Assembly: GCF_003385955.1 (NCBI RefSeq)
Contig: NZ_QRDW01000006.1
Span: forward strand, 62,001 to 126,000
Source: Aestuariispira insulae
GTDB lineage: Bacteria; Pseudomonadota; Alphaproteobacteria; UBA8366; Aestuariispiraceae
DNA length: 64,000 nt
Direction: 5' to 3'
Each line of letters begins with the position of its first letter. Within the stretch, counting starts at the first letter, position 1. Below are positions 1 to 64,000 of this stretch, piece by piece. Position numbers and translations under genes: made by a program. A model generated the notes under the pieces. The model did not search any database. It was not told the DNA's origin and saw only the letters and a program-made list of their open reading frames with translations.

Positions 1-494
1 TCAAGAAACTGGGACCGCAGCCAGGGGCGAAATATGTCCGGTTCCAGACCTTGGTGGATGAAGAACAGATGCCGGGACTCAATCGGATAAATATTCCCTG
101 GCCCTATCAGGAGGGCCTGCGCATGGATGAAGCGATGAACGCCCTCCCCCTGCTGACCGTTGGTATGTATGGCGAGATTCTGCCCAACCAAAACGGCGCG
201 CCCATCCGCCTGATCGTGCCATGGAAATATGGTTTCAAAAGCATCAAATCCATTGTCGGTCTTCATTTCACCGATCAGGAGCCAAAGACCACCTGGAACA
301 TCCTGGCCCCCAATGAATATGGTTTTTATGCCAATGTGAACCCGGATGTCTCTCACCCGCGCTGGAGCCAGTCATCCGAGCGCCGCTTGGGGGCAGGCCT
401 GTTTGACGGGCGTGAAGACACCCTCTTCATGAACGGTTATGCCGACGAGGTGGTCTCCCTCTATGACGGCATGGATCTCAAGAAGCATTACTGA
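1..494 (+). CDS. msrP: MsrP, periplasmic protein-methionine-sulfoxide reductase catalytic subunit (3' part)
   Basis: This is the C-terminal part of the molybdopterin-dependent subunit that reduces methionine sulfoxide in periplasmic proteins. The frame is open from base 3 at the window edge, so the start, the Tat signal and the cofactor-ligating cysteine lie outside. Visible MsrP/YedY family hallmarks include [19 protein letters not shown]-like text, [37 protein letters not shown] and HPRWSQ, ending in the usual [10 protein letters not shown]-type tail. Its stop codon overlaps the start of msrQ by one base, so the two are translationally coupled. The frame carries no internal stop. The assignment is secure; only the missing 5' half is unknown. 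Confidence 0.95.
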
Positions 495-1141
495 TGGATA
501 TCAACAAAACCCTCCGGCATGGGCTGGCCAAACCGGTTCTCCATCTTTTAGCGCTGCTACCGGCCTTCTGGCTGGGATGGCTGGTGCTGAGTAACGATCT
601 GGGGGCCAACCCGATCGAGCGGGTCAATCGCTTCACCGGGGACTGGGCGCTTTACATGCTGCTGATCGCGCTGGCCGTGACCCCGGCAAAACTGCTGAGC
701 GGCTGGAAAAGCCTGCCACGTTTCCGACGGATGCTGGGCCTATACAGTTTCTTTTATGCCAGCCTGCATTTGACCAGCTATCTGGTGCTCGACCACCAGC
801 TTCATTGGGGCCGGATCATCGAGGATATCACCAAGCGCCCCTATATCATGGTCGGCCTGGCCTGTGTCATCATCCTGACCATGCTGGCCGTAACCTCGCC
901 CAAGGCGGCGATCCGCAAACTCGGCGCAAAAGCCTGGCAAAAGTTGCATAAGCTGGTCTATGCGGCCGGCTGTCTTGGCGTTATCCATTATTATCTTCTG
1001 GTCAAGGCCGATATCCGCCAACCCCTGCTGATGGCCGGCATTTTGCTCTTGCTGTTCGGGATCCGTTTCTGGCACCACCGACGCGCAGCCAGCAGCCCCC
1101 CCAAAAAGACGTCAGTGGATCGTCCCGGCCACGCAGTCTGA
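494..1141 (+). CDS. msrQ: MsrQ, heme-binding membrane subunit of the MsrPQ system
   Basis: This 215-residue integral membrane protein of the ferric-reductase-like family passes electrons from the respiratory chain to MsrP. About six hydrophobic segments are visible, with conserved features such as GDWALYMLLIALAVTPAK, RRMLGLYSFFYASLH (heme-ligand histidine region), KRPYIMVGL, WQKLHKLVYAAG and HYY. Length and order match the family. The ATG overlaps the msrP stop in TGATG. The polar basic tail after about residue 195 is typical of the cytoplasmic end. The last 30 bases overlap the tail of a small convergent gene. Confidence 0.93.
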   Translation: MDINKTLRHGLAKPVLHLLALLPAFWLGWLVLSNDLGANPIERVNRFTGDWALYMLLIALAVTPAKLLSGWKSLPRFRRMLGLYSFFYASLHLTSYLVLDHQLHWGRIIEDITKRPYIMVGLACVIILTMLAVTSPKAAIRKLGAKAWQKLHKLVYAAGCLGVIHYYLLVKADIRQPLLMAGILLLLFGIRFWHHRRAASSPPKKTSVDRPGHAV

Positions 1142-1306
1142 ACAGAAAGCCTCAATCGCCCACAAGACCTGGGTCCAGATTTCCAGCTCACCGTCATCCC
1201 CATCTTCCAGCAGCCTGTCATAATGCTCCGCCGCCACCAGATAGGCATCCTCGCCGTGGCGGTGCAGCAGATCCGCCGCCGATTTCAACACTTCATTGGT
1301 AAACAC
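1112..1306 (-). CDS. Small hypothetical protein (64 aa)
   Basis: I do not recognise a named family. The 64-residue acidic product looks helical (MFTNEVLKSAADLLHRHGED...) and ends in a short segment with two cysteines (FCSDCVAGTIH). The GTG start is chosen because GGGAG lies seven bases upstream. The gene is convergent with msrQ and overlaps its last 30 bases. Composition and codon use resemble neighbouring genes, which favours a real gene, but the evidence is only the ribosome site and the coding-like composition. Confidence 0.5.
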   Translation of the reverse strand: MFTNEVLKSAADLLHRHGEDAYLVAAEHYDRLLEDGDDGELEIWTQVLWAIEAFCSDCVAGTIH

Positions 1307-1428
1307 GCTCTACTCCCGGACAATTCATACGCATGATACCAATCAAAATTGATGCCAAAGAGCGTGAAGATGAATCAGACCGCGGGGAAACCAGCCTTGG
1401 TCTGGCCAGCCTCCCCGCCGCCTTGGGC

Positions 1429-4400
1429 CTATGCGGCAAGTTCCGCCGCCCTCTGATAGTCAATTTTGCCGGTTCCCAGCAGTGGCACCGCCGCCACCAC
1501 GCGCACCTCACGCGGCACCATCAGTTCGGCCACGCCTTCCTCTTTGGCATGGGCTGATAGGGCGGCCCTGGAGGCATCATCGCGATCAGTCACCAAAACC
1601 AGTTGTTCGCCTTTCCTGGCATCCGGCACGGCAATCACCGCATGAAGGCTGTCCGGCCAGAGTTTGGCCGCCTGCCCCTCCACTGCTGTAAGCGAAACCA
1701 TTTCACCCGCGATCTTGGCAAAGCGCTTGGCCCGCCCCTGGATGGTGACAAACCCATCCGCATCGATTGAGACAATATCGCCGGTATCGTACCAGCCGCC
1801 AGCCGGAGGCTGTAACTCACCCGGCCGGTCCGCCATCAGATAGCCTTTCATGATATTGGGACCGGAAACATACAACCTGCCGCCTTTCTCAATACCCGGC
1901 ACCGGTTTCAGTTCGGCCCGGATGCCTGGCAGCAGGCGCCCGACCGTACCTGCCTGGAAATGCATTGGTGAATTCACCGCGAGCACCGGTGCCGTCTCGG
2001 TCGCGCCATAACCTTCCAACAGGCGCAGCCCGAACTTATCGAACCAGACCTTTCGGGTTTCATCCTTCACCTTTTCCGCCCCGGCAAAGACATAGCGCAG
2101 GCTATAGAAATCATAGGCATGGGCTGTGCGGGCATAACCGGCAAGGAAGGTATCGGTGCCGAACAGGATGGTGGCATTCACCTCATAGGCCAGGGCCGGC
2201 ACGATCCGGTAATGCAGCGGCGATGGATAGAGGAAAGTACGAATGCCCGACAGGACCGGCAGCAGCATACCACCGGTCAGACCAAAACTATGGAAAATCG
2301 GCAGCGCATTGAAAACAGTATCCTTCGGGCTGAAATCCACCGTCGCCGCCAGCTGTTGGCGGTTGGCCAGCAGGTTTTCGTGAGACAGGACCACCCCTTT
2401 CGGCTGCCCTTCCGACCCCGAGGTGAACAAGATCACCGCCGCATCCTCCGGCTTAACCCGTAACCGCCCATGCAGGAAACCCGCAAAGGGACGCGCCAGA
2501 AGGCCCCTGATTTTATCAAGGAAACCAATCTCGGCCTTTACGTCCTCCAGATAAATGATCCGGCATTCGCGCGCCAAATGGGCCACAGCCTCTTCCAGCT
2601 TGGCCGCCGCAACAAACCGTCTGGACGTCAAAATGGCATTCAGTTCCGCGGTTTTGCAGGCGGAACGCATATTGCTGAGACCCGCAGAGAAATTCAGCAT
2701 GGCGGGCACCCGGCCGTAGGCCTGGAGGGCAAAGAAGGTCACAGCCGCCCCCACGCTGTTGGGTAGCAGCATGCCGACCGCCTCACCGCGTTCTGTCGAT
2801 TTGGCCAGCTTGCCACCCAGCAGGCGTGCGCCCAGAACCAGACGGCTATAGCCGACCGGCTTGCGCTCAATATCTTCCAGAACCGGCATCCTGCCGCCGT
2901 GGATCGCCTTGGCATCCAAGACAGCCTGGAACAATGTCTGGTTTCTTTCCTGAGTTTCAAACATTAGTTCCGCCATCACATCATGCAGCTTGCGACCCGC
3001 CATTTCCCGGCGTCGGCGTCCTTTCAATGACGGGTCCAGCGCAAATTTACGCGGCGCCAGAACCTGCAGCGATACCTTCGGCAGCAATCGGCGGCGTACC
3101 ACGCCTTTCAACCGGGAAAAGATGCTGTATTGCGCGCCATCAATGCGCACCGGCACGATCGGCGCATCCGCCTTATCCGCGATCATGCCCGGCCCTTCAT
3201 GGATCTTCATCAAAGAACCGGTAACGGTAATCCGCCCTTCCGGGAAGATCACACATTGACGACCGGCGCGAACCGCCTGGATCAACCCCTTGACCGCCAT
3301 GGGGTTGGTCGGATCCATGGGATAGGCATCCACCAGGCCCAGGAACGGCCGCACCCACCAACGCCGTGCCGTATGGCTATTGATCGCAAAGGTCGGTTTA
3401 CCGGGCAGGAACGCCGCCAACAGTACCGCATCCAGAAAGGATACATGATTGACCACATAAACTGCGCGATCACCAAGCGCGTCACATTGCTCCAGCCCTT
3501 TGACACGGACACGGAACAGCACACGCAAGCACCATTTCAAGACGCTCTTCAAAACCGTTTCCGGCAACAGGCCGCAGATATAGATCGCCACCAGACCGTT
3601 CAGCGCCGCCAGCGCCAGGAAGAGGGACGATAATTCCAGCCCCACCGCCATAAGCGCGGTTACCGCCAAGGTGCCCGCCACGATGAAGGCAGCATTTAGG
3701 ATATTGTTGGCCGCCACCATCCGGGACCGACTGGCGGAGCAGGATTTCGCCTGTAACAGGGCATAAAGCGGAACGATGAACAGCCCCCCGCAGATCGCGA
3801 TACCGGACAGATCCAGCATGATACGCCAATTGGCCGCTTCAACCACAAAGCTTCCAATTCCCTGCATCATCAAGGGATCTGCCGGTTGATAGCCCGCCAG
3901 GGCAAAATAAAAATCCAGAATGAACAGGGTCATGCCCAAGGCACCCAACGGCACATGGCGGGCCAAAAGCTCACCTTTCAGCAGGCGGTTACAGGCCAGG
4001 GAACCGATTGCGATCCCGGCAGAGAATAATGTCAGGAAAAGAGTGACGATCTCTGCTTTGGCGAACAGCACATCCTTGGCCAGATTCGGGAATTGCGCCA
4101 GGAAAGTCGCCCCGACAAGCCAGAACCAGGAAATCCCGAGGATCGACAGGAAGACCGGCCGGTTTTCCTTTGCCAACGTCAAGATCCGACAAGTCTCGGC
4201 AACGAAATTTGCATTGATCTTCAAGTCCGGACAGGCAACCTGCGCCTTTGGAATAACCAGGCTCGCGAGCCAGCCCAAAAGCGCCATTGCCACAATGGCG
4301 ATAGACACCAGCGTGGCGCCACCTTCCACCGTGATCATCAAACCACCGGCAATGGTGCCCACCAAAATCGCCAGGAATGTACCCGCTTCCACCAGGGCGT

Positions 4401-4848
4401 TAGCCCCGATCAGGTCAGCTTCTTCCAAATGATCGGGCAGGATTGAATATTTCAATGGGCCAAACAGGCTCGATTGCACGCCCATCAGGAACAGGACCGC
4501 CATCAAGGCCACAACATTGCTGGACAGGAAGGCCGCCGCGCCCCCCGCCATAATCACCAGCTCGGACAGTTTAACGCAACGGATCAGCCGGGATTTCTCA
4601 AACCGGTCCGCCAGTTGCCCGGCCAGGGCGGAAAACAGGAAGAAGGGCAGGATAAAAAGGCCCGCGGCAAGGGTGACCATCAACGGCCCGTCAAACCCGT
4701 CTTGCGCGGCCAACCGATAAGCGATCAGGATGACCAACGCATTCTTAAACAGGTTGTCATTCATCGCGCCCAAAAACTGGGTCAGGAACAACGGTAGGAA
4801 ACGACCGCTCTTCATCAGGGAAAATGCAGCTTTGCCCATGGTTTTCAC
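1429..4848 (-). CDS. aas: Trifunctional lysophospholipid importer / acyltransferase / acyl-ACP synthetase (LplT-PlsC-AMP ligase fusion)
   Basis: This 1139-residue fusion would carry out the whole lysophospholipid recycling route. An MFS transporter like LplT spans about residues 1-420 (SGRFLPLFLTQFLGAMNDN start, many membrane segments). A PlsC acyltransferase follows, with the H-x4-D motif NHVSFLD near residue 465 and FPEGR near 534. An AMP-forming ligase has the P-loop FTSGSEGQPKG near residue 804, then GYGATE and YDTGD. In E. coli LplT and Aas are separate proteins; fused versions are known in other proteobacteria. The likely role is re-acylation of imported 2-acyl-lysophospholipids in the inner membrane. 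The start overlaps the stop of the upstream hydrolase by four bases, so the two form one operon. The fusion has no internal frameshift. Confidence 0.93.
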   Translation of the reverse strand: MKTMGKAAFSLMKSGRFLPLFLTQFLGAMNDNLFKNALVILIAYRLAAQDGFDGPLMVTLAAGLFILPFFLFSALAGQLADRFEKSRLIRCVKLSELVIMAGGAAAFLSSNVVALMAVLFLMGVQSSLFGPLKYSILPDHLEEADLIGANALVEAGTFLAILVGTIAGGLMITVEGGATLVSIAIVAMALLGWLASLVIPKAQVACPDLKINANFVAETCRILTLAKENRPVFLSILGISWFWLVGATFLAQFPNLAKDVLFAKAEIVTLFLTLFSAGIAIGSLACNRLLKGELLARHVPLGALGMTLFILDFYFALAGYQPADPLMMQGIGSFVVEAANWRIMLDLSGIAICGGLFIVPLYALLQAKSCSASRSRMVAANNILNAAFIVAGTLAVTALMAVGLELSSLFLALAALNGLVAIYICGLLPETVLKSVLKWCLRVLFRVRVKGLEQCDALGDRAVYVVNHVSFLDAVLLAAFLPGKPTFAINSHTARRWWVRPFLGLVDAYPMDPTNPMAVKGLIQAVRAGRQCVIFPEGRITVTGSLMKIHEGPGMIADKADAPIVPVRIDGAQYSIFSRLKGVVRRRLLPKVSLQVLAPRKFALDPSLKGRRRREMAGRKLHDVMAELMFETQERNQTLFQAVLDAKAIHGGRMPVLEDIERKPVGYSRLVLGARLLGGKLAKSTERGEAVGMLLPNSVGAAVTFFALQAYGRVPAMLNFSAGLSNMRSACKTAELNAILTSRRFVAAAKLEEAVAHLARECRIIYLEDVKAEIGFLDKIRGLLARPFAGFLHGRLRVKPEDAAVILFTSGSEGQPKGVVLSHENLLANRQQLAATVDFSPKDTVFNALPIFHSFGLTGGMLLPVLSGIRTFLYPSPLHYRIVPALAYEVNATILFGTDTFLAGYARTAHAYDFYSLRYVFAGAEKVKDETRKVWFDKFGLRLLEGYGATETAPVLAVNSPMHFQAGTVGRLLPGIRAELKPVPGIEKGGRLYVSGPNIMKGYLMADRPGELQPPAGGWYDTGDIVSIDADGFVTIQGRAKRFAKIAGEMVSLTAVEGQAAKLWPDSLHAVIAVPDARKGEQLVLVTDRDDASRAALSAHAKEEGVAELMVPREVRVVAAVPLLGTGKIDYQRAAELAA

Positions 4849-5816
4849 TCCTCGGCTTCCGCTTGGGAAAATCGGCCCTCAGCAAAGAAGGCCAAGACCG
4901 CATCCCCGGTTCGGGGATCGGACAGGATTGTTGAATGTAATGCAGGCAGGACCAGGAAATCCGCCATTCCGGACAGCCGGGTTTCCACTACCCGGACCAC
5001 CCCATCATCATCGCCCTCGAGAAACGGGTTATAGCCCTCACCATCATTTCGACCGCCCGCAATCACCGCAAACGGAACCCTTGGCGGCATGGGGATCAAT
5101 TGGGCAGCTTCAGGTGTGAGCTGCAGGCCGGGTCGACCATAAACCGCCCGATAGGCTGGCAGGGCCTGAACATCTTGGGCCAAGGCTGAACCCCGGTTTG
5201 GCGGGGCGATCATCACTGCCCGCAGGATCTCGATCCGATCAGTCCAGGTCGGTTTATCACCCAGGGCCTGGCGCAGCACCAACGCACCCATGCTGTGAGT
5301 GACAAAACTGACCGAGGACACATCTTCCAACTGATCCATCAGGCTGTTCAGGTTGGCACCATGCTGCTCAAGGGTCAGACGGGTACTGGCATAGCTCAGT
5401 CCCGCGACGGCATACCCCTCTGCCTCCAGGCGGCTGGCCAGGCTGGAAAAGGAACCGCCGGATCGCAAAATCCCATGCAACATGATGACCAGATGCCGAT
5501 CCGGCTGGCCTGCCTTCTCACGGTAACGGAGCTGAAACATTTGCAGACAATGATCATAACTGCCCCAGGCTCGTCTTGTATCATCGGGATCTAGCAATCG
5601 CGCGTGGCCGGTCAGCACATTTTCCTGGATCCGCCAGCCCTGCCGGTAATAGCGGTCGGTCCAGACTTGCTTGCCGCCCAGGGTCGGGAACGGCAGATTG
5701 AGATCGGCTTCATCCGCTTGCGCCACGTCAGTACCGGACTGTGAAACCATACCAACGGTCAAAAGCGCCCACAAACCCAGCATAACCCGATAACGTGATT
5801 TTTCCCGGTGGCACAT
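4845..5816 (-). CDS. Secreted alpha/beta hydrolase (lipase-like)
   Basis: This 323-residue alpha/beta-hydrolase has an N-terminal hydrophobic segment (about residues 10-30) compatible with a signal peptide, so it probably acts in the periplasm. Visible are HLVIMLHGILRSGGS (oxyanion-hole HG), the nucleophile elbow VTHSMGALV (G-x-S-x-G variant with T-H-S-M-G) and a late histidine in LPALHSTIL; the acidic residue is not assigned. The start ATG has GAGGA upstream. The gene overlaps aas by four bases, so a lipase or lysophospholipid-generating activity feeding the acyltransferase is plausible, but that is inference. Substrate is unknown. Confidence 0.8.
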   Translation of the reverse strand: MCHREKSRYRVMLGLWALLTVGMVSQSGTDVAQADEADLNLPFPTLGGKQVWTDRYYRQGWRIQENVLTGHARLLDPDDTRRAWGSYDHCLQMFQLRYREKAGQPDRHLVIMLHGILRSGGSFSSLASRLEAEGYAVAGLSYASTRLTLEQHGANLNSLMDQLEDVSSVSFVTHSMGALVLRQALGDKPTWTDRIEILRAVMIAPPNRGSALAQDVQALPAYRAVYGRPGLQLTPEAAQLIPMPPRVPFAVIAGGRNDGEGYNPFLEGDDDGVVRVVETRLSGMADFLVLPALHSTILSDPRTGDAVLAFFAEGRFSQAEAEE

Positions 5817-5845
5817 TTTGTTTCCTCGATTCGCAGCTGTACAAA

Positions 5846-5880
5846 TGAACGTTGCTCAATATATAAATGAACGGCGTTCA
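5846..5880. promoter_or_regulatory. Tandem palindromic operator (TetR-like) upstream of hydrolase-aas operon
   Basis: The perfect palindrome TGAACGGCGTTCA (5868-5880) and the related half-perfect copy TGAACGTTGCTCA (5846-5858) are spaced 22 bp start to start, about two helical turns. They lie 30-65 bp upstream of the hydrolase ATG and overlap the TA-rich stretch that probably holds its promoter. Architecture fits a dimeric TetR-family repressor. No tetR gene is in the window. Confidence 0.55.
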
Positions 5881-6313
5881 ATTAACAAGGTGATTTTTGC
5901 CTCCGAACTCTCTCCCAGGCGATATCACATCAAAACAGGCGAGAAATACACTTAGCCGTAGGCGATTGTGGGCGGTGCTGAAATGAACAAGCAGGCATTT
6001 TATGCCTGCCAAACACGTATACAGATTTACAATTTTTGCTCCGGAAAAATTGTAAGTATGTGGAAAAGCAAATTTTTTTGGGAGAGTAATTAATAGCAAA
6101 AAACTTGGCTTATTAATTGCATTTTCTTAGATACAAAATTTCTATTTCCGGCAGATGAAATTAAACAAAATATAAATGTTATTATTCGTCGTTATTTATT
6201 TTATCGTTTTTTTATGTATTTTGACTTTTCAATAAAATGTCGTTCTTTTCTATTTGACCTTCTTTGAGTTTTATTTATCTTCACTGAAAATAAAGATCAC
6301 ACAGGGGCAGGTC
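5881..6313. other. AT-rich intergenic island with two hairpins
   Basis: No convincing gene was found in this stretch between two divergent promoters. From about 6050 to 6250 the DNA is strikingly AT-rich, with long A and T runs, compared with its GC-rich surroundings. Two strong inverted repeats are present: GCAGGCA/TGCCTGC (5991-5997 with 6003-6009) and an 11-bp perfect stem TTACAATTTTT/AAAAATTGTAA (6027-6037 with 6045-6055, 7-nt loop). The region could hold promoters, a small RNA or nucleoid-protein binding sites; none is proven. Confidence 0.5.
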
Positions 6314-6742
6314 GTGACCAATCAAACCCATGAGCTTAAAGCTGTCATGGAACGGATGATTGCATCCGAAATCCACCGTTTGGCATCAGAGGCGGATATA
6401 TGCGTTTTCGCGCTGTATGACCCCAAACGATCCACAGCAGAACCGATTGATTTTGAATGTATCGACCGGCGCGAAACCGGCTCTATCGATATGGAAGTCT
6501 CACTGGATTTTGAAGGAATCGGTGTCTGGTATCTCGCCTATCGGGAGGGCGAGACATTCCATTCCAAGAAAGTCTTGCTGCAGGTAACCGATGGTCGCTT
6601 CACCCATGGTCAAATGGGCAGTTTTGAAGGCTATTGGGAAGAGTTTCCGCAATATGTCGCGGAAGATCGCTGGGTTCTGGCCCAGCTCAGCAAAGGGGCC
6701 GCCAACGACCAACAGCCCCACCGGCGGAACACCGCCCTATAG
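6314..6742 (+). CDS. Hypothetical protein (142 aa)
   Basis: I do not recognise the family. The start is taken as the GTG at 6314, preceded by a purine-rich CAGGGGCAGG; an earlier TTG start would run into the AT-rich leader. The product is acidic and soluble-looking, with a helical N-terminus (THELKAVMERMIASEIHRLASEADICVFALYD) and alternating strands (MEVSLDFEGIGVWYLAY), plus aromatic residues near the end (GYWEEFPQYVAEDRW). No signal peptide or membrane segment is seen. The gene stands alone and ends just before a strong hairpin. Confidence 0.6.
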   Translation: MTNQTHELKAVMERMIASEIHRLASEADICVFALYDPKRSTAEPIDFECIDRRETGSIDMEVSLDFEGIGVWYLAYREGETFHSKKVLLQVTDGRFTHGQMGSFEGYWEEFPQYVAEDRWVLAQLSKGAANDQQPHRRNTAL

Positions 6743-6751
6743 AAAAGAAGC

Positions 6752-6775
6752 GGGCCGAAAATCAATTTTCGGCCC
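6752..6775. terminator. Hairpin terminator between convergent genes
   Basis: The perfect 10-bp stem GGGCCGAAAA/TTTTCGGCCC with a 4-nt loop lies between the stop codons of two convergent genes. On the minus strand it is followed by TTCTTTTCT; on the plus strand the tail is A-rich. It probably serves mainly the M24 peptidase gene. Confidence 0.65.
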
Positions 6776-6787
6776 AAAAAAATATCA

Positions 6788-8005
6788 TCACGCACCCAAG
6801 CCAAACGGATCATCAATGGAATGGGAGGGCTGAGTGAACCAAACCGGCCCGTCTGATCCCATATAGAAATGATCCTCCAGACGGACTCCAAATTCTCCAT
6901 AAAGACAGATCATCGGCTCGTTGCTGAAACACATGCCGGGTTTAAGCGGGGTTTTGTCCCCTTGCACCAGATAGGCCCATTCGTGAATATCCATGCCCAC
7001 GCCATGTCCGGTGCGATGCGGCAGCCCCGGCACCTTATAGCCGGGTCCGAAACCAGCCGCCTCGATCACCCCACGTGCCGCCCTATCCACATCTTCACAT
7101 AATGCGCCCAGCTGTGCCGCCTCAAAGGCCGCCGCCTGCGCGGCCTTTTCCAGATCCCAGATCTGGCGCTGGCGGTCATTCGGGGCGCCAAAGACATAGC
7201 TCCGCGTAATATCGGACTGATATCCATGAAGCGAACAGCCCGTATCGATCAGCACCATATCGCCTTCCTGCAATTCCTGGGCATAGCTCACCCCATGCGG
7301 ATAAGCGGTCGCCTCGCCAAACAGGACAATACAGAAGGTGGAGCCGTTATCCGCGCCCATTTTGCGATGGGCCTTATCAATGAACTCGACCACCTCGGTG
7401 GTTTTGATCCCCGGCCGCAAAATCCGCGCTGTCGCCTTCTGCACTTCCAGGGTCATATCCTTCGCCTGCTGCATCAGCGCAAGCTCCGGCGCTGTCTTGC
7501 ACATCCGACAGCCGGCCGTGACTGTTTTGGCATTGACCAGATCAAAACCGCCATTTTGCGCCCTCAAACCGTCAAACAGGAAAAACGGCGCCTGCTCATC
7601 CAGGCCGACCGTGGCCCCTGGACCTACAAGGCTGATCAGCATTTCGGTTAGTAGGGCAAAGGGGCTTTCATGCTCTTCCCAGCAATGAATTTTTGGGGTT
7701 CCGCTTAGGCCCTCGCGCAGCTTCTCTTCTTCAAAAGCCGGACAGATAAAAGCAAGATCCCCGGCGGCTGTCAGCACCGCGCCGATGATGCGCTCACTTT
7801 GATAAAAGCGGGCTCCGGTGAAATAGGTGAGCGAGCTGGTTGCATCCAGATAGATAGCGTCAATCCCGTTTTCCCGCATCAGGGTCTGCGCGCGGCCCAC
7901 CCGCTCGGCACGCTCCTGGTCACCGATGAGCACCGCCCGCGCCCGACAGGAATTCAAACGCGCCAATTCTGCTTCCATTGTGGAACCGCCAACACCCAGG
8001 GTCAT
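6788..8005 (-). CDS. M24 family metallopeptidase (Xaa-Pro dipeptidase-like)
   Basis: This 405-residue creatinase/aminopeptidase-P fold protein has an N-terminal domain (about 1-165) and a C-terminal pita-bread domain. The five metal ligands are all visible: D in VLIDTGC, D in YQSDITRS, H in GHGVGMDIHE, E in NEPMI and E in VRLEDHF. The family cleaves Xaa-Pro bonds, but relatives include creatinase and the DMSP lyase DddP, so substrate is open. The ATG has AAGGA nine bases upstream and a palindrome further upstream. The gene appears monocistronic. Confidence 0.88.
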   Translation of the reverse strand: MTLGVGGSTMEAELARLNSCRARAVLIGDQERAERVGRAQTLMRENGIDAIYLDATSSLTYFTGARFYQSERIIGAVLTAAGDLAFICPAFEEEKLREGLSGTPKIHCWEEHESPFALLTEMLISLVGPGATVGLDEQAPFFLFDGLRAQNGGFDLVNAKTVTAGCRMCKTAPELALMQQAKDMTLEVQKATARILRPGIKTTEVVEFIDKAHRKMGADNGSTFCIVLFGEATAYPHGVSYAQELQEGDMVLIDTGCSLHGYQSDITRSYVFGAPNDRQRQIWDLEKAAQAAAFEAAQLGALCEDVDRAARGVIEAAGFGPGYKVPGLPHRTGHGVGMDIHEWAYLVQGDKTPLKPGMCFSNEPMICLYGEFGVRLEDHFYMGSDGPVWFTQPSHSIDDPFGLGA

Positions 8006-8032
8006 GGGATTATATCCTTATATCGAAATTAG

Positions 8033-8047
8033 TATATCACTGATATA
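8033..8047. promoter_or_regulatory. Palindromic candidate operator of the M24 peptidase gene
   Basis: The perfect inverted repeat TATATCACTGATATA lies 28-42 bp upstream of the peptidase ATG in a TA-rich promoter region. Short palindromes of this kind with a 3-bp centre suit GntR-type dimers. No cognate regulator is adjacent. Function is inferred from symmetry and position only. Confidence 0.4.
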
Positions 8048-8098
8048 TTCATACGCTCGCAAGATGACAAGCGATCAATTCACCCACCCGGCCTTGCT

Positions 8099-8623
8099 TC
8101 AGGAATAGACCGTGGCCGCCAGGATGATCTCACATTTCCCACTGTCCCCCACCAAGGGCAGCATGACACGCTCGATAATCTTGTAATCGGAAACATGGTA
8201 ATGCGCAGGGCCTTTGCGATAGCTGGGGCCTGCCTCTTCCGCCAGATAGACATAGTCGGGATAGCCGGGCCCTTCCAGAAATCCGGGAAACGCATCGTCA
8301 ATCCACATACCGGTCGGGTCGAACCCGATCGCATCAACATGCTCGGTTCCCATCAGGCGGAATTTAAACCGCAATGGATCGCGATGGACATCCACCATCC
8401 ACACCCATCGCAAAATATCCGCGAGATCCAGCGGATCCAGGTCCTGTCGGCGCGGCAGGCCACCATCGGCCTGGTGGATCGACTGCCAATAGCGATAAAG
8501 ACGCAGAATGCGGCGATGCCATTCAGCAACACCGGCCTCTGCCGCCTCGCAGCCATGATGCAGGATCACCTCCTGCATGCCATTCTGGTCTTCAAATGCC
8601 AATCCATACTCCGGTTGCAACAT
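8099..8623 (-). CDS. PAS_5 family protein
   Basis: This 174-residue protein matches the alphaproteobacterial PAS_5 family (Pfam PF07310). The typical block starts with LRLYRYWQSI, followed by LPRRQDLDPLDLADILRWVW, then a WMVDVHRDPLRFKFRLMGTEHVDAIG-type strand pattern and TGMWIDD. The family is a stand-alone PAS-like fold found in many copies in alphaproteobacteria, with no settled function; sensory or regulatory roles are assumed. No effector domain or membrane segment is present. The gene is flanked by unrelated minus-strand genes. Confidence 0.8.
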   Translation of the reverse strand: MLQPEYGLAFEDQNGMQEVILHHGCEAAEAGVAEWHRRILRLYRYWQSIHQADGGLPRRQDLDPLDLADILRWVWMVDVHRDPLRFKFRLMGTEHVDAIGFDPTGMWIDDAFPGFLEGPGYPDYVYLAEEAGPSYRKGPAHYHVSDYKIIERVMLPLVGDSGKCEIILAATVYS

Positions 8624-8691
8624 GAACAGATAGCAACCGGCAGTCTAAGCAGACTTACCCCACCGCGCCAAGGAATTATTAGCAGGCTGTG

Positions 8692-9147
8692 TTATAGGCT
8701 GCCATCAATCACATAATTGAGGATCCGAACCACCTGTTCCGGCGTTTCGGCCACCGCCAATGCCGCGCCATCCACTTCCTTCAAAGGATGCGTCAACTCG
8801 GCATCATGCAGGGTGATGACCGGCTTGCCCTTGGCAGCAGCAAATCCTGCGTCAAAGGCGGCATTCCACTGGCGGTATTTATCACCGAAGCGAACAACGA
8901 CAATGTCGGATTTTTCAATCAAAGTCTGGGTCCGGATTGCATTCATCCGTGCGCCTTTCTGATCTTTCCAGAACCCCTTTTCTTCCGCGCCTAATATCTC
9001 CACTCCACAATCATCGCTTTTGCCGTGATCGGTCACCGGCGCATGAAAGGAGATCGGCAGGCCGCGTGCCTCACAGCCGCGTTCAATCTGCTCGCGCCAG
9101 TCCGTGTGGATTTCGCCTGAAAGATAGACGGTCCAGTTTGATTTCAT
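8692..9147 (-). CDS. ytoQ: YtoQ family protein
   Basis: This 151-residue protein is recognised from NWTVYLSGEIHTDWREQIE at the start, RMNAIRTQTLIEKSDIVVVRFGDKYRQWNAAFDAGFAAAKGKPVI in the middle and HPLKEVD near the end, which align with B. subtilis YtoQ. The fold resembles nucleoside 2-deoxyribosyltransferase-like proteins, but the family has no established activity. The start at 9147 is preferred over an earlier TTG because AGGAGA sits six bases upstream of this ATG and the homologue begins here. Confidence 0.85.
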   Translation of the reverse strand: MKSNWTVYLSGEIHTDWREQIERGCEARGLPISFHAPVTDHGKSDDCGVEILGAEEKGFWKDQKGARMNAIRTQTLIEKSDIVVVRFGDKYRQWNAAFDAGFAAAKGKPVITLHDAELTHPLKEVDGAALAVAETPEQVVRILNYVIDGSL

Positions 9148-9263
9148 AGGGTCTCTCCTGATCAAATATTTCCTGCTTCAAGAGATAGTGCCCAAGCGAT
9201 CCGGTCGCAAGCGGGCGTCTGCTTCAATTTCCGAAGACTCTCTCAAATTTCGCGAAACGAGCG

Positions 9264-9683
9264 TCAATCCAACCGAACCCGGCCCCGGCCCTTCTTGGTC
9301 TCACTGCGCTGTTTCTTTCCCTCCAGCCTTCGCTTCTTGGAGGCCATTGTGGGCCTGGTCGGGCGGCGCTTCTTCGGCACCACCAGGGCATCACGGATCA
9401 GATTGACCAGCCGTTCGACCGCATCCTCGCGGTTGCGTTCCTGACTGCGATATTTTTCAGCCGTCAGGACGATTTCACCCGCCTGTGTCATGCGACTGCC
9501 GGCCAGCGCGCGCAAGCGTGCAAAAACCTCAGGGCGGATTGCCTCGCAATTGGCCGCGTCAAAGCGCAGTTGGACTGCGGTCTCCACCTTGTTGACATTT
9601 TGCCCGCCGGGGCCGCTGGCCCGGATGAATTTGAACTGCACCGCCTCATCGGGCAGCCGGATATTTCTCGAAACCTCTATCAT
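9264..9683 (-). CDS. arfB: ArfB, alternative ribosome-rescue peptidyl-tRNA hydrolase
   Basis: This RF-like protein releases nascent peptides from ribosomes stalled without a stop codon. The catalytic GGQ lies in ASGPGGQNVNKVETAVQLRF, and the C-terminus is the basic tail (KKRRPTRPTMASKKRRLEGKKQRS...) that enters the empty mRNA channel. The start MIEVSRNIRLP matches E. coli ArfB (MIVISRHVAIP). An upstream in-frame start would run through the terminator of the preceding gene, which argues against it. Length is 139 residues, normal for the family. Confidence 0.93.
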   Translation of the reverse strand: MIEVSRNIRLPDEAVQFKFIRASGPGGQNVNKVETAVQLRFDAANCEAIRPEVFARLRALAGSRMTQAGEIVLTAEKYRSQERNREDAVERLVNLIRDALVVPKKRRPTRPTMASKKRRLEGKKQRSETKKGRGRVRLD

Positions 9684-9715
9684 GGCAGCATCATAAACCC
9701 GATCGGGCAAAACAA

Positions 9716-9743
9716 AAGCCCCCGGTGCGCAAACCGGGGGCTT
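9716..9743 (-). terminator. Rho-independent terminator of the DUF1127 gene
   Basis: A 10-bp stem AAGCCCCCGG/CCGGGGGCTT with an 8-nt loop lies just downstream of the DUF1127 stop codon. On the minus strand it is followed by a T-rich tail (TTGTTTTGC). Confidence 0.85.
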
Positions 9744-9770
9744 CATGTTTCTGATTGATGGGCCTTCGGA

Positions 9771-9998
9771 TTAGATCCGGGCAACAACCGCGTCGATATC
9801 GGTCCGTTCCAGACCAATATCGGCCAGTTGATCGGCACTCAGCGCTTCCAACTCGGAGCGGGTGCGAGCCTGCCGGTAAGCTTTGACAAAAGCATCGGAT
9901 GCAACAACCAGGGCACCGCCGATCGCCAGGGTTGCACGCATCAGAGCGTCAGCGAGCGGGTGGGCGGAAACGAACTGGTTATAGGTGGTTACGGTCAT
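9771..9998 (-). CDS. DUF1127 domain protein (75 aa)
   Basis: This is a small alphaproteobacterial protein. The DUF1127 signature is at the C-terminus: RQARTRSELEALSADQLADIGLERTDI. The N-terminal half is mildly hydrophobic (ALMRATLAIGGALVVASDAF). In other alphaproteobacteria small Arg-rich DUF1127 proteins have been linked to phosphate and carbon metabolism and RNA turnover; this longer, less basic form has no known function. A terminator follows directly. A second DUF1127 gene lies at 42453-42719. Confidence 0.85.
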   Translation of the reverse strand: MTVTTYNQFVSAHPLADALMRATLAIGGALVVASDAFVKAYRQARTRSELEALSADQLADIGLERTDIDAVVARI

Positions 9999-10155
9999 AA
10001 TCCTAACTCCGTCTTATCATCCAGGCGTCAGATCCGGCGCCGTTTTAATCATTTGCTGGAACGGTATATACGCCGACTTTTTTTTTCTTGAAACGCGCTG
10101 GTTTAGCAGCCCAGCCATGCAAATCATGCATATCAACGGAGAATCGGATCGAGAA

Positions 10156-10893
10156 TCAGATCTTCGCCACCTTTTGATAGATCACAAAACTGAGCACTGA
10201 GAAATAGCCAGAGATCGCCGCAAACAGAAGCGCCTGTAGAATGAATATAGGGTATGGCAGCCCCTTCATCAGCTGCAGCAGGGTGACATGCAGCATCGTC
10301 ATCACATAAAAGGCGAACATCGCCAGCCCCAACAGCCCCAGTCGTTTTCCACGGGTCAGGTCAACACTGCGTGACATGGTGGCTATCACCGGTCGGTTCT
10401 CCAGCAGGCATATTGGGGTAAACAGGAAGAAATAGACAAATTGCAGCCCATACAGGCCCAGCGCAAATAACAGACCGAACATGGATCCCGGCGCCAGTCG
10501 CGCAATCTGATACAACAGCGAATAGACTAGGGCAAAAACCACCAGACGGGGCGCCGCGGCGATTACGCCATAGACCAGTCTGGGAAAACTGACCGGCACC
10601 CCTTTGGCCATGAGATATACCCCCAGGACCACAATTCCGTCAGCCAACGCGCCAAGCGCCGAGCTAGCCAGGTCCAGCCAGTCAATGTCATCGGTCCTCA
10701 TCCCGCCCTTCAAAACCAGATCGGGGTAGTTTTCCAGCGACCAGCCCGCCAGATGTAATTGCCAGGCATATTCCGGCAGCCGCAGCAATAGAAACACGCC
10801 GACCAACAGCGGTAAATAGGCACGCGACAGCACCGCAGCCTCGATCAGACAGGGAAAAAGCCGGAAGGGAGCGGCAGGCGGGAATTGCGACAT
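10156..10893 (-). CDS. Hypothetical integral membrane protein (245 aa)
   Basis: I do not recognise the family. The product has about five or six hydrophobic segments (for example LPLLVGVFLLLRLP, LVVFALVYSLLYQIA, SMFGLLFALGLYGLQFVYFFLFTP and LGLLGLAMFAFYVMTML) and ends in YQKVAKI. It begins 22 bases after the stop of yaiI on the same strand, so the two are probably co-transcribed. The RF in SVDLTRGKRLGLLGL recalls a loop seen in glycerophosphoryl-diester-type or DUF975-like membrane proteins, but this is not enough for a name. Confidence 0.65.
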   Translation of the reverse strand: MSQFPPAAPFRLFPCLIEAAVLSRAYLPLLVGVFLLLRLPEYAWQLHLAGWSLENYPDLVLKGGMRTDDIDWLDLASSALGALADGIVVLGVYLMAKGVPVSFPRLVYGVIAAAPRLVVFALVYSLLYQIARLAPGSMFGLLFALGLYGLQFVYFFLFTPICLLENRPVIATMSRSVDLTRGKRLGLLGLAMFAFYVMTMLHVTLLQLMKGLPYPIFILQALLFAAISGYFSVLSFVIYQKVAKI

Positions 10894-10915
10894 TATTCTT
10901 TCATATCCTCTGGCA

Positions 10916-11377
10916 TTATTCCGTCGGGTGTGACCGCAACGCGTTTTTCACCGCCGTTTCAAAGGCACTCAGAAACCGGGAGCGGTCCTGTTTGCCAAAA
11001 CCGCCACCGCCGCTTTTCACCTCGCCCTGGTCACGCAGTTCCGACATCAGATCCCGCATGGCCACCTTCATGCCAATGCTCTCCTTGGTAAAAGCCCGGC
11101 CATCCGGCCCCAGCACCAGGGCACCATTTTCAAGGCCGCGCGCCGCCAGCAGGATATCGGCAGTAACCACCAGATCCCCCGGCCCCGCATGCTCGGCGAT
11201 CCAGTCATCGGCGGCATCCGGCGTTTCCGGCACCACGACCTGATGAACCAGGGGATGATTGGCATTGCGATGCCAGCTGTTGGCCACCAGATGCACCTGC
11301 ACCTGATTGCGCACCGCTACTTTCAGGACCTCATCCTTGACCGGACAGGCATCACCATCCACGAAAATCGCTACCAT
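10916..11377 (-). CDS. yaiI: YaiI/YqxD family protein (UPF0178, DUF188)
   Basis: This 153-residue protein starts with the family signature IFVDGDACPVKDEVLKVA and continues with LVANSWHR, VVPETPDAADDWIAEHAGPGDLVVTADILLA, GAxVLGPDGR and a GGFGKQDRSRFLSAFE tail. These are the conserved UPF0178 blocks; the acidic DGDACP and DxD positions suggest a PIN-like metal-dependent nuclease fold, but biochemical function is not established. It is the first gene of a short minus-strand unit with the membrane protein. Confidence 0.9.
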   Translation of the reverse strand: MVAIFVDGDACPVKDEVLKVAVRNQVQVHLVANSWHRNANHPLVHQVVVPETPDAADDWIAEHAGPGDLVVTADILLAARGLENGALVLGPDGRAFTKESIGMKVAMRDLMSELRDQGEVKSGGGGFGKQDRSRFLSAFETAVKNALRSHPTE

Positions 11378-11473
11378 GAACCGCCGTCCAATCCGCAGAA
11401 TCTGAAAAAAAATAATTTAGGCAGTTTACCAGTCCCGCATTTATGAGGAAAATATTGTAAAGCAATAACGAAA

Positions 11474-12013
11474 GTGGGTGCCTTGGCAAACATAAATGAA
11501 CAATTGAGTAACGAAGTCCACAATCTGTTGGCCTATGTAGAGCGTTTGCGCAAGGAACTGGCTGGTACCATTCTGGAGGAAGAGAACAAAACGCCGTTTG
11601 AGAGCATGTCCTCCACCCTGGATGCCATTGCAACCTCTACCCTGGAAGCCTCCGAAACCATCCTGGGGGCGTCGGAGGAAATTGCCAACCTTTCGGACAG
11701 CCTGCGCGAAAAGCTGGAGGATGAGGAAGCCATCGCCCTTTGTGACCAGATCGCGGCCAAATCCATGGAAAGCATGGAAGCCTGCAGTTTTCAGGATCTG
11801 ACCGGACAACGCGTTTCCAAAGTGATCCGCTCACTGCAATTTGTCGAGGAACGGGTTGATGCCATGGTGGCGCTATGCGGCCATGACACGATCCGGCAAC
11901 TGAGCGAAGAGGCCGCCGCGGAAATCCCCGAACCGGAAGATGTCCAAATGCATGGGCCGCAAGCTGCGGGCGATGCGATTTCTCAGGCAGAAATCGACGC
12001 TCTGTTCGACTGA
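11474..12013 (+). CDS. cheZ: CheZ, chemotaxis CheY-P phosphatase
   Basis: CheZ speeds dephosphorylation of CheY-P. The 179-residue product is helical, with the catalytic-helix block SMEACSFQDLTGQRVSKVIRSLQFVEERV, where the D and Q of the FQDLTGQ motif are the family's active residues. It ends in AISQAEIDALFD, a CheY-binding tail separated by a flexible linker. That tail resembles the FliM N-terminal CheY-binding motif. The GTG at 11474 is taken as start; a TTG nine bases later is an alternative. No other chemotaxis genes are adjacent. Confidence 0.92.
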   Translation: MGALANINEQLSNEVHNLLAYVERLRKELAGTILEEENKTPFESMSSTLDAIATSTLEASETILGASEEIANLSDSLREKLEDEEAIALCDQIAAKSMESMEACSFQDLTGQRVSKVIRSLQFVEERVDAMVALCGHDTIRQLSEEAAAEIPEPEDVQMHGPQAAGDAISQAEIDALFD

Positions 12014-12036
12014 CCCGAGGCGCCGGGAACGGTAAA

Positions 12037-12237
12037 TCAATCCGCCTTCACATGGGGGCGGATAACCGCCTGCGCAACCATCATACGCCCGGTATCGCTA
12101 TTGAAGGTGCAACTGGGCGACCCATAAAGCACAAATCCCTGTTTCAGGGCCGCCGACACCCGATGGCAAAACGCCGCATCATCCGGCCCGGTCAGCAATC
12201 GATAGTCGGGCAAATTCTCGTCAGACATGATCTTCAT
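12037..12237 (-). CDS. DUF1737 domain protein (66 aa)
   Basis: This small protein matches the DUF1737 pattern: DYRLLTGPDDAAFCHRVSAALKQGFVLYGSPSCTFN followed by MMVAQAVIRP. The family consists of short stand-alone or terminal domains of unknown role, common in proteobacteria. The start at 12237 has AGGGA very close; an in-frame ATG nine bases later (MSDENLP) is possible. It is convergent with cheZ, with only 23 bases between the stops. Confidence 0.78.
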   Translation of the reverse strand: MKIMSDENLPDYRLLTGPDDAAFCHRVSAALKQGFVLYGSPSCTFNSDTGRMMVAQAVIRPHVKAD

Positions 12238-12376
12238 TCTTCCCTGAAATTTTGAACCGGCAGCCTATCGGCTTGTTCATGCCAGGGCAAAGGCAAATTC
12301 ACGCTTGAAACTTGATCCATTGCGGGCGACTGTTGCCGCCGGAAACATCCACTGAAAAAGATTAAGGAATACCAAA

Positions 12377-12661
12377 ATGGCTGTTGTCATCGAATGCCTG
12401 GACAAAGACGGCGCGCTGGAAATTCGCAAAGCAAACCGGGAAGCCCATCTCGCCCATCTCAAAAGCCATATGGACAAGATCATCGCGGCCGGGCCGCTGC
12501 TGGACGACGCCAATGAAACCATGGTCGGTTCGGTCCTGGTGATGGATTTTGCCGACAAGGAAGCCGCACAGGATTTCTGCGACAACGACCCCTATGCCAA
12601 AGCCGGCCTGTTTAAATCGGTCAGCATTAAGAACTGGAAGAAAGTCCTGCCGGCGGACTGA
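12377..12661 (+). CDS. YciI family protein
   Basis: This 94-residue ferredoxin-like fold protein shows the YciI signature: R-K-A-N-R-E-A-H-L-A-H-L, then AAGPLLDD, GSVLVMDF and the DPYAKAGLF motif with the conserved Asp-Pro-Tyr, ending in VSIKNWKKVL. The conserved His-Asp pair has been proposed as catalytic but the physiological reaction is unknown. The gene is single and ends at a strong terminator. Confidence 0.88.
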   Translation: MAVVIECLDKDGALEIRKANREAHLAHLKSHMDKIIAAGPLLDDANETMVGSVLVMDFADKEAAQDFCDNDPYAKAGLFKSVSIKNWKKVLPAD

Positions 12662-12687
12662 TCCCGGCACCGGACCAGGCAACCAAA

Positions 12688-12726
12688 CAGGGCGTGGCGG
12701 CAATGATGCTTCCACGCCCTGTTTTT
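12688..12726 (+). terminator. Rho-independent terminator after the YciI gene
   Basis: A perfect 10-bp stem CAGGGCGTGG/CCACGCCCTG with a 14-nt loop is followed by TTTTT at 12722. It lies between convergent genes and may also stop transcripts from psuG, since AAAC precedes the stem. Confidence 0.88.
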
Positions 12727-12751
12727 ATGCCTCACATCAATTTACCAGGGC

Positions 12752-13681
12752 TCAGCCCTTGGCAAATTCGCGCGCGATATGGGCCGCCACGCGGGCGTTA
12801 TTTTTCACCAAAGCCAGGTTAGCGTCGATGGACTTCCCGCCGCTCAGCTCAGCCAGCTTGGACAAGAGGTAGGGCGTTACTTTTTTGCCAATTACACCGT
12901 CGGCATCCGCTGCCTTAAGCGCATCCTCGATCCAGCCGTCGATCACGGCTTTTTCAATGGCCGCCTCTTCCGGGATCGGGTTTGCGATGATCTCGCCACC
13001 AATCAGGCCCAGCTCTTCCCGAACCTGCAGGATAGCCGCAACTTCTTCCGCACCGGTCAGTTTCTGATCCACATAAAGGCCGCTTTCCCGGCTGTGGAAA
13101 GCCGGGAATTCCTCAACGCCATAGCCCAGGACCGGCACACCATGAGTTTCCAGATATTCCAATGTCTTCGGCAGATCCAGAATGGATTTTGCACCGGAAC
13201 AGACCACCGCAACCGGGGTTGCCGCCAATTCGCGCAGGTCCGCGGAAATATCCATGCTGGTTTCCGCGCCGCGATGAACACCGCCGATACCGCCGGTGGC
13301 AAAAACCCGGATCCCCGCCATGGCCGCGATGATCATCGTGGTCGCAACCGTGGTTGCGCCATGCTGTTTCAACGCGACCACAGTGGCCAGGTCGCGCCGG
13401 CTGATCTTGGTAACCTTCACATCTTGTTTCGGATCGCCTGCGCGGGCAAACTCGGTGATCTGCTCGTCATTCAGCCCCACCGTAATCCGGCCATTGAAAA
13501 CGCCGACCGTGGCCGGCACAGCACCATTTTCCCGGATAATATTCTCCAGATCACGCGCCAGATCCAAATTCGCGGGCCAGGGCAGGCCATGGGAGATAAT
13601 GGTCGATTCCAGAGCCACAACCGGCTTGCCATGGCGCAGGGCCTCTGCAACTTCGGGGCTCATTTCCAACTCTATTGTCAT
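12752..13681 (-). CDS. psuG: PsuG, pseudouridine-5'-phosphate glycosidase
   Basis: PsuG splits the C-glycosidic bond of pseudouridine 5'-phosphate to uracil and ribose 5-phosphate. The 309-residue product shows the family blocks VVALESTIISHGLPWPANL, the GVFNGRITVGL segment, KISRRDLATVVA (active-site lysine), GIRVFATGGIGGVHRG, DISADLREL and YGVEEFPAFHSRESGL. It follows psuK by 14 bases, as expected for a two-enzyme pseudouridine catabolic operon. No nucleoside transporter is adjacent, so the substrate may come from RNA turnover or an importer elsewhere. Confidence 0.95.
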   Translation of the reverse strand: MTIELEMSPEVAEALRHGKPVVALESTIISHGLPWPANLDLARDLENIIRENGAVPATVGVFNGRITVGLNDEQITEFARAGDPKQDVKVTKISRRDLATVVALKQHGATTVATTMIIAAMAGIRVFATGGIGGVHRGAETSMDISADLRELAATPVAVVCSGAKSILDLPKTLEYLETHGVPVLGYGVEEFPAFHSRESGLYVDQKLTGAEEVAAILQVREELGLIGGEIIANPIPEEAAIEKAVIDGWIEDALKAADADGVIGKKVTPYLLSKLAELSGGKSIDANLALVKNNARVAAHIAREFAKG

Positions 13682-13695
13682 ATTTCTTCCAACTG

Positions 13696-14655
13696 TTAGA
13701 GGGTGATCGGCGCCGGAACAGCCTGCTCGCGCTGTTCCAGAGCCTGGAGGGTGAATGCGGGATTGACAGGATCATGAGACTCCGCCGTCAGGCTGGCTTT
13801 AGCCAGACCATGACGCACAGCACCAACCGCCGTGCCACCGGACCGGTGGGCGGCCACAAACCCGGAAAAGAAAGAATCACCGGCACCATTAACATCAACC
13901 ACCCTGGTCGGTGGTGCCGGGAAATGCAGAACCTCGTCCTTGGTCACCAGGACCGCGCCATCCGGCCCCAAAGTCACCACCAGGATCTGGCGATCCGACT
14001 GTTGCAGGCTGGCCGCAGCGCGGGCCGCCTCAAGCGCGGTATCAGCGCCAAGCCCTGACAGGGCCTCAATTTCGTATTTATTGCAGATCATCACATCCGC
14101 ACGCCCCAGAGCGGGCTTCACCCGTGGTGCCTTCGCGACAGAGACCGGTGCCAGGTAAAGCGGTCGATCACCATGATGATCAGCCAGATAACAGATCGCC
14201 TCTTCCGGCAGGTTGGCGTCAATGATCCAACCGGGCCAGTGTTCCGCCTGGGCCAGCATCCCGGAAACCAACGCCACATCCATTGCGTCATAGATCGCCA
14301 TATCCGCCAGCCCGACCGCCAATTCCCCGGTCTCATCCAGAACAGCAATATAGCTGGCCGATGTGAACTGATGATGACGATGCACCAATTGATGATCAAT
14401 GCCATAGCTGTCCAGGGTCCGGACCAACAGGTCGCCATCATCATCCCCAATGAGCGAGGCCATGCCCACCGGCAGGCTCAATTGCGCCAGGTTGCGCGCG
14501 ATATTATGCGCAACCCCGCCCGGCGTGCGATGGGTCCGGACCGGATTGGACGCCCGTGCGCGATAAGGCCCGATACATTCCGCGATACTATCGAAATGCA
14601 AGGCCCCAAAACAAAGAACAGCGTTGGCGGCTTTCATTGGCCTAATCTTCCCCAT
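13696..14655 (-). CDS. psuK: PfkB family pseudouridine kinase
   Basis: This 319-residue PfkB/ribokinase family kinase has the N-terminal GGVAHNIARNLAQL sugar-kinase signature and the C-terminal DVNGAGDSFFSGF motif carrying the catalytic Asp and the anion hole. Phosphorylation of pseudouridine supplies the PsuG substrate; that specificity is inferred from the tight linkage to psuG. It is the first gene of the operon. Upstream, at about 14722-14730, is a run of nine C on the plus strand. Confidence 0.92.
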   Translation of the reverse strand: MGKIRPMKAANAVLCFGALHFDSIAECIGPYRARASNPVRTHRTPGGVAHNIARNLAQLSLPVGMASLIGDDDGDLLVRTLDSYGIDHQLVHRHHQFTSASYIAVLDETGELAVGLADMAIYDAMDVALVSGMLAQAEHWPGWIIDANLPEEAICYLADHHGDRPLYLAPVSVAKAPRVKPALGRADVMICNKYEIEALSGLGADTALEAARAAASLQQSDRQILVVTLGPDGAVLVTKDEVLHFPAPPTRVVDVNGAGDSFFSGFVAAHRSGGTAVGAVRHGLAKASLTAESHDPVNPAFTLQALEQREQAVPAPITL

Positions 14656-14890
14656 TTAGAATAGTGAACGCCATCCCGACCAATTGGCCAGCAGCGCGAA
14701 ACTACAGGTCTTAAACAGACTCCCCCCCCCTCTTCAAGCCATTATCACAGGACCGGAAAGCCGATTAAGATTTTCCTTACCTTTTATTGATATTTTAAAT
14801 ATTCGAAGGCGGCTTGTCACAAGCACCGCCGCTATCGAACAGTGCGGTTCACATCATAAAGTCACAACAGACTTCTCTTGGGTTGGGGGA

Positions 14891-15394
14891 ATGGAAACAG
14901 GAGCAAGCACTGGCGTGGCGGCGACCCATCATGTGGCGCATATCGCCCCTGTTGCCCAAGCCGCCAAGAGCCAGCTGAACGTCAAGGAAGCCGCGAACGA
15001 CCCTGTTAAACAGGCGCCGACCGAAACCGCTAGGCAGGCCCAACAACCCGGCATTCCCAACAAGGCCCAGCCCGCGCTCAACAGCGCCACGGCTATCGCA
15101 CTCCAGACGTTGGCCAGTCAGGAAAAGATCAATCCCGATGCCCAGCGCCAGCAATTTGCCTTCAAACGCCCCGAACGGGGGGATACGCCCAGCGAGCTTC
15201 AGGCCCTCGATGACGAGGCCCGGCGCGGTGTTGCGCCCGGTTATGCCAAGGCAGCAGCCGGGGCCTTCGAGAAGGCACGTCAATTAAAACCGGCAGGGCG
15301 GCCCGGCGAAGAGACATCCGGTGTTGCCATATTCGGCCCCAACGGTACCCATCCGGGCGCAGAACGCGGCGGCATCGTGAATATCTCTGTCTAG
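14891..15394 (+). CDS. Hypothetical Ala/Gln-rich protein (167 aa)
   Basis: I do not recognise the family. The chosen ATG at 14891 follows GGTTGGGGGA; the frame is open further upstream, but that part contains the poly-C tract and does not look coding. The product is low-complexity and probably disordered (AAKSQLNVKEAANDPVKQAP, TARQAQQPGIPNKAQPALN), with a more ordered patch around QRQQFAFKRPERGDTPSELQALDDEARRGVAPGYA. No signal peptide or membrane segment is seen. It may be an extracellular or flagellar accessory protein, but there is no evidence for that beyond composition. Confidence 0.5.
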   Translation: METGASTGVAATHHVAHIAPVAQAAKSQLNVKEAANDPVKQAPTETARQAQQPGIPNKAQPALNSATAIALQTLASQEKINPDAQRQQFAFKRPERGDTPSELQALDDEARRGVAPGYAKAAAGAFEKARQLKPAGRPGEETSGVAIFGPNGTHPGAERGGIVNISV

Positions 15395-15418
15395 AAAGGA
15401 AGATCGCCCGCCGAAAGC

Positions 15419-15433
15419 AGTCCCGAGGGGACT
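15419..15433 (+). terminator. Weak hairpin terminator
   Basis: AGTCCC/GGGACT with a GAG loop lies just after the preceding gene; the downstream tail (TTGACAGATTTTATT) is only moderately T-rich. It could also serve the convergent HD-domain gene. Confidence 0.35.
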
Positions 15434-15443
15434 TTGACAGATT

Positions 15444-16028
15444 TTATTCCGCAGCAGCCATCGGTTTCAGATGGGCCGGATCAAAAGCCTTTCGGGAAAA
15501 CACCAGTTCCATGACCGGACGGAAGGCTTCCAGTTCCAGGCTGTCATAGTCCGGGTCAAAGCAGTTTTCATCATAAAGCTCGCAAAACCGGACCGCGTCA
15601 TCGAACCAGGGATGGCCCTTGAACCGGTCACGGGCATTTTTGTCCCATCCCAGTTTGTCCGCATAATAGAATTTCTGAAATTCCGCATGGTTGGCAACAA
15701 TCCAGCAGGTCTTTTCCGAGACATAGGGCCGCAGGATCGCCGCCGCCATTTCCTGATGATTATGGGGGGCCAGCATATCGCCAATATCATGGAGCAGAAT
15801 CGCCACAACCATTTCATCTTCCTCGCCCGCGCGCAAAGCCCGGGTCGCCCCCTGCAGGCTATGCTCCAGCCGCGAAACCTGATAGCCGCTCAGGCTTTCA
15901 TCCAGCAAACGCAAATGGGCAAACAGCCGATCCACCACCCCCCGGCAATAATCCTCCTCCAATTCATAGAGATAGGCATATTCCTCTTTGGTGCCATCCT
16001 GCAGCCGGGTGAATGAAACTTTTTCCAT
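15444..16028 (-). CDS. HD-domain protein, possible diiron oxygenase of the PhnZ/MIOX type
   Basis: The 194-residue product is a single HD domain. Candidate metal ligands in order are H56 (RLEHSLQ), H80-D81 (LLHDIGD), H91 (HNHQEMAA), H114 (VANHAEFQ) and D153 (LYDENCFDPDY). That series, with the late D-x-x-x-F-D, is the pattern of the mixed-valent diiron oxygenases PhnZ and inositol oxygenase rather than of nucleotide phosphohydrolases alone. The annotation as an HD protein is secure; oxygenase chemistry and substrate are inferred. There is no phosphonate gene next to it. The gene stands alone. Confidence 0.75.
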   Translation of the reverse strand: MEKVSFTRLQDGTKEEYAYLYELEEDYCRGVVDRLFAHLRLLDESLSGYQVSRLEHSLQGATRALRAGEEDEMVVAILLHDIGDMLAPHNHQEMAAAILRPYVSEKTCWIVANHAEFQKFYYADKLGWDKNARDRFKGHPWFDDAVRFCELYDENCFDPDYDSLELEAFRPVMELVFSRKAFDPAHLKPMAAAE

Positions 16029-16146
16029 GATCCTGATCCTTGTTGGCGTACTTTATTCGCTGGCCACCATCTTCCATGATACCCCATCCTTGGTACACTA
16101 TAAAAAGCGGAGCCATTGCATCAGTTTTTGTTATGAAAGTTTCAGT

Positions 16147-18483
16147 TTAGCGGATTGCAAAATCCGCCAGCGCCTGCCGGAGATGCGCCTGTTCGATCGG
16201 TTTTGCGATGATTGTATTCATGCCGGCCAGCGCGCAGACCTGGCGATCATCCTCCATCACATTAGCTGTCACACCGACAATGGGAATACCTGCCGCGCCG
16301 TTTGGCAGCGCCCGGATCTGCCGGGTTGCCTCCAGCCCATCCATCACCGGCATCTGCACATCCATTAATATGATGTCGTAACTGTTTTCTTGTGCCGCCT
16401 TCACTGCTTGCGCGCCATCAGAGCAGGTTTCCACCATATGGCCATCTGCCTCCAATATCCGCTGAATCAAAACCGTGTTGATTTCATTATCCTCGACCAC
16501 CAGGATCTTGCGGGGCGGCACAGAAATGTTGTTTGACTGAGCTGCCCCCGCCGAAACCACAGGTGCTTTGCAGGGTCTATAGGGGATGGTTACGGTAAAA
16601 TGCGACCCTTTCCCTTCTTCACTCTTTGCTCCGAGAGTCCCCCCCATCAATTCAACCAAGCTGCCCACAATCGACAGGCCCAGGCCGGTTCCTTCTACCT
16701 GGGCCCCGTTGGCCTCTTCCACCTGCTCGAACCGGTCGAAAATGCGACCGAGATTTATCGCGCTTATGCCGATCCCGTTATCAGTCACGGCGATTTCAAG
16801 CATTTCTTCGTCTTCAACTAACCTCCGCCGGAAAGATAGGGTAACCGTCCCGTTTTCAGTGAACTTCACTGCATTGCTGCACAGATTCAACAAGATCTGG
16901 GTAATGCGGCCCTCATCCCCCGCAATCCATTCGCTTAAATCCGGATCAATCTGTTTCTCAAGCTTCGTACCCCGCGCGGCCGCCTTGTCGGAGAGTATCG
17001 AGATGGTCAGGTCCGCCATATGCGTGATACAGCAAGGCACAACCACAAGATTTATCTTGCCTTCGTTCAGTTTGGAGAAATCCAGAATATCATTCACCAG
17101 GCTCTTCAATACTTCGCCACTTTGGCGCACCATGCCTGTTAGCTTTTTCTGATCCTCGGTCAGCGGGCTGCTTAACAATAACTCGGACATACCGATGATG
17201 CCATTCAAGGGCGTGCGCAATTCATGACTGACATTGGCAACAAAACGGGATTTGGTTTCCATCGCAGCCGCCGTGCGGTCCCGTTCCATCGTGATTTCAT
17301 GCAATTGGCTCTGCAACCGATCGAGCAGACCGTTAATTTCCTGCTGCACAGAGATGAAATCCGGGTTATTCAGATCAATGCGCCAATCTGCGGTTCTGTC
17401 CCCGGATATCCCGGCCACCTTTTCCTTCAACCGGTCAATGGGATCCAGCATCCCCCGTTTCACCAGATAACCGATGAAGATCGTCAGCAGCATCAACGCC
17501 AACCCCACCCCGATCAGCACGACTGCAAGCCAACCGCCAATATCGTCGATCGAATGATCCACCTGCAGTTTACGCTGCTGCAACCTGAGCGTCATTGCCG
17601 CATCCAACTTGTCCAGCGCCTCCAGCGCCGCACCATCATCCACCCGGACCATGTCGTCGATTTCCGAGATATCCATACCGAGCGGTCGCAGGTTTTCCGC
17701 CCGCTCGATGGAATGCCGATAGGCCGTAACCGTGGCCAGTAACGCCATCATATGACGTTGTTCGACATCGGTCGGATCAAGGGTCAGGAAATCCTCAACC
17801 AGAGACCGGACGGCCACAGCTCTTTCCCGCGCCTGATCCAGATAGTCTTCATCCCCACGTAACAGATAATTCTTAAAAGCGTGGATCATACCGCCGTATC
17901 CAAGCTGCGCGCGGATCGATGCGAGATTGCGCAACCGTCGCCTGTCGCTTCCCCTCAAGCCTTCGCCGATGTGAAAGGCGATGTTTTCAAGATTTGTCAA
18001 CGCGCTCAGCGCCGCAGCGTCGCTGACCCGGACGCGTCGGTCAATCACAGTGGGGGATTCCCCGGCTTCGATTAACAATTCCAACAGCCCAAGCTTGTCC
18101 TCGTAGTCCGATACGGTCAACTCGATGGCCCGCAAATCAGCCTCTTCCGCTGCGCTTGGCCCCAGTTTACGATATTCCTCCAGATGCCTTTTGAGATTGA
18201 GGAAGCTGGTTTCAAGGCCGGGAACCAGACCAAGATCATGGCGCAGAACCAAATTTTTGAACTTGTGGATCATTCCGCCAAACCCCAGATCACCACGCAG
18301 CTTGTTGAGCAGCACAAAACGCTCTGACCGAGCGGTTGTATAAAGATGCCAGGCATCACTAATTTCTAACACCCGGAAATGAACAGAAACGCCGACCCCG
18401 ACCACCCCTAGAATGGTCAGACAAAGAAAAAGAATAATGCCTCGGTAGGATTGCCTGAGCGATATCAACCTGCGGCCTTCCAT
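16147..18483 (-). CDS. Hybrid sensor histidine kinase/response regulator with duplicated periplasmic sensor
   Basis: This 778-residue membrane kinase has a membrane segment at about 14-35, a periplasmic region to about 315, a second membrane segment at 318-340 and a HAMP-like linker. The phosphoacceptor is H420 in FVANVSHELRTPLNG, followed by an ATPase domain (NLCSNAVKF, GTGLGLSIV) and a receiver domain (ILVVEDNEIN, LMDVQMPVMDG). The periplasmic part contains two copies of one module offset by exactly 128 residues: LGFGGMIHKFKN (66-77) with VRVSDAAALSAL (151-162), and LGYGGMIHAFKN (194-205) with VRVDDGAALEAL (279-290). The signal and output partner are unknown; no Hpt protein or regulator is adjacent. 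Confidence 0.92.
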   Translation of the reverse strand: MEGRRLISLRQSYRGIILFLCLTILGVVGVGVSVHFRVLEISDAWHLYTTARSERFVLLNKLRGDLGFGGMIHKFKNLVLRHDLGLVPGLETSFLNLKRHLEEYRKLGPSAAEEADLRAIELTVSDYEDKLGLLELLIEAGESPTVIDRRVRVSDAAALSALTNLENIAFHIGEGLRGSDRRRLRNLASIRAQLGYGGMIHAFKNYLLRGDEDYLDQARERAVAVRSLVEDFLTLDPTDVEQRHMMALLATVTAYRHSIERAENLRPLGMDISEIDDMVRVDDGAALEALDKLDAAMTLRLQQRKLQVDHSIDDIGGWLAVVLIGVGLALMLLTIFIGYLVKRGMLDPIDRLKEKVAGISGDRTADWRIDLNNPDFISVQQEINGLLDRLQSQLHEITMERDRTAAAMETKSRFVANVSHELRTPLNGIIGMSELLLSSPLTEDQKKLTGMVRQSGEVLKSLVNDILDFSKLNEGKINLVVVPCCITHMADLTISILSDKAAARGTKLEKQIDPDLSEWIAGDEGRITQILLNLCSNAVKFTENGTVTLSFRRRLVEDEEMLEIAVTDNGIGISAINLGRIFDRFEQVEEANGAQVEGTGLGLSIVGSLVELMGGTLGAKSEEGKGSHFTVTIPYRPCKAPVVSAGAAQSNNISVPPRKILVVEDNEINTVLIQRILEADGHMVETCSDGAQAVKAAQENSYDIILMDVQMPVMDGLEATRQIRALPNGAAGIPIVGVTANVMEDDRQVCALAGMNTIIAKPIEQAHLRQALADFAIR

Positions 18484-18600
18484 CGTCGATAAGGTTGTAA
18501 ATCATGCGCAGAATATCGCGTTACGATTTAAAGATTGGTTAATGCTGTTTGCCCGCCGTTGATGGCATCATCATCGCCGGTTAAACCACGCTCACGACAC

Positions 18601-18632
18601 AAAAAAACGCCCGGGGAAGCCCCCGGGCGTTT
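18601..18632 (-). terminator. Terminator of the atp operon
   Basis: The stem AAACGCCCGGG/CCCGGGCGTTT with a 6-nt loop, followed on the minus strand by a run of seven T (18601-18607), lies 26 bases after the atpC stop. Confidence 0.92.
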
Positions 18633-18657
18633 CTTCAATCAGTCTTTAGACCGATGA

Positions 18658-19080
18658 TCAGGCGTAAGCCGGTGATACCGCTGCTTCCAGCTTGGCTTCG
18701 GCAACCGCGAGGGCGGCTTCGGCCTTGGCACGTGCAGCGTCATCCTTTGCGACCTTCACATCATCCTGGAGATCAGCAATCTCCTGCTTGGCGGCCGTCT
18801 GGTCGATATCCTCGACCGCGATTGCCGTTTCCGCCAGGACGGTGCAGCGTTCCGGGGTGATTTCCAGAAAACCGCCCGCAACGAAGATCCGCTTTTCAAC
18901 CGTGTTGCCCTTGAACACCGCAATGGTGCCAGGACGGACGGTTGCGATCACCGGGGAGTGGCCGGGCTGGACACCCAGATCACCTTCTGACCCCGGAAGA
19001 ATGGCCAGTTCGACCTCTTCCGACATCAGAAGCTTTTCCGGCGATACCAGTTCCAGTGCAACTGTGTCAGCCATGTCCAA
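18658..19080 (-). CDS. atpC: AtpC, F1 ATP synthase epsilon subunit
   Basis: The epsilon subunit of the central stalk couples to gamma and c-ring. The 140-residue product shows the epsilon beta-sandwich (ALELVSPEKLLMSEEVELAILPGSEGDLGVQPGHSPVIATVRPG) followed by an alanine-rich C-terminal helical region. It is the last gene of atpHAGDC, 20 bases after atpD, and is followed by the operon terminator. Confidence 0.97.
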   Translation of the reverse strand: MDMADTVALELVSPEKLLMSEEVELAILPGSEGDLGVQPGHSPVIATVRPGTIAVFKGNTVEKRIFVAGGFLEITPERCTVLAETAIAVEDIDQTAAKQEIADLQDDVKVAKDDAARAKAEAALAVAEAKLEAAVSPAYA

Positions 19081-19100
19081 TCTCCTTCAGCGCGTTGGCG

Positions 19101-20540
<1,440 letters not shown>

Positions 20541-21425
20541 TTACAACGCTTCCGCGCCGGAGATAATCTCGATCAGCTCGGAGGTGATCTGAGCCTGGCG
20601 CGTGCGGTTATAAGTAATCGACAGCTTGTTGATCATGTCGCCGGCGTTGCGGGTCGCGTTGTCCATCGCGGTCATCCGGGCACCCTGCTCGGAAGCAAAG
20701 CTTTCCAGCATGGCACGGAAGGCCTGGACAGACAGGTTTTTCGGCAACAATGCTTCGAGGATGGCCTCTTCTTCCGGCTCATACTCATATTGCGCGTCGC
20801 CTGCGCCTGCTTCGGCAGCTTCCCCGGTCTCTTCCGAGGCAAACGGGATCAGCTGCAGCGGGGTCACTTCCTGGGTCAGAGCCGAGACGAATTTGTTGTA
20901 GATCAGCGTGCAAACGTCAAATTCGCCCGCCTCAAACATATCCGTGATTTTCTCGCAAACCTCGCTGGCACCCTCAAAGGAAGGTTCCGGCTTGGAGAGC
21001 TCTTCATAGGTTGCGACAATTTTGTCAGCATGATCACGCTTGAGAAGGGTGACACCCTTCCGGCCGATAATGATCAGTTTCACGGTTTTACCGGCTGCGG
21101 TGAGCGAATCGATCCGATTGCGCACATCGCGGGCCAGGTTACCGTTGAAGCCACCGCACAAACCACGGTCGGAGGAGACCAGCACGATGAGGTGCGTGTC
21201 GTCCTTACCGGTGCCCGCGAGCAGCTTCGGTGCATTTTCACCTTTCGAACCTGAGGCCAGAGAGCCCAGCATCCGCTCCATCCGCTCGGCATAGGGCCTA
21301 GCGGCTTCGGCGTTGATCTGGGCTTTGCGCAGCTTCGCGGCGGCGACCATTTTCATGGCCGACGTAATCCGTCGCGTGGACTGCACACTGGCGATCCGGT
21401 TTTTAAGGTCCTTCAGACTTGCCAT
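20541..21425 (-). CDS. atpG: AtpG, F1 ATP synthase gamma subunit
   Basis: This rotor shaft subunit has 294 residues. Conserved terminal helices are visible: [35 protein letters not shown] at the start and [44 protein letters not shown] at the end, with [10 protein letters not shown] in between. An acidic insert (about [10 protein letters not shown] region) occurs before the final helix, as in many alphaproteobacteria. Confidence 0.98.
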
Positions 21426-21469
21426 TTTCTAGCTGTCCTTTCGGTTCCTCTTCCAGTTCCGGTCCTCGA

Positions 21470-22999
21470 TCAGGCGAAGGTCCGAGCGAATGCGTCCAGA
21501 AGAGCTTTCATTTTCTCTTCGGACTCCTCAGACAGCTGACCGGTGCTGTTGATTTCGTTCAACAGATCGGAAGCGTCTGCACGGGCATGTTCCAGCAGCT
21601 TTTCTTCAAAGCGGCGGACATCCGCGATAGCAACCTTGTCGAGGTAGCCTTTGGTACCGGCATAAATGCTGAGAACCTGTTCGGCCACGGACAGCGGAGA
21701 ATATTGAGCCTGTTTCAACAGCTCGGTCAGACGGGCACCACGGGCCAGCAGCTGCTGGGTTGCGGCATCCAGGTCGGACGCGAACTGGGAGAAGGCTTCC
21801 ATCTCACGATACTGAGCCAGTTCCAGCTTCACAGAGCCGGCGACTTTTTTCATCGCCTTGGTCTGTGCGGAGGAACCCACACGGGATACGGACAGACCAA
21901 CGTTAATGGCCGGACGGATCCCTTTGTAGAACAGTTCGGTTTCCAGGAAGATCTGACCGTCGGTGATGGAAATCACGTTGGTCGGAATGAACGCGGATAC
22001 GTCACCGCCCTGGGTTTCGATCACCGGCAATGCGGTCATGGAACCAGCGCCGTTTTCTTCGTTCAGCTTCGCCGCGCGCTCGAGCAGGCGGGAGTGAATG
22101 TAGAATACGTCACCCGGATATGCTTCACGGCCCGGCGGGCGGCGCAGCAACAGGGACATCTGACGATAAGCAACAGCCTGTTTGGTCAAATCATCATGGA
22201 TGATCAGGGCATGCATGCCGTTGTCGCGGAAATATTCGCCCATGGCGGAACCGGTGTAGGGTGCCAGGAACTGCAGCGGCGCCGGGTCGGACGCGGTCGC
22301 GGCAACTACGATGGAATATTCCATCGCGCCCATTTCCTCCAGGGTTTTCACAACCTGGGCAACGGTGGAGCGCTTCTGACCGACCGCAACATAGATGCAG
22401 TACAGTTTTTTGCTCTCATCGTCGGTGGCGTTCACCTGTTTCTGGTTCAGGATCGCATCAACAGCAACGGCGGTTTTACCGGTCTGACGGTCACCAATGA
22501 TCAGCTCGCGCTGGCCACGACCGACAGGCACCAGGGCGTCAAGCGCCTTGATACCGGTCTGTACCGGCTCATGAACGGATTTACGCGGGATGATGCCCGG
22601 CGCTTTTACTTCAACCAGCTGGCGGCTGTCAGATTCGATCGGGCCTTTGCCGTCAATCGGGTTACCCAGACCGTCGACAACACGACCCAGCAGGCCTTTG
22701 CCAACCGGAACGTCCACGATGGCACCGGTACGCTTAACCGTATCGCCTTCTTTAATGGCGCGGTCGTCACCGAAAATCACGACACCGACGTTGTCGGTTT
22801 CGAGGTTCAGCGCCATACCCTTAATGCCACCGGGGAATTCGACCATTTCACCTGCCTGAACATTGTCCAGACCGTGAACACGGGCAACACCATCCCCTAC
22901 GGAGATAACCTGACCGACTTCGGCGACATCTGCTTCGGCACCGAAATTGGCAATCTGATCTTTGAGAATCGCGGAGATTTCCGCGGCGCGGAGTTCCAT
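21470..22999 (-). CDS. atpA: AtpA, F1 ATP synthase alpha subunit
   Basis: This non-catalytic nucleotide-binding subunit has 509 residues. The P-loop [11 protein letters not shown], the [12 protein letters not shown] lead-in, the [21 protein letters not shown] segment and [13 protein letters not shown] are present. The N-terminus ([19 protein letters not shown]) is normal. It starts four bases from the atpH stop and is followed by atpG. Confidence 0.99.
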
Positions 23000-23002
23000 T
23001 CT

Positions 23003-23557
23003 CTAAGCTCCCTTCATTGCAAGCTTGAGTTTCTGCAGCTGCGTGCTGACTGAAGAATCAACCATACGGCTGCCGACCTTTACGATCAGACCGCCGATGA
23101 TGTCCGGATTGACGTGAGAAGTAACGGCCACCTTGCTGCCAATCGCCTCCTTGAGGGCCTTTTCAATGGCCGTCAGGCGGGTTTTGGTCAGCGGCTTGGC
23201 TGAGGTTACTTCCGCGGTTACTTCGCCCCGGCGTTCCGCCAGCGCAGCAAGATAACCTTTAATCATGGCACGCAACGCAAACGCACGGCGATTTGCGGCA
23301 ACGTAACCCACGAATTTTTTGGTGAGGTCCTGGACATCCATCTTTTCCAAGACGGCAACCAGGCCTTTTTGTTGATCGTCGCGACTAATCACGGGGCTTT
23401 GAACCAAGCTCCGGAGATCTTCACTGTCGTCGAGCATGGAGTTTAGCTGGCGCAGATCGTCCGCTACTGCATCCAACTGCTTTTGATCTTCTGCAAGATC
23501 GAACAGCGCAGTCGCATAGCGACCGGCTATTTCATTAACGCCACTTGAGGCTGCCAC
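23003..23557 (-). CDS. atpH: AtpH, F1 ATP synthase delta subunit
   Basis: This peripheral stalk (OSCP-type) subunit has 184 residues. The N-terminal helical domain has IAGRYATALFDLAEDQKQLDAV, and the C-terminal part has the delta signature VTSHVNPDIIGGLIVKVGSRMVDSSVSTQLQKLK. It is the first gene of the operon. The F0 genes are not in this window, as is usual for alphaproteobacteria, where they form a separate operon. Confidence 0.97.
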   Translation of the reverse strand: MAASSGVNEIAGRYATALFDLAEDQKQLDAVADDLRQLNSMLDDSEDLRSLVQSPVISRDDQQKGLVAVLEKMDVQDLTKKFVGYVAANRRAFALRAMIKGYLAALAERRGEVTAEVTSAKPLTKTRLTAIEKALKEAIGSKVAVTSHVNPDIIGGLIVKVGSRMVDSSVSTQLQKLKLAMKGA

Positions 23558-23659
23558 GGCTGGGAGACCCCCTATTCTAGAAACCTAGTTAAAAAGCCAC
23601 GGAGGCAGGTCGTCGGGTTCCCCACCCGGAAGACGCCCTACCCGTCCCGAAGCGCGCAC

Positions 23660-23688
23660 GGTGTAGCACGGGGTTATTGGAGTTGCAA
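23660..23688 (-). promoter_or_regulatory. Candidate promoter of the atp operon
   Basis: On the minus strand TTGCAA (23683-23688) and TACACC (23660-23665) are separated by 17 bp, about 100 bases upstream of the atpH start. The match to a sigma-70 promoter is fair for the -35 and weak for the -10. Confidence 0.35.
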
Positions 23689-23787
23689 TATGACTCCCCG
23701 CAGATTCTTATTCATTTGCGCACAATAACTGTGGATTTGGCGTCACATCATCCAAGGGAAAAACAGCCTATCCTGCTCATAACACAT

Positions 23788-23809
23788 GAAAAGATGCGAG
23801 CCGCTCGCA
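23788..23809 (-). terminator. Terminator downstream of priA
   Basis: TGCGAG/CTCGCA with a 3-nt loop (23795-23809; a perfect 15-bp palindrome) is followed on the minus strand by TCTTTT. It separates priA from the atp operon. Confidence 0.65.
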
Positions 23810-23841
23810 GCTACACGTAATTTGTTAAGATTATGTGATTC

Positions 23842-26046
23842 CTACATAAAACTGACGGGATCTATATCGATCTGGGTGCGGACCGACGAGGGTTCCTTGA
23901 CCTGGTTCAGCCATTGCGGAATCAATTTTTGCAGGCTGATCCGTTTATCCGCCTTGATCAAAAACCGCCGCCTGTGACGTCCGCGCAGCAGAGCCATAGG
24001 CGCGGGCGCCGGCCCCAATACCAGGACCCCATCCATACGCGGGGCTTTGCGCGCCAATTCACCGCAGAAACGATCGACCGCCACCTCATCCATCCCAGAT
24101 ATGATAAGTGCCGCCAGACGGCCGAAGGGCGGCATGCGGGAAAGCTCGCGCATATTGGATTCGGCCTCCAGGAACCCATCACGGTCGCCTTTGGCCAGGG
24201 CCTCCATCACCGGGCTATCCACATTGGCCGACTGGATCAGCACCCGGCCCTTATGCCCCTCGCGCCCGGCCCGGCCTGCCACCTGATGCAATAATTGATA
24301 GGTCCGTTCCGCCGCGCGCAAGTCGCCACCCGCCAGGCCCAGATCCGCATCCACCACCCCGACCAGGGTCAGTTTGGGAAAATGATAGCCCTTGGCGACA
24401 ATCTGGGTGCCGATGATCAAATTGGTTTCACCCGATGTCACCCGATCGACAAAGGCCGAGGCCGCCGCCGGGCCGTATATATTGTCGGAGGTAACCAGTT
24501 CGGCCCTGGCCTCCGGCAGAATCAACTCCACCTCTTCCGCCAGGCGCTCCACCCCCGGACCGCAGGCACGGAACGAATCATGCGCCCCGCATTCCGGACA
24601 GTCATCGGGCTTCCGGGTCGCATAGCCGCAATGATGGCATTCCAGGCGCTTGGAGAATCGGTGCTCCACCAACCAGGCCGAACAGTTGGGGCATTCCAAC
24701 CGGTGTCCGCAGCCGTCACACAAGGTCAGCGGCGCATAGCCCCGACGATTCAGGAAAAGCAGCGCCTGCTCCCCGCGGGCCAGTGTTTCCTTCAGGGCCG
24801 TTTCCAGGGGCGGCGAGATCCAGCGCTGCCGTCCCAGTGAATTTTTCAAAATATCCACCAGCTCAATGGTCGGCAGTTCCGCCACACCATGGCGTTCCGG
24901 CAGCTCCAGTTTATGGAACCGGCCTTCGCGCACATTCACCACCGTTTCCAGGCTGGGCGTGGCCGATGCCAGGATTACCGGACATTGCGCCAGGCGGCCG
25001 CGCACGATACCCATATCACGCGCGTTATAGATGACCCCTTCCTCTTGTTTGAAGGATTGGTCATGTTCTTCATCAATCACAATCAACCCCAGATCCGGGA
25101 ACGGCAGATGCAGCGCTGATCGCGCGCCGACCAGCACCTGGATCTTGCCCTCCGCGACAGCTTTCCAGCTGTCACGCCTTTTGGATTGGGTCAGATCCGA
25201 ATGCCAGACGGCCGGTGCCACACCGAATCGACGTTCGAACCGGCTGAGCCACTGGGTAGAGAGTGCAATCTCCGGCAGCAGGACCACCACTTGGCGACCT
25301 TGGCGCAGACTTTCAGCCACCGCTTCGAAATAAACCTCTGTCTTGCCCGAGCCGGTCACCCCGTCCAGCAGGGTGACCGAAAAATCCCGTGCCTTCACAT
25401 GTTCAGCCATTTCCAGGGCGGCTTTGGATTGCAATTCCGACAAGCCTGGCCCCGGCAGGTCGGGATCGGGTTGGGGCCAGTAACCGCCAGGGGCCACCGA
25501 GATCCGCTTCAGCGCGCCAGCATCCGCGAGCCCCGTCACCACGCCGGTGGAAACACCGGCATCACGCGCCAAATCGGATGCCGGGCGCGCCGGTCCGTCC
25601 GCCGCCACCGTCAAAACACGTTTGCGCGCCGCAGTCAGACGGATATCCGGAAGTTCTTCCATCGGCTCGTACAGCGTGATCGGTTTCACCGGCTCAAAAA
25701 CGGCGGGCACGCTCATGGCCATACGCAGGACGGCACCTTGAGGAGCCAGGCAATAGGCTGAGATCCAATCCACGAGATCCCGGTTGGCCTGCGGCAGGTC
25801 CGGCAGGGGCAGGACCGAATCGAGATCCTTGATCCGGGAAGCCTCAAGCCCGCTGTCGCCGCCTTCGCCCCAGACAACCCCGACCAGCCGCCGAGGCCCG
25901 AAAGGCACGCGGACAAAGCGCCCCGGCCAGACATCCATGCCCGGCGGCACCCGATAATCATAGGGACCCGCCAGGGGCAACGGCAGCAAAACCTTGACCA
26001 ATTGGCTGTCATTGGCAAAAAGATCGGTAGAAGCTTGGGACTTCAT
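23842..26046 (-). CDS. priA: PriA, primosomal replication-restart helicase
   Basis: This 3'-5' superfamily 2 helicase restarts stalled forks. In its 734 residues the DNA-binding N-terminal domain is followed by Walker A GVTGSGKTEVYFEA, DEEH box VIDEEHDQSFKQEEG, and a zinc-binding insert with eight cysteines (CDGCGHRLECPNC, CHHCGYATRKPDDCPEC). Motifs V-VI (LIIGTQIVAKGYHFPKLTLVGVVDADLGL, QLLHQVAGRAGR) follow. It is complete. It lies upstream of the atp operon and divergent from fsa. Confidence 0.97.
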   Translation of the reverse strand: MKSQASTDLFANDSQLVKVLLPLPLAGPYDYRVPPGMDVWPGRFVRVPFGPRRLVGVVWGEGGDSGLEASRIKDLDSVLPLPDLPQANRDLVDWISAYCLAPQGAVLRMAMSVPAVFEPVKPITLYEPMEELPDIRLTAARKRVLTVAADGPARPASDLARDAGVSTGVVTGLADAGALKRISVAPGGYWPQPDPDLPGPGLSELQSKAALEMAEHVKARDFSVTLLDGVTGSGKTEVYFEAVAESLRQGRQVVVLLPEIALSTQWLSRFERRFGVAPAVWHSDLTQSKRRDSWKAVAEGKIQVLVGARSALHLPFPDLGLIVIDEEHDQSFKQEEGVIYNARDMGIVRGRLAQCPVILASATPSLETVVNVREGRFHKLELPERHGVAELPTIELVDILKNSLGRQRWISPPLETALKETLARGEQALLFLNRRGYAPLTLCDGCGHRLECPNCSAWLVEHRFSKRLECHHCGYATRKPDDCPECGAHDSFRACGPGVERLAEEVELILPEARAELVTSDNIYGPAAASAFVDRVTSGETNLIIGTQIVAKGYHFPKLTLVGVVDADLGLAGGDLRAAERTYQLLHQVAGRAGREGHKGRVLIQSANVDSPVMEALAKGDRDGFLEAESNMRELSRMPPFGRLAALIISGMDEVAVDRFCGELARKAPRMDGVLVLGPAPAPMALLRGRHRRRFLIKADKRISLQKLIPQWLNQVKEPSSVRTQIDIDPVSFM

Positions 26047-26204
26047 CGGTTAAGTTCTAGGCACCTTGGGGACCGCAGTCCGAAATGAGGAATGTTCATC
26101 CTTTCTTTGTGACTGGTTCACCCCCCTGAGGGCAATAGATTTTTAGATGGGGGTCGCCCCCGAACCTGGCCCAAGCGGCCGGACAGAAATAACGGACGGA
26201 AGAC

Positions 26205-26858
26205 ATGAAATTTTTTGTAGATACCGCGGATATCGATGCAATCCGGGAACTGGCCGCCACCGGCCTTGTTGACGGAGTCACCACCAACCCGTCCCTGATC
26301 GCCCAGTCCGGCCGTGACTTTTTTGAAGTGATCAAGGAAATTGCTTCCGTGGTTGACGGCCCGGTCAGCGCCGAAACCGTTGCCATGGATCATGAGACCA
26401 TGCTGCAGGAAGGCCGCAAACTGGCGGCGCTCGCCGACAATATCGCGGTCAAGGTGCCGCTGACCCCGGCCGGCCTGAAAACCTGTAAGGCCCTTTCTGA
26501 CGACGGCATCAAGGTAAACGTGACCCTTTGTTTCTCCGCCGGTCAGGCCCTGCTCGCCGCCAAGGCGGGTGCCGCATTCATTTCGCCCTTCGTTGGCCGC
26601 CTGGATGATATTTCCTATGACGGCTTGGATCTGATCGAAGACATCTGCCAGATCTATGCAAATTACGATTTCGACACCGAAGTGCTGGTGGCCAGCTGCC
26701 GCGGCCCGCTGCATGTGACCGAAGCCGCCAAAATCGGCGCCGATATCGCAACCGTTCCGCCGAAGGTCCTGCATCAGCTTTATAACCATCCGCTGACCGA
26801 CAAGGGCCTGGACGCCTTCATGAAGGATTGGGCCGCCACCGGCCAGAGCATCCTCTAA
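26205..26858 (+). CDS. fsa: Fructose-6-phosphate aldolase / TalC-type transaldolase
   Basis: This 217-residue short transaldolase family enzyme has [36 protein letters not shown] at the N-terminus, the Schiff-base lysine in [14 protein letters not shown], and [15 protein letters not shown]. Such proteins act as fructose-6-phosphate aldolase or as transaldolase, and sequence alone does not separate the two here. The RBS GGAAG precedes the ATG. It is followed after 40 bases by a DUF484 gene, a linkage seen in other alphaproteobacteria. Confidence 0.93.
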
Positions 26859-26898
26859 GTCACTTGAATATAAGACGGTAGAAAAGGGAAATCGGGGT

Positions 26899-27633
26899 AT
26901 GGCACAGGATAACGGAGCCCAGGATAATGACATCCAATCGGGCACCCTCCCCAGTGAAAAACAGGTGGAAGACTATCTGCGTGCACATCCCGATTTTCTC
27001 TACCGTCATCAGGAGCTGTTTCAGATCCTGACCCCGCCGGCCCGGGAATTGGGCGACGGGGTCACCGATCTGCAGCAGGCCATGATCAGCCATCTGCGCC
27101 AGCAAATCGCCAAGACCGAGGATCTGGCCCAGATTCTGATCGATAATTCCCGTGACAACCTAACCAGCCAAAACCAGATCCATGATTGTGTGCTGGCCTT
27201 GCTGTCTGCCAACACCTTCCAGGAACTGGTGGAGATCACCACCACAGATCTGGCCGTGGTTTTAGGCCTGGACGTGATCGCACTTTGTGTTGAGACCGGG
27301 GACGATCTGGATATCGGCATCCGCGGCCTGCAATATATCTCACCCGGCCTTATTGACGAATATGTCGGCGGCCAGAAAGGCATCCTGCTCAGGTCCCAGA
27401 CCAGCGGTGATCCGGAAATTTATGGCGGGGCCGCGCCGCTGATCATGTCGGATGCCATGGTGCGCCTTGACATTTCGCCGGAGATTGCCCCGGCCATGAT
27501 CGCTTTCGGCAGCCGTGACGCCAATCGTTTCAACGAAAACCAGGCGACCGAGTTGTTGCATTTCCTCAGTCGTGCCATGGCAGAATTGATCCGCATCTGG
27601 CTGGTTCTGCCGCAGGACAGTGATGAAGACTGA
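26899..27633 (+). CDS. DUF484 family protein
   Basis: This 244-residue protein starts with the DUF484 hallmark PSEKQVEDYLRAHPDFLYRHQELFQIL and continues with a helix (ISHLRQQIAKTEDLAQILIDNSRDN) and a GAF-like C-terminal domain ending in a helix (ATELLHFLSRAMAELIRIWL). Function is not established; the gene is often next to xerC, which is absent here. It is probably co-transcribed with fsa and converges with the HD-GYP gene eight bases away. Confidence 0.88.
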   Translation: MAQDNGAQDNDIQSGTLPSEKQVEDYLRAHPDFLYRHQELFQILTPPARELGDGVTDLQQAMISHLRQQIAKTEDLAQILIDNSRDNLTSQNQIHDCVLALLSANTFQELVEITTTDLAVVLGLDVIALCVETGDDLDIGIRGLQYISPGLIDEYVGGQKGILLRSQTSGDPEIYGGAAPLIMSDAMVRLDISPEIAPAMIAFGSRDANRFNENQATELLHFLSRAMAELIRIWLVLPQDSDED

Positions 27634-27641
27634 GCCTTCGC

Positions 27642-28787
27642 TCACATCTCACCGCCCGCGCCTGAGCGGATCATATCCTCAAATTTTTTCAGGCAGTTCG
27701 GCTCCAGATGATGGCCGGACATCTCGCGCATGATTTCCAGCGATTCCTGTGGTGTAAAGGGGCGCTTGTAGGAACGTTTGTCGGTCAGGGCGGAATAGAT
27801 GTCCATGATGCAGGCCACCAGGCTGGGATCATCCATCTGCGCCCCGGTCAAGCCGTGCGGGTAACCGCTGCCATCCATCTTTTCGTGATGATGTTCGGCG
27901 ATATTAACGATACAGGGATCGATGCCCGGCGTATTGCGCAAAATCTCACCGGAGAGCGGCACATGTTTTTGCATCTCACCCCACTCATCCGGATCCAGTT
28001 GCCCCGGCTTACTGAGCAGGTGCTGTGGGGTTTGGGACTTACCGATATCATGCAGCAGACCGCCCTGAGCCAACAATTCCAGATCATGCTGGTTCATGCC
28101 GACATGAACCCCGAAAATGGTCATTAAGGATGCCACCTTGAGCGAATGCACAAGAGTATAGCTGTGATGCATTTTAAGCCCGTCCAGGATCGGGCCCAAT
28201 GTTTCGGTCTTAGCCCCATCCACCACAAGTTTTCCGGCGTTTATCGCCAAATCAGGTTCAATCGCCCCTTTGGCCCCAGCTTCGCTGAAAATCCTTTTCA
28301 GATTCGTTTTTGTGACCTTCAAAAGCTTATTCTGCAGCGGGCTTAAGGTCTGTTTCCAGGAGCGCTCCACTTCCAGATCAGCGAGTTCCCAAATCAAGGT
28401 CAGGCAATCGCCGGCATGGAACGGTGCTTCCAGAAGCAGATCGCAATCGCCCTCGTCGCGGCAGGCCTCCGCCCGCTCCCGGTCTTCCTGGTTATGCAGG
28501 AAAATCACCGGTGTCCGGCGTCGGTTACCGCTCTCTACTTTCTTCAACAGATTAAAGCCGCTCAATCCCGGTAGATCGGCATCAATCAGGATGCCGGAAT
28601 AATGCCTGCGATTGATCTCTTCCAGCGCCTGCCAGCCATCGTGGATTTCAAAGACGCGGTAATCCTGGGAAAGTGCAGGGGTAACCGATTTAAACAGGGA
28701 TTGCCGGGGACTGGCTATCAACAGTGAGGAAAGCAGCAACGGGCTGTCCATCGCATCTGTCAAATCGGCATCATGCATATATGCCAT
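27642..28787 (-). CDS. Response regulator with HD-GYP phosphodiesterase domain
   Basis: The 381-residue protein has a receiver domain (phosphoacceptor D in GILIDADLPGLSGF), a linker helix and an HD-GYP domain. The cyclic-di-GMP phosphodiesterase motifs are intact: GGLLHDIGKSQTPQHLL, HVPLSGEIL, NIAEHHHEKMDGSGYPHGLTG (the GYP), and MDIYSALTDKRSYK. It would lower cyclic-di-GMP on phosphorylation. No kinase is adjacent. The receiver is somewhat diverged at the N-terminus (LLLSSLLIASPRQSL), so its acidic pocket is not confirmed. Confidence 0.9.
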   Translation of the reverse strand: MAYMHDADLTDAMDSPLLLSSLLIASPRQSLFKSVTPALSQDYRVFEIHDGWQALEEINRRHYSGILIDADLPGLSGFNLLKKVESGNRRRTPVIFLHNQEDRERAEACRDEGDCDLLLEAPFHAGDCLTLIWELADLEVERSWKQTLSPLQNKLLKVTKTNLKRIFSEAGAKGAIEPDLAINAGKLVVDGAKTETLGPILDGLKMHHSYTLVHSLKVASLMTIFGVHVGMNQHDLELLAQGGLLHDIGKSQTPQHLLSKPGQLDPDEWGEMQKHVPLSGEILRNTPGIDPCIVNIAEHHHEKMDGSGYPHGLTGAQMDDPSLVACIMDIYSALTDKRSYKRPFTPQESLEIMREMSGHHLEPNCLKKFEDMIRSGAGGEM

Positions 28788-28924
28788 TCCCCCGACGGAT
28801 TCATTTTTTAAACCGGTAGGTCTGGATCCCCTTCGGGAATCACTAGGACGATCACATCCTGAGATTGAAAATCCAGCCAGAAACCAGGATACAGGCCCAC
28901 CGCTAAAAAATGATTAATCGGGGT

Positions 28925-29563
28925 TCAACCTCGGTCCGCGCGTATAATTTTCCGGATGGTTTCCGCCATTTTTTCCGGGTCGGACCCGTGACCAAAATGG
29001 GTGCGATACAGCCCGTCGGGTCCCATTAGATAGGTCAGCGCGGAATGATCCACCAGATAATCCCCGTCGGCGTCCGGTTCATTCAAATTATAATAGATCC
29101 GATAGGCCTTAGCCATACTCGCCGTCGCCTGGTCGTCGCCGGACAGGCCAATCATACGGTCATGGAAATTGACCACAAACTCCTTCAATACCTCCGGCCG
29201 GTCACGCCCCGGATCCACCGTCACAAAAACCGGCTGGACCTGGTTGGCCAATTCCGGTGCTGTTTCTTCCAGCGAGGCCATTGCCTGGCCCAGGATATAG
29301 AGATCCGTGGGGCAGACATCGGGACAAAAACTGTAACCAAAATAAACCAGTTTGAATTTGTCCGGAAAACTTGCCTGCGTGACCGTATTGCCAAACTGGT
29401 CCTGCATTTCAAAGGCCCCGCCAATCTGAACATTCGCCGATGACGCCGCGCCCCCCAATTCCTGCTGGCGGGTCTGGTAAACCAACACGAAAGCCGCAAG
29501 GGCAATGGCCGCAAGGGCTGCAAGCCCACCAACAAGTACCGGCGCGGAAAATAATCGCTTCAT
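28925..29563 (-). CDS. SCO family protein (SCO1/SenC/PrrC)
   Basis: This membrane-anchored thioredoxin-fold protein helps assemble the copper centre of cytochrome oxidase. About 212 residues follow the preferred start MKRLFSAPVLVGG (AAGGTG upstream), with one N-terminal membrane segment. Copper ligands are the CxxxC of SFCPDVCPTDLY and the histidine of LVDHSALTYLMG. The longer frame upstream lacks a ribosome site. The gene is single, with no oxidase genes adjacent. Confidence 0.92.
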   Translation of the reverse strand: MKRLFSAPVLVGGLAALAAIALAAFVLVYQTRQQELGGAASSANVQIGGAFEMQDQFGNTVTQASFPDKFKLVYFGYSFCPDVCPTDLYILGQAMASLEETAPELANQVQPVFVTVDPGRDRPEVLKEFVVNFHDRMIGLSGDDQATASMAKAYRIYYNLNEPDADGDYLVDHSALTYLMGPDGLYRTHFGHGSDPEKMAETIRKIIRADRG

Positions 29564-29852
29564 TACGGTCATCACCTTGATTTTGGTTGAATCAATCCTC
29601 TTGCTTAGCAGGATAGATATGCCCCGCAAGCCCTTCTGTGACAACATGTCTCTCCATGGCGTCGCCACAGATCGGCTGCAAACCGCTAATTTGCAAATTC
29701 CCTCCCCCTGCCACAGACCCGCCCCATTTCCGCCACATGCTCTAGGGATTGTGTGAAGAGATTCAAAAGCCTAAATTAACGGGAAACAGGCTGGCGGCAC
29801 GGGACGGGCTGCACGTTCCAAAAGACCGGCCAGACCAAAGTGGGAAGTGAAC

Positions 29853-30551
29853 ATGAAACATAAAATCGCCCTCGTCGACGATGACCGCAATATTCTGACA
29901 TCCGTTTCTATGGCCCTGGAGGCCGAGGGCTATGATGTCATGACCTATACCGATGGTGAAACCGCGCTGGCCGGTCTGAATACCAGCAATGTCGACCTGG
30001 CGGTGCTGGATATCAAGATGCCACGGATGGACGGTATGGAACTGTTGCAGCGGCTGCGTAAGACCAATGCCCTGCCGGTGATTTTCCTCACCTCAAAAGA
30101 TGATGAAGTTGATGAATTGCTGGGCCTGCGCATGGGCGCGGATGATTACATCAAGAAACCATTTTCACAGCGCCTGTTGATTGAACGCATCCGGGCGCTC
30201 TTGCGCCGATCGTCGGTGGAAGAGGGTGAAACAACCAGCAACGGCAACTCCGTGCTGACCCGAGGTGAACTGGTGTTGGATTCCAGCCGCCATGTCTGCA
30301 CCTGGAAGGGTGAGCCCGTTCAATTGACCGTCACTGAGTTCCTGATCCTCAAGGCCCTTGCCGTCCGACCGGGCCATGTGAAGAACCGGGATCAATTGAT
30401 GGATGCCGCTTATGGCGAAAATATTTATGTCGATGACAGAACTATCGACAGCCATATCAAACGCCTGCGTAAAAAATTCCGCCAGCTGGATAAGGAATTT
30501 TCCAACATTGAGACACTCTACGGTGTCGGATACCGCTACGCCGAAGAGTGA
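29853..30551 (+). CDS. chvI: ChvI, OmpR-type response regulator
   Basis: This receiver plus winged-helix regulator is half of the ChvG/ChvI system that answers acid and envelope stress in alphaproteobacteria. The receiver has [25 protein letters not shown], phosphoacceptor in [17 protein letters not shown] and [32 protein letters not shown], very close to rhizobial ChvI. The winged helix ends [14 protein letters not shown]. The ATG at 29853 is preferred over a GTG six bases earlier. Its stop overlaps the chvG GTG start by four bases. Confidence 0.94.
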
Positions 30552-32197
30552 CCCTGACCCTTATGGCCGATCAAGAGCCCCAGAGAACGACCGCGCCGAA
30601 TAAGGTGAAACGAAAGCTGCTGTCGCCGCTGACACGGCGAATTCTGGCCGTCAACCTGCTGGCGCTGGCCATTCCGGTTGCCGGCCTGTTGTATCTTGGC
30701 ACCTATCGCGATCAGCTGATCACCCAGGAAATGGAAGCCCTGCGCACCCAGGGTGAGATCTTTTCCGGTGCCTTGGGGGAAGGTGCCATCACCATACTCG
30801 ACAACGGCACCGAGATGATGAGCCTGGTGCCGGCGCGCCATATCGTGCGTCGACTTTCCACCCCAACCCGTGTGCGCGCCCGATTGTTCCTGCCCGATGG
30901 CAGCCTGGTGGCGGACAGTCGTTTGCTGGGCGGGTTCGGCCAGGCGGTTCAGGTGGAAACCCTGCCTGAACCCGGTGGATCGGCGCCAGTCATTGATCCG
31001 GTTCTTGATTTCATCGATCAACTGGCCTCGCTTTTGCCCGGCAACATCCTGCCAACCTTCCGGGAGGACTCGCTTGCCAGCATCAATGACTATCCTGAAG
31101 CAATCGAAGCACTCAGAGGCGATATTTCCGGCTATGTCCGGCAAACACCTGGCGGCGATCTGATCCTGACCGTTGCCCTGCCCGTACAGCGTTATTACCA
31201 GATTAACGGCGCACTGCTGCTCTCTAAAGGCGGCGGCGAGATTGAGGCAGCCATGCGTGAAGTGCGCCTGAATATCCTCTTTGTCTTCACCGGTGCCCTG
31301 ATCATCACAACGCTGATGTCCTTCTATCTGGCCGGGACCATCGCCAGGCCAGTGCATAGGCTGGCCGATGCCGCTGAACGGGTGCGCCATTCCATTGGCC
31401 GCAATGATGAACATATTCCGGATTTCTCCGACCGGCGCGACGAAATCGGCGACCTGTCCAAGGCGCTGCGGGATATGACCAACGCATTGCGAGCCCGCCT
31501 GACCGCCATCGAACGCTTTGCTGCTGATGTTTCGCACGAGTTGAAAAACCCGCTCACATCCCTGCGCAGCGCTGTTGAGACGGCCGCCCGCGTCAGTGAC
31601 CCGGAACAGGTTCAGAAACTGAACCGGATCATTCAAGATGACGTTGTCCGGCTTGACCGGTTGATCACCGATATTTCCGACGCGTCACGCTTGGATGCGG
31701 AATTGTCGCGTGCTGATCTGGAACGGATCGACCTGGCGCAATTGCTGGCGACTTTGAGCGACATGCACAATACCACGGCCGCTGACAGAGAATTGCCCGA
31801 GGTGGCATTGGATTGCCTGGGCGAAGGACCATTTGGTGTTAATGGCATCGAATCGCGCCTGGTGCAGGTCTTCCGAAACCTGATCGGCAACGCCATCAGC
31901 TTCTCCCCGAAAGGTGGCAGGATCGTCTTGCGCCTGGAACGGGAAAAAAATCAGATCACAGCCATTGTCGAAGATGACGGCCCGGGCATTCCTGAAAACA
32001 AACTCTCCAACATCTTCGACCGTTTTTATACCGAACGGCCGGAAGGCGAACAGTTTGGCACTCATTCCGGCCTGGGCCTCGCGATTTCCAAACAGATCAT
32101 CGAAGCCCATGACGGCAGCATTCATGCCGAAAACCGCCATGACCATGCCGGAAACCGCAAAGGCGCGCGCTTCGTGATTACCCTTCCGGTTGCGTGA
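30548..32197 (+). CDS. chvG: ChvG, membrane sensor histidine kinase
   Basis: The 549-residue kinase has membrane segments at about 32-52 and 245-265, a periplasmic sensor domain between them, then HAMP ([16 protein letters not shown]), the phosphoacceptor in [26 protein letters not shown], and an ATPase domain with [21 protein letters not shown] and [12 protein letters not shown]. It overlaps chvI (GTGA). In many relatives hprK and PTS genes follow; here the next gene is a LuxR-type protein behind a palindrome. Confidence 0.94.
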
Positions 32198-32208
32198 ATT
32201 TATCATCG

Positions 32209-32225
32209 AACTTATCTGATAAGTT
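32209..32225. promoter_or_regulatory. 17-bp palindrome, candidate lux-box-like operator
   Basis: AACTTATCTGATAAGTT is a perfect palindrome around one central base, 12 bases after the chvG stop and 64 bases before the LuxR-type gene. Length and symmetry suit a LuxR-family dimer site. It has no T tract, so a terminator role is unlikely. Confidence 0.5.
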
Positions 32226-32288
32226 GATAGAAGCCGCGCAACATGCATAAATACCGGAAGGGTATGGTCATTTCGGGGATGGGCCTCA

Positions 32289-32996
32289 GTGTATCAAGCG
32301 CTGGAGACATATCATGACCGGCTGCGCAATCAGCCGTCAGAAGAGGCGTTTTTGGAGAGCCTCTGGTCTGAACTGCGCAGGATCGGGGTACAGGATTTCA
32401 ATTTGGGAATTCTGTTGAATGATGATTCGAAAACCCCCGGAAAATGTTTAAAATTCCGCAGCTGGCATTCTCCCTGGGATGATTTCTATCTGGAACAGAA
32501 TTACCAGTCCCAGGATTATCTGGTGGATTATGCCCGCTATAATACCGCACCGATTTTCTGGGATGACCCGGTTTTTGATCCCTTGATGAGTGATATTCAG
32601 GAACGGATCATCCGGGAATCCACCCAGTTCGGCATCTATGGCGGACGGACATACCCTCTGGTGGAAACCGCAACGGCGCAAGGCGGCCTATTTAACATTG
32701 TCCAGCGCTCACCCTTTGACAGCAGCTTTAAAAGCTGGGTCGGCCGGGACGAAGAATTGCACAGTCTGCTGACATTCGCCCTTCTGGCCCTGTCCGAATT
32801 TCATGCGGTTAAGCCGCATCCAGAAGCCTCTGACTTAACTACGGAAGAAAAGACCAGCCTGGAACGATTACTCGGCAAGCAACCAATGACAGAGTTGAAT
32901 TTGAGCAGGCTGTATTCAGCCCGGCGCAAGCTTTCCGCCAAAAGCAACCATGAGGCTGTGCTGCAGGCCTACCGCCTTGGCATGATCACGCCCTGA
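32289..32996 (+). CDS. LuxR-type autoinducer-binding protein with shortened HTH domain (orphan)
   Basis: The 235-residue product has an N-terminal acyl-homoserine-lactone-binding domain. The ligand-pocket pattern of LuxR/TraR is present with exact spacing: W63, Y67, D76 and W91, followed by the FGIYGG segment (114-119). The C-terminal LuxR HTH is recognisable (DLTTEEKTSLERLL at 182-195, then ARRKLSAKSNHEAVLQAYRLGMI to 233). It is about 51 residues rather than about 60, and the section holding the first turn helix and part of the recognition helix is missing. No luxI is nearby. The GTG start has GGGGA nine bases upstream. The protein may sense a signal without normal DNA binding, or act as an antagonist by dimerising; both are inference. 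Confidence 0.8.
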   Translation: MYQALETYHDRLRNQPSEEAFLESLWSELRRIGVQDFNLGILLNDDSKTPGKCLKFRSWHSPWDDFYLEQNYQSQDYLVDYARYNTAPIFWDDPVFDPLMSDIQERIIRESTQFGIYGGRTYPLVETATAQGGLFNIVQRSPFDSSFKSWVGRDEELHSLLTFALLALSEFHAVKPHPEASDLTTEEKTSLERLLGKQPMTELNLSRLYSARRKLSAKSNHEAVLQAYRLGMITP

Positions 32997-33002
32997 CGGA
33001 CA

Positions 33003-34568
33003 CTACCATTCGCCAAAAACCACCCCCTTCTTGAGCCAACTGTCCGTGCGCTGTTCCACCGCTTCATCTGAGAGGGTCGCCCTGATATTCCGGCCTTCGG
33101 TCAGCCAAGTGAAAAGGCGTGCCTGAAAAGCACGGCTCCTTTCCTGGTGATCCGATTGCCGCCCAAGATCCTCCAACTCATCCGGGTCATTTTCAAGATC
33201 AAAGAGCTGCGGCTCAAAGCCCTGGAAAGCCACATATTTCCAACGGCCGTCAAACAGCATCCAGCCCCGGCAATCATTAACACCCCGCCCCAGTTCCAAA
33301 CGTGCGCCGCGATGGCTGTAATCCAGCTCTGATATCACCACATCCCGCCACTGCCGGGGGGCATTGCCTTTCAAGAGGGGTAACAGTGAGCGCCCTTCCA
33401 ACCTGTGGGACGGCACCTCCCCGCCAAGCGCATCGATGAAGGTTGGAACCAGATCGATCGCCTCCACCAACCGGTCCTCCACACCCCCTTTCGCCAGGCC
33501 AGGCCCGCTGATGATCAGGGGCAGCCGGACCGAGCAATCATGGAAAAGCTCTTTTTCGCCCAGCCAGTGATCCCCCAGATAGTCCCCATGATCCGCCGTG
33601 AAAACGATCAAGGTATCGTCAAGACGGCCCATCTCCTCCAGCTCTGCCATCAGGCGGCCAATTTCGTCATCCAACTGTTTGATCAGCGCCATATAGGCCG
33701 GGATCACCTTTTCCCGCACGCCGGGTTTAGAGAAGTTCCGCCCCTCTGCATGGTTCATGAAGGCCCGCATGACGGGATGCGCCTGTGAGCGCTCTTCTTC
33801 CGCCCGGTTGACCGGACAGACATCTTCCGCCCCGAACATGGAGAAATAGGGTTCCGGTGCCATATAAGGCCAGTGGGGTTTGATATAGCTGAGATGCAGG
33901 CACCAGGGCGCTTCTCCCTGCTCCCGTATGAAAGACAGCGCCTGGTCGGTCATCCAGGGGGTTTCGGAATGTTCCGCCCGGATCCGGGCCGGAAATTGCG
34001 CGTTTCTGAGATACCAGCCGGACAGGATTTCGCCCTCTTCCCCTTCCGCGCTATTGGCCCAGTCGTGCCATGGGTTGTCGCCGTCATATCCCTGGACCGC
34101 CAAATACCGGTTATAGGCCAGGTCCGGTGAAACGGATTGACTTGGATGCAGGCCATCATCCCGAATATAGGGTTCGAACCCGCATTGGCTGGCCAGCACA
34201 CCATCCGCACTTTCCGGGTCCAGACCCAGCCGCCCCATTCCTTCCAGATCCGCCGGCATATGGGTCTTGCCCGCCAGCGCCACTCGAAGACCCAGCGGCC
34301 TTAGATAATCCCCCAGAGTCCATTCCCCGATATTAAGCGGCACCTGATTCCAGGTCGATCCGTGCGAAGTGACGTAGCGGCCGGTGTAAAAAGACATCCG
34401 CGATGGGCCGCAGATAGCCGATTGTGCATAGGCGCGATTGAAACGCACCCCGTTGGCCGCCAGCCTGTCCAGATGGGGGGTCGGCATCCCCGGATGGCCA
34501 TAGGCGCTCAGATAATCCCAGCGCAACTGATCAGCCATGATGAACAGGATATTGCGGATTTCGGCCAT
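33003..34568 (-). CDS. Sulfatase family hydrolase (sulfatase or phosphonate monoester hydrolase)
   Basis: This 521-residue alkaline-phosphatase superfamily enzyme has NILFIMADQLRWDYLSAYG with the metal-binding Asp residues at the start and the formylglycine motif C-G-P-S-R in QSAICGPSRMSFYTGR. Later blocks are FTADHGDYLGDHWLGEKELFHDCSVRLPLII (metal-binding D-H) and YVAFQGFEPQLFDLENDPDE. No signal peptide is visible, so it is probably cytoplasmic. Cytoplasmic members of this type include phosphonate monoester hydrolases and choline or aryl sulfatases; substrate cannot be told from sequence. A formylglycine-generating enzyme must come from elsewhere. Confidence 0.88.
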   Translation of the reverse strand: MAEIRNILFIMADQLRWDYLSAYGHPGMPTPHLDRLAANGVRFNRAYAQSAICGPSRMSFYTGRYVTSHGSTWNQVPLNIGEWTLGDYLRPLGLRVALAGKTHMPADLEGMGRLGLDPESADGVLASQCGFEPYIRDDGLHPSQSVSPDLAYNRYLAVQGYDGDNPWHDWANSAEGEEGEILSGWYLRNAQFPARIRAEHSETPWMTDQALSFIREQGEAPWCLHLSYIKPHWPYMAPEPYFSMFGAEDVCPVNRAEEERSQAHPVMRAFMNHAEGRNFSKPGVREKVIPAYMALIKQLDDEIGRLMAELEEMGRLDDTLIVFTADHGDYLGDHWLGEKELFHDCSVRLPLIISGPGLAKGGVEDRLVEAIDLVPTFIDALGGEVPSHRLEGRSLLPLLKGNAPRQWRDVVISELDYSHRGARLELGRGVNDCRGWMLFDGRWKYVAFQGFEPQLFDLENDPDELEDLGRQSDHQERSRAFQARLFTWLTEGRNIRATLSDEAVEQRTDSWLKKGVVFGEW

Positions 34569-34735
34569 GAAGCCCCCCCTTGAACACTCGTTGCACTTTC
34601 AACAATTGGCAATCTATGGGACGATGGCGGGCCGCGCAATCTCCGTGGTGTGCGACAATTGCCGGTTTACTCTTAATCTCCATTAGGATAACAGAACGCC
34701 CCAACCCCGAGACATTCAGCATAAAGGTTCCTGGC

Positions 34736-35125
34736 ATGTATGAACTGCGTTTCACCGTCTGGCAATTTGTCCGGTTGATGGTTCAACTGGAAAAAAGCAT
34801 CGAAAATGTGAAAACAGGCCCTTTGCGGACCCTCTATGACGGTTGGGAGGATATCTGGGTCGACCTGGATGCCAGGCTTGTGGATCTGGGCAAGCATGAC
34901 CCGGAAGCCTTTGCCGAACTGATGATGGATCAGGAAGTTGTCTGCAACGATGTTTCCAAGGATGACAGTGCTCTGGTCGCCGAACAGCTAGCTCTGGCTG
35001 TGAATGAGATCAAAGGCCTGCTCAAGGAAACAGATGATCAGGAAACCGTTGAAGATCTCTCCTTCGAGCGCGACGAATTGCAGGAATTGGCGAAAGACAT
35101 CAAAAAGCAGGCTGGCCTGAAATAA
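34736..35125 (+). CDS. Hypothetical acidic helical protein (129 aa)
   Basis: I do not recognise the family. The ATG at 34736 has AAGG eight bases upstream; the frame is open further upstream but does not look coding. The product is soluble and helical with many charged residues (FVRLMVQLEKSIENVKTG, LYDGWEDIWVDLDARLVDLG, DQETVEDLSFERDELQELA). It is divergent from the sulfatase gene and convergent with the DUF1217 gene. Possible role unknown. Confidence 0.6.
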   Translation: MYELRFTVWQFVRLMVQLEKSIENVKTGPLRTLYDGWEDIWVDLDARLVDLGKHDPEAFAELMMDQEVVCNDVSKDDSALVAEQLALAVNEIKGLLKETDDQETVEDLSFERDELQELAKDIKKQAGLK

Positions 35126-35158
35126 GGGCTATGCTGTTATCGGGGCCAAGAGACCGGC

Positions 35159-35986
35159 TCAGCTCAGAATATTCACCAGACCTCCGCCGCCGCCCAATAT
35201 GGACAGCGCCCCGGTATCGGGGGATTGCTGGCGATCCATATTGTTCAGATAGGTGACAGCGATATCACGCACATAATGATCATTCTCTTCCAGGGCCTGA
35301 AAATCGAGCGCCCCGGCCAATTTCAGATATTGTTCCTCAATGGGCAGGGCTTTGTCACGGTCTGAAAACCCAAGCGCGCCATACACCACATCACGCAGCC
35401 GGGGATTGGCCAGGATATCCATGGGGGTGTCGACGGTTGACGCCTTGCGTTCAAAATAAAAGGCATCGGCCGCCGCCGGGCTGGTCAGGGCCGCCGCGGC
35501 CTCGAACTGGATCGAAACCACCGAGTTTTCAATCGCCTCCTGATATTCTGTATCCTTTAACAGACCAAGCGTATCGCCCGCCGCCTTGAAATCCTTGCCC
35601 ATGGCAATAAGGCCCTTGTCCCGGGTCCGACCGAGCAAAGAGGTGGGGTCATCCGGATCCGTCATCATGATTTTTGCGAAGCGGTCTGGCGATTGCTGCA
35701 GGATTTCGACCTCATAGATCGAGGACATGACTTTATGCACAGTCGGATCGGCCAGCGCCTGTTCCAGGTTATCTGCCTTGGCCACCGCCTCGCGAAAGGC
35801 ACGCATATCCCGTTTCACCTGCGAGGAAGCGGCAATTTCCTCGCGCTTCTCCAGTTGATCCGCCACTAGGGACTGATGGACAGATTTTGCCGGGACGGAT
35901 GTTTTTGCATTCACGTAGGAAAAAACGTCATCCTGTTTCAGGCCGCCGGTCAGGATGGAAAGATAGTTCAACTGTGTGTTGATCAT
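35159..35986 (-). CDS. DUF1217 family protein (flagellum-associated)
   Basis: This 275-residue protein has the DUF1217 pattern: repeated helical units such as DNLEQALADPTVHKVMSSIYEVE, DPDDPTSLLGRTRDKGLIAMGKDF, EYQEAIENSVVSIQFEAAAALTSPAAADAFYFERKA, and MDILANPRLRDVVYGALGFSD. DUF1217 genes in alphaproteobacteria often lie in flagellar clusters, but none is here. The start MINTQLNYLSILTGG (GGA upstream) is preferred to a longer one with no ribosome site. Confidence 0.75.
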   Translation of the reverse strand: MINTQLNYLSILTGGLKQDDVFSYVNAKTSVPAKSVHQSLVADQLEKREEIAASSQVKRDMRAFREAVAKADNLEQALADPTVHKVMSSIYEVEILQQSPDRFAKIMMTDPDDPTSLLGRTRDKGLIAMGKDFKAAGDTLGLLKDTEYQEAIENSVVSIQFEAAAALTSPAAADAFYFERKASTVDTPMDILANPRLRDVVYGALGFSDRDKALPIEEQYLKLAGALDFQALEENDHYVRDIAVTYLNNMDRQQSPDTGALSILGGGGGLVNILS

Positions 35987-36278
35987 GGTTTTTTCCGGAT
36001 TTTTCAATTTCGCTGTCTTTATCCAAGCAAGATCCAGGCCACCAAAAAACGTGATCACTTTTTCGCGCATTGGCTGTAGTCATCAACCCGTCATAATTGC
36101 CGGTTAAAAAAAGGCCACATCATTCAGAAGTCATTGTTTCAGTCCGCATATCGTGGTTTGATAATTCAATAAGGCTTCCGGAGCGGGTTCTCTCCCTCTG
36201 CGACCAGAAAGAGAGATCCGCAACCGCGTGGCAAGAATATGTGCGGGTGAACTTATTTAACGGTTAAGGAGCTTTGTC

Positions 36279-37001
36279 ATGGGTAGAGTAGCAGTTGTAA
36301 CAGGTGGAACGCGCGGCATTGGTGGGGCGATTTCTGTTGGGTTGAAAAATGCCGGTTATGCGGTGGCCGCCAATTATGGCGGCAATGACGAAGCTGCCCA
36401 GAAATTCAAGGAAGAAACCGGCATCGATGTGTTCAAATTCGATGTGTCCGATTACGAATCCTGCGTGGACGGCATTGCCGCCGTTGAAGAAACTTTGGGT
36501 CCGGTCGAGGTTCTGGTCAACAATGCCGGCATCACCCGTGACGGCACCATTCACCGCATGAGCCAGGAAAACTGGCAACAGGTTGTCGACACAAATCTCG
36601 GCTCCTGCTTCAACATGTGCCGTTGCGTGATTGACGGCATGCGCGAACGCGGCTTCGGCCGGATCGTCAATATCGGCTCCATCAACGGTCAGGCAGGCCA
36701 GTATGGCCAGGTTAACTATGCCGCCGCCAAGTCCGGCATCCATGGCTTCACCAAAGCCCTCGCCCAGGAAGGGGCCGCCAAAGGCATCACCGTCAACGCC
36801 ATCGCACCGGGTTATATCGATACCGACATGGTCCGTGCCGTGCCGGAAGCGGTGCTGGAGAAAATTGTCGCAAAAATCCCGGTGGGCCGCCTGGGCCATG
36901 CCGAGGAGATTGCCCGCGGCGTCCTGTTCCTGGTCGCTGATGAAGGCGGCTTCATCACCGGCTCCACCCTGTCCATCAACGGTGGCCAGCATATGTATTG
37001 A
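36279..37001 (+). CDS. phbB: PhbB, acetoacetyl-CoA reductase
   Basis: This NADPH-dependent short-chain dehydrogenase makes (R)-3-hydroxybutyryl-CoA for polyhydroxybutyrate. In its 240 residues are the Rossmann TGGTRGIGGAI, NNAGITRDGTIHRM, catalytic Ser in NIGSINGQAG, YAAAK and PGYIDTDMVRAVP, and it ends SINGGQHMY. AAGGAG lies seven bases before the ATG. PHB thiolase and synthase are not adjacent. A terminator follows. Confidence 0.96.
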   Translation: MGRVAVVTGGTRGIGGAISVGLKNAGYAVAANYGGNDEAAQKFKEETGIDVFKFDVSDYESCVDGIAAVEETLGPVEVLVNNAGITRDGTIHRMSQENWQQVVDTNLGSCFNMCRCVIDGMRERGFGRIVNIGSINGQAGQYGQVNYAAAKSGIHGFTKALAQEGAAKGITVNAIAPGYIDTDMVRAVPEAVLEKIVAKIPVGRLGHAEEIARGVLFLVADEGGFITGSTLSINGGQHMY

Positions 37002-37029
37002 TCCGCCGGAACAAGGCTGTTCTGGGATC

Positions 37030-37056
37030 GGGGTGCTTCGGCACCCCGTTTCTTTT
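37030..37056 (+). terminator. Terminator after phbB
   Basis: The stem GGGGTGC/GCACCCC with a TTCG tetraloop is followed by GTTTCTTTT, 28 bases downstream of the phbB stop. Confidence 0.88.
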
Positions 37057-37200
37057 GGGTGGGGACTACAATGGCGACATGACATGCGCAAAGAAGCCTC
37101 CGCACCAGACAATTCTTGCATGATGCCCGCCCGCATGCAGAACTGTTCATCTGGCGGCTTTTGTAGAAGCCTGTAGTTTGAAAAAAAGAGGCGAAGTTTC

Positions 37201-37632
37201 ATGCCCCTGGATTTTTCGCGGCCGGTGATCGGCGTGGGTGTCGTTGTCTTAAAAGACGATCAGGTTCTGCTCATCCGGCGCAAAAACCCGCCGGAGGCCG
37301 GCCATTGGAGCCTGCCTGGGGGCAAGCAGGATGCAGGCGAGACCATCCGGGAGACCGCCGCGCGCGAGGTGATGGAGGAAACCGGCATCACCATCACACC
37401 GCCCATCCTGTTGGATGTGGTGGACAGCATCCATCATGCGCCGGGCGGCCAGATCGACTATCATTACACATTGATCGATTTCCAGGCGGAATGGCAGGGC
37501 GGTAATCCGGTGCCCGGCGACGATGCCCTGGACGCCCAATGGGTTGCGCTGGACGAGATCGGCAAACTTGGCCTGTGGAAAGAGACCTTGCGTGTCATCC
37601 GTCTGGCCCATGCGCGGTCACAGGGCCGGTGA
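37201..37632 (+). CDS. Nudix hydrolase (ADP-ribose pyrophosphatase-like)
   Basis: The 143-residue protein has a complete Nudix box GGKQDAGETIRETAAREVMEETGI, so the metal-binding glutamates are all present. It starts VIGVGVVVLKDDQVLLIRRKNPPEAGHWSLPGG, typical of ADP-ribose or nucleotide-sugar hydrolases; the exact substrate is open. GAGG lies nine bases before the ATG. The AraC regulator follows after 21 bases, so the two are probably co-transcribed. Confidence 0.92.
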   Translation: MPLDFSRPVIGVGVVVLKDDQVLLIRRKNPPEAGHWSLPGGKQDAGETIRETAAREVMEETGITITPPILLDVVDSIHHAPGGQIDYHYTLIDFQAEWQGGNPVPGDDALDAQWVALDEIGKLGLWKETLRVIRLAHARSQGR

Positions 37633-37653
37633 TCCAGACCGGGGAGACGGCAG

Positions 37654-38400
37654 ATGCCAGATGAAATTGACGAGCCGCATATCGGTATCCGGGAATATCA
37701 TGCGCTGGAAGACAGCCACGCCCATGATTATCACCAGATCCTATTGCCACTGCGCGGTACACTTGGCATGGAAACCGGTGGTAGGGAAGGTCTGGCCGGC
37801 GGCAATGCAGGTGTTGTCATCCCGCGGAGCGCCACCCACCGCTTCTGGTGCGAGGATAAAAGCCAGTTCCTGGTGATTGACCTTCCTGCCGAAAGCCTGG
37901 AAATCCCCAAGAAATCACAAAGCGGTTTTTTCTCACTCTCTCCGGCCTTGCAGCATCTGACCCGCTTTGCTGAACTGGCCGTGCGGGAAAACCGCTATGA
38001 GGATATCCGGCCGCTGATCATCCCGCTGGTCACCCAGGTCCTGAAATCCGACGGCTTTGCCCGCGACCATCAAATGGTGGCACAGCTGTCCGCCGCCTGC
38101 GCGCTCATTGACCGGCATTTCGCCGAGCCGCTCAGTTATGAAGTGATCGCGGATAAAAGCGGCCTGTCGGTTTCTCGCCTCATCAGCCTGTTCAAACGCT
38201 GGATGAATTGCACGCCGGCGGACTATCTTTCTGCCGTCCGCCTGAAAGAGGCCCGGCAGTTGCTGCAGGCAAGCGGCCACTCCATTGCCGAGATCAGCCA
38301 CCGGTGCGGCTTTTCCGAGCAATCCGCCCTCACCCGCGCCTTCAAAAGACAGTTTGGGATTACGCCCGCCGCCTTTCGAAAAACCATGGAAACCCGATAA
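37654..38400 (+). CDS. AraC family transcriptional regulator
   Basis: This 248-residue protein has an N-terminal cupin-like sensor (histidines in LEDSHAHDYHQILLPLRGTLGMETG) and a C-terminal double helix-turn-helix (LSYEVIADKSGLSVSRLISLFKRWM, then LLQASGHSIAEISHRCGFSEQSALTRAFKRQFGITPAAFR). Effector unknown. GGGGAG seven bases upstream supports the start. The EamA transporter downstream on the same strand is a possible target. Confidence 0.9.
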   Translation: MPDEIDEPHIGIREYHALEDSHAHDYHQILLPLRGTLGMETGGREGLAGGNAGVVIPRSATHRFWCEDKSQFLVIDLPAESLEIPKKSQSGFFSLSPALQHLTRFAELAVRENRYEDIRPLIIPLVTQVLKSDGFARDHQMVAQLSAACALIDRHFAEPLSYEVIADKSGLSVSRLISLFKRWMNCTPADYLSAVRLKEARQLLQASGHSIAEISHRCGFSEQSALTRAFKRQFGITPAAFRKTMETR

Positions 38401-38503
38401 ACTGGTTTTCAGTCAAAACTGCCGCGGTTCCGGTCAAGACCAGTGCGCAAGTAAAGGGTTATCAAAAGGCTAGGTATAACTTAGAGATAATTGCAGAACC
38501 CAC

Positions 38504-39400
38504 ATGACCGAATTGAGAGCCACCCTCATTGGATCCACCGCCGTTTTGTTGTGGGGCGCTCTTGCGCTCTTCACCACTTGGACCGGTGAGATCCCGCCAT
38601 TCCAGCTTGTAGCCATGACTTTTTCGATGGCCTTCTTACTGGCCGCAGTGAAATGGGTCATCCGGGGTGAACCGGTCACCAGGCATCTGCGCCATGACTG
38701 GCCCGTCTGGGCCTTGGGCGTGCTCGGCCTGTTTGGGTATCACTTTTTTTACTTCATGGCGTTGCGCAACGCGCCCGCTGTCGATGCCAGCCTGATTGCC
38801 TATCTCTGGCCCCTGTTGATCGTCGTGTTTTCCGCCCTGCTGCCAGGTGAGTCCCTGCGCTGGTATCATCTGGCAGGTGCATTGCTTGGTCTTGGCGGCT
38901 GCGCGCTTCTGGTCACCAACGGCGGCCAGATCCAGTTCCGCAATGAATATCTGACCGGCTATCTCGCGGCGATGGCCTGTGCGCTGACCTGGTCGACCTA
39001 TTCCGTGGTCAGTCGGAAATTTGGCAAGGTGCCGACCGATACCGTGGGATGGTTTTGCGGCGCAACCGCCCTGTTGGGCCTGTTCTGCCACCTGCTGTTC
39101 GAAACCACCGTCTGGCCGGGGAATTGGGCGGAATGGCTGGCGGTGATTGGCCTGGGTTTGGGGCCTGTGGGCGCTGCTTTTTTCACCTGGGATATTGGCG
39201 TGAAACGCGGCAATATCAAGGCGCTTGGCGCTTTTTCCTACGCCGCCCCGCTGCTCTCGGCGCTGCTGTTGATCCTATTCGGTCAGGCCCAGGCAAGCTG
39301 GCCGGTTCTGGCTGCCTGCCTCGCCATCGTCGGTGGAGCCGTTCTCGCGGCTAAAGACATGTTTTTCCGACGCAAGGCCTTGAAAATGGCTCGAGCCTAG
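38504..39400 (+). CDS. EamA/DMT family exporter
   Basis: This 298-residue integral membrane protein has ten hydrophobic segments arranged as two five-helix EamA repeats (first ATLIGSTAVLLWGALALF, second YLAAMACALTWSTYSVVSRK). DMT exporters move amino acids or other metabolites out of the cell; similarity in overall layout to YddG-type aromatic amino acid exporters is suggestive only. It follows an AraC regulator by about 100 bases and ends at a strong bidirectional terminator. Confidence 0.88.
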   Translation: MTELRATLIGSTAVLLWGALALFTTWTGEIPPFQLVAMTFSMAFLLAAVKWVIRGEPVTRHLRHDWPVWALGVLGLFGYHFFYFMALRNAPAVDASLIAYLWPLLIVVFSALLPGESLRWYHLAGALLGLGGCALLVTNGGQIQFRNEYLTGYLAAMACALTWSTYSVVSRKFGKVPTDTVGWFCGATALLGLFCHLLFETTVWPGNWAEWLAVIGLGLGPVGAAFFTWDIGVKRGNIKALGAFSYAAPLLSALLLILFGQAQASWPVLAACLAIVGGAVLAAKDMFFRRKALKMARA

Positions 39401-39410
39401 GGAATGGAAC

Positions 39411-39438
39411 AAAAGGCGCTCTAATAGAGCGCCTTTTT
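39411..39438. terminator. Bidirectional terminator
   Basis: The perfect 12-bp stem AAAAGGCGCTCT/AGAGCGCCTTTT with a 3-nt loop overlaps the stop codon of the minus-strand gene. T tracts are present on both strands, so it ends both convergent genes. Confidence 0.93.
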
Positions 39439-40032
39439 ATATCGGGCTTCCATCTCCTGCTGACTTTCCGCCGGACCTTGTTCTCCGATTTGATCATTGA
39501 TCATCCGGCCCATCGTGGGGAGATCCTTACGATCAATCTGGATTTCTGACGACCAGAGGTTTGAGCGCATCATCGACTTGGCGCAATGGAGATAGGCTTC
39601 CCGGACCGTGATCTTCAAGACCGTGACCGGGCGCTTGCCATCAACCACGCATAAATCCAGGAGATCCTCATCGGTGCTGATTTCAGCCTCGCCGTTAATC
39701 CGGAAGGTTTCATTGACACCGGGCAGAAAGAAAATCAGGGAGACCGCTGGATTTTCAATAATATTGTTCAAACTGTCCAACCGGTTATTGCCCGGCCGGT
39801 CCGGCAGGATCACCGTATGATCATCCAAAACCTTGACAAAACCCGGGAGATCTCCGCGCGGGGAAACATCCCCCATGCCACCGGCTGTGCTGGTGCCCAG
39901 GACCAGGAAGGGGGATTTAGCAATGAAATTGCGGCCGTGAAATTCCAGGTGATCCAGCTGTTTTTGCAGCGCGCGCCCTTGGGGTTTACGATAGATCTCG
40001 CGGAGCGCTTTGACAGTTTCAATCCTGGCCAT
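39421..40032 (-). CDS. Pyridoxamine 5'-phosphate oxidase family FMN-binding protein
   Basis: This 203-residue split-barrel flavoprotein has FHGRNFIAKSPFLVLGTSTAGGMGDVSPRGDLPGFVKVLDDHTVILPDRPGNNRLDSLNNIIENPAVSLIFFLPGVNETFRINGEAEI, the pattern of the MSMEG_1061-like PNPOx-related family. It ends with a helical tail (EQGPAESQQEMEARYKKAL). Reactant unknown; these proteins bind FMN or F420. The start MARIETV has AAGGGA about nine bases upstream; a longer start lacks one. Confidence 0.88.
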   Translation of the reverse strand: MARIETVKALREIYRKPQGRALQKQLDHLEFHGRNFIAKSPFLVLGTSTAGGMGDVSPRGDLPGFVKVLDDHTVILPDRPGNNRLDSLNNIIENPAVSLIFFLPGVNETFRINGEAEISTDEDLLDLCVVDGKRPVTVLKITVREAYLHCAKSMMRSNLWSSEIQIDRKDLPTMGRMINDQIGEQGPAESQQEMEARYKKALY

Positions 40033-40170
40033 GCCAATATTCCCTTCCCGTAAAATGATTGATCGCAGAACCAATATCCTGTCACGACGGATAAATCATC
40101 CCAGATAAAGAATAATTTCTACCGGCAAAGCCCCTTGCCGCTCACTGCCGATCTGAATAGGGTTTCAACA

Positions 40171-41364
40171 ATGACCGGCGATCCACCGTCATTGCTTCTC
40201 ACCGGGGCTTTTCTTTCCGACCACTCATACGGATTTGCGATGCGCGCGCTATTTTACCTCTCCCTTTTCATGCTGGTTTACGGAAGCCTCTATCCCTTTT
40301 CATACGGCTTCACCCCGCTTGATCAGATCGATTGGTTTCCTGATACCGCAACGGTCAGCAAAGCGGATATCCTGGGTAATGTCGCGCTTTGTATCCCTGC
40401 CGGACTTTTTGGCGCGCTGTACGGCATGGAAAAACGATATTGGTTCTGGATCCGTCTGAGCCTCACGGTCCTGTTCGCGATCCTAGTTCAATTCGCCCAG
40501 ATCTTCATTGCCGGCCGCGTGCCCAGCATGCTGGATGTGGTCTTCAATCTGATCGGCCTGGGGACTGGCCTCATTGCCGCCTTCTGCCTGCGCGGTTTCC
40601 TGAAACGTTACCCGATGCCACTGCCGCCCATTGTCTTCATGCTACTGGGTGCGTTTCTGATCTATCAGTTGATCCCTTTTGTCCCTTCCCTTGATTGGGG
40701 GCTGGTCAAAGGTAATCTCAAATCCAGCCTCGCCGCCTCTGAAAATTTCAGCATCGAATCCATGCTGCGCTACTTGGCCTATTGGTTCACTTTGGGCGCG
40801 GTGTTCCTAGCCGGGGCGCGGGACCAAAACCGCACCGGCTGGATTTTCGGGCTTTTGCTGCTGGGTGCCGTCACTGTCTTTCCACTGCGCATACTCATTC
40901 TCAAGAATGATCCGACCCTGGCACAGTTTTTCGGTGCCTTCCTGGGGAGCATCCTATTCCTGGCAATGACAAAACTGCGCGAGAAACGCATTTATCTGGC
41001 GATAGGCCTGATCGTGCTGGTCTTGTTAAATAACGGCCTGACGCCTTTCATCTTCCGGGAAGAGGCACAAATGATCTCGCTTATGCCGTTCGGCGGTTTC
41101 CTGTCCGGTTCCATGTTGGCCAATCTGATCGCACTCTCCTGGAAGCTGTTCATCTATTCCCAGCTCATTTTCCTGCTGATCATTTCCGGCCTGACACCCT
41201 GGCGGGCCGGTGGGGCCGTCGCGGTTCTCTTGTTGAGTATGGAAACCGCCCAGATTTTCCTGGCTGCCGGAACGCCGGAAATCACCGATCCTATTCTGGC
41301 CCTTTTGCTAGGCGCGATCATGCCGGGGCTGATGCAGGCGGGCAATCAACGCTCAACCGCCTAA
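40171..41364 (+). CDS. VanZ family membrane protein
   Basis: This 397-residue membrane protein has about eleven hydrophobic segments. The VanZ-like domain lies at the N-terminus (RALFYLSLFMLVYGSLYPFSYGFTPLDQIDWFPDT, then DILGNVALCIPAGLFGALYG and FAQIFIAGRVPSMLDVVFNLIGLGTGLIAA). The C-terminal half repeats the theme (MSLMPFGGFLSG..., SMETAQIFLAAGTPEITDPILALLLGAIM). VanZ proteins are linked to glycopeptide tolerance in Gram-positives, but in Gram-negatives the role is unknown. The start is uncertain; ATG codons at 40171 and 40240 are both possible. Confidence 0.82.
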   Translation: MTGDPPSLLLTGAFLSDHSYGFAMRALFYLSLFMLVYGSLYPFSYGFTPLDQIDWFPDTATVSKADILGNVALCIPAGLFGALYGMEKRYWFWIRLSLTVLFAILVQFAQIFIAGRVPSMLDVVFNLIGLGTGLIAAFCLRGFLKRYPMPLPPIVFMLLGAFLIYQLIPFVPSLDWGLVKGNLKSSLAASENFSIESMLRYLAYWFTLGAVFLAGARDQNRTGWIFGLLLLGAVTVFPLRILILKNDPTLAQFFGAFLGSILFLAMTKLREKRIYLAIGLIVLVLLNNGLTPFIFREEAQMISLMPFGGFLSGSMLANLIALSWKLFIYSQLIFLLIISGLTPWRAGGAVAVLLLSMETAQIFLAAGTPEITDPILALLLGAIMPGLMQAGNQRSTA

Positions 41365-41373
41365 CCGATCCGA

Positions 41374-42264
41374 TCAGGATGTTTCCGCCTCGGAAAACAG
41401 CCATTCGCGGAAGGCTTTGGTCTTCGGGCGGTCAAACGCCGCTTCCGGGCAGACGAAATAATAGGCGTAATCACTGGGCAGGGTTAGATCGAACGGTTTG
41501 ACCAATTGCCCGCTGCGAAGCGCACGCTGTGCCAGGATCGACCGGCCCAGCGCCACGCCTTGGCCGTCAATAGCGGCCTGCAGAACCATATCGGATTGAT
41601 TGAGGCTGGTGCCGCGGCTGGCATCCACCCCCTTCACCCCCGCCGCCATCAGCCACATCCGCCAGTCAGTTTCCATATCGTCATGCAACAGTGTGTGATA
41701 TTTCAGATCTTCCGGGCAGGATAGCGGCCGGTCAGGATCATTCAGCAGGCCCGGGCTGCAAACGGGAAAAATATCCTCGGTCCGGAAATGCACAGAGGCC
41801 AGCCCCGGATAGCGCCCCTTGCCGAACCGGATTGCCACATCCACATCGTCACGATCAAAATCCACCATGTCGAAATTGGCCGAGATCCGAAGATCAATAT
41901 CGGGATGCGCCGTCTGGAACCGCCCCAAACGCGGCACCATCCAGGAAGAGGCAAAAGAGGGCAGCATACTGACCGTCAAGGTGCCGGACCGCTCCTGCTC
42001 GCGCAGTTTGGCAACCGCGTTCCCCAGGATCGACAGGGATTCACGCACTGCCGGCAACAGGACCTGCCCTTCTTCCGTCAACAGCAACGCCCGGTTCAAT
42101 CGCCGGAACAGCTTTACATCCAGCGCCTCTTCCAATGTCTTGATTTGATGACTGATCGCCGCCTGTGTCACAAATAATTCTTCTGCCGCCTTGGTGAAAG
42201 ACAGATAGCGGCAAGAAGCCTCAAAGGCTCGCAGCGTGTTCAAAGGGGGCAGTTTACGCGCCAT
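41374..42264 (-). CDS. gcvA: LysR family regulator, GcvA subfamily
   Basis: This 296-residue LysR-type regulator has the GcvA-like start KLPPLNTLRAFEASCRYLSFTKAAEELFVTQAAISHQIKTLEEALDVKLFRR, which contains the winged HTH. An effector domain follows (RFQTAHPDIDLRISANFDMVDFDRDDVDVAIRFGKGRYPGL). Real targets are unknown, and many alphaproteobacterial members of this subfamily do not regulate the glycine cleavage system. The start is the ATG with AAAGG nine bases upstream. A symmetric element lies in the divergent spacer towards the DUF1127 gene. Confidence 0.88.
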   Translation of the reverse strand: MARKLPPLNTLRAFEASCRYLSFTKAAEELFVTQAAISHQIKTLEEALDVKLFRRLNRALLLTEEGQVLLPAVRESLSILGNAVAKLREQERSGTLTVSMLPSFASSWMVPRLGRFQTAHPDIDLRISANFDMVDFDRDDVDVAIRFGKGRYPGLASVHFRTEDIFPVCSPGLLNDPDRPLSCPEDLKYHTLLHDDMETDWRMWLMAAGVKGVDASRGTSLNQSDMVLQAAIDGQGVALGRSILAQRALRSGQLVKPFDLTLPSDYAYYFVCPEAAFDRPKTKAFREWLFSEAETS

Positions 42265-42297
42265 AGCGGATAACCTTTGTGTGACGAACAAATGACA

Positions 42298-42322
42298 TTC
42301 GGATAAATACTTCTTATTCGAA
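42298..42322. promoter_or_regulatory. Inverted repeat in divergent promoter region (candidate LysR-type site)
   Basis: TTCGGATAA (42298-42306) and TTATTCGAA (42314-42322) form an inverted repeat with a 7-bp spacer and one mismatch. It lies 34-58 bp upstream of the LysR gene start, a position typical of autoregulatory sites of this family. A consensus-like -35 TTGACA is at 42384-42389. Confidence 0.4.
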
Positions 42323-42452
42323 ACATGAAAATTTGTCCATTGTGATTATCCCTGATGCCCCCTATTTGTAAGCCATCAAGAGGTTGACAACCGGATGGGC
42401 CTCTTCCAAACAGTCCGGTTTCAGAATAATTCTATTGATTAGGAGACGTGAA

Positions 42453-42719
42453 ATGGCCGCGAAATTTCACATGAACTACGAAGCTCCCTTCGTCAGCGCC
42501 ATGGGTGATTTTGCCGAGCATCTGGTAGAGACCGCCGGCAAAACGGTTGGGGCGATGAAGGCTGCGGTAACCACCGTGCTGACCCATCTGCATGTCTGGC
42601 AGATCCGCATTGACCAGCGCCGTCACCTGCAGGAACTGGATCGCCGTCTGCTCTCCGACATGGGTTTTTCCTTTGAACAGGCAGACCGGGAAGCAGCCAA
42701 ACCTTTCTGGCGTGGCTGA
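42453..42719 (+). CDS. DUF1127 domain protein (88 aa)
   Basis: This is the second DUF1127 protein of the window. The C-terminal domain reads HVWQIRIDQRRHLQELDRRLLSDMGFSFEQADREAAKPFWRG, more basic than the copy at 9771-9998; the N-terminal part is helical. AGGAG seven bases before the ATG decides the start. It is divergent from a LysR regulator across a 188-bp spacer and ends before a strong terminator, so it may be a LysR target. Confidence 0.86.
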   Translation: MAAKFHMNYEAPFVSAMGDFAEHLVETAGKTVGAMKAAVTTVLTHLHVWQIRIDQRRHLQELDRRLLSDMGFSFEQADREAAKPFWRG

Positions 42720-42789
42720 CAGTTCCCTGCCCCGGGGCCTAAACCGGGCCAGGAAACAAAAAGACCCCCTATCCGATTTCGGATAAAAG

Positions 42790-42826
42790 ACGCGGCACCT
42801 CCCTCAAACAAGGTGCCGCGTTTCCT
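42790..42826 (+). terminator. Terminator after the DUF1127 gene
   Basis: A perfect 11-bp stem ACGCGGCACCT/AGGTGCCGCGT with a 10-nt loop is followed by TTCCTATTTTT. Confidence 0.92.
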
Positions 42827-42930
42827 ATTTTTGGGAGGTGGATGAGGCCATAGAGAACCTCACCACCTAAGTAGAATGCCTTTCAAGCCGCATTTCGGCC
42901 TGATCCGGCGCAAGATGATTGGGGAAGGGC

Positions 42931-43848
42931 ATGCAAAATCTCGGGCTGTATCTATCAACCGTTTTGATCTGGGGGTCCACCTGGATCGTGATCACCTTCC
43001 AGTTGGGTGTGGTCGACCCGATCTTATCCTTGGCCTATCGCTTTGGCCTGGGCGCGTTGATCCTGTTTGCCTTTTGCCTGGTCATGGGCCGCCTGCGCAA
43101 TAAAGCGCTTGGGACCCGCAACCATCTTTTCATAGCCCTGCAGGGTTTATTTCTCTTCTGTCTGAATTACTGGGTGTTCTACATTGCCACCGGTTATCTG
43201 GCCAGCGGCCTGGTTGCGGTTATGTTTTCCACAATTGCGGTGATGAATATCATCAACCAGGCGATATTTTTCAAAATCCGGGTGAAATTGCAGGTGGTCA
43301 TCGCCGCTATCTTCGGCCTGGCCGGTATTGCCCTTGTCTTTCGGCCTGAGATTGAGACCCTGGACCTGTCCGACAATTCCGTGATCGGCCTGGCGCTGTG
43401 CCTGCTGGCGACTTATCTCGCCTCGATCGGCAATATGTTCGTGATCCGGAACCGACGCGCCAATCTGCCGGTCATCGAAACCAATGCCTATGGCATGGCC
43501 TATGGGGCCGCCATATCGTTCCTGATCGCGATCGCTGCCGACGTGCCTGTCACCTTCGACACCTCCTTCGACTATATCTGGTCGCTGGTCTATCTGGCGG
43601 TGTTGGGATCCGCCATCGCTTTTGGCTGTTATCTTACCCTGGTGGGACGCATCGGCGCGGACCGGGCATCCTATGCAGCAGTGCTTTTCCCCGTGGTGGC
43701 GTTGACGTTATCAACCCTGTTTGAAGGCTATGTCTGGAGCCTGGACGCCATCTTCGGTGTCAGCCTGATCCTGGTCGGCAATGTACTGGCACTCAGCCCC
43801 AGTAGCCTGTTGACCGGGCTATTCAGGAAATCCGCGCTCAGCGGTTAA
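42931..43848 (+). CDS. EamA/DMT family transporter
   Basis: This 305-residue integral membrane protein has ten hydrophobic segments in two EamA repeats (MQNLGLYLSTVLIWGSTWIVITFQLG at the start; YIWSLVYLAVLGSAIAFGCYLTLVGRIGADRASYAAVLFPVVALTLSTLFEGYVWS near the end). Substrate unknown. The ATG at 42931 with AAGGG just upstream is preferred over a TTG twelve bases earlier. Its last 11 bases overlap the end of the convergent methyltransferase gene. Confidence 0.88.
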   Translation: MQNLGLYLSTVLIWGSTWIVITFQLGVVDPILSLAYRFGLGALILFAFCLVMGRLRNKALGTRNHLFIALQGLFLFCLNYWVFYIATGYLASGLVAVMFSTIAVMNIINQAIFFKIRVKLQVVIAAIFGLAGIALVFRPEIETLDLSDNSVIGLALCLLATYLASIGNMFVIRNRRANLPVIETNAYGMAYGAAISFLIAIAADVPVTFDTSFDYIWSLVYLAVLGSAIAFGCYLTLVGRIGADRASYAAVLFPVVALTLSTLFEGYVWSLDAIFGVSLILVGNVLALSPSSLLTGLFRKSALSG

Positions 43849-45085
43849 TCCGGCAGAGGAACAGCATGCCCACGGCATTAAGCGCCTTGAAAACCTGTGC
43901 AAAGGTTGTCGCAAAAGCAATCCAGTCCGGCGATCCCGGCATCATTTTGCGGATCTCCTCCAGGCTGCGTTTGCCGTCAATCGCCTTTAGGACGATCGCC
44001 GCCTGAGGCGGTAATGGCAGCGGGATGGAAAGGCCATCGGCCTCAACATTCGGCTGGGCACCGGGCGGCATCTGATGCAGCATCGCCGCGGTTTCCCGGT
44101 CCTTGAAAACCGGTACCGCCTTGGGATCACCAACAGTAGCCGTGATTTCTCTGCCGCGTCCGGAATGGGTCAGATAACAGACATGCTTCCTGAGATTGCC
44201 TGACAGCAATTCAGCGAAGGCCGCCTGTTTCAATGGATCCAGTGCGGCCATGCGGGCCCGCAACTCCGTTTTTTTCACCATCAGTTTCGGGTCATAGCGC
44301 GATGGGTCGATGAAGGAGACGATCTCAAGCCCGGCAGCAGCCACAACATCCGCCAGCTGCGGCACCGTATAGGCCCGGTCCTGGGAGTGCAGAAACAGAT
44401 CGTAAAGACCCGCATCGGATTCCCGATGATCATGAATTTGAGGGTTTTTATTCAGCCAATTGGTTGCCGGCAATTCAGCGATCAAGGATTTGGCCACCGA
44501 CACCCTCTCATCTTCCGGACCATCCGGCGCGATCATGCGCAACATCTCCTGGACGTGATAAACACCGGTCCGGCCCAACTCGCCATAAACCATGATGCCC
44601 ATACCGCCATCGGGGGCCAACGCGCCTTTCAGCGCCCGGAAACCGGTGCCCGGTTGTTCCAAATGATGGAGCACACCACAGCAATCGATGTAATCGAATG
44701 CACCGAGGTCTGAAGCCTCCAGCAAAGAGCCGCTATGGAATGTGATGTTGTTCAGCTTGCGGATGGCGGCCCGCTTTTCTGCAATCGCGCGCGACGCGCT
44801 CGACAGATCGAGATAATGGATATCCGCCTCGACCCCGGCATCAGCCAGTTGCTGGGCCAGCATGATCAACGCATCCCCCGTGCCGCCCCCGGCCACCAAC
44901 ACCCTGAAAGGCCGGTTCAGCGCGAGATGTCCCTTGAACAGATAATGCACCAATTCCGGCAAACGGCTCGGCGATCCGGTCACAAGGCGTTTTTTCTCAT
45001 CCCGCGGATCGCGATGCGGATAAGGGAAATCCTCATATTGCGCGCGAACCTTGCCGCCGTTGCGGGCCGTTTTCTTTGCCGCCAT
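43838..45085 (-). CDS. Class I SAM-dependent methyltransferase
   Basis: This 415-residue protein has a SAM-binding motif I FRVLVAGGGTGDALIMLAQQL, acidic motif II DIHYLDLSSAS, and FDYIDCCGVLHHLEQPGTGFRALKGALAPDGGMGIMVYG. N-terminal QYEDFPYPHRDP is typical of a family that includes methyltransferases with a C-terminal extension; here about 180 residues follow the catalytic domain and their role is unknown. The start at 45085 is 28 bases after the stop of the quinone oxidoreductase gene. Substrate cannot be inferred. Confidence 0.85.
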   Translation of the reverse strand: MAAKKTARNGGKVRAQYEDFPYPHRDPRDEKKRLVTGSPSRLPELVHYLFKGHLALNRPFRVLVAGGGTGDALIMLAQQLADAGVEADIHYLDLSSASRAIAEKRAAIRKLNNITFHSGSLLEASDLGAFDYIDCCGVLHHLEQPGTGFRALKGALAPDGGMGIMVYGELGRTGVYHVQEMLRMIAPDGPEDERVSVAKSLIAELPATNWLNKNPQIHDHRESDAGLYDLFLHSQDRAYTVPQLADVVAAAGLEIVSFIDPSRYDPKLMVKKTELRARMAALDPLKQAAFAELLSGNLRKHVCYLTHSGRGREITATVGDPKAVPVFKDRETAAMLHQMPPGAQPNVEADGLSIPLPLPPQAAIVLKAIDGKRSLEEIRKMMPGSPDWIAFATTFAQVFKALNAVGMLFLCRINR

Positions 45086-45113
45086 GCCTAATGCCTTGTG
45101 CCTGATAATACAG

Positions 45114-46091
45114 TCAGTCGTGAATATGGAGCACGACCTTACCCACGCGCCTGCGTTCTGCAAGCAACTTGTAGGCTTCCATCGCTTTTTCAAACGGAAA
45201 GACATGGCCAACATAAGGGGTCATGCGACCGTCCGAGATCGCATGGGCCAGGCTGCTGAACCCCTGTCGCACTGCCTCCCAATGGCCAGGCAGGTAGCCG
45301 CCCAGCTCAAAACCGATCAGATCGATATTCCGCCACAGCAATTCATCGGCATGCATCTCCTGGATCTCGCCCCCGGCATATCCTAAGGAGATAATCCGGC
45401 CTTCGTGGCTGATTGTGGAAAGGGCCTGGCGGAACAGATCCCCGCCCACCGGATCAAACACCACATCCGCCTTAATATTCAGCGCCGCCATGCGATCGGC
45501 AAGATCCTCGGTATTCACATCAATCACATGATCCGCCCCCATCGTCCGGGCCAATTCACATTTCTCCGCCCCACCGGCTGCGGCCACGATCTGGACGCCC
45601 TTGATCCGTCCCAGCGCCACTGCCGCCGCCCCCATGGCACCGCCCGCGCCCAATACCAGCAATGTCTCATCATCCGCTAGCCGGGCACGGCGGTTAAGTG
45701 CTAGATGCGCGGTACCGTATGACATCAAATAGGCCGCCGTTTCCACCATGGAGAGGGACCGCGGCGCGACCCAGCAACAGCCGCTATCGACAATCACTTC
45801 CTCTGCCAAACCACCGTAGGGCAGCCAGGCCATGACATGATCCCCCGGGAAAACCCCAAAGGCATCATCATGCTGGTCCACCACGGTGCCCGCCACTTCC
45901 ATGCCGGGCATATAGGGAAATTGCGGCTGGCGGGGATGATGTCCATCAATCATCTGGAGGTCCGCGGAATTCAGCCCAATCGCCCCGACCCGGACCCGGA
46001 TCTGGCCATCCGATGGCTTTGGAATATCCCGCTCAACCATTTCCAGGCTGGCAAGGTTACCCGCCTCTTTCACGATCCAGGCTTTCATCAC
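45114..46091 (-). CDS. NADPH:quinone oxidoreductase family protein
   Basis: This 325-residue medium-chain dehydrogenase lacks structural-zinc cysteines, so it belongs to the zeta-crystallin/quinone oxidoreductase group. Visible are VRVGAIGLNSADLQMIDG, FPYMPGMEVAGTVV, the Rossmann motif LLVLGAGGAMGAAAVALGRIKG and GADHVIDVNTEDL. It reduces quinones or enoyl-type substrates with NADPH; the true substrate is unknown. The start could be either of two adjacent ATGs. It is the middle gene of ansA-qor-methyltransferase on the minus strand. Confidence 0.9.
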   Translation of the reverse strand: MMKAWIVKEAGNLASLEMVERDIPKPSDGQIRVRVGAIGLNSADLQMIDGHHPRQPQFPYMPGMEVAGTVVDQHDDAFGVFPGDHVMAWLPYGGLAEEVIVDSGCCWVAPRSLSMVETAAYLMSYGTAHLALNRRARLADDETLLVLGAGGAMGAAAVALGRIKGVQIVAAAGGAEKCELARTMGADHVIDVNTEDLADRMAALNIKADVVFDPVGGDLFRQALSTISHEGRIISLGYAGGEIQEMHADELLWRNIDLIGFELGGYLPGHWEAVRQGFSSLAHAISDGRMTPYVGHVFPFEKAMEAYKLLAERRRVGKVVLHIHD

Positions 46092-46130
46092 GCCTCGCGG
46101 ATTAGGAAAACGTCCTTATCCTACACAGAT

Positions 46131-47153
46131 TTAGAAAGATAGAAAACCTTCCGCCGGGCGGATTTCACCAACCTTGAAATTGCGCCGGTTAACCAACGGC
46201 ACAGACTTCAAAGCCGCCATCTGCTGAAGGTCCTTATCCTCGATCACACCAATATGGCGCAAAACAGCTGCCAGCATCACCTCAACCCCGCGCTTGGCCC
46301 CGTCTTCGCATTTCATCGCAACGCCCAGTCCATATTCGGGAAGGGAGGCACAATAAACCCCTTCCGCGCCATATTTCACAAATGCGCGCTGCCCCAGAAC
46401 CGTCATAACATCCGTGCACCAGCGCCCGGAACCGGCCACCATGAAGGGTTCTTCCGCCACGGCGGCGGCAATCTGCCGACAAGCCTGCGCCCGAATTTCC
46501 GGCAGGTCATCTGGCGCACCGAACCGGGCAAAACCGTAGGCCGCATTTTCCAACGGGATCGCCCAAGTCGGCACCGAACAACCATCGCGCTCACGCGGGG
46601 CCTCCGCCAGATGGACACCGCACATGGCCTCCATCGTGCCCAGAATCCGCTGCTGCACCGGATGGGTGATGTCCGTGTAACCTTTGGTATCCGCCCCCAG
46701 TTTTCTGGCCAGCGCCAGCATGCCTGCATGTTTGCCCGAACAATTGTTATGGCGCTGGCCCGGCATCTGGCCGGCCGCCGCCAAAGCAAAGGCACTTTCT
46801 TCATGGGTCGGCCAGTGAACACCACATTCCAGGTCTTCTTCACCCAGCCCAATTTTCTCCAGCATGGCTTCCACTGTCTTCACATGCCCAGCCTCCCCCC
46901 CGTGAGAGGCACAGCACAGCGAGATTTCCGCAGGTGTAAAACCAAACTCCTCAGCAGCACCGGTCTCCACCAGCGGCAATGCCTGAAAGGCCTTGATCGC
47001 GCTTCTGGGATAAACCGGACGGGTGATGTCACCTGCCGCCAATTGAACCTGGCCTTGAACATCCACCACAGCGACAGAACCGCGATGGCGGCTTTCCACA
47101 ATCGCGCCCCGGGTCACTTCCACCGTTACCGGCTCCGCACCGGAAAAATCCAT
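46131..47153 (-). CDS. Asparaginase (Asparaginase_II / AnsA-like family, PF06089)
   Basis: This 340-residue enzyme of the thermolabile asparaginase family (not the classical AnsB fold) hydrolyses asparagine to aspartate. Blocks include PVTVEVTRGAIVESRHRGSVAVVD, ITRPVYPRSAIKAFQALPLVETG, LCCASHGGEAGHVKTVEAML and NNCSGKHAGMLALARKLGADTKGYTDITHPVQ. The start at 47153 gives the usual family length; an ATG at 47210 is an alternative, and neither has a clear ribosome site. Further upstream a 13-bp perfect hairpin lies in the leader. Followed by the quinone oxidoreductase gene after 39 bases. Confidence 0.9.
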   Translation of the reverse strand: MDFSGAEPVTVEVTRGAIVESRHRGSVAVVDVQGQVQLAAGDITRPVYPRSAIKAFQALPLVETGAAEEFGFTPAEISLCCASHGGEAGHVKTVEAMLEKIGLGEEDLECGVHWPTHEESAFALAAAGQMPGQRHNNCSGKHAGMLALARKLGADTKGYTDITHPVQQRILGTMEAMCGVHLAEAPRERDGCSVPTWAIPLENAAYGFARFGAPDDLPEIRAQACRQIAAAVAEEPFMVAGSGRWCTDVMTVLGQRAFVKYGAEGVYCASLPEYGLGVAMKCEDGAKRGVEVMLAAVLRHIGVIEDKDLQQMAALKSVPLVNRRNFKVGEIRPAEGFLSF

Positions 47154-47235
47154 ATTGATTTTGGGGTTTTCATGATCACCAGATTTGCGCACTGCTTTCA
47201 GCCTTTTCATGACGGAGAAGAGAAAAATAACGTCT

Positions 47236-47271
47236 GGAACTTGCCTTGAGCACCGCCACAAGGCAAGTTCC
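47236..47271 (-). promoter_or_regulatory. 13-bp perfect hairpin in the leader of the asparaginase gene
   Basis: GGAACTTGCCTTG (47236-47248) pairs perfectly with CAAGGCAAGTTCC (47259-47271), with a 10-nt loop. On the minus strand it is followed after five bases by TTATTTTTCTCTTCT, so it has the look of a terminator or attenuator ahead of the asparaginase gene. It sits between divergent genes, so it is not a 3' terminator of the neighbours. Confidence 0.6.
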
Positions 47272-47363
47272 CGCCGACCTTTGCCGGACAAAATAGCCTG
47301 CAATGGTATATAGTTTGATGATAAATGCCCTGATCCGGGCCTTGAAGAAAAAGGTTTAAGACC

Positions 47364-47897
47364 ATGCGCGGATATTTTGGCCTCGGCGTGGAAGGCATCT
47401 CGAAACCCCGCAATGTGGGCGCGCTTTTCCGGTCCGCCCACGCTTTTGGCGGCAGCTTCGTTTTTGCCATTGCCCCCCATGTCAATGTCCGTGAGGTCTA
47501 TGCCGCCGACACGTCCGAAACCGCGGCCCAGGTGCCATTACATGTTTACGATTCGGTTTCCGGCCTGGCCCTGCCGAAGGGCTGTAAGCTGGTCGGGGTG
47601 GAATTGACCGATGATGCGGTCGAATTGCCCAGCTTCCGTCATCCGACCCAGGCGGCTTATGTGCTGGGTCCGGAGCGCGGCTCCCTGTCGCCTGAATTGA
47701 TAGAGCGCTGTGACTTCACGGTGAAAATTCCCACCAAATTCTGCATCAATGTCAGCGTTGCCGGCGCTTTGGTCTTGTATGACCGGCTGATTTCCAAGGG
47801 CAAGTTCGGTGCCCGCCCCCTGATGCCCGGCGGGGAAATCGGTGAGGTCAAAGAACATGTGCACGGTCTCCAGAAATTTAGAACCGAGAAAAAATAA
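47364..47897 (+). CDS. SpoU/TrmH family RNA 2'-O-methyltransferase
   Basis: This 177-residue SPOUT methyltransferase has motif 1 in KPRNVGALFRSAHAFG, motif 2 in YVLGPERGSLSPELIERCD and motif 3 in VKIPTKFCINVSVAGALVLYDRLIS, which make the trefoil-knot SAM site. It lacks the N-terminal substrate domain of larger RlmB/TrmH members. The target RNA is uncertain; small TrmH/TrmL-like proteins modify tRNA. It is divergent from the asparaginase gene and stands alone. Confidence 0.9.
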   Translation: MRGYFGLGVEGISKPRNVGALFRSAHAFGGSFVFAIAPHVNVREVYAADTSETAAQVPLHVYDSVSGLALPKGCKLVGVELTDDAVELPSFRHPTQAAYVLGPERGSLSPELIERCDFTVKIPTKFCINVSVAGALVLYDRLISKGKFGARPLMPGGEIGEVKEHVHGLQKFRTEKK

Positions 47898-48035
47898 TCT
47901 AACGCTTGAAATGCCTGCCTGGATATTGCCTTAATTCTTTCCTAAGTAATGACGGCCAGCGGGCAATTCTGGCGCGCGCCCGGCCAGACAGAAGCGCCCT
48001 GCCCTGACGAGACTCACGTAAATACAGGATTGCAT

Positions 48036-48575
48036 ATGACCCTCATGCAGAAACCGGCAGTAAAAATTTTGGCTTTCGCCCTCACCGCAACCATTTCCCT
48101 CGCGACCGGCTCCGCCCTTGCCGAAGACAGCAACAAGGATCTCGGCGAATATAAGAAATGGCAGGCCCATTCCTATGTGGATGCCGGTGCAAAAGTGTGC
48201 AACATGTGGTCCGAACCCACCAAACATGAAGAGGGGGGGAAACAACGGGGCCAGATTTTTGCATTCATCACCCATCGGGCATCGTCCAAGCGCTTTCATG
48301 AAGTCAGCTTTGACATGGGATATCCGCTCAAGAGCGGCTCGGAAGTCACCGTCAAAATCGGTTCCAAGACCTTTAAGCTCTTTACCCAGGATTCATCCGC
48401 CTTTGCCTTCAAGGAAGATGACAAGGCGCTGGTAAAAGCCATGCGCGGCGGCAGCACCATGATTGTCACCGGTGAATCTCAACGTGGGACAAAAACCAAG
48501 GATACATACTCCTTAAGCGGTTTTACCAAAGCCCATAACACCATTAGCAAAGCCTGCAAGGCTGGCAAGCTCTAG
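48036..48575 (+). CDS. Invasion-associated locus B (IalB) family periplasmic protein
   Basis: This 179-residue exported protein has a signal peptide (KILAFALTATISLATGSALA, cleavage before E). The mature part has the IalB fold pattern: WQAHSYVDAGAKVCNMWSEP, RGQIFAFITHRASSKRFHEVSFDMGYPLKSGSEVTVKIGSKTFKLFTQDSSAFAF and a late cysteine (SKACKAG) that may pair with the first. The family is periplasmic and widespread in alphaproteobacteria, with a role named from Bartonella invasion but generally unknown. AGGA six bases before the ATG decides the start. Confidence 0.85.
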   Translation: MTLMQKPAVKILAFALTATISLATGSALAEDSNKDLGEYKKWQAHSYVDAGAKVCNMWSEPTKHEEGGKQRGQIFAFITHRASSKRFHEVSFDMGYPLKSGSEVTVKIGSKTFKLFTQDSSAFAFKEDDKALVKAMRGGSTMIVTGESQRGTKTKDTYSLSGFTKAHNTISKACKAGKL

Positions 48576-48622
48576 CCCTTGACGGCGACTTGATCCAACG
48601 GGTCGAGGCCCAGTGATTTCCT

Positions 48623-48659
48623 TTTCCCCCATCTGCCGCTATAAAGGTGATGGGGGAAA
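48623..48659 (+). promoter_or_regulatory. 11-bp hairpin in the leader of the sigma-54 response regulator
   Basis: TTTCCCCCATC (48623-48633) and GATGGGGGAAA (48649-48659) pair perfectly around a 15-nt loop, 71 bases before the regulator's ATG. There is no T tract, so it could be a protein-binding or RNA regulatory element. Confidence 0.45.
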
Positions 48660-48729
48660 TCATTATTTGCAGATCCAATTTTGCCCGCAAGCCCCCGTTG
48701 CCCTTGCGGTGGAGGAGTTTAGGACGCCT

Positions 48730-50253
48730 ATGGCGGAGAAACCGGTCGTCATCCTGATTGAGGATACCCCCTCACTGTCCATGCTGTATGAACAGTATCT
48801 GTCCGATGAGGATGTGGATGTGCGCGTTGCCGAAACCGGCGCAAAAGGGCTGGAGCTGATCCGCCAGCATCCCCCGGCGGTCCTGCTGCTCGATATCGAA
48901 CTGCCCGATATGAACGGGTTGGAAATCCTGCGCTACATGAAATCAGAACAGCATCCGGGGGCAGTTGTCGTGATCACGGCCCACGGTTCGGTCAACGTCG
49001 CCGTTGAGGCCATGCGGGCCGGGGCCTATGATTTTATCGTCAAACCGTTTAACGCCAACCGTCTGCGAGTCACGGTCAATAACGCGCTGGAACGTCATAA
49101 GCTGAGCCAATTGGTGGAAACCATCCAGGCCGGCGCCCGTTCAGGCTATGAAGGTTTCATTGGTCGTTCGCTGGCCATGCAGGCGGTGTATCGGATCATC
49201 GATTCCGCCTCCAAATCCAAGGCGACCGTTTTCATCACCGGCGAATCGGGTACCGGTAAAGAGGTTTGCGCACAGGCAATCCACAAACAAAGCGAACGCA
49301 AAAACGGACCCTTTGTTGCCATCAACTGTGGCGCGATCCCGCGAGAATTGATGGAATCGGAGATATTTGGCCACAAGAAAGGTGCTTTCACCGGCGCGGT
49401 TGCAGATCGCGACGGGGCCGCTTCCCAGGCGCATCAGGGAACGTTGTTTCTTGATGAGATCGGTGAAATGCCGATGGATCTGCAGACCAAGTTGCTCCGG
49501 TTCATTCAAACTGGCACCTTCCAGAAAGTCGGCGGCAGTCGCCTGGAAAAAGTCGACGTTCGGTTTGTCTGTGCCACCAACCGGGACGTCCTGGCCGAAG
49601 TGGAGCGCGGCAATTTCCGTGAAGATCTCTATTACCGCCTGCATGTGATCCCGATTGCCATGCCCCCATTACGAGACCGTGACGAAGATGTCCTGGAAAT
49701 CGCCCAAAGCTATCTGGAAGAATATGCCAGAGAGGAAGAGCGCCAATTTATCGGCTTTGCCCCGGACGTCCAGGCCATGATCCAGGCCTATAGCTGGCCC
49801 GGCAACGTGCGTGAGCTGCAAAATATCATCCGCAATGTGGTCGTTTTGAATGACGGAAAGCGGGTCACATCCGATATGCTGCCAGCACCACTCTCACGCA
49901 TCGTTCCGGAACAGGGGCGTGAAATCCCGCAACCAACAACCTCCCCTATGCTGCCCCAGCCAGGCTTCAGTCGCAATTCCGGGTCCTTTCATGCAACGCC
50001 GCCGCCGGTACCGCCGGCAGACTCCAGGTTAGCAACCCCCGCCACGAATTCGTCCGACGGAAAACCCAAGCCACTTTGGCAGATTGAAAAAGAAGCAATT
50101 GAGGCCGCCATTGCCCAATGCGGTGGCAACATTCCAAAAGCAGCAGAAATGTTGGAAATCGCCCCTTCCACCATCTATCGAAAAAAGGCCAGTTGGGAAA
50201 AACAGGAAAAATCAGCCACCCCTGTCTTTACCGACAGTCCCTGGCCGCGCTGA
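48730..50253 (+). CDS. Sigma-54-dependent response regulator (NtrC/LuxO-like)
   Basis: This 507-residue regulator has a receiver domain (LIEDTPSLSMLYEQYL, phosphoacceptor in VLLLDIELPDMNG, DFIVKPF), an AAA+ domain and a Fis-type HTH. The AAA+ core shows Walker A GESGTGKE, the sigma-54 contact GAFTGA, Walker B GTLFLDEIGEMP, the RLEKVDVRFVCATNRD sensor and GNVRELQNIIR. The HTH is at the end (IPKAAEMLEIAPSTIYRKK). A Pro-rich linker precedes it. Layout and receiver resemble LuxO; quorum control is only suggestive. No cognate kinase is adjacent. The start is the ATG with AGGA five bases upstream; a longer frame is open but runs through the leader hairpin. Confidence 0.92.
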   Translation: MAEKPVVILIEDTPSLSMLYEQYLSDEDVDVRVAETGAKGLELIRQHPPAVLLLDIELPDMNGLEILRYMKSEQHPGAVVVITAHGSVNVAVEAMRAGAYDFIVKPFNANRLRVTVNNALERHKLSQLVETIQAGARSGYEGFIGRSLAMQAVYRIIDSASKSKATVFITGESGTGKEVCAQAIHKQSERKNGPFVAINCGAIPRELMESEIFGHKKGAFTGAVADRDGAASQAHQGTLFLDEIGEMPMDLQTKLLRFIQTGTFQKVGGSRLEKVDVRFVCATNRDVLAEVERGNFREDLYYRLHVIPIAMPPLRDRDEDVLEIAQSYLEEYAREEERQFIGFAPDVQAMIQAYSWPGNVRELQNIIRNVVVLNDGKRVTSDMLPAPLSRIVPEQGREIPQPTTSPMLPQPGFSRNSGSFHATPPPVPPADSRLATPATNSSDGKPKPLWQIEKEAIEAAIAQCGGNIPKAAEMLEIAPSTIYRKKASWEKQEKSATPVFTDSPWPR

Positions 50254-50288
50254 TTGCCGGGAGCCGCCATCCTTTCTTGATCCTTCGA

Positions 50289-50687
50289 TCAATCACTGGC
50301 GATGGTTCGGACAAGTTCCAACAATTCCCTTCGCGCCGCACCATCATGCATGCGGACATAGTTATCCACCAAGCGCGTCAGCTCATCCAGGCGGGGCTGC
50401 TCTGCATTGTCCACATAAGCGCGCTCATCCACCTCCGACAGGCCTTCAAAAAATCTCTCGACTTTCACATTAAGATACTTGCCAAAGGAATAGAGCATCC
50501 CGGCGGAGACCCGGTTTTCACCATTTTCATATTTGCGGATCTGTTTGAAACTAATGCCGGCGGTCGCCCCCAACTCCTGCTGGGTGACTCGTTTTTCTTT
50601 TCGAAGGGCGCGAATCTGCCGCCCGACATGCCTGTCGATATCATTGGGGCGCCGACCGCCGCTTTGATTGCCGTTACAGTTTTCCAT
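50289..50687 (-). CDS. XRE-type transcriptional regulator
   Basis: This 132-residue protein has a Cro/CI HTH at about residues 20-75 (VGRQIRALRKEKRVTQQELGATAGISFKQIRKYENGENRVSAGMLYSFGKYLNV). It continues with a helical C-terminal region of the kind seen in small alphaproteobacterial regulators (ELTRLVDNYVRMHDGAARRELLELVRTIASD). No metal or ligand site is seen. Its neighbour on the other strand is the sigma-54 regulator, convergent with a gap of about 35 bases. Confidence 0.88.
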   Translation of the reverse strand: MENCNGNQSGGRRPNDIDRHVGRQIRALRKEKRVTQQELGATAGISFKQIRKYENGENRVSAGMLYSFGKYLNVKVERFFEGLSEVDERAYVDNAEQPRLDELTRLVDNYVRMHDGAARRELLELVRTIASD

Positions 50688-50867
50688 GGCACGGATCCTA
50701 TTTTATTCTATTTGAACAGGCAATCTGATCTCTGCCCGGGGAACAGGATTATCGGCTGCCGGTGGCAATCTAGGCCTTCCCTTCTCAGGTGGATTTGAGA
50801 TAAATCAGATTCTCGGAAAGAATTGTCGGCCAAATGTCGTCCTCTCCGGCGGAAATGCAGCATTTGC

Positions 50868-50896
50868 TTGACTCTCTTGATCCCAGCTTGTATCTA
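50868..50896 (+). promoter_or_regulatory. Candidate promoter of the ffh operon
   Basis: TTGACT (50868-50873) is separated by 17 bp from TATCTA (50891-50896), about 130 bases before the ffh ATG. The -35 is close to consensus and the -10 weak. Confidence 0.4.
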
Positions 50897-50944
50897 CCCT
50901 TCCAAATTCAGGTCATCCAAGTGCCATTCGGTTCCGAGGAGCCC

Positions 50945-50973
50945 CGCCAGTCCGCGAGTTTCGCGCACTGGCG
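50945..50973 (+). promoter_or_regulatory. Strong hairpin in the ffh leader
   Basis: CGCCAGT-C-CGCGA and TCGCG-C-ACTGGCG form a 12-bp stem with one C-C mismatch and a 3-nt loop, 55 bases before the ffh start. There is no T tract, so it is more likely a leader structure than a terminator. Confidence 0.5.
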
Positions 50974-51027
50974 TTAAGTGCTTTGTGGCCTGTTTGTTGA
51001 TTAATTCGAGAAGGCAGAGAAGCATAT

Positions 51028-52401
51028 ATGTTCGACTCGCTCACCAGCCGGCTAGGCAGCGTATTTGAAGGTCTGAAACGTCGTGGCGCCCTGAAGGAAG
51101 CCGACGTTAAGGAAGCCATGCGCGAAGTCCGACTTGCCCTGCTGGAAGCGGATGTCGCCCTGCCGGTGGTGAAAAGCTTCATTAAGACCGTCACCGATAA
51201 AGCCGTTGGCGCGGAAGTTCTGAAATCCGTGACGCCGGGCCAGCAGGTGGTCAAGATCGTCAATGATGCGCTGGTCGAAATGCTGGGGTCGGAAAATACC
51301 GGCCTTAATCTGTTGGGTGAGCCGCCGGTCGCGATCATGATGGTTGGTCTGCAGGGATCGGGTAAAACCACATCCACCGCCAAGATCGCCAAGCGCCTGA
51401 CGGAAAAAGAGCGTAAGAAGGTCATGATGGCCTCCCTCGACGTGGCCCGCCCTGCCGCACAGGAACAGTTGGCTGTGCTCGGTGAGCAGGTTGAGGTCAA
51501 AACGCTGCCGATCGTTCCCGGCCAGCAGCCGGTCGATATCGCCAAACGCGCCATGCAGGCCGCCCGCCTCGGCGGTTTTGACGTGGTCATGCTCGATACA
51601 GCAGGCCGGTTGCATATTGATGATTCGCTGATGGATGAAGTGGCTGCTGTTAAGGCTGCTGCTGGTCCGTCCGAAACCATCCTGGTGGCCGACGCCATGA
51701 CCGGTCAGGATGCGGTTACCGTTGCCGACAGCTTCCATAAGCGGATCGGCCTTTCCGGCATCATGCTGACCCGGATTGACGGTGACGCCCGTGGCGGTGC
51801 CGCGCTTTCCATGCGCCAGGTCACCGATTGCCCGATCAAATTCCTCGGCACCGGCGAAAAAATGGACGAGTTGGAGGAATTCCATGCCGACCGTATCGCC
51901 GGGCGCATCCTGGGCATGGGCGATGTTGTTTCCCTGGTGGAAAAAGCCGCCGAGACCATTGAGCAGGAAGAAGCCGAAGCGCTGGCCAAGAAGATGCAGA
52001 AGGGCGAATTCGACCTGGATGACATGGCCAAGCAGCTCAAGCAGATGCGCAAGATGGGCGGCATGGAAGGCCTGATGGGCATGCTGCCGGGCGTTGGCAA
52101 AATGAAACAACAGATGGCCGGCGCCAATATCGACGACAAGATGATTTTGCGTCAGGAGGCGATCATTTCCTCCATGACCAAGAAAGAACGCCAGAACCCG
52201 AAAGTGATCCATGCTTCCCGTAAGAAGCGCATCGCTGCCGGTTCTGGAACCAGCGTCCAGGACGTCAACAAACTGCTGAAACAGCATCTGATGATGTCCA
52301 AGATGATGAAAAAGGTAAGCAAGTTGGGCAAGAAAGGCTTCATGCGATCGCTCGGTAACATGATGCCGCCCAATATGATGCCGCCGGGCGGCATGCGTTA
52401 A
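51028..52401 (+). CDS. ffh: Ffh, signal recognition particle GTPase
   Basis: This SRP54-type protein binds signal peptides and 4.5S RNA. In 457 residues the N-domain is followed by the GTPase with G1 GLQGSGKTTSTAKIA, DVARPAAQEQL, G3 LDTAGRLHID and G4 LTRIDGDARGG. The methionine-rich M domain follows (KQMRKMGGMEGLMGMLPGVGKM, ending NMMPPNMMPPGGMR). GAAGGCAGAG precedes the ATG. It heads the block ffh-rpsP-rimM-trmD-rplS. Confidence 0.98.
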   Translation: MFDSLTSRLGSVFEGLKRRGALKEADVKEAMREVRLALLEADVALPVVKSFIKTVTDKAVGAEVLKSVTPGQQVVKIVNDALVEMLGSENTGLNLLGEPPVAIMMVGLQGSGKTTSTAKIAKRLTEKERKKVMMASLDVARPAAQEQLAVLGEQVEVKTLPIVPGQQPVDIAKRAMQAARLGGFDVVMLDTAGRLHIDDSLMDEVAAVKAAAGPSETILVADAMTGQDAVTVADSFHKRIGLSGIMLTRIDGDARGGAALSMRQVTDCPIKFLGTGEKMDELEEFHADRIAGRILGMGDVVSLVEKAAETIEQEEAEALAKKMQKGEFDLDDMAKQLKQMRKMGGMEGLMGMLPGVGKMKQQMAGANIDDKMILRQEAIISSMTKKERQNPKVIHASRKKRIAAGSGTSVQDVNKLLKQHLMMSKMMKKVSKLGKKGFMRSLGNMMPPNMMPPGGMR

Positions 52402-52469
52402 GCATTCCCCGGCAAGCCCCGAGATTTTAATTTAAGTATTCGACGATTTTGTAAACTGGAGACTAGACT

Positions 52470-52883
52470 ATGAGCTTGAAAATTCGTCTCGCACGTGGCG
52501 GCGCCAAAAAGCGTCCTTACTACCGGATCGTGGTTGCGGATTCCCGCTCCCCGCGTGATGGCCGCTACATCGAGAAAGTGGGTACCCATAACCCGATGGT
52601 TGCCAAAGACCACGCTGAACGCGTTGTTCTGAACGAAGAGCGGATCAAACATTGGCTGTCCGTTGGCGCCCAGCCGACCGACCGCGTTGCCCGTTTCCTG
52701 GCCGCTGCCGACCTGGTTGGTGAGCGTACCTTCAACGAGCAGCCGAAGAAATCCCAGCCGTCTGCAAAGACCCTGGAGCGGATCCGCGAGAAAGAAGAAA
52801 AAGCCCGCGAAGCTGCTGAAGCCGCTGCTGCCGCAGCTGCAGAAGCTGCTGAAGCTCCGGCTGAAGAAGCCGCTGAAGCCTAA
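52470..52883 (+). CDS. rpsP: Ribosomal protein bS16
   Basis: This small-subunit protein starts [41 protein letters not shown], which matches bS16. At 137 residues it is longer than the E. coli form, because the C-terminus extends into an Ala/Glu-rich helix (about residues 105-137), a common alphaproteobacterial feature. It lies between ffh and rimM. Confidence 0.98.
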
Positions 52884-52923
52884 GGCTCTCAGCGCTTTCC
52901 TCTGATTGGATGGATCGACGGTT

Positions 52924-53466
52924 ATGAAGAACCAACTCTGCCTCGGCGTGATAACGGGCGCACATGGCATACGTGGCCAGGTTCGGGTGAAAAGCTTCAC
53001 GGAAGCGCCCGAACAGCTGACCGCGTACGGCCCGCTGTCTGATGAATCCGGCGAGCAGACCTTCAAACTGAAAATCACCGGCCAGAGCAAGGGCAGCCTG
53101 ATTGTCAGCATCAAGGGGATCAACGACCGCAACCTTGCGGAAGACCTCAAGGGCACAGAACTCTACATTGACCGGGACAAGCTGCCTGCAGCCAATACCG
53201 AAGATGATGAATTCTACCATGCGGACCTGATCGGCCTGAAGGCGGAAACCGTGGAAGGCGCCGGTTACGGCACTATCAAGGCGGTCCACAATTTCGGTGC
53301 CGGCGACATCCTGGATATCAACCTGATCGATGGTGGTGCAGAAATGCTCCCCTTTGATAAGGAAACCGTTCTGGAGGTCGATCTGGAAAATGGCCGCCTG
53401 GTCATCAATCCACCGGTCATGGTTGTTGCTTCCGAAGATGCAGAAAGCCAGGGAGAGGCCTCATGA
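52924..53466 (+). CDS. rimM: RimM, 16S rRNA processing protein
   Basis: This ribosome maturation factor acts on the 30S head. Its 180 residues have [27 protein letters not shown] at the start and a PRC-barrel C-terminal domain ([56 protein letters not shown]-type segment). The ATG at 52924 is preferred over a TTG 18 bases earlier. Its stop overlaps the start of trmD by four bases. Confidence 0.96.
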
Positions 53467-54167
53467 CCGCCCCCTGGCAGGCAAAGATACTCACCCTTTT
53501 CCCGGAAATGTTTCCGGGTTCATTGGGCCAATCCATTCCCGGTCGCGCTTTGAATGCGGGTATCTGGGAATTGGAAACGGTGCAGATTCGTGACTTTGCC
53601 ACCGACAAACATAAAAGCGTGGATGACACGCCGTTTGGCGGCGGTGCCGGCATGGTGATGCGGCCCGATGTGGTGGATGCGGCCATCGGCTCGGTTGAAG
53701 AAACCGGCTGTCCTGTTGTTTACCTGAGCCCGCGCGGCCAGGTCTTCAATCAGGAACTGGCAAGTGAACTGGCCGAAGGCCCGGGGGTCACCCTGGTCTG
53801 TGGCCGATATGAAGGCATCGACCAACGGGTTCTGGACAAGCGCCAGGTGCGTGAGATCAGCCTGGGTGATTTTGTCCTGTCCGGCGGCGAGCCCGCGGCC
53901 CTGGCCCTGCTGGATGCCGTTGTCCGTTTGTTGCCGGGTGCGCTTGGTGCCAATGAGTCCTTGAACGAGGAAAGCTTCAGCAGCGGATTGCTTGAATATC
54001 CGCATTATACCAGGCCTGCACAATGGGAAGGCCGGGATGTCCCGGAAATCCTACTGAGCGGCCATCATGAGAAGATCAGCGCCTGGCGCCTGGCGGAAGC
54101 AGAGAAAGTGACGCGCGAACGCCGCCCCGATCTCTGGAAACGCTATGAGTCAGGCATGAACCGTTAG
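53463..54167 (+). CDS. trmD: TrmD, tRNA (guanine37-N1)-methyltransferase
   Basis: This SPOUT knot methyltransferase makes m1G37 in tRNA. Its 234 residues include [99 protein letters not shown] and [13 protein letters not shown], all family hallmarks. ATGA overlap with rimM means tight coupling. Confidence 0.98.
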
Positions 54168-54229
54168 GCCTCTGGCCCCGTTATCGGGTGTATGCCTGCT
54201 AGTCATTTGAGTGAAGAAGGACTGGAACT

Positions 54230-54610
54230 ATGAACATTATCGAACAGCTCGAAAAAGAGCAGATTGAAAAACGCACCCCGGAAGGCGGTCACCCGGAATT
54301 CCAGGCTGGTGACACCGTCCGCGTCAACGTGAAGGTTGTCGAGGGCAACCGTGAGCGTGTGCAGGCATTTGAAGGCGTTTGCATCGGCCGCAAAAATGCC
54401 GGCCTGAACAGCTCTTTCACCGTACGCAAGCTGTCCTACGGCGAAGGCGTTGAGCGTGTATTCCCGCTCTACAGCCCGCGTCTGGATTCCGTTGAAGTCA
54501 TTCGCCGCGGTAAAGTCCGTCGCGCGAAACTGTACTACCTGCGTGGTCGTACCGGTAAATCCGCACGTATCGCAGAACGTCGCGACACCAAAAAAGCGTC
54601 TGCCGAATAA
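54230..54610 (+). CDS. rplS: Ribosomal protein bL19
   Basis: This 126-residue large-subunit protein at the 30S interface starts [50 protein letters not shown] and contains [53 protein letters not shown]. It closes the ribosomal part of the block; leuC follows 227 bases later after a perfect hairpin. Confidence 0.98.
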
Positions 54611-54700
54611 GCAACGCTTGACCGGGCAGAAAGGGACTTGTTCCCGAAAGCCCGATAGTATCCAGCCCTCGCGTCTGGTACACAGTCGCTTCACGATTAT

Positions 54701-54732
54701 CCGCAAAGGCAGACCCTGTGCTGCCTTTGCGG
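54701..54732 (+). promoter_or_regulatory. Perfect 12-bp hairpin between rplS and leuC
   Basis: CCGCAAAGGCAG (54701-54712) and CTGCCTTTGCGG (54721-54732) pair with an 8-nt loop, about 90 bases after rplS. It lacks a T tract, so it may be a weak terminator, a processing site or a leuC leader element. A TATAAT box lies downstream at 54793-54798, but no good -35 is found. Confidence 0.5.
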
Positions 54733-54837
54733 AAGCGTGTCCGGGTTGTTTACGTCCCCAGCCGGAAAACCAAAATCAACCGGCCGGAACCTTATAATCC
54801 AAGGGGACATTGGTCAGGAATTCAGGAGAGGAAGAAC

Positions 54838-56244
54838 ATGGGCTCACCCCGTACGCTCTTTGACAAGATCTGGGACTCTCATGTGGTCGACGTGCAGGAA
54901 GACGGAACCTGCCTGCTTTATATCGATCGCCACATGGTTCACGAAGTCACCAGCCCACAGGCATTTGAAGGGCTGCGGAATGCGGGCCGTCCGGTCCGGC
55001 GCACGGGTCAGACGCTGGCGGTTGCCGACCATAACGTTCCCACCGAAGGGCGCGACAAGGGTATTGCGGATGAAGAGAGCCGCACCCAGGTTGAGACGCT
55101 GGCCGCCAACTGTGCGGAATTTGGTGTTCCCTATCTTGAAATGAATGATATCCGCCAGGGTATTGTGCATATTGTCGGCCCGGAACAGGGTTTCACCCTG
55201 CCCGGCATGACCATTGTCTGCGGTGATTCCCACACCGCCACCCATGGTGCTTTTGGCTCGCTTGCCTTTGGTATCGGCACCTCCGAGGTAGAACATGTTC
55301 TGGCCACCCAGACCCTGCTGCAAAAGCCTGCCAAAAACATGCGCATCACCGTTGAAGGGCCGCTGCGTCCGGGCCTGACCGCCAAGGATCTGACGCTTGC
55401 CATCATCGGCAAGATCGGTACCGCGGGCGGAACCGGTTATGTCATCGAATATGCCGGCGAAGCCATCATGGCGCTTTCCATGGAGGGCCGCATGACGGTC
55501 TGCAACATGGCCATCGAAGGCGGCGCACGTGCCGGCCTGATTGCACCGGACCAGACCACCTTTGATTACGTCAAGGGCCGCCCGATGGCACCTGAGGGTG
55601 CCGATTGGGACAAGGCCGTGGAATATTGGTCCTCCCTGCCTTCGGATGAAGGCGCGGCATATGATGTTGAAATCAAGCTGCACACCGACGAAATCGCACC
55701 GCAGGTCACCTGGGGCACCAGCCCTGAAGACGTGATTGCCGTCACAGAGAATGTGCCAAATCCGGCCGACATCAACGACAAGAACAAAGCTGCCGCCGTA
55801 CAGCGCGCCCTGGATTACATGGGCCTGACCGCCGGTCAGCCGATGACCGACGTCAAGATCGACACGGTCTTCATCGGATCCTGCACCAACGGCCGGATCG
55901 AAGATTTACGCGAAGTGGCAGCCATCGCCAAGGGCCGCAAGGTCGCAGAAGGCGTACGCACCCTGATCGTACCGGGTTCCGGCCTGGTCAAGCGCCAGGC
56001 AGAAGAAGAAGGCCTGGACAAAATCTTCAAAGAAGCAGGCTTTGACTGGCGTGAGCCAGGCTGTTCCATGTGCCTGGCCATGAATGCCGACAAACTGGCA
56101 CCGGGCGAACGTTGCGCCTCCACCTCGAACCGCAATTTCGAAGGCCGTCAGGGCCGTGGCGGCCGAACCCATCTGGTCAGCCCAGGCATGGCAGCCGCCG
56201 CCGCGATCAAAGGCCATTTGGCCGACGTGCGGGAGTTCCTGTAA
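54838..56244 (+). CDS. leuC: LeuC, isopropylmalate isomerase large subunit
   Basis: This [4Fe-4S] subunit converts 2- to 3-isopropylmalate with LeuD. Its 468 residues include [52 protein letters not shown], and the cluster cysteines in [13 protein letters not shown] and [17 protein letters not shown] lies just upstream of the ATG at 54838. A frame extending further upstream has no ribosome site. Its stop overlaps the next small gene by one base. Confidence 0.97.
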
Positions 56245-56417
56245 TGCGTATGGCAACCAAACAGCAGGAAGGAGACTGGCTGAGCAATCTGCTTGGTCGG
56301 GATCTGACCGTCAATGGCTGGCAGGTGGATATCGCCGTGCCCGCCAATGATGATGAAGAATTTGACTTTGAGGACGCCATGGAATGGCTCGACCTCAAAG
56401 GCCTGAAAATTCGTTGA
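56244..56417 (+). CDS. Small hypothetical protein between leuC and leuD (57 aa)
   Basis: A 57-codon frame starts in TAATG over the leuC stop and ends 15 bases before leuD, so it is translationally coupled inside the leu operon. The product is acidic (MATKQQEGDWLSNLLGRD, then DIAVPANDDEEFDFEDAMEWLDLKGLKIR) with no membrane segment. I do not recognise the family. Position, spacing and coding-like composition support a real gene; a role in leucine synthesis is unproven. Confidence 0.65.
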   Translation: MRMATKQQEGDWLSNLLGRDLTVNGWQVDIAVPANDDEEFDFEDAMEWLDLKGLKIR

Positions 56418-56432
56418 GGGGAGGCCAAAGCC

Positions 56433-57053
56433 ATGCAGAAATTCACCCAACTGACCGGCATTGCCGCACCGCTGGACTTGATCAATATCGACACCGATAT
56501 GATCATCCCGAAACAGTTCCTGAAAACCATCCATCGCACGGGTTTAGGCAAAAACCTGTTCGACGAGATGCGTTATGACGACAATGGCCAGCCCATTGCC
56601 GACTTCGTATTGAACAAAGAACCCTACACAGCCGCACAGATCCTGGTTGCAGGTGACAATTTCGGTTGCGGTTCTTCCCGTGAGCACGCACCCTGGGCGC
56701 TCCTGGATTTTGGTATCCGCTGCGTGATCGCGCCCAGCTTTGCCGATATTTTCTACAATAACTGCTTCAAGAACGGCATCCTGCCGATCAAACTTCCGCG
56801 TGAAACCGTGGACCAGTTGATGGAAAAGGCGGAACGTGGTGGCAATGCCATGTTCACGATTGATCTGGAAAATCAGGACGTGGTTGATCCGGACGGCAAC
56901 AAGCATGCTTTTGAGGTAGATGAATTCCGCCGCCATTGCCTGCTCAACGGCCTGGATGACATTGCGCTGACCCTTCAGAAAGATGAGAAAATCACATCCT
57001 ACGAAGGCAAACGTGCCGATGAAGCCCCTTGGGTTGCCCTGCAACAGGGGTAA
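56433..57053 (+). CDS. leuD: LeuD, isopropylmalate isomerase small subunit
   Basis: This partner of LeuC is 206 residues long. Motifs are [58 protein letters not shown] and [23 protein letters not shown]. It is complete and is followed by a terminator, so leuCD and the small gene form one unit separated from leuB. Confidence 0.97.
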
Positions 57054-57082
57054 TGTATCCGGAGCCATCCGATATATTTGCA

Positions 57083-57114
57083 AAAACGGTCGGACTTTCC
57101 GGCCGTTTTTTTTT
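57083..57114 (+). terminator. Terminator after leuD
   Basis: The 11-bp stem AAAACGGTCGG/CCGGCCGTTTT (one T-G pair) with a 5-nt loop is followed by five further T. Confidence 0.9.
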
Positions 57115-57252
57115 GCCCCAAGAGGCTAACAGGAACCTGCCAGCTACCATATATTGAAAAAAACCGCGACAAACACCACTCATTTAGAGTAAACTGGTGC
57201 CAGAAAGATCGCATTCCGGCGATTTCCTGACAAGAACCACCGGACTTGGATC

Positions 57253-58161
57253 ATGAGTTTTCCTGATAATAAACTACCATCCCTGAAGGGCCTGAGGGCG
57301 GTCGAATCCGTTAATCGCTTGGGCAGTTTCACAGCCGCCGCCGCCGAGTTGGCGGTGACCCAGGGCGCGATCAGCCGCCTGGTAAGCGGTGTGGAACAGG
57401 ATCTTGGCGTCAAACTGTTTGAACGCTCCGGGCCGAAATTCACCACCACAGAGGCCGGTGCCCGCTATGCCGATGCGCTGGGCGAGGCTTTCCAGCTTCT
57501 GGGGGCTGCAACACGTTCCGTCTCGGAGCAATCGGTTGCAGACAGGCTGACCATATCGGTCCCGCCTTCCTTTGCCGCAAAGTGGCTGACCCCACGCCTG
57601 GGCGCCTTTCTGGCCCTTTGTCCCAAGGCGGATCTCCGGATCAGCATATCGCAACAGCCGAGCGATTTTGATGATGGTGTGGATCTGTCGATTCTCCATG
57701 GTTTGGGCAATTGGCCGGACATGCATTGCCAGCTTTTGATGTCGGAAACCCTCTTTCCTGTCTGCAGCCCCGATTTCGTGACACGGCATGGACCGATGGC
57801 AACCATTCAGAATCTGGAAGGCAAACCCCTATTGCAAGCCAAGGGTCCGGAAAGTTGGCAGGATTGGATCAGTTTCGCCGCCTCGCAGCCGGTCAATATT
57901 GACGCCTGTTCCGGTACTTTCTTCAATGACGGTATTTCGCTCTATCAGGCCGCTGTGGATGGGCATGGCATTGCGCTCGGCCGGTCGGTTCTAGTCTCAC
58001 AGGATCTGGAGGAAGGCCGGTTAATTGCGCCTTTCCGTCAGGAATTTGCATCAGCTCACGGATATTATCTGGTCTGGCCAAAGGACCGCCTGCCCCCCAA
58101 ACATTTCGACCGGTTCCGTCGCTGGCTCGAGACCCAGACAAAGAAAAGCCGGGATCAATAA
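57253..58161 (+). CDS. LysR family regulator (GcvA-like)
   Basis: This 302-residue protein has the HTH in LPSLKGLRAVESVNRLGSFTAAAAELAVTQGAISRLVSGVEQDLGVKLFERSG, followed by a LysR effector domain (FLALCPKADLRISISQQPSDFDDGVDLSILHG). Its target is unknown; its place between leuD and leuB is unusual and invites, but does not prove, a role in leucine control. It ends at a hairpin shared with the chemoreceptor gene. Confidence 0.88.
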   Translation: MSFPDNKLPSLKGLRAVESVNRLGSFTAAAAELAVTQGAISRLVSGVEQDLGVKLFERSGPKFTTTEAGARYADALGEAFQLLGAATRSVSEQSVADRLTISVPPSFAAKWLTPRLGAFLALCPKADLRISISQQPSDFDDGVDLSILHGLGNWPDMHCQLLMSETLFPVCSPDFVTRHGPMATIQNLEGKPLLQAKGPESWQDWISFAASQPVNIDACSGTFFNDGISLYQAAVDGHGIALGRSVLVSQDLEEGRLIAPFRQEFASAHGYYLVWPKDRLPPKHFDRFRRWLETQTKKSRDQ

Positions 58162-58169
58162 TCCCGGCT
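58144..58169. terminator. Terminator of the chemoreceptor gene
   Basis: The perfect 9-bp stem AGCCGGGAT/ATCCCGGCT with a 5-nt loop overlaps the stop of the LysR gene. The minus strand has a TTTTCTT tail, so it mainly ends the chemoreceptor transcript. Confidence 0.8.
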
Positions 58170-58197
58170 CTTCCCTACACCTGATAGATTTGGACGA

Positions 58198-60312
58198 TTA
58201 TTCCGCCCTGATCCGGGCCAGGAAATTGTCGATCTCTTTTTTCAACTGCTGAGCCTGATCATTGAGATCATTGGCCGCCTCACTGAACTGCTGGGCCGAC
58301 TGACCGGTTTGGGATGCCGACTCTTTCATGCCGTTCACATTGGCGGAAACCTCGTTGGTGCCGGCAGCCGCTTGTTGCACGCTGCTGGAGATTTCCCGGG
58401 TTGCCGCTTCCTGCTGTTCGACCGCGGCAGCAATGGTCGTGGCGATGGCATGAATAGAAGTGATGGTTTCCCCGACGCCGCGAATGGCATCGACCGTTTC
58501 ACGGGTTTCCGCCTGAATGGTCGAAATTTGGGTTCCGATTTCCTGGGTCGCCTTGCCGGTCTGTGTCGCAAGCGACTTCACTTCATTGGCCACGACGGCA
58601 AACCCCTTGCCCGCCTCACCGGCACGGGCCGCCTCAATGGTGGCGTTCAACGCCAGCAGATTGGTCTGATCGGCGATATCATTGATCAGTTTGACCACTT
58701 CATCAATTCGATCTACGGCCCCGGCCAGCGACTCTACCATGCCGTTGGCGCGACCAACCTCTTCCACTGCGTTATTGGCAACACCGGCGGATTTGGAAAC
58801 CTGCTGCGAGATTTCATTGATGGATGCGGACAGTTCTTCCGTTGATGCGGCCACCGTCTGGACATTCACCGAGGCTTGTTCCGCCGCCCCGGCCGCCGCC
58901 ACAGCCTGCCCTTCGGATTGTTCCGCAATGGTGCTCATCTGATTAGCGGAATTTGACATCTGCCCGGAGGAGCCGGAGACATTCTCCACAACCCGACCGA
59001 CGGAAGCCTGAAATTCATCTGCCAGAGCCAGCCGCGTCTTCTTCTGATCTTCGATCGCGCGCATTTCAGCTTCCGCGCGTTCAGTTTCCATCTGCTGGAC
59101 TTTGGCGGCATTCTGCTTGAATTGCTCAAGAGCCTTGTTGACCTGACCCACTTCATCTCCACGGTCCTGACCGGTGATCTCAACCTCATATTGGCCATTT
59201 TGCAGCGCATTGATCACACCGATGCTCTTTTCCAGGGGCCGACGGATCAGGGTCACACTGAAAAAGACCAGGGCCCCTAAGATAATCAGCACAACAATCA
59301 CGCCGCCAACGATCATTTCATTGCGAAGCGTGTTCGCATCTTCAACAATCTTGTCTTTCGGGATATTAACCACCACCGACCAGGGGGTGTTGGTGCGCGG
59401 CACTTGGACCGGTATAAACACCCGGACGAAATCACCATCTTCCTCAGTCCAGGATTCCCCTTCCTGGAGTTTGGGAATGGCATTAATGAAAGTCTGTCTG
59501 CTGCCTTCAATCTCACTGATCACCTTGCCCAACAGGCTCTGGTCCGGATAAGCCGCCCATTTCCCTTTATAGGAAATCACATAGACACTGCCAGTCTCAA
59601 ACGGGGTCAGTTTGGCAAATTCGGCCGCCATGTCGTTGAGCATGATATCAACACCAGCAACGCCCAGGACCTTGCCACTCTTGTCATTAATCGGAACTGC
59701 AAAGGAGGGTAGCAATACACCGCCATCCCCCAGGTCTTCATAAAATACCGGGTCAATCACAGTCGGCCGGTTTTCCCGCCGGGGAATATTGTAATAATCA
59801 TATCCCTCATCCTGGGTGGTATCCATGTCCGCCAAGCCGGTCAGATGCCATCCTTCGACACCTTTACCGTAATTGTAGAAATAGGTGGCATAGCGGCCGG
59901 TATTGGGGTCGTTCAAAACCGAGCTGTCATTCTTATAGTCAGCATCCTTGCCATCGAGCGCATTAGGTTCATACCCGGCCCAGGCCCCGGCAAGATCCTG
60001 GTTTTGCTCGAGAATTTCCTTCAGAACAGCATCATAGGCCCGGCGATCATCAACACCGCCATCTTCCTTCATGCCCTTGAAGGTCGCACCGATCACTTCC
60101 GCCACTTTCATCGCCTTATCCAGGCGTTTGGAAATCTGCTCCGCGTGATAACGCCCCAGTTCTTCAGCTTTCTCAAGGGTCAGTCTGCGGGTGATTTCGG
60201 ACGCTTCCATCGACTGCCATGTAATCGCGATGGCGAGGCAGATTGAAATCACGATCCCGCTGATGATCGAAAGCTTTGCCGAAAGTGACAATTTGTTAAA
60301 CATGATTTTCAA
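58198..60312 (-). CDS. Methyl-accepting chemotaxis protein with dCache sensor
   Basis: The 704-residue chemoreceptor has a membrane segment at about 9-30, a large double-Cache periplasmic domain (to about 335, with [51 protein letters not shown]) and a second membrane segment near 340. HAMP ([15 protein letters not shown]) and a signalling domain with hairpin tip [35 protein letters not shown] follow. The ligand is unknown. No che genes are adjacent. A helical linker with A/Q repeats separates HAMP and signalling parts. Confidence 0.94.
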
Positions 60313-60476
60313 GCCCTATGATTATGTCTGCCGTCGACCGAAAAAACGGCCCGCCATCCCGGACGAACCTCCCGCTCCGGTTCCAACAGATGCAACCCGA
60401 TCCAACCTTTTTACTTACCAGATAGTTAATAAACAACTAACCACATGTAACAGAAAGGTTTTTCCGGAATTTTAAT

Positions 60477-60971
60477 TCACAAGCTAATGAATTCTATGCG
60501 GACCTGCATGCGGCCCTCCCTGAGGTGGGTCGAAATACTGTGCACCGTGAAACCGGAAAGATTCCAGCTCCGACGCATATAGACCATATCATCTAGCAGA
60601 AATTCCACCCGGTCGAGCAGCGGCGTTTGCAGACAGTCACTCTTAGTCGACGCCGTCACCGTCGCCCCCTTATCCTCCACCAGGATTGTGGTCTCATACC
60701 CCGCTGTCATGAGATGCTGATAAAGCAGGATCGCGCCGGAAGCAGCATTCATCTGTTCTTCACGGTTCGAAAAAATATTATGGAAATTCTCGATGGACCG
60801 CTGCAAATCTTCTGCGGAGATCATCTCCGCTTCTTGTTCCGATTCTTCTGTCAGATCAAAATCACCGAACAGATCAATATCATCCCCGCCCCCCGGCGCG
60901 GAATCAAACAACTCAAGATCACCAACCATGGAATACGAACCCATTGCTTGCAGCCATTTCAAGAAATCCAC
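60477..60971 (-). CDS. Hypothetical protein (164 aa)
   Basis: I do not recognise the family. The product begins MDFLKWLQAMGSYSMVGDLELFDSAPGGGDDIDLFGDFDLTEES, an acidic and probably flexible segment. A more ordered part follows (EDLQRSIENFHNIFSNREEQMNAASGAILLYQHLMTAGYETTILVEDKGATVTA) and ends RMQVRIEFISL. No signal or membrane segment is seen. It is divergent from leuB, and stands between the chemoreceptor and leuB. Confidence 0.62.
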   Translation of the reverse strand: MDFLKWLQAMGSYSMVGDLELFDSAPGGGDDIDLFGDFDLTEESEQEAEMISAEDLQRSIENFHNIFSNREEQMNAASGAILLYQHLMTAGYETTILVEDKGATVTASTKSDCLQTPLLDRVEFLLDDMVYMRRSWNLSGFTVHSISTHLREGRMQVRIEFISL

Positions 60972-61210
60972 TTCATTTATGCAACATTAGGCTACAGTAT
61001 CTGTCTTAAAAGCTCCTTAATGGTATCCGCAATCAAGAAGGCAACCCTAGTTATTCCCCCCCGGAACAGCAGTATTTTGCGCAAAAGCCGGCCTGCGTGA
61101 CTGGCCAAACAGGGAAAATGTGGGTACAACCGCCGCAATCAGATTATTCTGAGCCGAATACGGCTAATCTTGAAACGAAATTACGCAAATTCTCAGGAGT
61201 GTCCCCGGTC

Positions 61211-62323
61211 ATGGCCACCAACAAAACCCTGCTTATGCTTCCCGGTGACGGGATCGGTCCCGAAGTCTTCAACCAGGTCCGCCGGGTTGTCGACTGGATG
61301 GCCAAAAACCGCAGCATCAATTTTGACCTGAAGGAAGGCCTGGTGGGCGGCGCCTGTTATGACGTACATAAACAAGCCATCACCGACGAGACCATGCAGG
61401 ATGCCCTGGATGCGGATGCGGTCCTGTTCGGCGCGGTCGGCGGCCCGCAATATGACAATGTGGAACGCCATGCGCGGCCCGAAGCCGGCCTGCTGCGCCT
61501 GCGCAAGGAAATGGATCTTTTCGCCAACCTGCGCCCGGCCGTTGTGTTTGATGCGCTGCTGGATGCCTCGACCCTGAAACCAGAAGTGATCCAGGGTCTG
61601 GACCTGATGATCGTGCGCGAACTGACCAGCGGCGTCTATTTCGGCGAGCCGCGTGGCATGCAGGATTATAATGGCGTTGAACGATGCATTGACACCCAGG
61701 CCTACACCAAAGCCGAGGTTGAACGGGTGGCCGCCGTCGCCTTTGATCTGGCCCGCAAACGCAACAGTCGGGTTCATTCGGTGGAAAAAGCCAATGTGAT
61801 GGAAACCGGTATTTTCTGGCGCAAGACCGTGACCGAGCTGCATGCCAGCGGTGGTTACCAGGATATCGAGCTTGCCCATATGTATGCCGATAACTGTGCC
61901 ATGCAGCTAATGAAGAACCCGAAACAGTTTGATGTGATCGTCACCGACAACCTGTTTGGCGACCTGCTTTCCGATGCGGCGGCCATGAGCACCGGCTCGC
62001 TCGGCATGCTGCCATCCGCCAGCCTGGGCGCGGCAGACGAAAACGGTCAGCGCAAGGCGCTTTACGAGCCGGTACACGGATCCGCCCCGGATATTGCCGG
62101 CCAGGACCTGGCAAACCCCAGCGCCATGCTGCTGAGTTTTGCCATGATGCTGCGCTACAGCTTCGGCCTGTTGAAAGATGCCGACATGGTTGAAAACGCC
62201 ATTCAGAATGTTCTGAAATCCGGCATCCGCACCGGTGATATCATGGCCCCGGGTTGCACCCAGGTGGGCACTACCGGCATGGGGGACGCCATCCTGGCGG
62301 AACTGGACAAACTGGTCGGATAA
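61211..62323 (+). CDS. leuB: LeuB, 3-isopropylmalate dehydrogenase
   Basis: This NAD-dependent oxidative decarboxylase follows LeuCD in leucine synthesis. Its 370 residues include [85 protein letters not shown] and [32 protein letters not shown]. The ATG at 61211 has CAGGAG eleven bases upstream. It is separated from leuD by three genes and followed by a terminator. Confidence 0.97.
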
Positions 62324-62345
62324 TCCGCCATCGGCTTCAGACGAT

Positions 62346-62374
62346 AAACGGGCGCTGTTATTGCGCCCGTTTTT
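62346..62374 (+). terminator. Terminator after leuB
   Basis: The 10-bp stem AAACGGGCGC/GCGCCCGTTT with a 7-nt loop lies 23 bases after the leuB stop and ends in a T run. Confidence 0.9.
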
Positions 62375-62509
62375 CATATGATGGGAAATAAAATTTCACG
62401 TTCCCGCGATAAATTGAATGGAGCCGTCATTTTTCCGCATTGCCCGCTTGATTTTTTGCAGCGCACAGCGTAGAACAGCCCCGGTTTGGTTTTGAAGGGC
62501 CTAGGATTA

Positions 62510-62620
62510 ATGGCATTCGCAATGGACAGCATGATGATGGTTGCGCAGAAAATGCGCCACATATCCGCTGTATCCAAAACCACCACCACCAAAACCAAAA
62601 CCACCAAGACCGGCAGATAG
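62510..62620 (+). CDS. Candidate asd leader peptide (36 aa, Met/Lys/Thr-rich)
   Basis: This short frame was read directly from the sequence. Translation gives MAFAMDSMMMVAQKMRHISA and then VSKTTTTKTKTTKTGR before TAG at 62618-62620. The composition is 6 Met, 5 Lys and 8 Thr of 36, with 12 of residues 23-34 being K or T. Lysine, threonine and methionine are the end products of the pathway that Asd commits. AGGA sits three bases and GAAGG about eleven bases before the ATG. The peptide ends just before an antiterminator/terminator pair (62624-62681), as in thrL-type attenuation. Expression is not shown, but the match of codons, position and RNA structure makes chance unlikely. Confidence 0.75.
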   Translation: MAFAMDSMMMVAQKMRHISAVSKTTTTKTKTTKTGR

Positions 62621-62623
62621 CCG

Positions 62624-62681
62624 CGAACCTCCGCATGTGCAGACTGAAAGCAGGCCGGGGTTCGAGAACTCCGGCTTTTTT
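62624..62681 (+). promoter_or_regulatory. Transcription attenuator in the asd leader
   Basis: Segment 2 (62624-62634, CGAACCTCCGC) can pair with segment 3 (62654-62664, GCCGGGGTTCG), with eight continuous pairs and two more after one mismatch. Segment 3 alternatively forms the terminator stem GCCGGGG (62654-62660) with CTCCGGC (62669-62675), followed by six T. The two pairings exclude each other. A ribosome finishing the leader peptide at 62618-62620 would mask segment 2 and leave the terminator; one stalled at the Lys/Thr codons would leave segment 2 free to form the antiterminator. asd starts at 62727. Confidence 0.75.
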
Positions 62682-62726
62682 GGTTTGTACGGTATTTTTA
62701 AACTGAGATGCAGATTGGTATGAACA

Positions 62727-63743
62727 ATGGGATACAAGGTAGCAGTAGTCGGCGCCACGGGTAATGTGGGCCGCGAGATTCTCAAAACGATGGCCGAACG
62801 CGGCTTCCCGGCCAAGGAAGTTGTGGCCCTGGCCTCTTCCCGCTCTGTGGGCGTGGAAATCTCCTATGGCGAAGACAAGACCCTGAAATGCCAGGACCTG
62901 GCTACCTTTGATTTCACCGGCACCGACATTGTTCTCTCTTCCCCCGGCGGCAAGATCTCTGCTGAATTTTCCCCAAAGGCAGCTGCGGCCGGCGCGGTCG
63001 TGATCGACAATACCTCCCACTTCCGCATGGATCCCGAAGTGCCGCTGGTTGTGCCGGAAGTTAACCCGGAAGCACTCGAAGGCTGGCGCAAAAAAGGTAT
63101 CATCGCCAACCCGAACTGCTCCACCATCCAAATGGTCGCGGCCCTAAAGCCCCTACATGAAAAATTTGGCATCAAGCGCGTGGTGGTTTCCACCTACCAG
63201 TCCGTTTCCGGCGGCGGCAAGGAAGCCATGGATGAGCTGTTCACCCAGACCCGCGCGATTTATGTGAACGATCCGATCGTGAAGGAAAAATTCACCAAGC
63301 AGATCGCCTTCAACGTGATCCCCCATATCGATGTCTTCATGGATGACGGCTCGACCAAGGAAGAATGGAAGATGGTGGTCGAAACCAAGAAGATCCTGGA
63401 TCCGAAAATCAAGGTCAGCGCCACCTGTGTGCGCGTCCCGGTTTTTGTCGGCCATGCGGAAAGCATCAACATCGAATGTGAAAAGGAAATCACGACCGAA
63501 TCTGCCCGCGAAGCCTTCAAGGAAGCCGACGGTGTGACCGTGGTCGATTTCCGCCAGGATGAAGGCTATGTCACCCCGGAAGAATGCGCCGGTGAAGACG
63601 CGGTCTATGTCAGCCGTATCCGCGAAGATATCTCGGTAGAGAACGGCCTGAACTTCTGGTGCGTTTCCGATAACCTGCGTAAGGGCGCTGCCCTCAACAC
63701 GGTTCAGATCGCTGAAGAGCTGATCAAACGCGACCTGTTGTAA
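62727..63743 (+). CDS. asd: Asd, aspartate-semialdehyde dehydrogenase
   Basis: This NADPH-dependent enzyme makes aspartate semialdehyde, the branch point for lysine, diaminopimelate, threonine and methionine. In 338 residues there are VAVVGATGNVGREILKTM, ALASSRSVG, the catalytic cysteine in IIANPNCSTIQMVAALKPLHEKFGIKRVVVSTYQSVSGGGKEAMDEL and an end domain with RVPVFVGHAESINIEC. The ATG follows the attenuator region by 45 bases. It is separate from leuB because of the intervening terminator. Confidence 0.97.
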   Translation: MGYKVAVVGATGNVGREILKTMAERGFPAKEVVALASSRSVGVEISYGEDKTLKCQDLATFDFTGTDIVLSSPGGKISAEFSPKAAAAGAVVIDNTSHFRMDPEVPLVVPEVNPEALEGWRKKGIIANPNCSTIQMVAALKPLHEKFGIKRVVVSTYQSVSGGGKEAMDELFTQTRAIYVNDPIVKEKFTKQIAFNVIPHIDVFMDDGSTKEEWKMVVETKKILDPKIKVSATCVRVPVFVGHAESINIECEKEITTESAREAFKEADGVTVVDFRQDEGYVTPEECAGEDAVYVSRIREDISVENGLNFWCVSDNLRKGAALNTVQIAEELIKRDLL

Positions 63744-63803
63744 TATTTGAAAAAATCGCAACCAACACTCGACCAGTGACACCGGGCCGGTTAAAGTCTT
63801 TTC

Positions 63804-64000
63804 ATGGAAAATGAGAAGACCGAAACCGGCCCGGCTCATTCCGGCGCCCCAGAAAGCCCGCAACCGGCAGGCACCTCGCAGGTGACCGCGCGGCCGGATG
63901 GCAATGCTTTACTGCAACAGGCGATCGCCCATCATCACAAGGGCCATATCCCTGAAGCCGCCAAATTCTATCGCTCCGCCCTGAAAATCGACCCGAGCCT
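63804..64000 (+). CDS. N-terminal part of a TPR protein (partial)
   Basis: The frame opens at ATG 63804 and runs off the window. After a Pro/Ser/Gly-rich opening, it has a tetratricopeptide-like pair: ALLQQAIAHHHKGHIPEAAKFYRSALKIDPS, with the A-x-x-x-Y-x-x-A-L-x-x-x-P spacing. In similar loci such proteins often continue into sulfotransferase or glycosyltransferase domains, but nothing beyond residue 65 is visible. The ribosome site is weak. Confidence 0.6.
   Translation, partial: MENEKTETGPAHSGAPESPQPAGTSQVTARPDGNALLQQAIAHHHKGHIPEAAKFYRSALKIDPS

What the first reader, a model, noticed from the sequence alone, without database searches (positions are those of the whole stretch)
62510..62726. 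Leader-peptide attenuator controlling asd, tuned to Met, Lys and Thr codons
A 36-codon frame upstream of asd is packed with codons for the amino acids made from aspartate semialdehyde (6 Met including ATGATGATG, 5 Lys, 8 Thr). It is followed by segment 2 (62624-62634), which can pair with 62654-62664, and by a terminator (62654-62681, six T) that shares that arm. The stop codon is four bases before segment 2, so a terminating ribosome would cover it and favour termination. Stalling at the KTTTTKTKTTKT run or the Met codons would favour readthrough. This is a complete three-part ribosome-mediated attenuator. Attenuation of thr, leu, ilv, trp and his operons is well known; I do not know of one described for asd with multi-amino-acid sensing in this group.
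Basis: partly seen in the sequence, partly recalled or inferred. Interest (0 to 1): 0.88.

Follow-up and report, generated by a model that had tools for sequence, protein, structure and literature searches.

The report
Thr/Lys leader-peptide attenuator upstream of asd
A short threonine- and lysine-rich peptide gene in front of asd, the gene feeding the lysine, threonine and methionine pathways, most likely lets stalled ribosomes switch asd on when threonine or lysine runs short; it is a classic kind of switch on a gene where it was hardly described, and it recurs in distant relatives.

Summary
A 36-codon frame (62510-62620) ends in KTTTTKTKTTKT, followed by an antiterminator arm (62624-62634) and a 9-bp terminator with six T (62654-62681), 45 nt before asd (62727). 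Thr/Lys-rich leader tails precede asd in 11 of 14 family genomes by a fixed criterion; the other 3 have weaker tails and T-tailed hairpins. They occur in 35 of 184 non-redundant asd loci, in 19 of 50 loci of one further family and in 2 of 69 of another. Lys+Thr ranks first of 190 residue pairs; the reverse strand gives 0 at the same threshold. Across relatives the segment after the stop pairs better with its own hairpin arm than with other loci's arms. I conclude a ribosome-mediated transcription attenuator of asd sensing Thr and Lys (0.85). Met sensing is not supported. No Rfam family matches. Prior hints: a Sinorhizobium sORF with six Thr and three Lys codons proposed as leader peptide (PMC10117765), and 'attenuator-like sequences' before Streptococcus mutans asd (title only). 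So it is a new, broader member of a known kind. Rhizobiales versions lack the T run and may work differently.

The parts
62448..62476 (+). candidate promoter TTGATT-17 nt-TAGAAC (inferred by eye)
   Evidence: sequence; CTTGATTT also present in relative L082; the sigma-70 scan of 62000-64000 found no promoter, so weak
62503..62506 (+). AGGA, candidate ribosome-binding site of the leader
   Evidence: sequence
62510..62620 (+). leader peptide ORF, 36 codons plus TAG
   Evidence: Thr/Lys tail recurs in relatives
62576..62611 (+). control codons K T T T T K T K T T K T
   Evidence: codon list; recurrence in 35 of 184 loci
62624..62634 (+). segment 2, 5' arm of the antiterminator
   Evidence: duplex -16.3 kcal/mol; swap test over relatives
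62654..62664 (+). segment 3, arm shared by antiterminator and terminator
62654..62681 (+). intrinsic terminator, 9-bp stem plus T6
62727..63743 (+). asd, aspartate-semialdehyde dehydrogenase, 338 aa
   Evidence: NF011456 and TIGR01296 above cut-offs; Pfam semialdehyde dehydrogenase domains
62346..62374 (+). terminator-like hairpin and T run behind leuB that would separate leuB from the asd transcript
   Evidence: 62343-62372 folds at -18.0 kcal/mol; sequence; not among the hits of the terminator scan

Best explanation
The 5' leader of asd is a ribosome-mediated transcription attenuator that senses charged tRNA-Thr and tRNA-Lys. With both amino acids plentiful, the ribosome reads through to the stop at 62618 and covers segment 2; segments 3 and 4 then form the terminator and RNA polymerase stops before asd. 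When Thr or Lys is short, the ribosome stalls in the K/T run (62576-62611), segment 2 stays free and pairs with segment 3 as it emerges, the terminator is delayed or prevented and asd is transcribed. Shown here by computation: the parts, their spacing, their recurrence in relatives and the pairing competition. Inferred: transcription start, translation of the leader in this organism, termination, and release by starvation.
For: Anatomy. Folding: with the transcript ending at 62664 and segment 2 free, the antiterminator is 0.90-0.94 paired in the six placements tried; with a ribosome on the stop it is 0.00 and the terminator is 0.97 at 62681. Family: 14 of 14 genomes hold asd; 11 of 14 pass the Thr/Lys criterion; L086, L087 and L088 show weaker Thr/Lys tails followed, by eye, by T-tailed hairpins. 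Wider: 35 of 184 non-redundant loci pass at 7 or more of 12 residues and 29 at 8 or more; Lys+Thr ranks first of 190 pairs (next Ala+Thr, 16); on the reverse strand Lys+Thr gives 0 at 8 or more and 1 at 7 or more, while the best reverse pair, Ala+Ser, gives 15. Six different Lys/Thr codons are used (ACC 130, AAA 76, ACG 69, AAG 29, ACT 15, ACA 8), which argues for selection on amino acids rather than a DNA repeat. Segment 2 pairs with its own hairpin arm at mean -21.3 against -16.8 kcal/mol when swapped among 29 loci, p 2.4e-5; 24 representatives, 20 of 24 stronger, p 3.0e-5. [quoted passage not shown]
Against: No transcript, termination or starvation data for this organism. At equilibrium with the transcript at 62681 the terminator reaches 0.57-0.65 in three placements with segment 2 free, 0.94 and 0.97 in two more and 0.19 in one, so the switch must act during transcription. 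An automatic stem finder gives significant antiterminators in 15 of 37 loci only. The leader is patchy: 10 of 93 kept class-sample loci L095-L200, 2 of 69 in family f171. The versions in f59 and in named Rhizobiales have no T run.
Confidence: 0.85

Rival explanations
1. The attenuator senses Met as well as Thr and Lys.
For: The window leader has five internal Met including ATGATGATG; MM occurs in 4 of 35 leaders (L001, L044, L090, L098). With a stall at MMM the antiterminator still forms once segment 3 is out (0.90-0.94), so such a stall could in principle work.
Against: The Met excess upstream of the tail is about one per leader, as expected from initiators, and is absent from the tail. At 62681 a stall at MMM leaves the terminator at 0.94, though one Thr placement gives 0.97, so folding does not decide.
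Confidence: 0.1
2. The sORF makes a functional small basic protein and the hairpin is an ordinary terminator of a separate small transcript.
For: In L087 the leader frame starts with a signal-peptide-like stretch, and the terminator would end such a transcript.
Against: The Thr/Lys tail recurs while the N-terminal parts differ. No Pfam or NCBIfam match to the window peptide at E up to 1. The tail stays next to a segment that competes with the hairpin.
Confidence: 0.05
3. A metabolite-binding riboswitch (for example for lysine) controls asd and the frame is incidental.
For: Lysine riboswitches control lysine genes in other bacteria (recalled).
Against: No Rfam match at gathering score in the window or in 20 related loci; no lysine riboswitch among the 11 weak matches to 62324-62760. 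Recurrence is at amino-acid level.
Confidence: 0.02

Closest known systems
thr operon attenuator of E. coli (thrL; PMC4132733, passages; PMC9792984, passages)
   Same: Leader peptide with consecutive Thr codons, terminator and competing antiterminator; slow decoding of those codons gives readthrough.
   Different: Regulated gene is asd, not thrABC; control codons are Thr and Lys (thrL: Thr and Ile, recalled). No sequence relation was tested.
SEP5 sORF of Sinorhizobium meliloti (PMC10117765, passages)
   Same: Cluster of six Thr and three Lys codons near the 3' end, in the 5'-UTR of what the paper calls the aspartate dehydrogenase gene (I take this to be asd); proposed as a leader peptide; translation shown.
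   Different: The paper calls it conserved only in Sinorhizobium; the passages read describe no terminator or antiterminator; I did not see its sequence. Named Rhizobiales leaders seen here lack the T-run terminator.
asd of Streptococcus mutans (Cardineau and Curtiss 1987; title seen in the reference list of PMC2864571) and the Rfam asd motif RF01732 of Lactobacillales (table of the same paper)
   Same: Attenuator-like sequences or a structured element before an asd gene.
   Different: Firmicutes; I saw no description of a Thr/Lys peptide there (paper itself not read). No Rfam family, RF01732 included, matches the window at its gathering score.
uORFC-8-2 motif before cysS in Rhodobacterales (PMC8632094, passages)
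   Same: Alphaproteobacterial uORF with tandem cognate codons and attenuator features.
   Different: Cys codons, tRNA synthetase gene, other order.

Membership tests
Ribosome-mediated transcription attenuator | short leader ORF rich in codons of pathway end products | tested here: met
   translation in this organism not shown
Ribosome-mediated transcription attenuator | intrinsic terminator between leader and structural gene | tested here: met
   window. T tails in several relatives but not in f59 and named Rhizobiales loci
Ribosome-mediated transcription attenuator | antiterminator sharing an arm with the terminator, placed so that a ribosome on the stop blocks it | tested here: met
   weaker (15 of 37 loci; window 7 of 200 shuffles as good)
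Ribosome-mediated transcription attenuator | readthrough rises when the cognate amino acids are limiting | not testable with these tools
   needs RNA-seq or reporters
Any Rfam 15 family (including Thr_leader, lysine riboswitch, asd motif RF01732) | match at the family's gathering score | tested here: not met
   whole window, 0 matches; 20 related loci, 0 matches
SEP5-like leader of Sinorhizobium | same peptide and gene context by sequence | tested here: inconclusive
   description agrees and named Rhizobiales leaders with similar Thr/Lys counts were seen, but the SEP5 sequence was not seen

The most novel reading that the evidence does not exclude
A widespread alphaproteobacterial asd leader gates the branch point of Lys, Thr and Met synthesis by sensing Thr and Lys together, with two outputs evolved behind the same kind of peptide: transcription termination in the window's relatives, and a non-terminator switch in Rhizobiales-like genomes, where the segment after the stop can pair with CCGGGGAGA-like sequence just before the asd ribosome-binding site.
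Probability: 0.5. Interest if true: 0.6.

Novelty: new member of a known kind. Interest (0 to 1): 0.45.

Why it matters
asd sits at the branch to lysine (and cell wall), threonine and methionine. A leader reading two end-product amino acids would be a direct form of joint feedback at that branch point. It recurs in distant alphaproteobacterial families, matches no Rfam family in the loci tested, widens a hint made for one genus, and gives codon-level predictions that a reporter can test.

Tried and rejected
Met sensing was tested and not supported. Same motif elsewhere in the genome: pattern AARACNACNAARACN gives 4 places against 17 for the control pattern. Of the other three, L203 lies antisense to a permease-like gene (named by eye); L202 and L205 lie in stop-to-stop frames of 277 and 77 codons and the genes around them were not examined. 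At hom no Thr/Lys leader was seen directly upstream; hom follows closely behind an aminotransferase-like gene (by eye), and what lies before that gene was not seen. Other pathway genes (lysC, thrC, dapA) were not examined. A Rhizobiales leader pattern gave 0 of 385 genomes of the class sample. The family of G376 (f171), first taken for Rhizobiaceae, is mostly without the leader: 2 of 69 loci, kept as a negative result. RNAalifold on a doubtful alignment of 23 Rhizobiales-type leaders gave no consensus structure. The stem finder misses stems with a mismatch (L008, L042, L098, L184), so 15 of 37 is a low estimate. Rows dropped before one search's counts: 5 loci without an asd hit, 10 redundant, and L112 for short upstream sequence. 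L010 and L016, which fail the criterion, were added by eye. Enrichment of Lys and Thr in the picked tails is by construction and is not used as evidence; the pair ranking and the reverse strand are. The loci of f59 and f171 were not made non-redundant.

Full report
The window ends with leuB (frame 61097-62323; residues from 61217 tested), a terminator-like hairpin behind it (62346 onward, -18.0 kcal/mol), then the asd leader and asd (62727-63743). One search names the genes: TIGR00169 leuB, NF011456 and TIGR01296 asd, all above their cut-offs. The hairpin behind leuB suggests that asd has its own promoter between about 62376 and 62510. TTGATT-17-TAGAAC (62448-62476) is a candidate by eye only; the sigma-70 scan found none in 62000-64000.

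The terminator is strong.

Recurrence is the main evidence. Asd loci came from 80 contigs with record titles (the best 80 of 590), 14 family genomes and a class sample in which 274 of 289 genomes have asd. Of the class sample only higher-ranking rows were fetched: 26 new loci and 80 more, so it leans towards Asd proteins close to the window's. Of 200 loci, 195 gave an asd hit and 184 were kept. A leader frame whose tail has 7 or more Lys+Thr in 12 residues occurs in 35 of 184, and 8 or more in 29 of 184. At 8 or more, Lys+Thr is the best of 190 residue pairs; next are Ala+Thr 16 and Gly+Thr 12, which share Thr. On the reverse strand Lys+Thr gives 0 at 8 or more and 1 at 7 or more; the best reverse pair is Ala+Ser with 15. 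Stops lie 102-204 nt before asd, median 120.

By group: 11 family genomes, 14 of 78 kept titled contigs, 10 of 93 kept class-sample loci. The titled ones include Brucella tritici, Ochrobactrum, Mesorhizobium, Nitratireductor, Chelativorans and Chthonobacter. In the family, 11 of 14 genomes pass; L086, L087 and L088 have in-frame tails such as KEKPTTTVAKGKSDQSTT (L086) and KTEKPTTVADGAGEHTKPKT (L088) further from asd, followed by hairpins with T runs (by eye); for L086 and L088 no start codon was established. In family f59, which I take to be Rhizobiales from its Asd similarity, 19 of 50 fetched loci pass (58 of 60 genomes have asd). In f171, 2 of 69 pass of 70 fetched (76 of 80 genomes have asd).

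Tails use six different Lys/Thr codons, and in the window, L082 and L083 the tails align with synonymous changes. Upstream of the tail Met is 0.066 (95% CI 0.050-0.083; 0.061 without the window) against 0.024 in control frames, about one extra Met per leader. I read this as the true initiator within frames that my script began at an earlier start codon. Met tuning is not supported as a conserved property; it is not excluded as a peculiarity of this leader.

Structure: right after the stop many leaders carry a copy of the terminator's 3' arm (for example CGCGGGCC ... GGCCCGCG ... CGCGGGCC), the classic 2-3-4 layout. Segment 2 pairs with its own hairpin arm more strongly than with those of other loci (29 loci, p 2.4e-5; 20 of 24 representatives, p 3.0e-5). 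The loci are related, so these p-values are rough. Individually 15 of 37 beat dinucleotide shuffles at about 5% (eight of the 37 are of the other architecture); the window has 7 of 200 shuffles as good.

Mechanism in the window: folding shows antiterminator 0.90-0.94 once segment 3 is out and segment 2 free, and none with a ribosome on the stop, when the terminator is 0.97. With the whole hairpin out, the terminator lies between 0.19 and 0.97 depending on the placement, so the decision must be kinetic. With no ribosome at all the antiterminator also forms first (0.94 at 62664), so this folding shows no protection against readthrough of an untranslated leader.

The Rhizobiales-type versions keep the peptide but lack the T run. 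By eye, CTCG-TCCCCGG after the stop can pair with CCGGGGAGA-like sequence just before AACAGGAG at the asd start, and CCCTCTCC with GGAGAGGG in Mesorhizobium and Ochrobactrum. Their output is unresolved.

Prior knowledge: no Rfam match at gathering score in the window or in 20 related loci. Ten searches of open-licence papers (the lists were capped at 25 of 26, 10 of 266 and 10 of 18) led to one close suggestion, SEP5 of Sinorhizobium meliloti (PMC10117765, passages only). The reference list of PMC2864571 gives a 1987 title on attenuator-like sequences before Streptococcus mutans asd, and its table lists an asd motif in Lactobacillales, RF01732. PMC2965389 and PMC8632094 do not mention asd in their main text; PMC4117421 mentions Caulobacter leader peptides but neither threonine nor semialdehyde; in PMC7143759 and PMC10454058 the matching words mean other things. 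The 2004 survey of proteobacterial attenuators (Vitreschak and others) could not be read, so I cannot exclude that asd is in it.

Verdict: a real, recurrent, ordinary-in-kind but little-described attenuator on asd that senses Thr and Lys.

Noticed in passing
L282, L307, L289, L311, L324 and others in family f59; L053, L067, L069, L070, L048: Same kind of Thr/Lys leader before asd but no T run; the segment after the stop can pair with CCGGGGAGA- or GGAGAGGG-like sequence next to the asd ribosome-binding site. A second architecture with unknown output.
   Followed up: partly
L087, leader frame ending 211 nt before asd: The Thr/Lys tail is joined to a signal-peptide-like start (MKKGIALGVTLLGLTAFSMGASA, by eye); no NCBIfam match.
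   Followed up: partly
window 62483-62499: GGUUUGGUUUUGAAGGG at the likely transcript start pairs with the AAAACC repeats of the K/T codons in the full-leader fold; GTTTTGA is shared with L082 and L083. Possibly a segment 1.
   Followed up: no
L211 and L220 (family f171): Two leaders of different genera have Thr/Lys tails ending KGGTTR, in a family where the leader is otherwise mostly missing.
   Followed up: no
window 62343-62419: Weak Rfam match to Termite-leu RNA (25.5 bits, gathering 51), overlapping the hairpin behind leuB; probably just that hairpin.
   Followed up: partly
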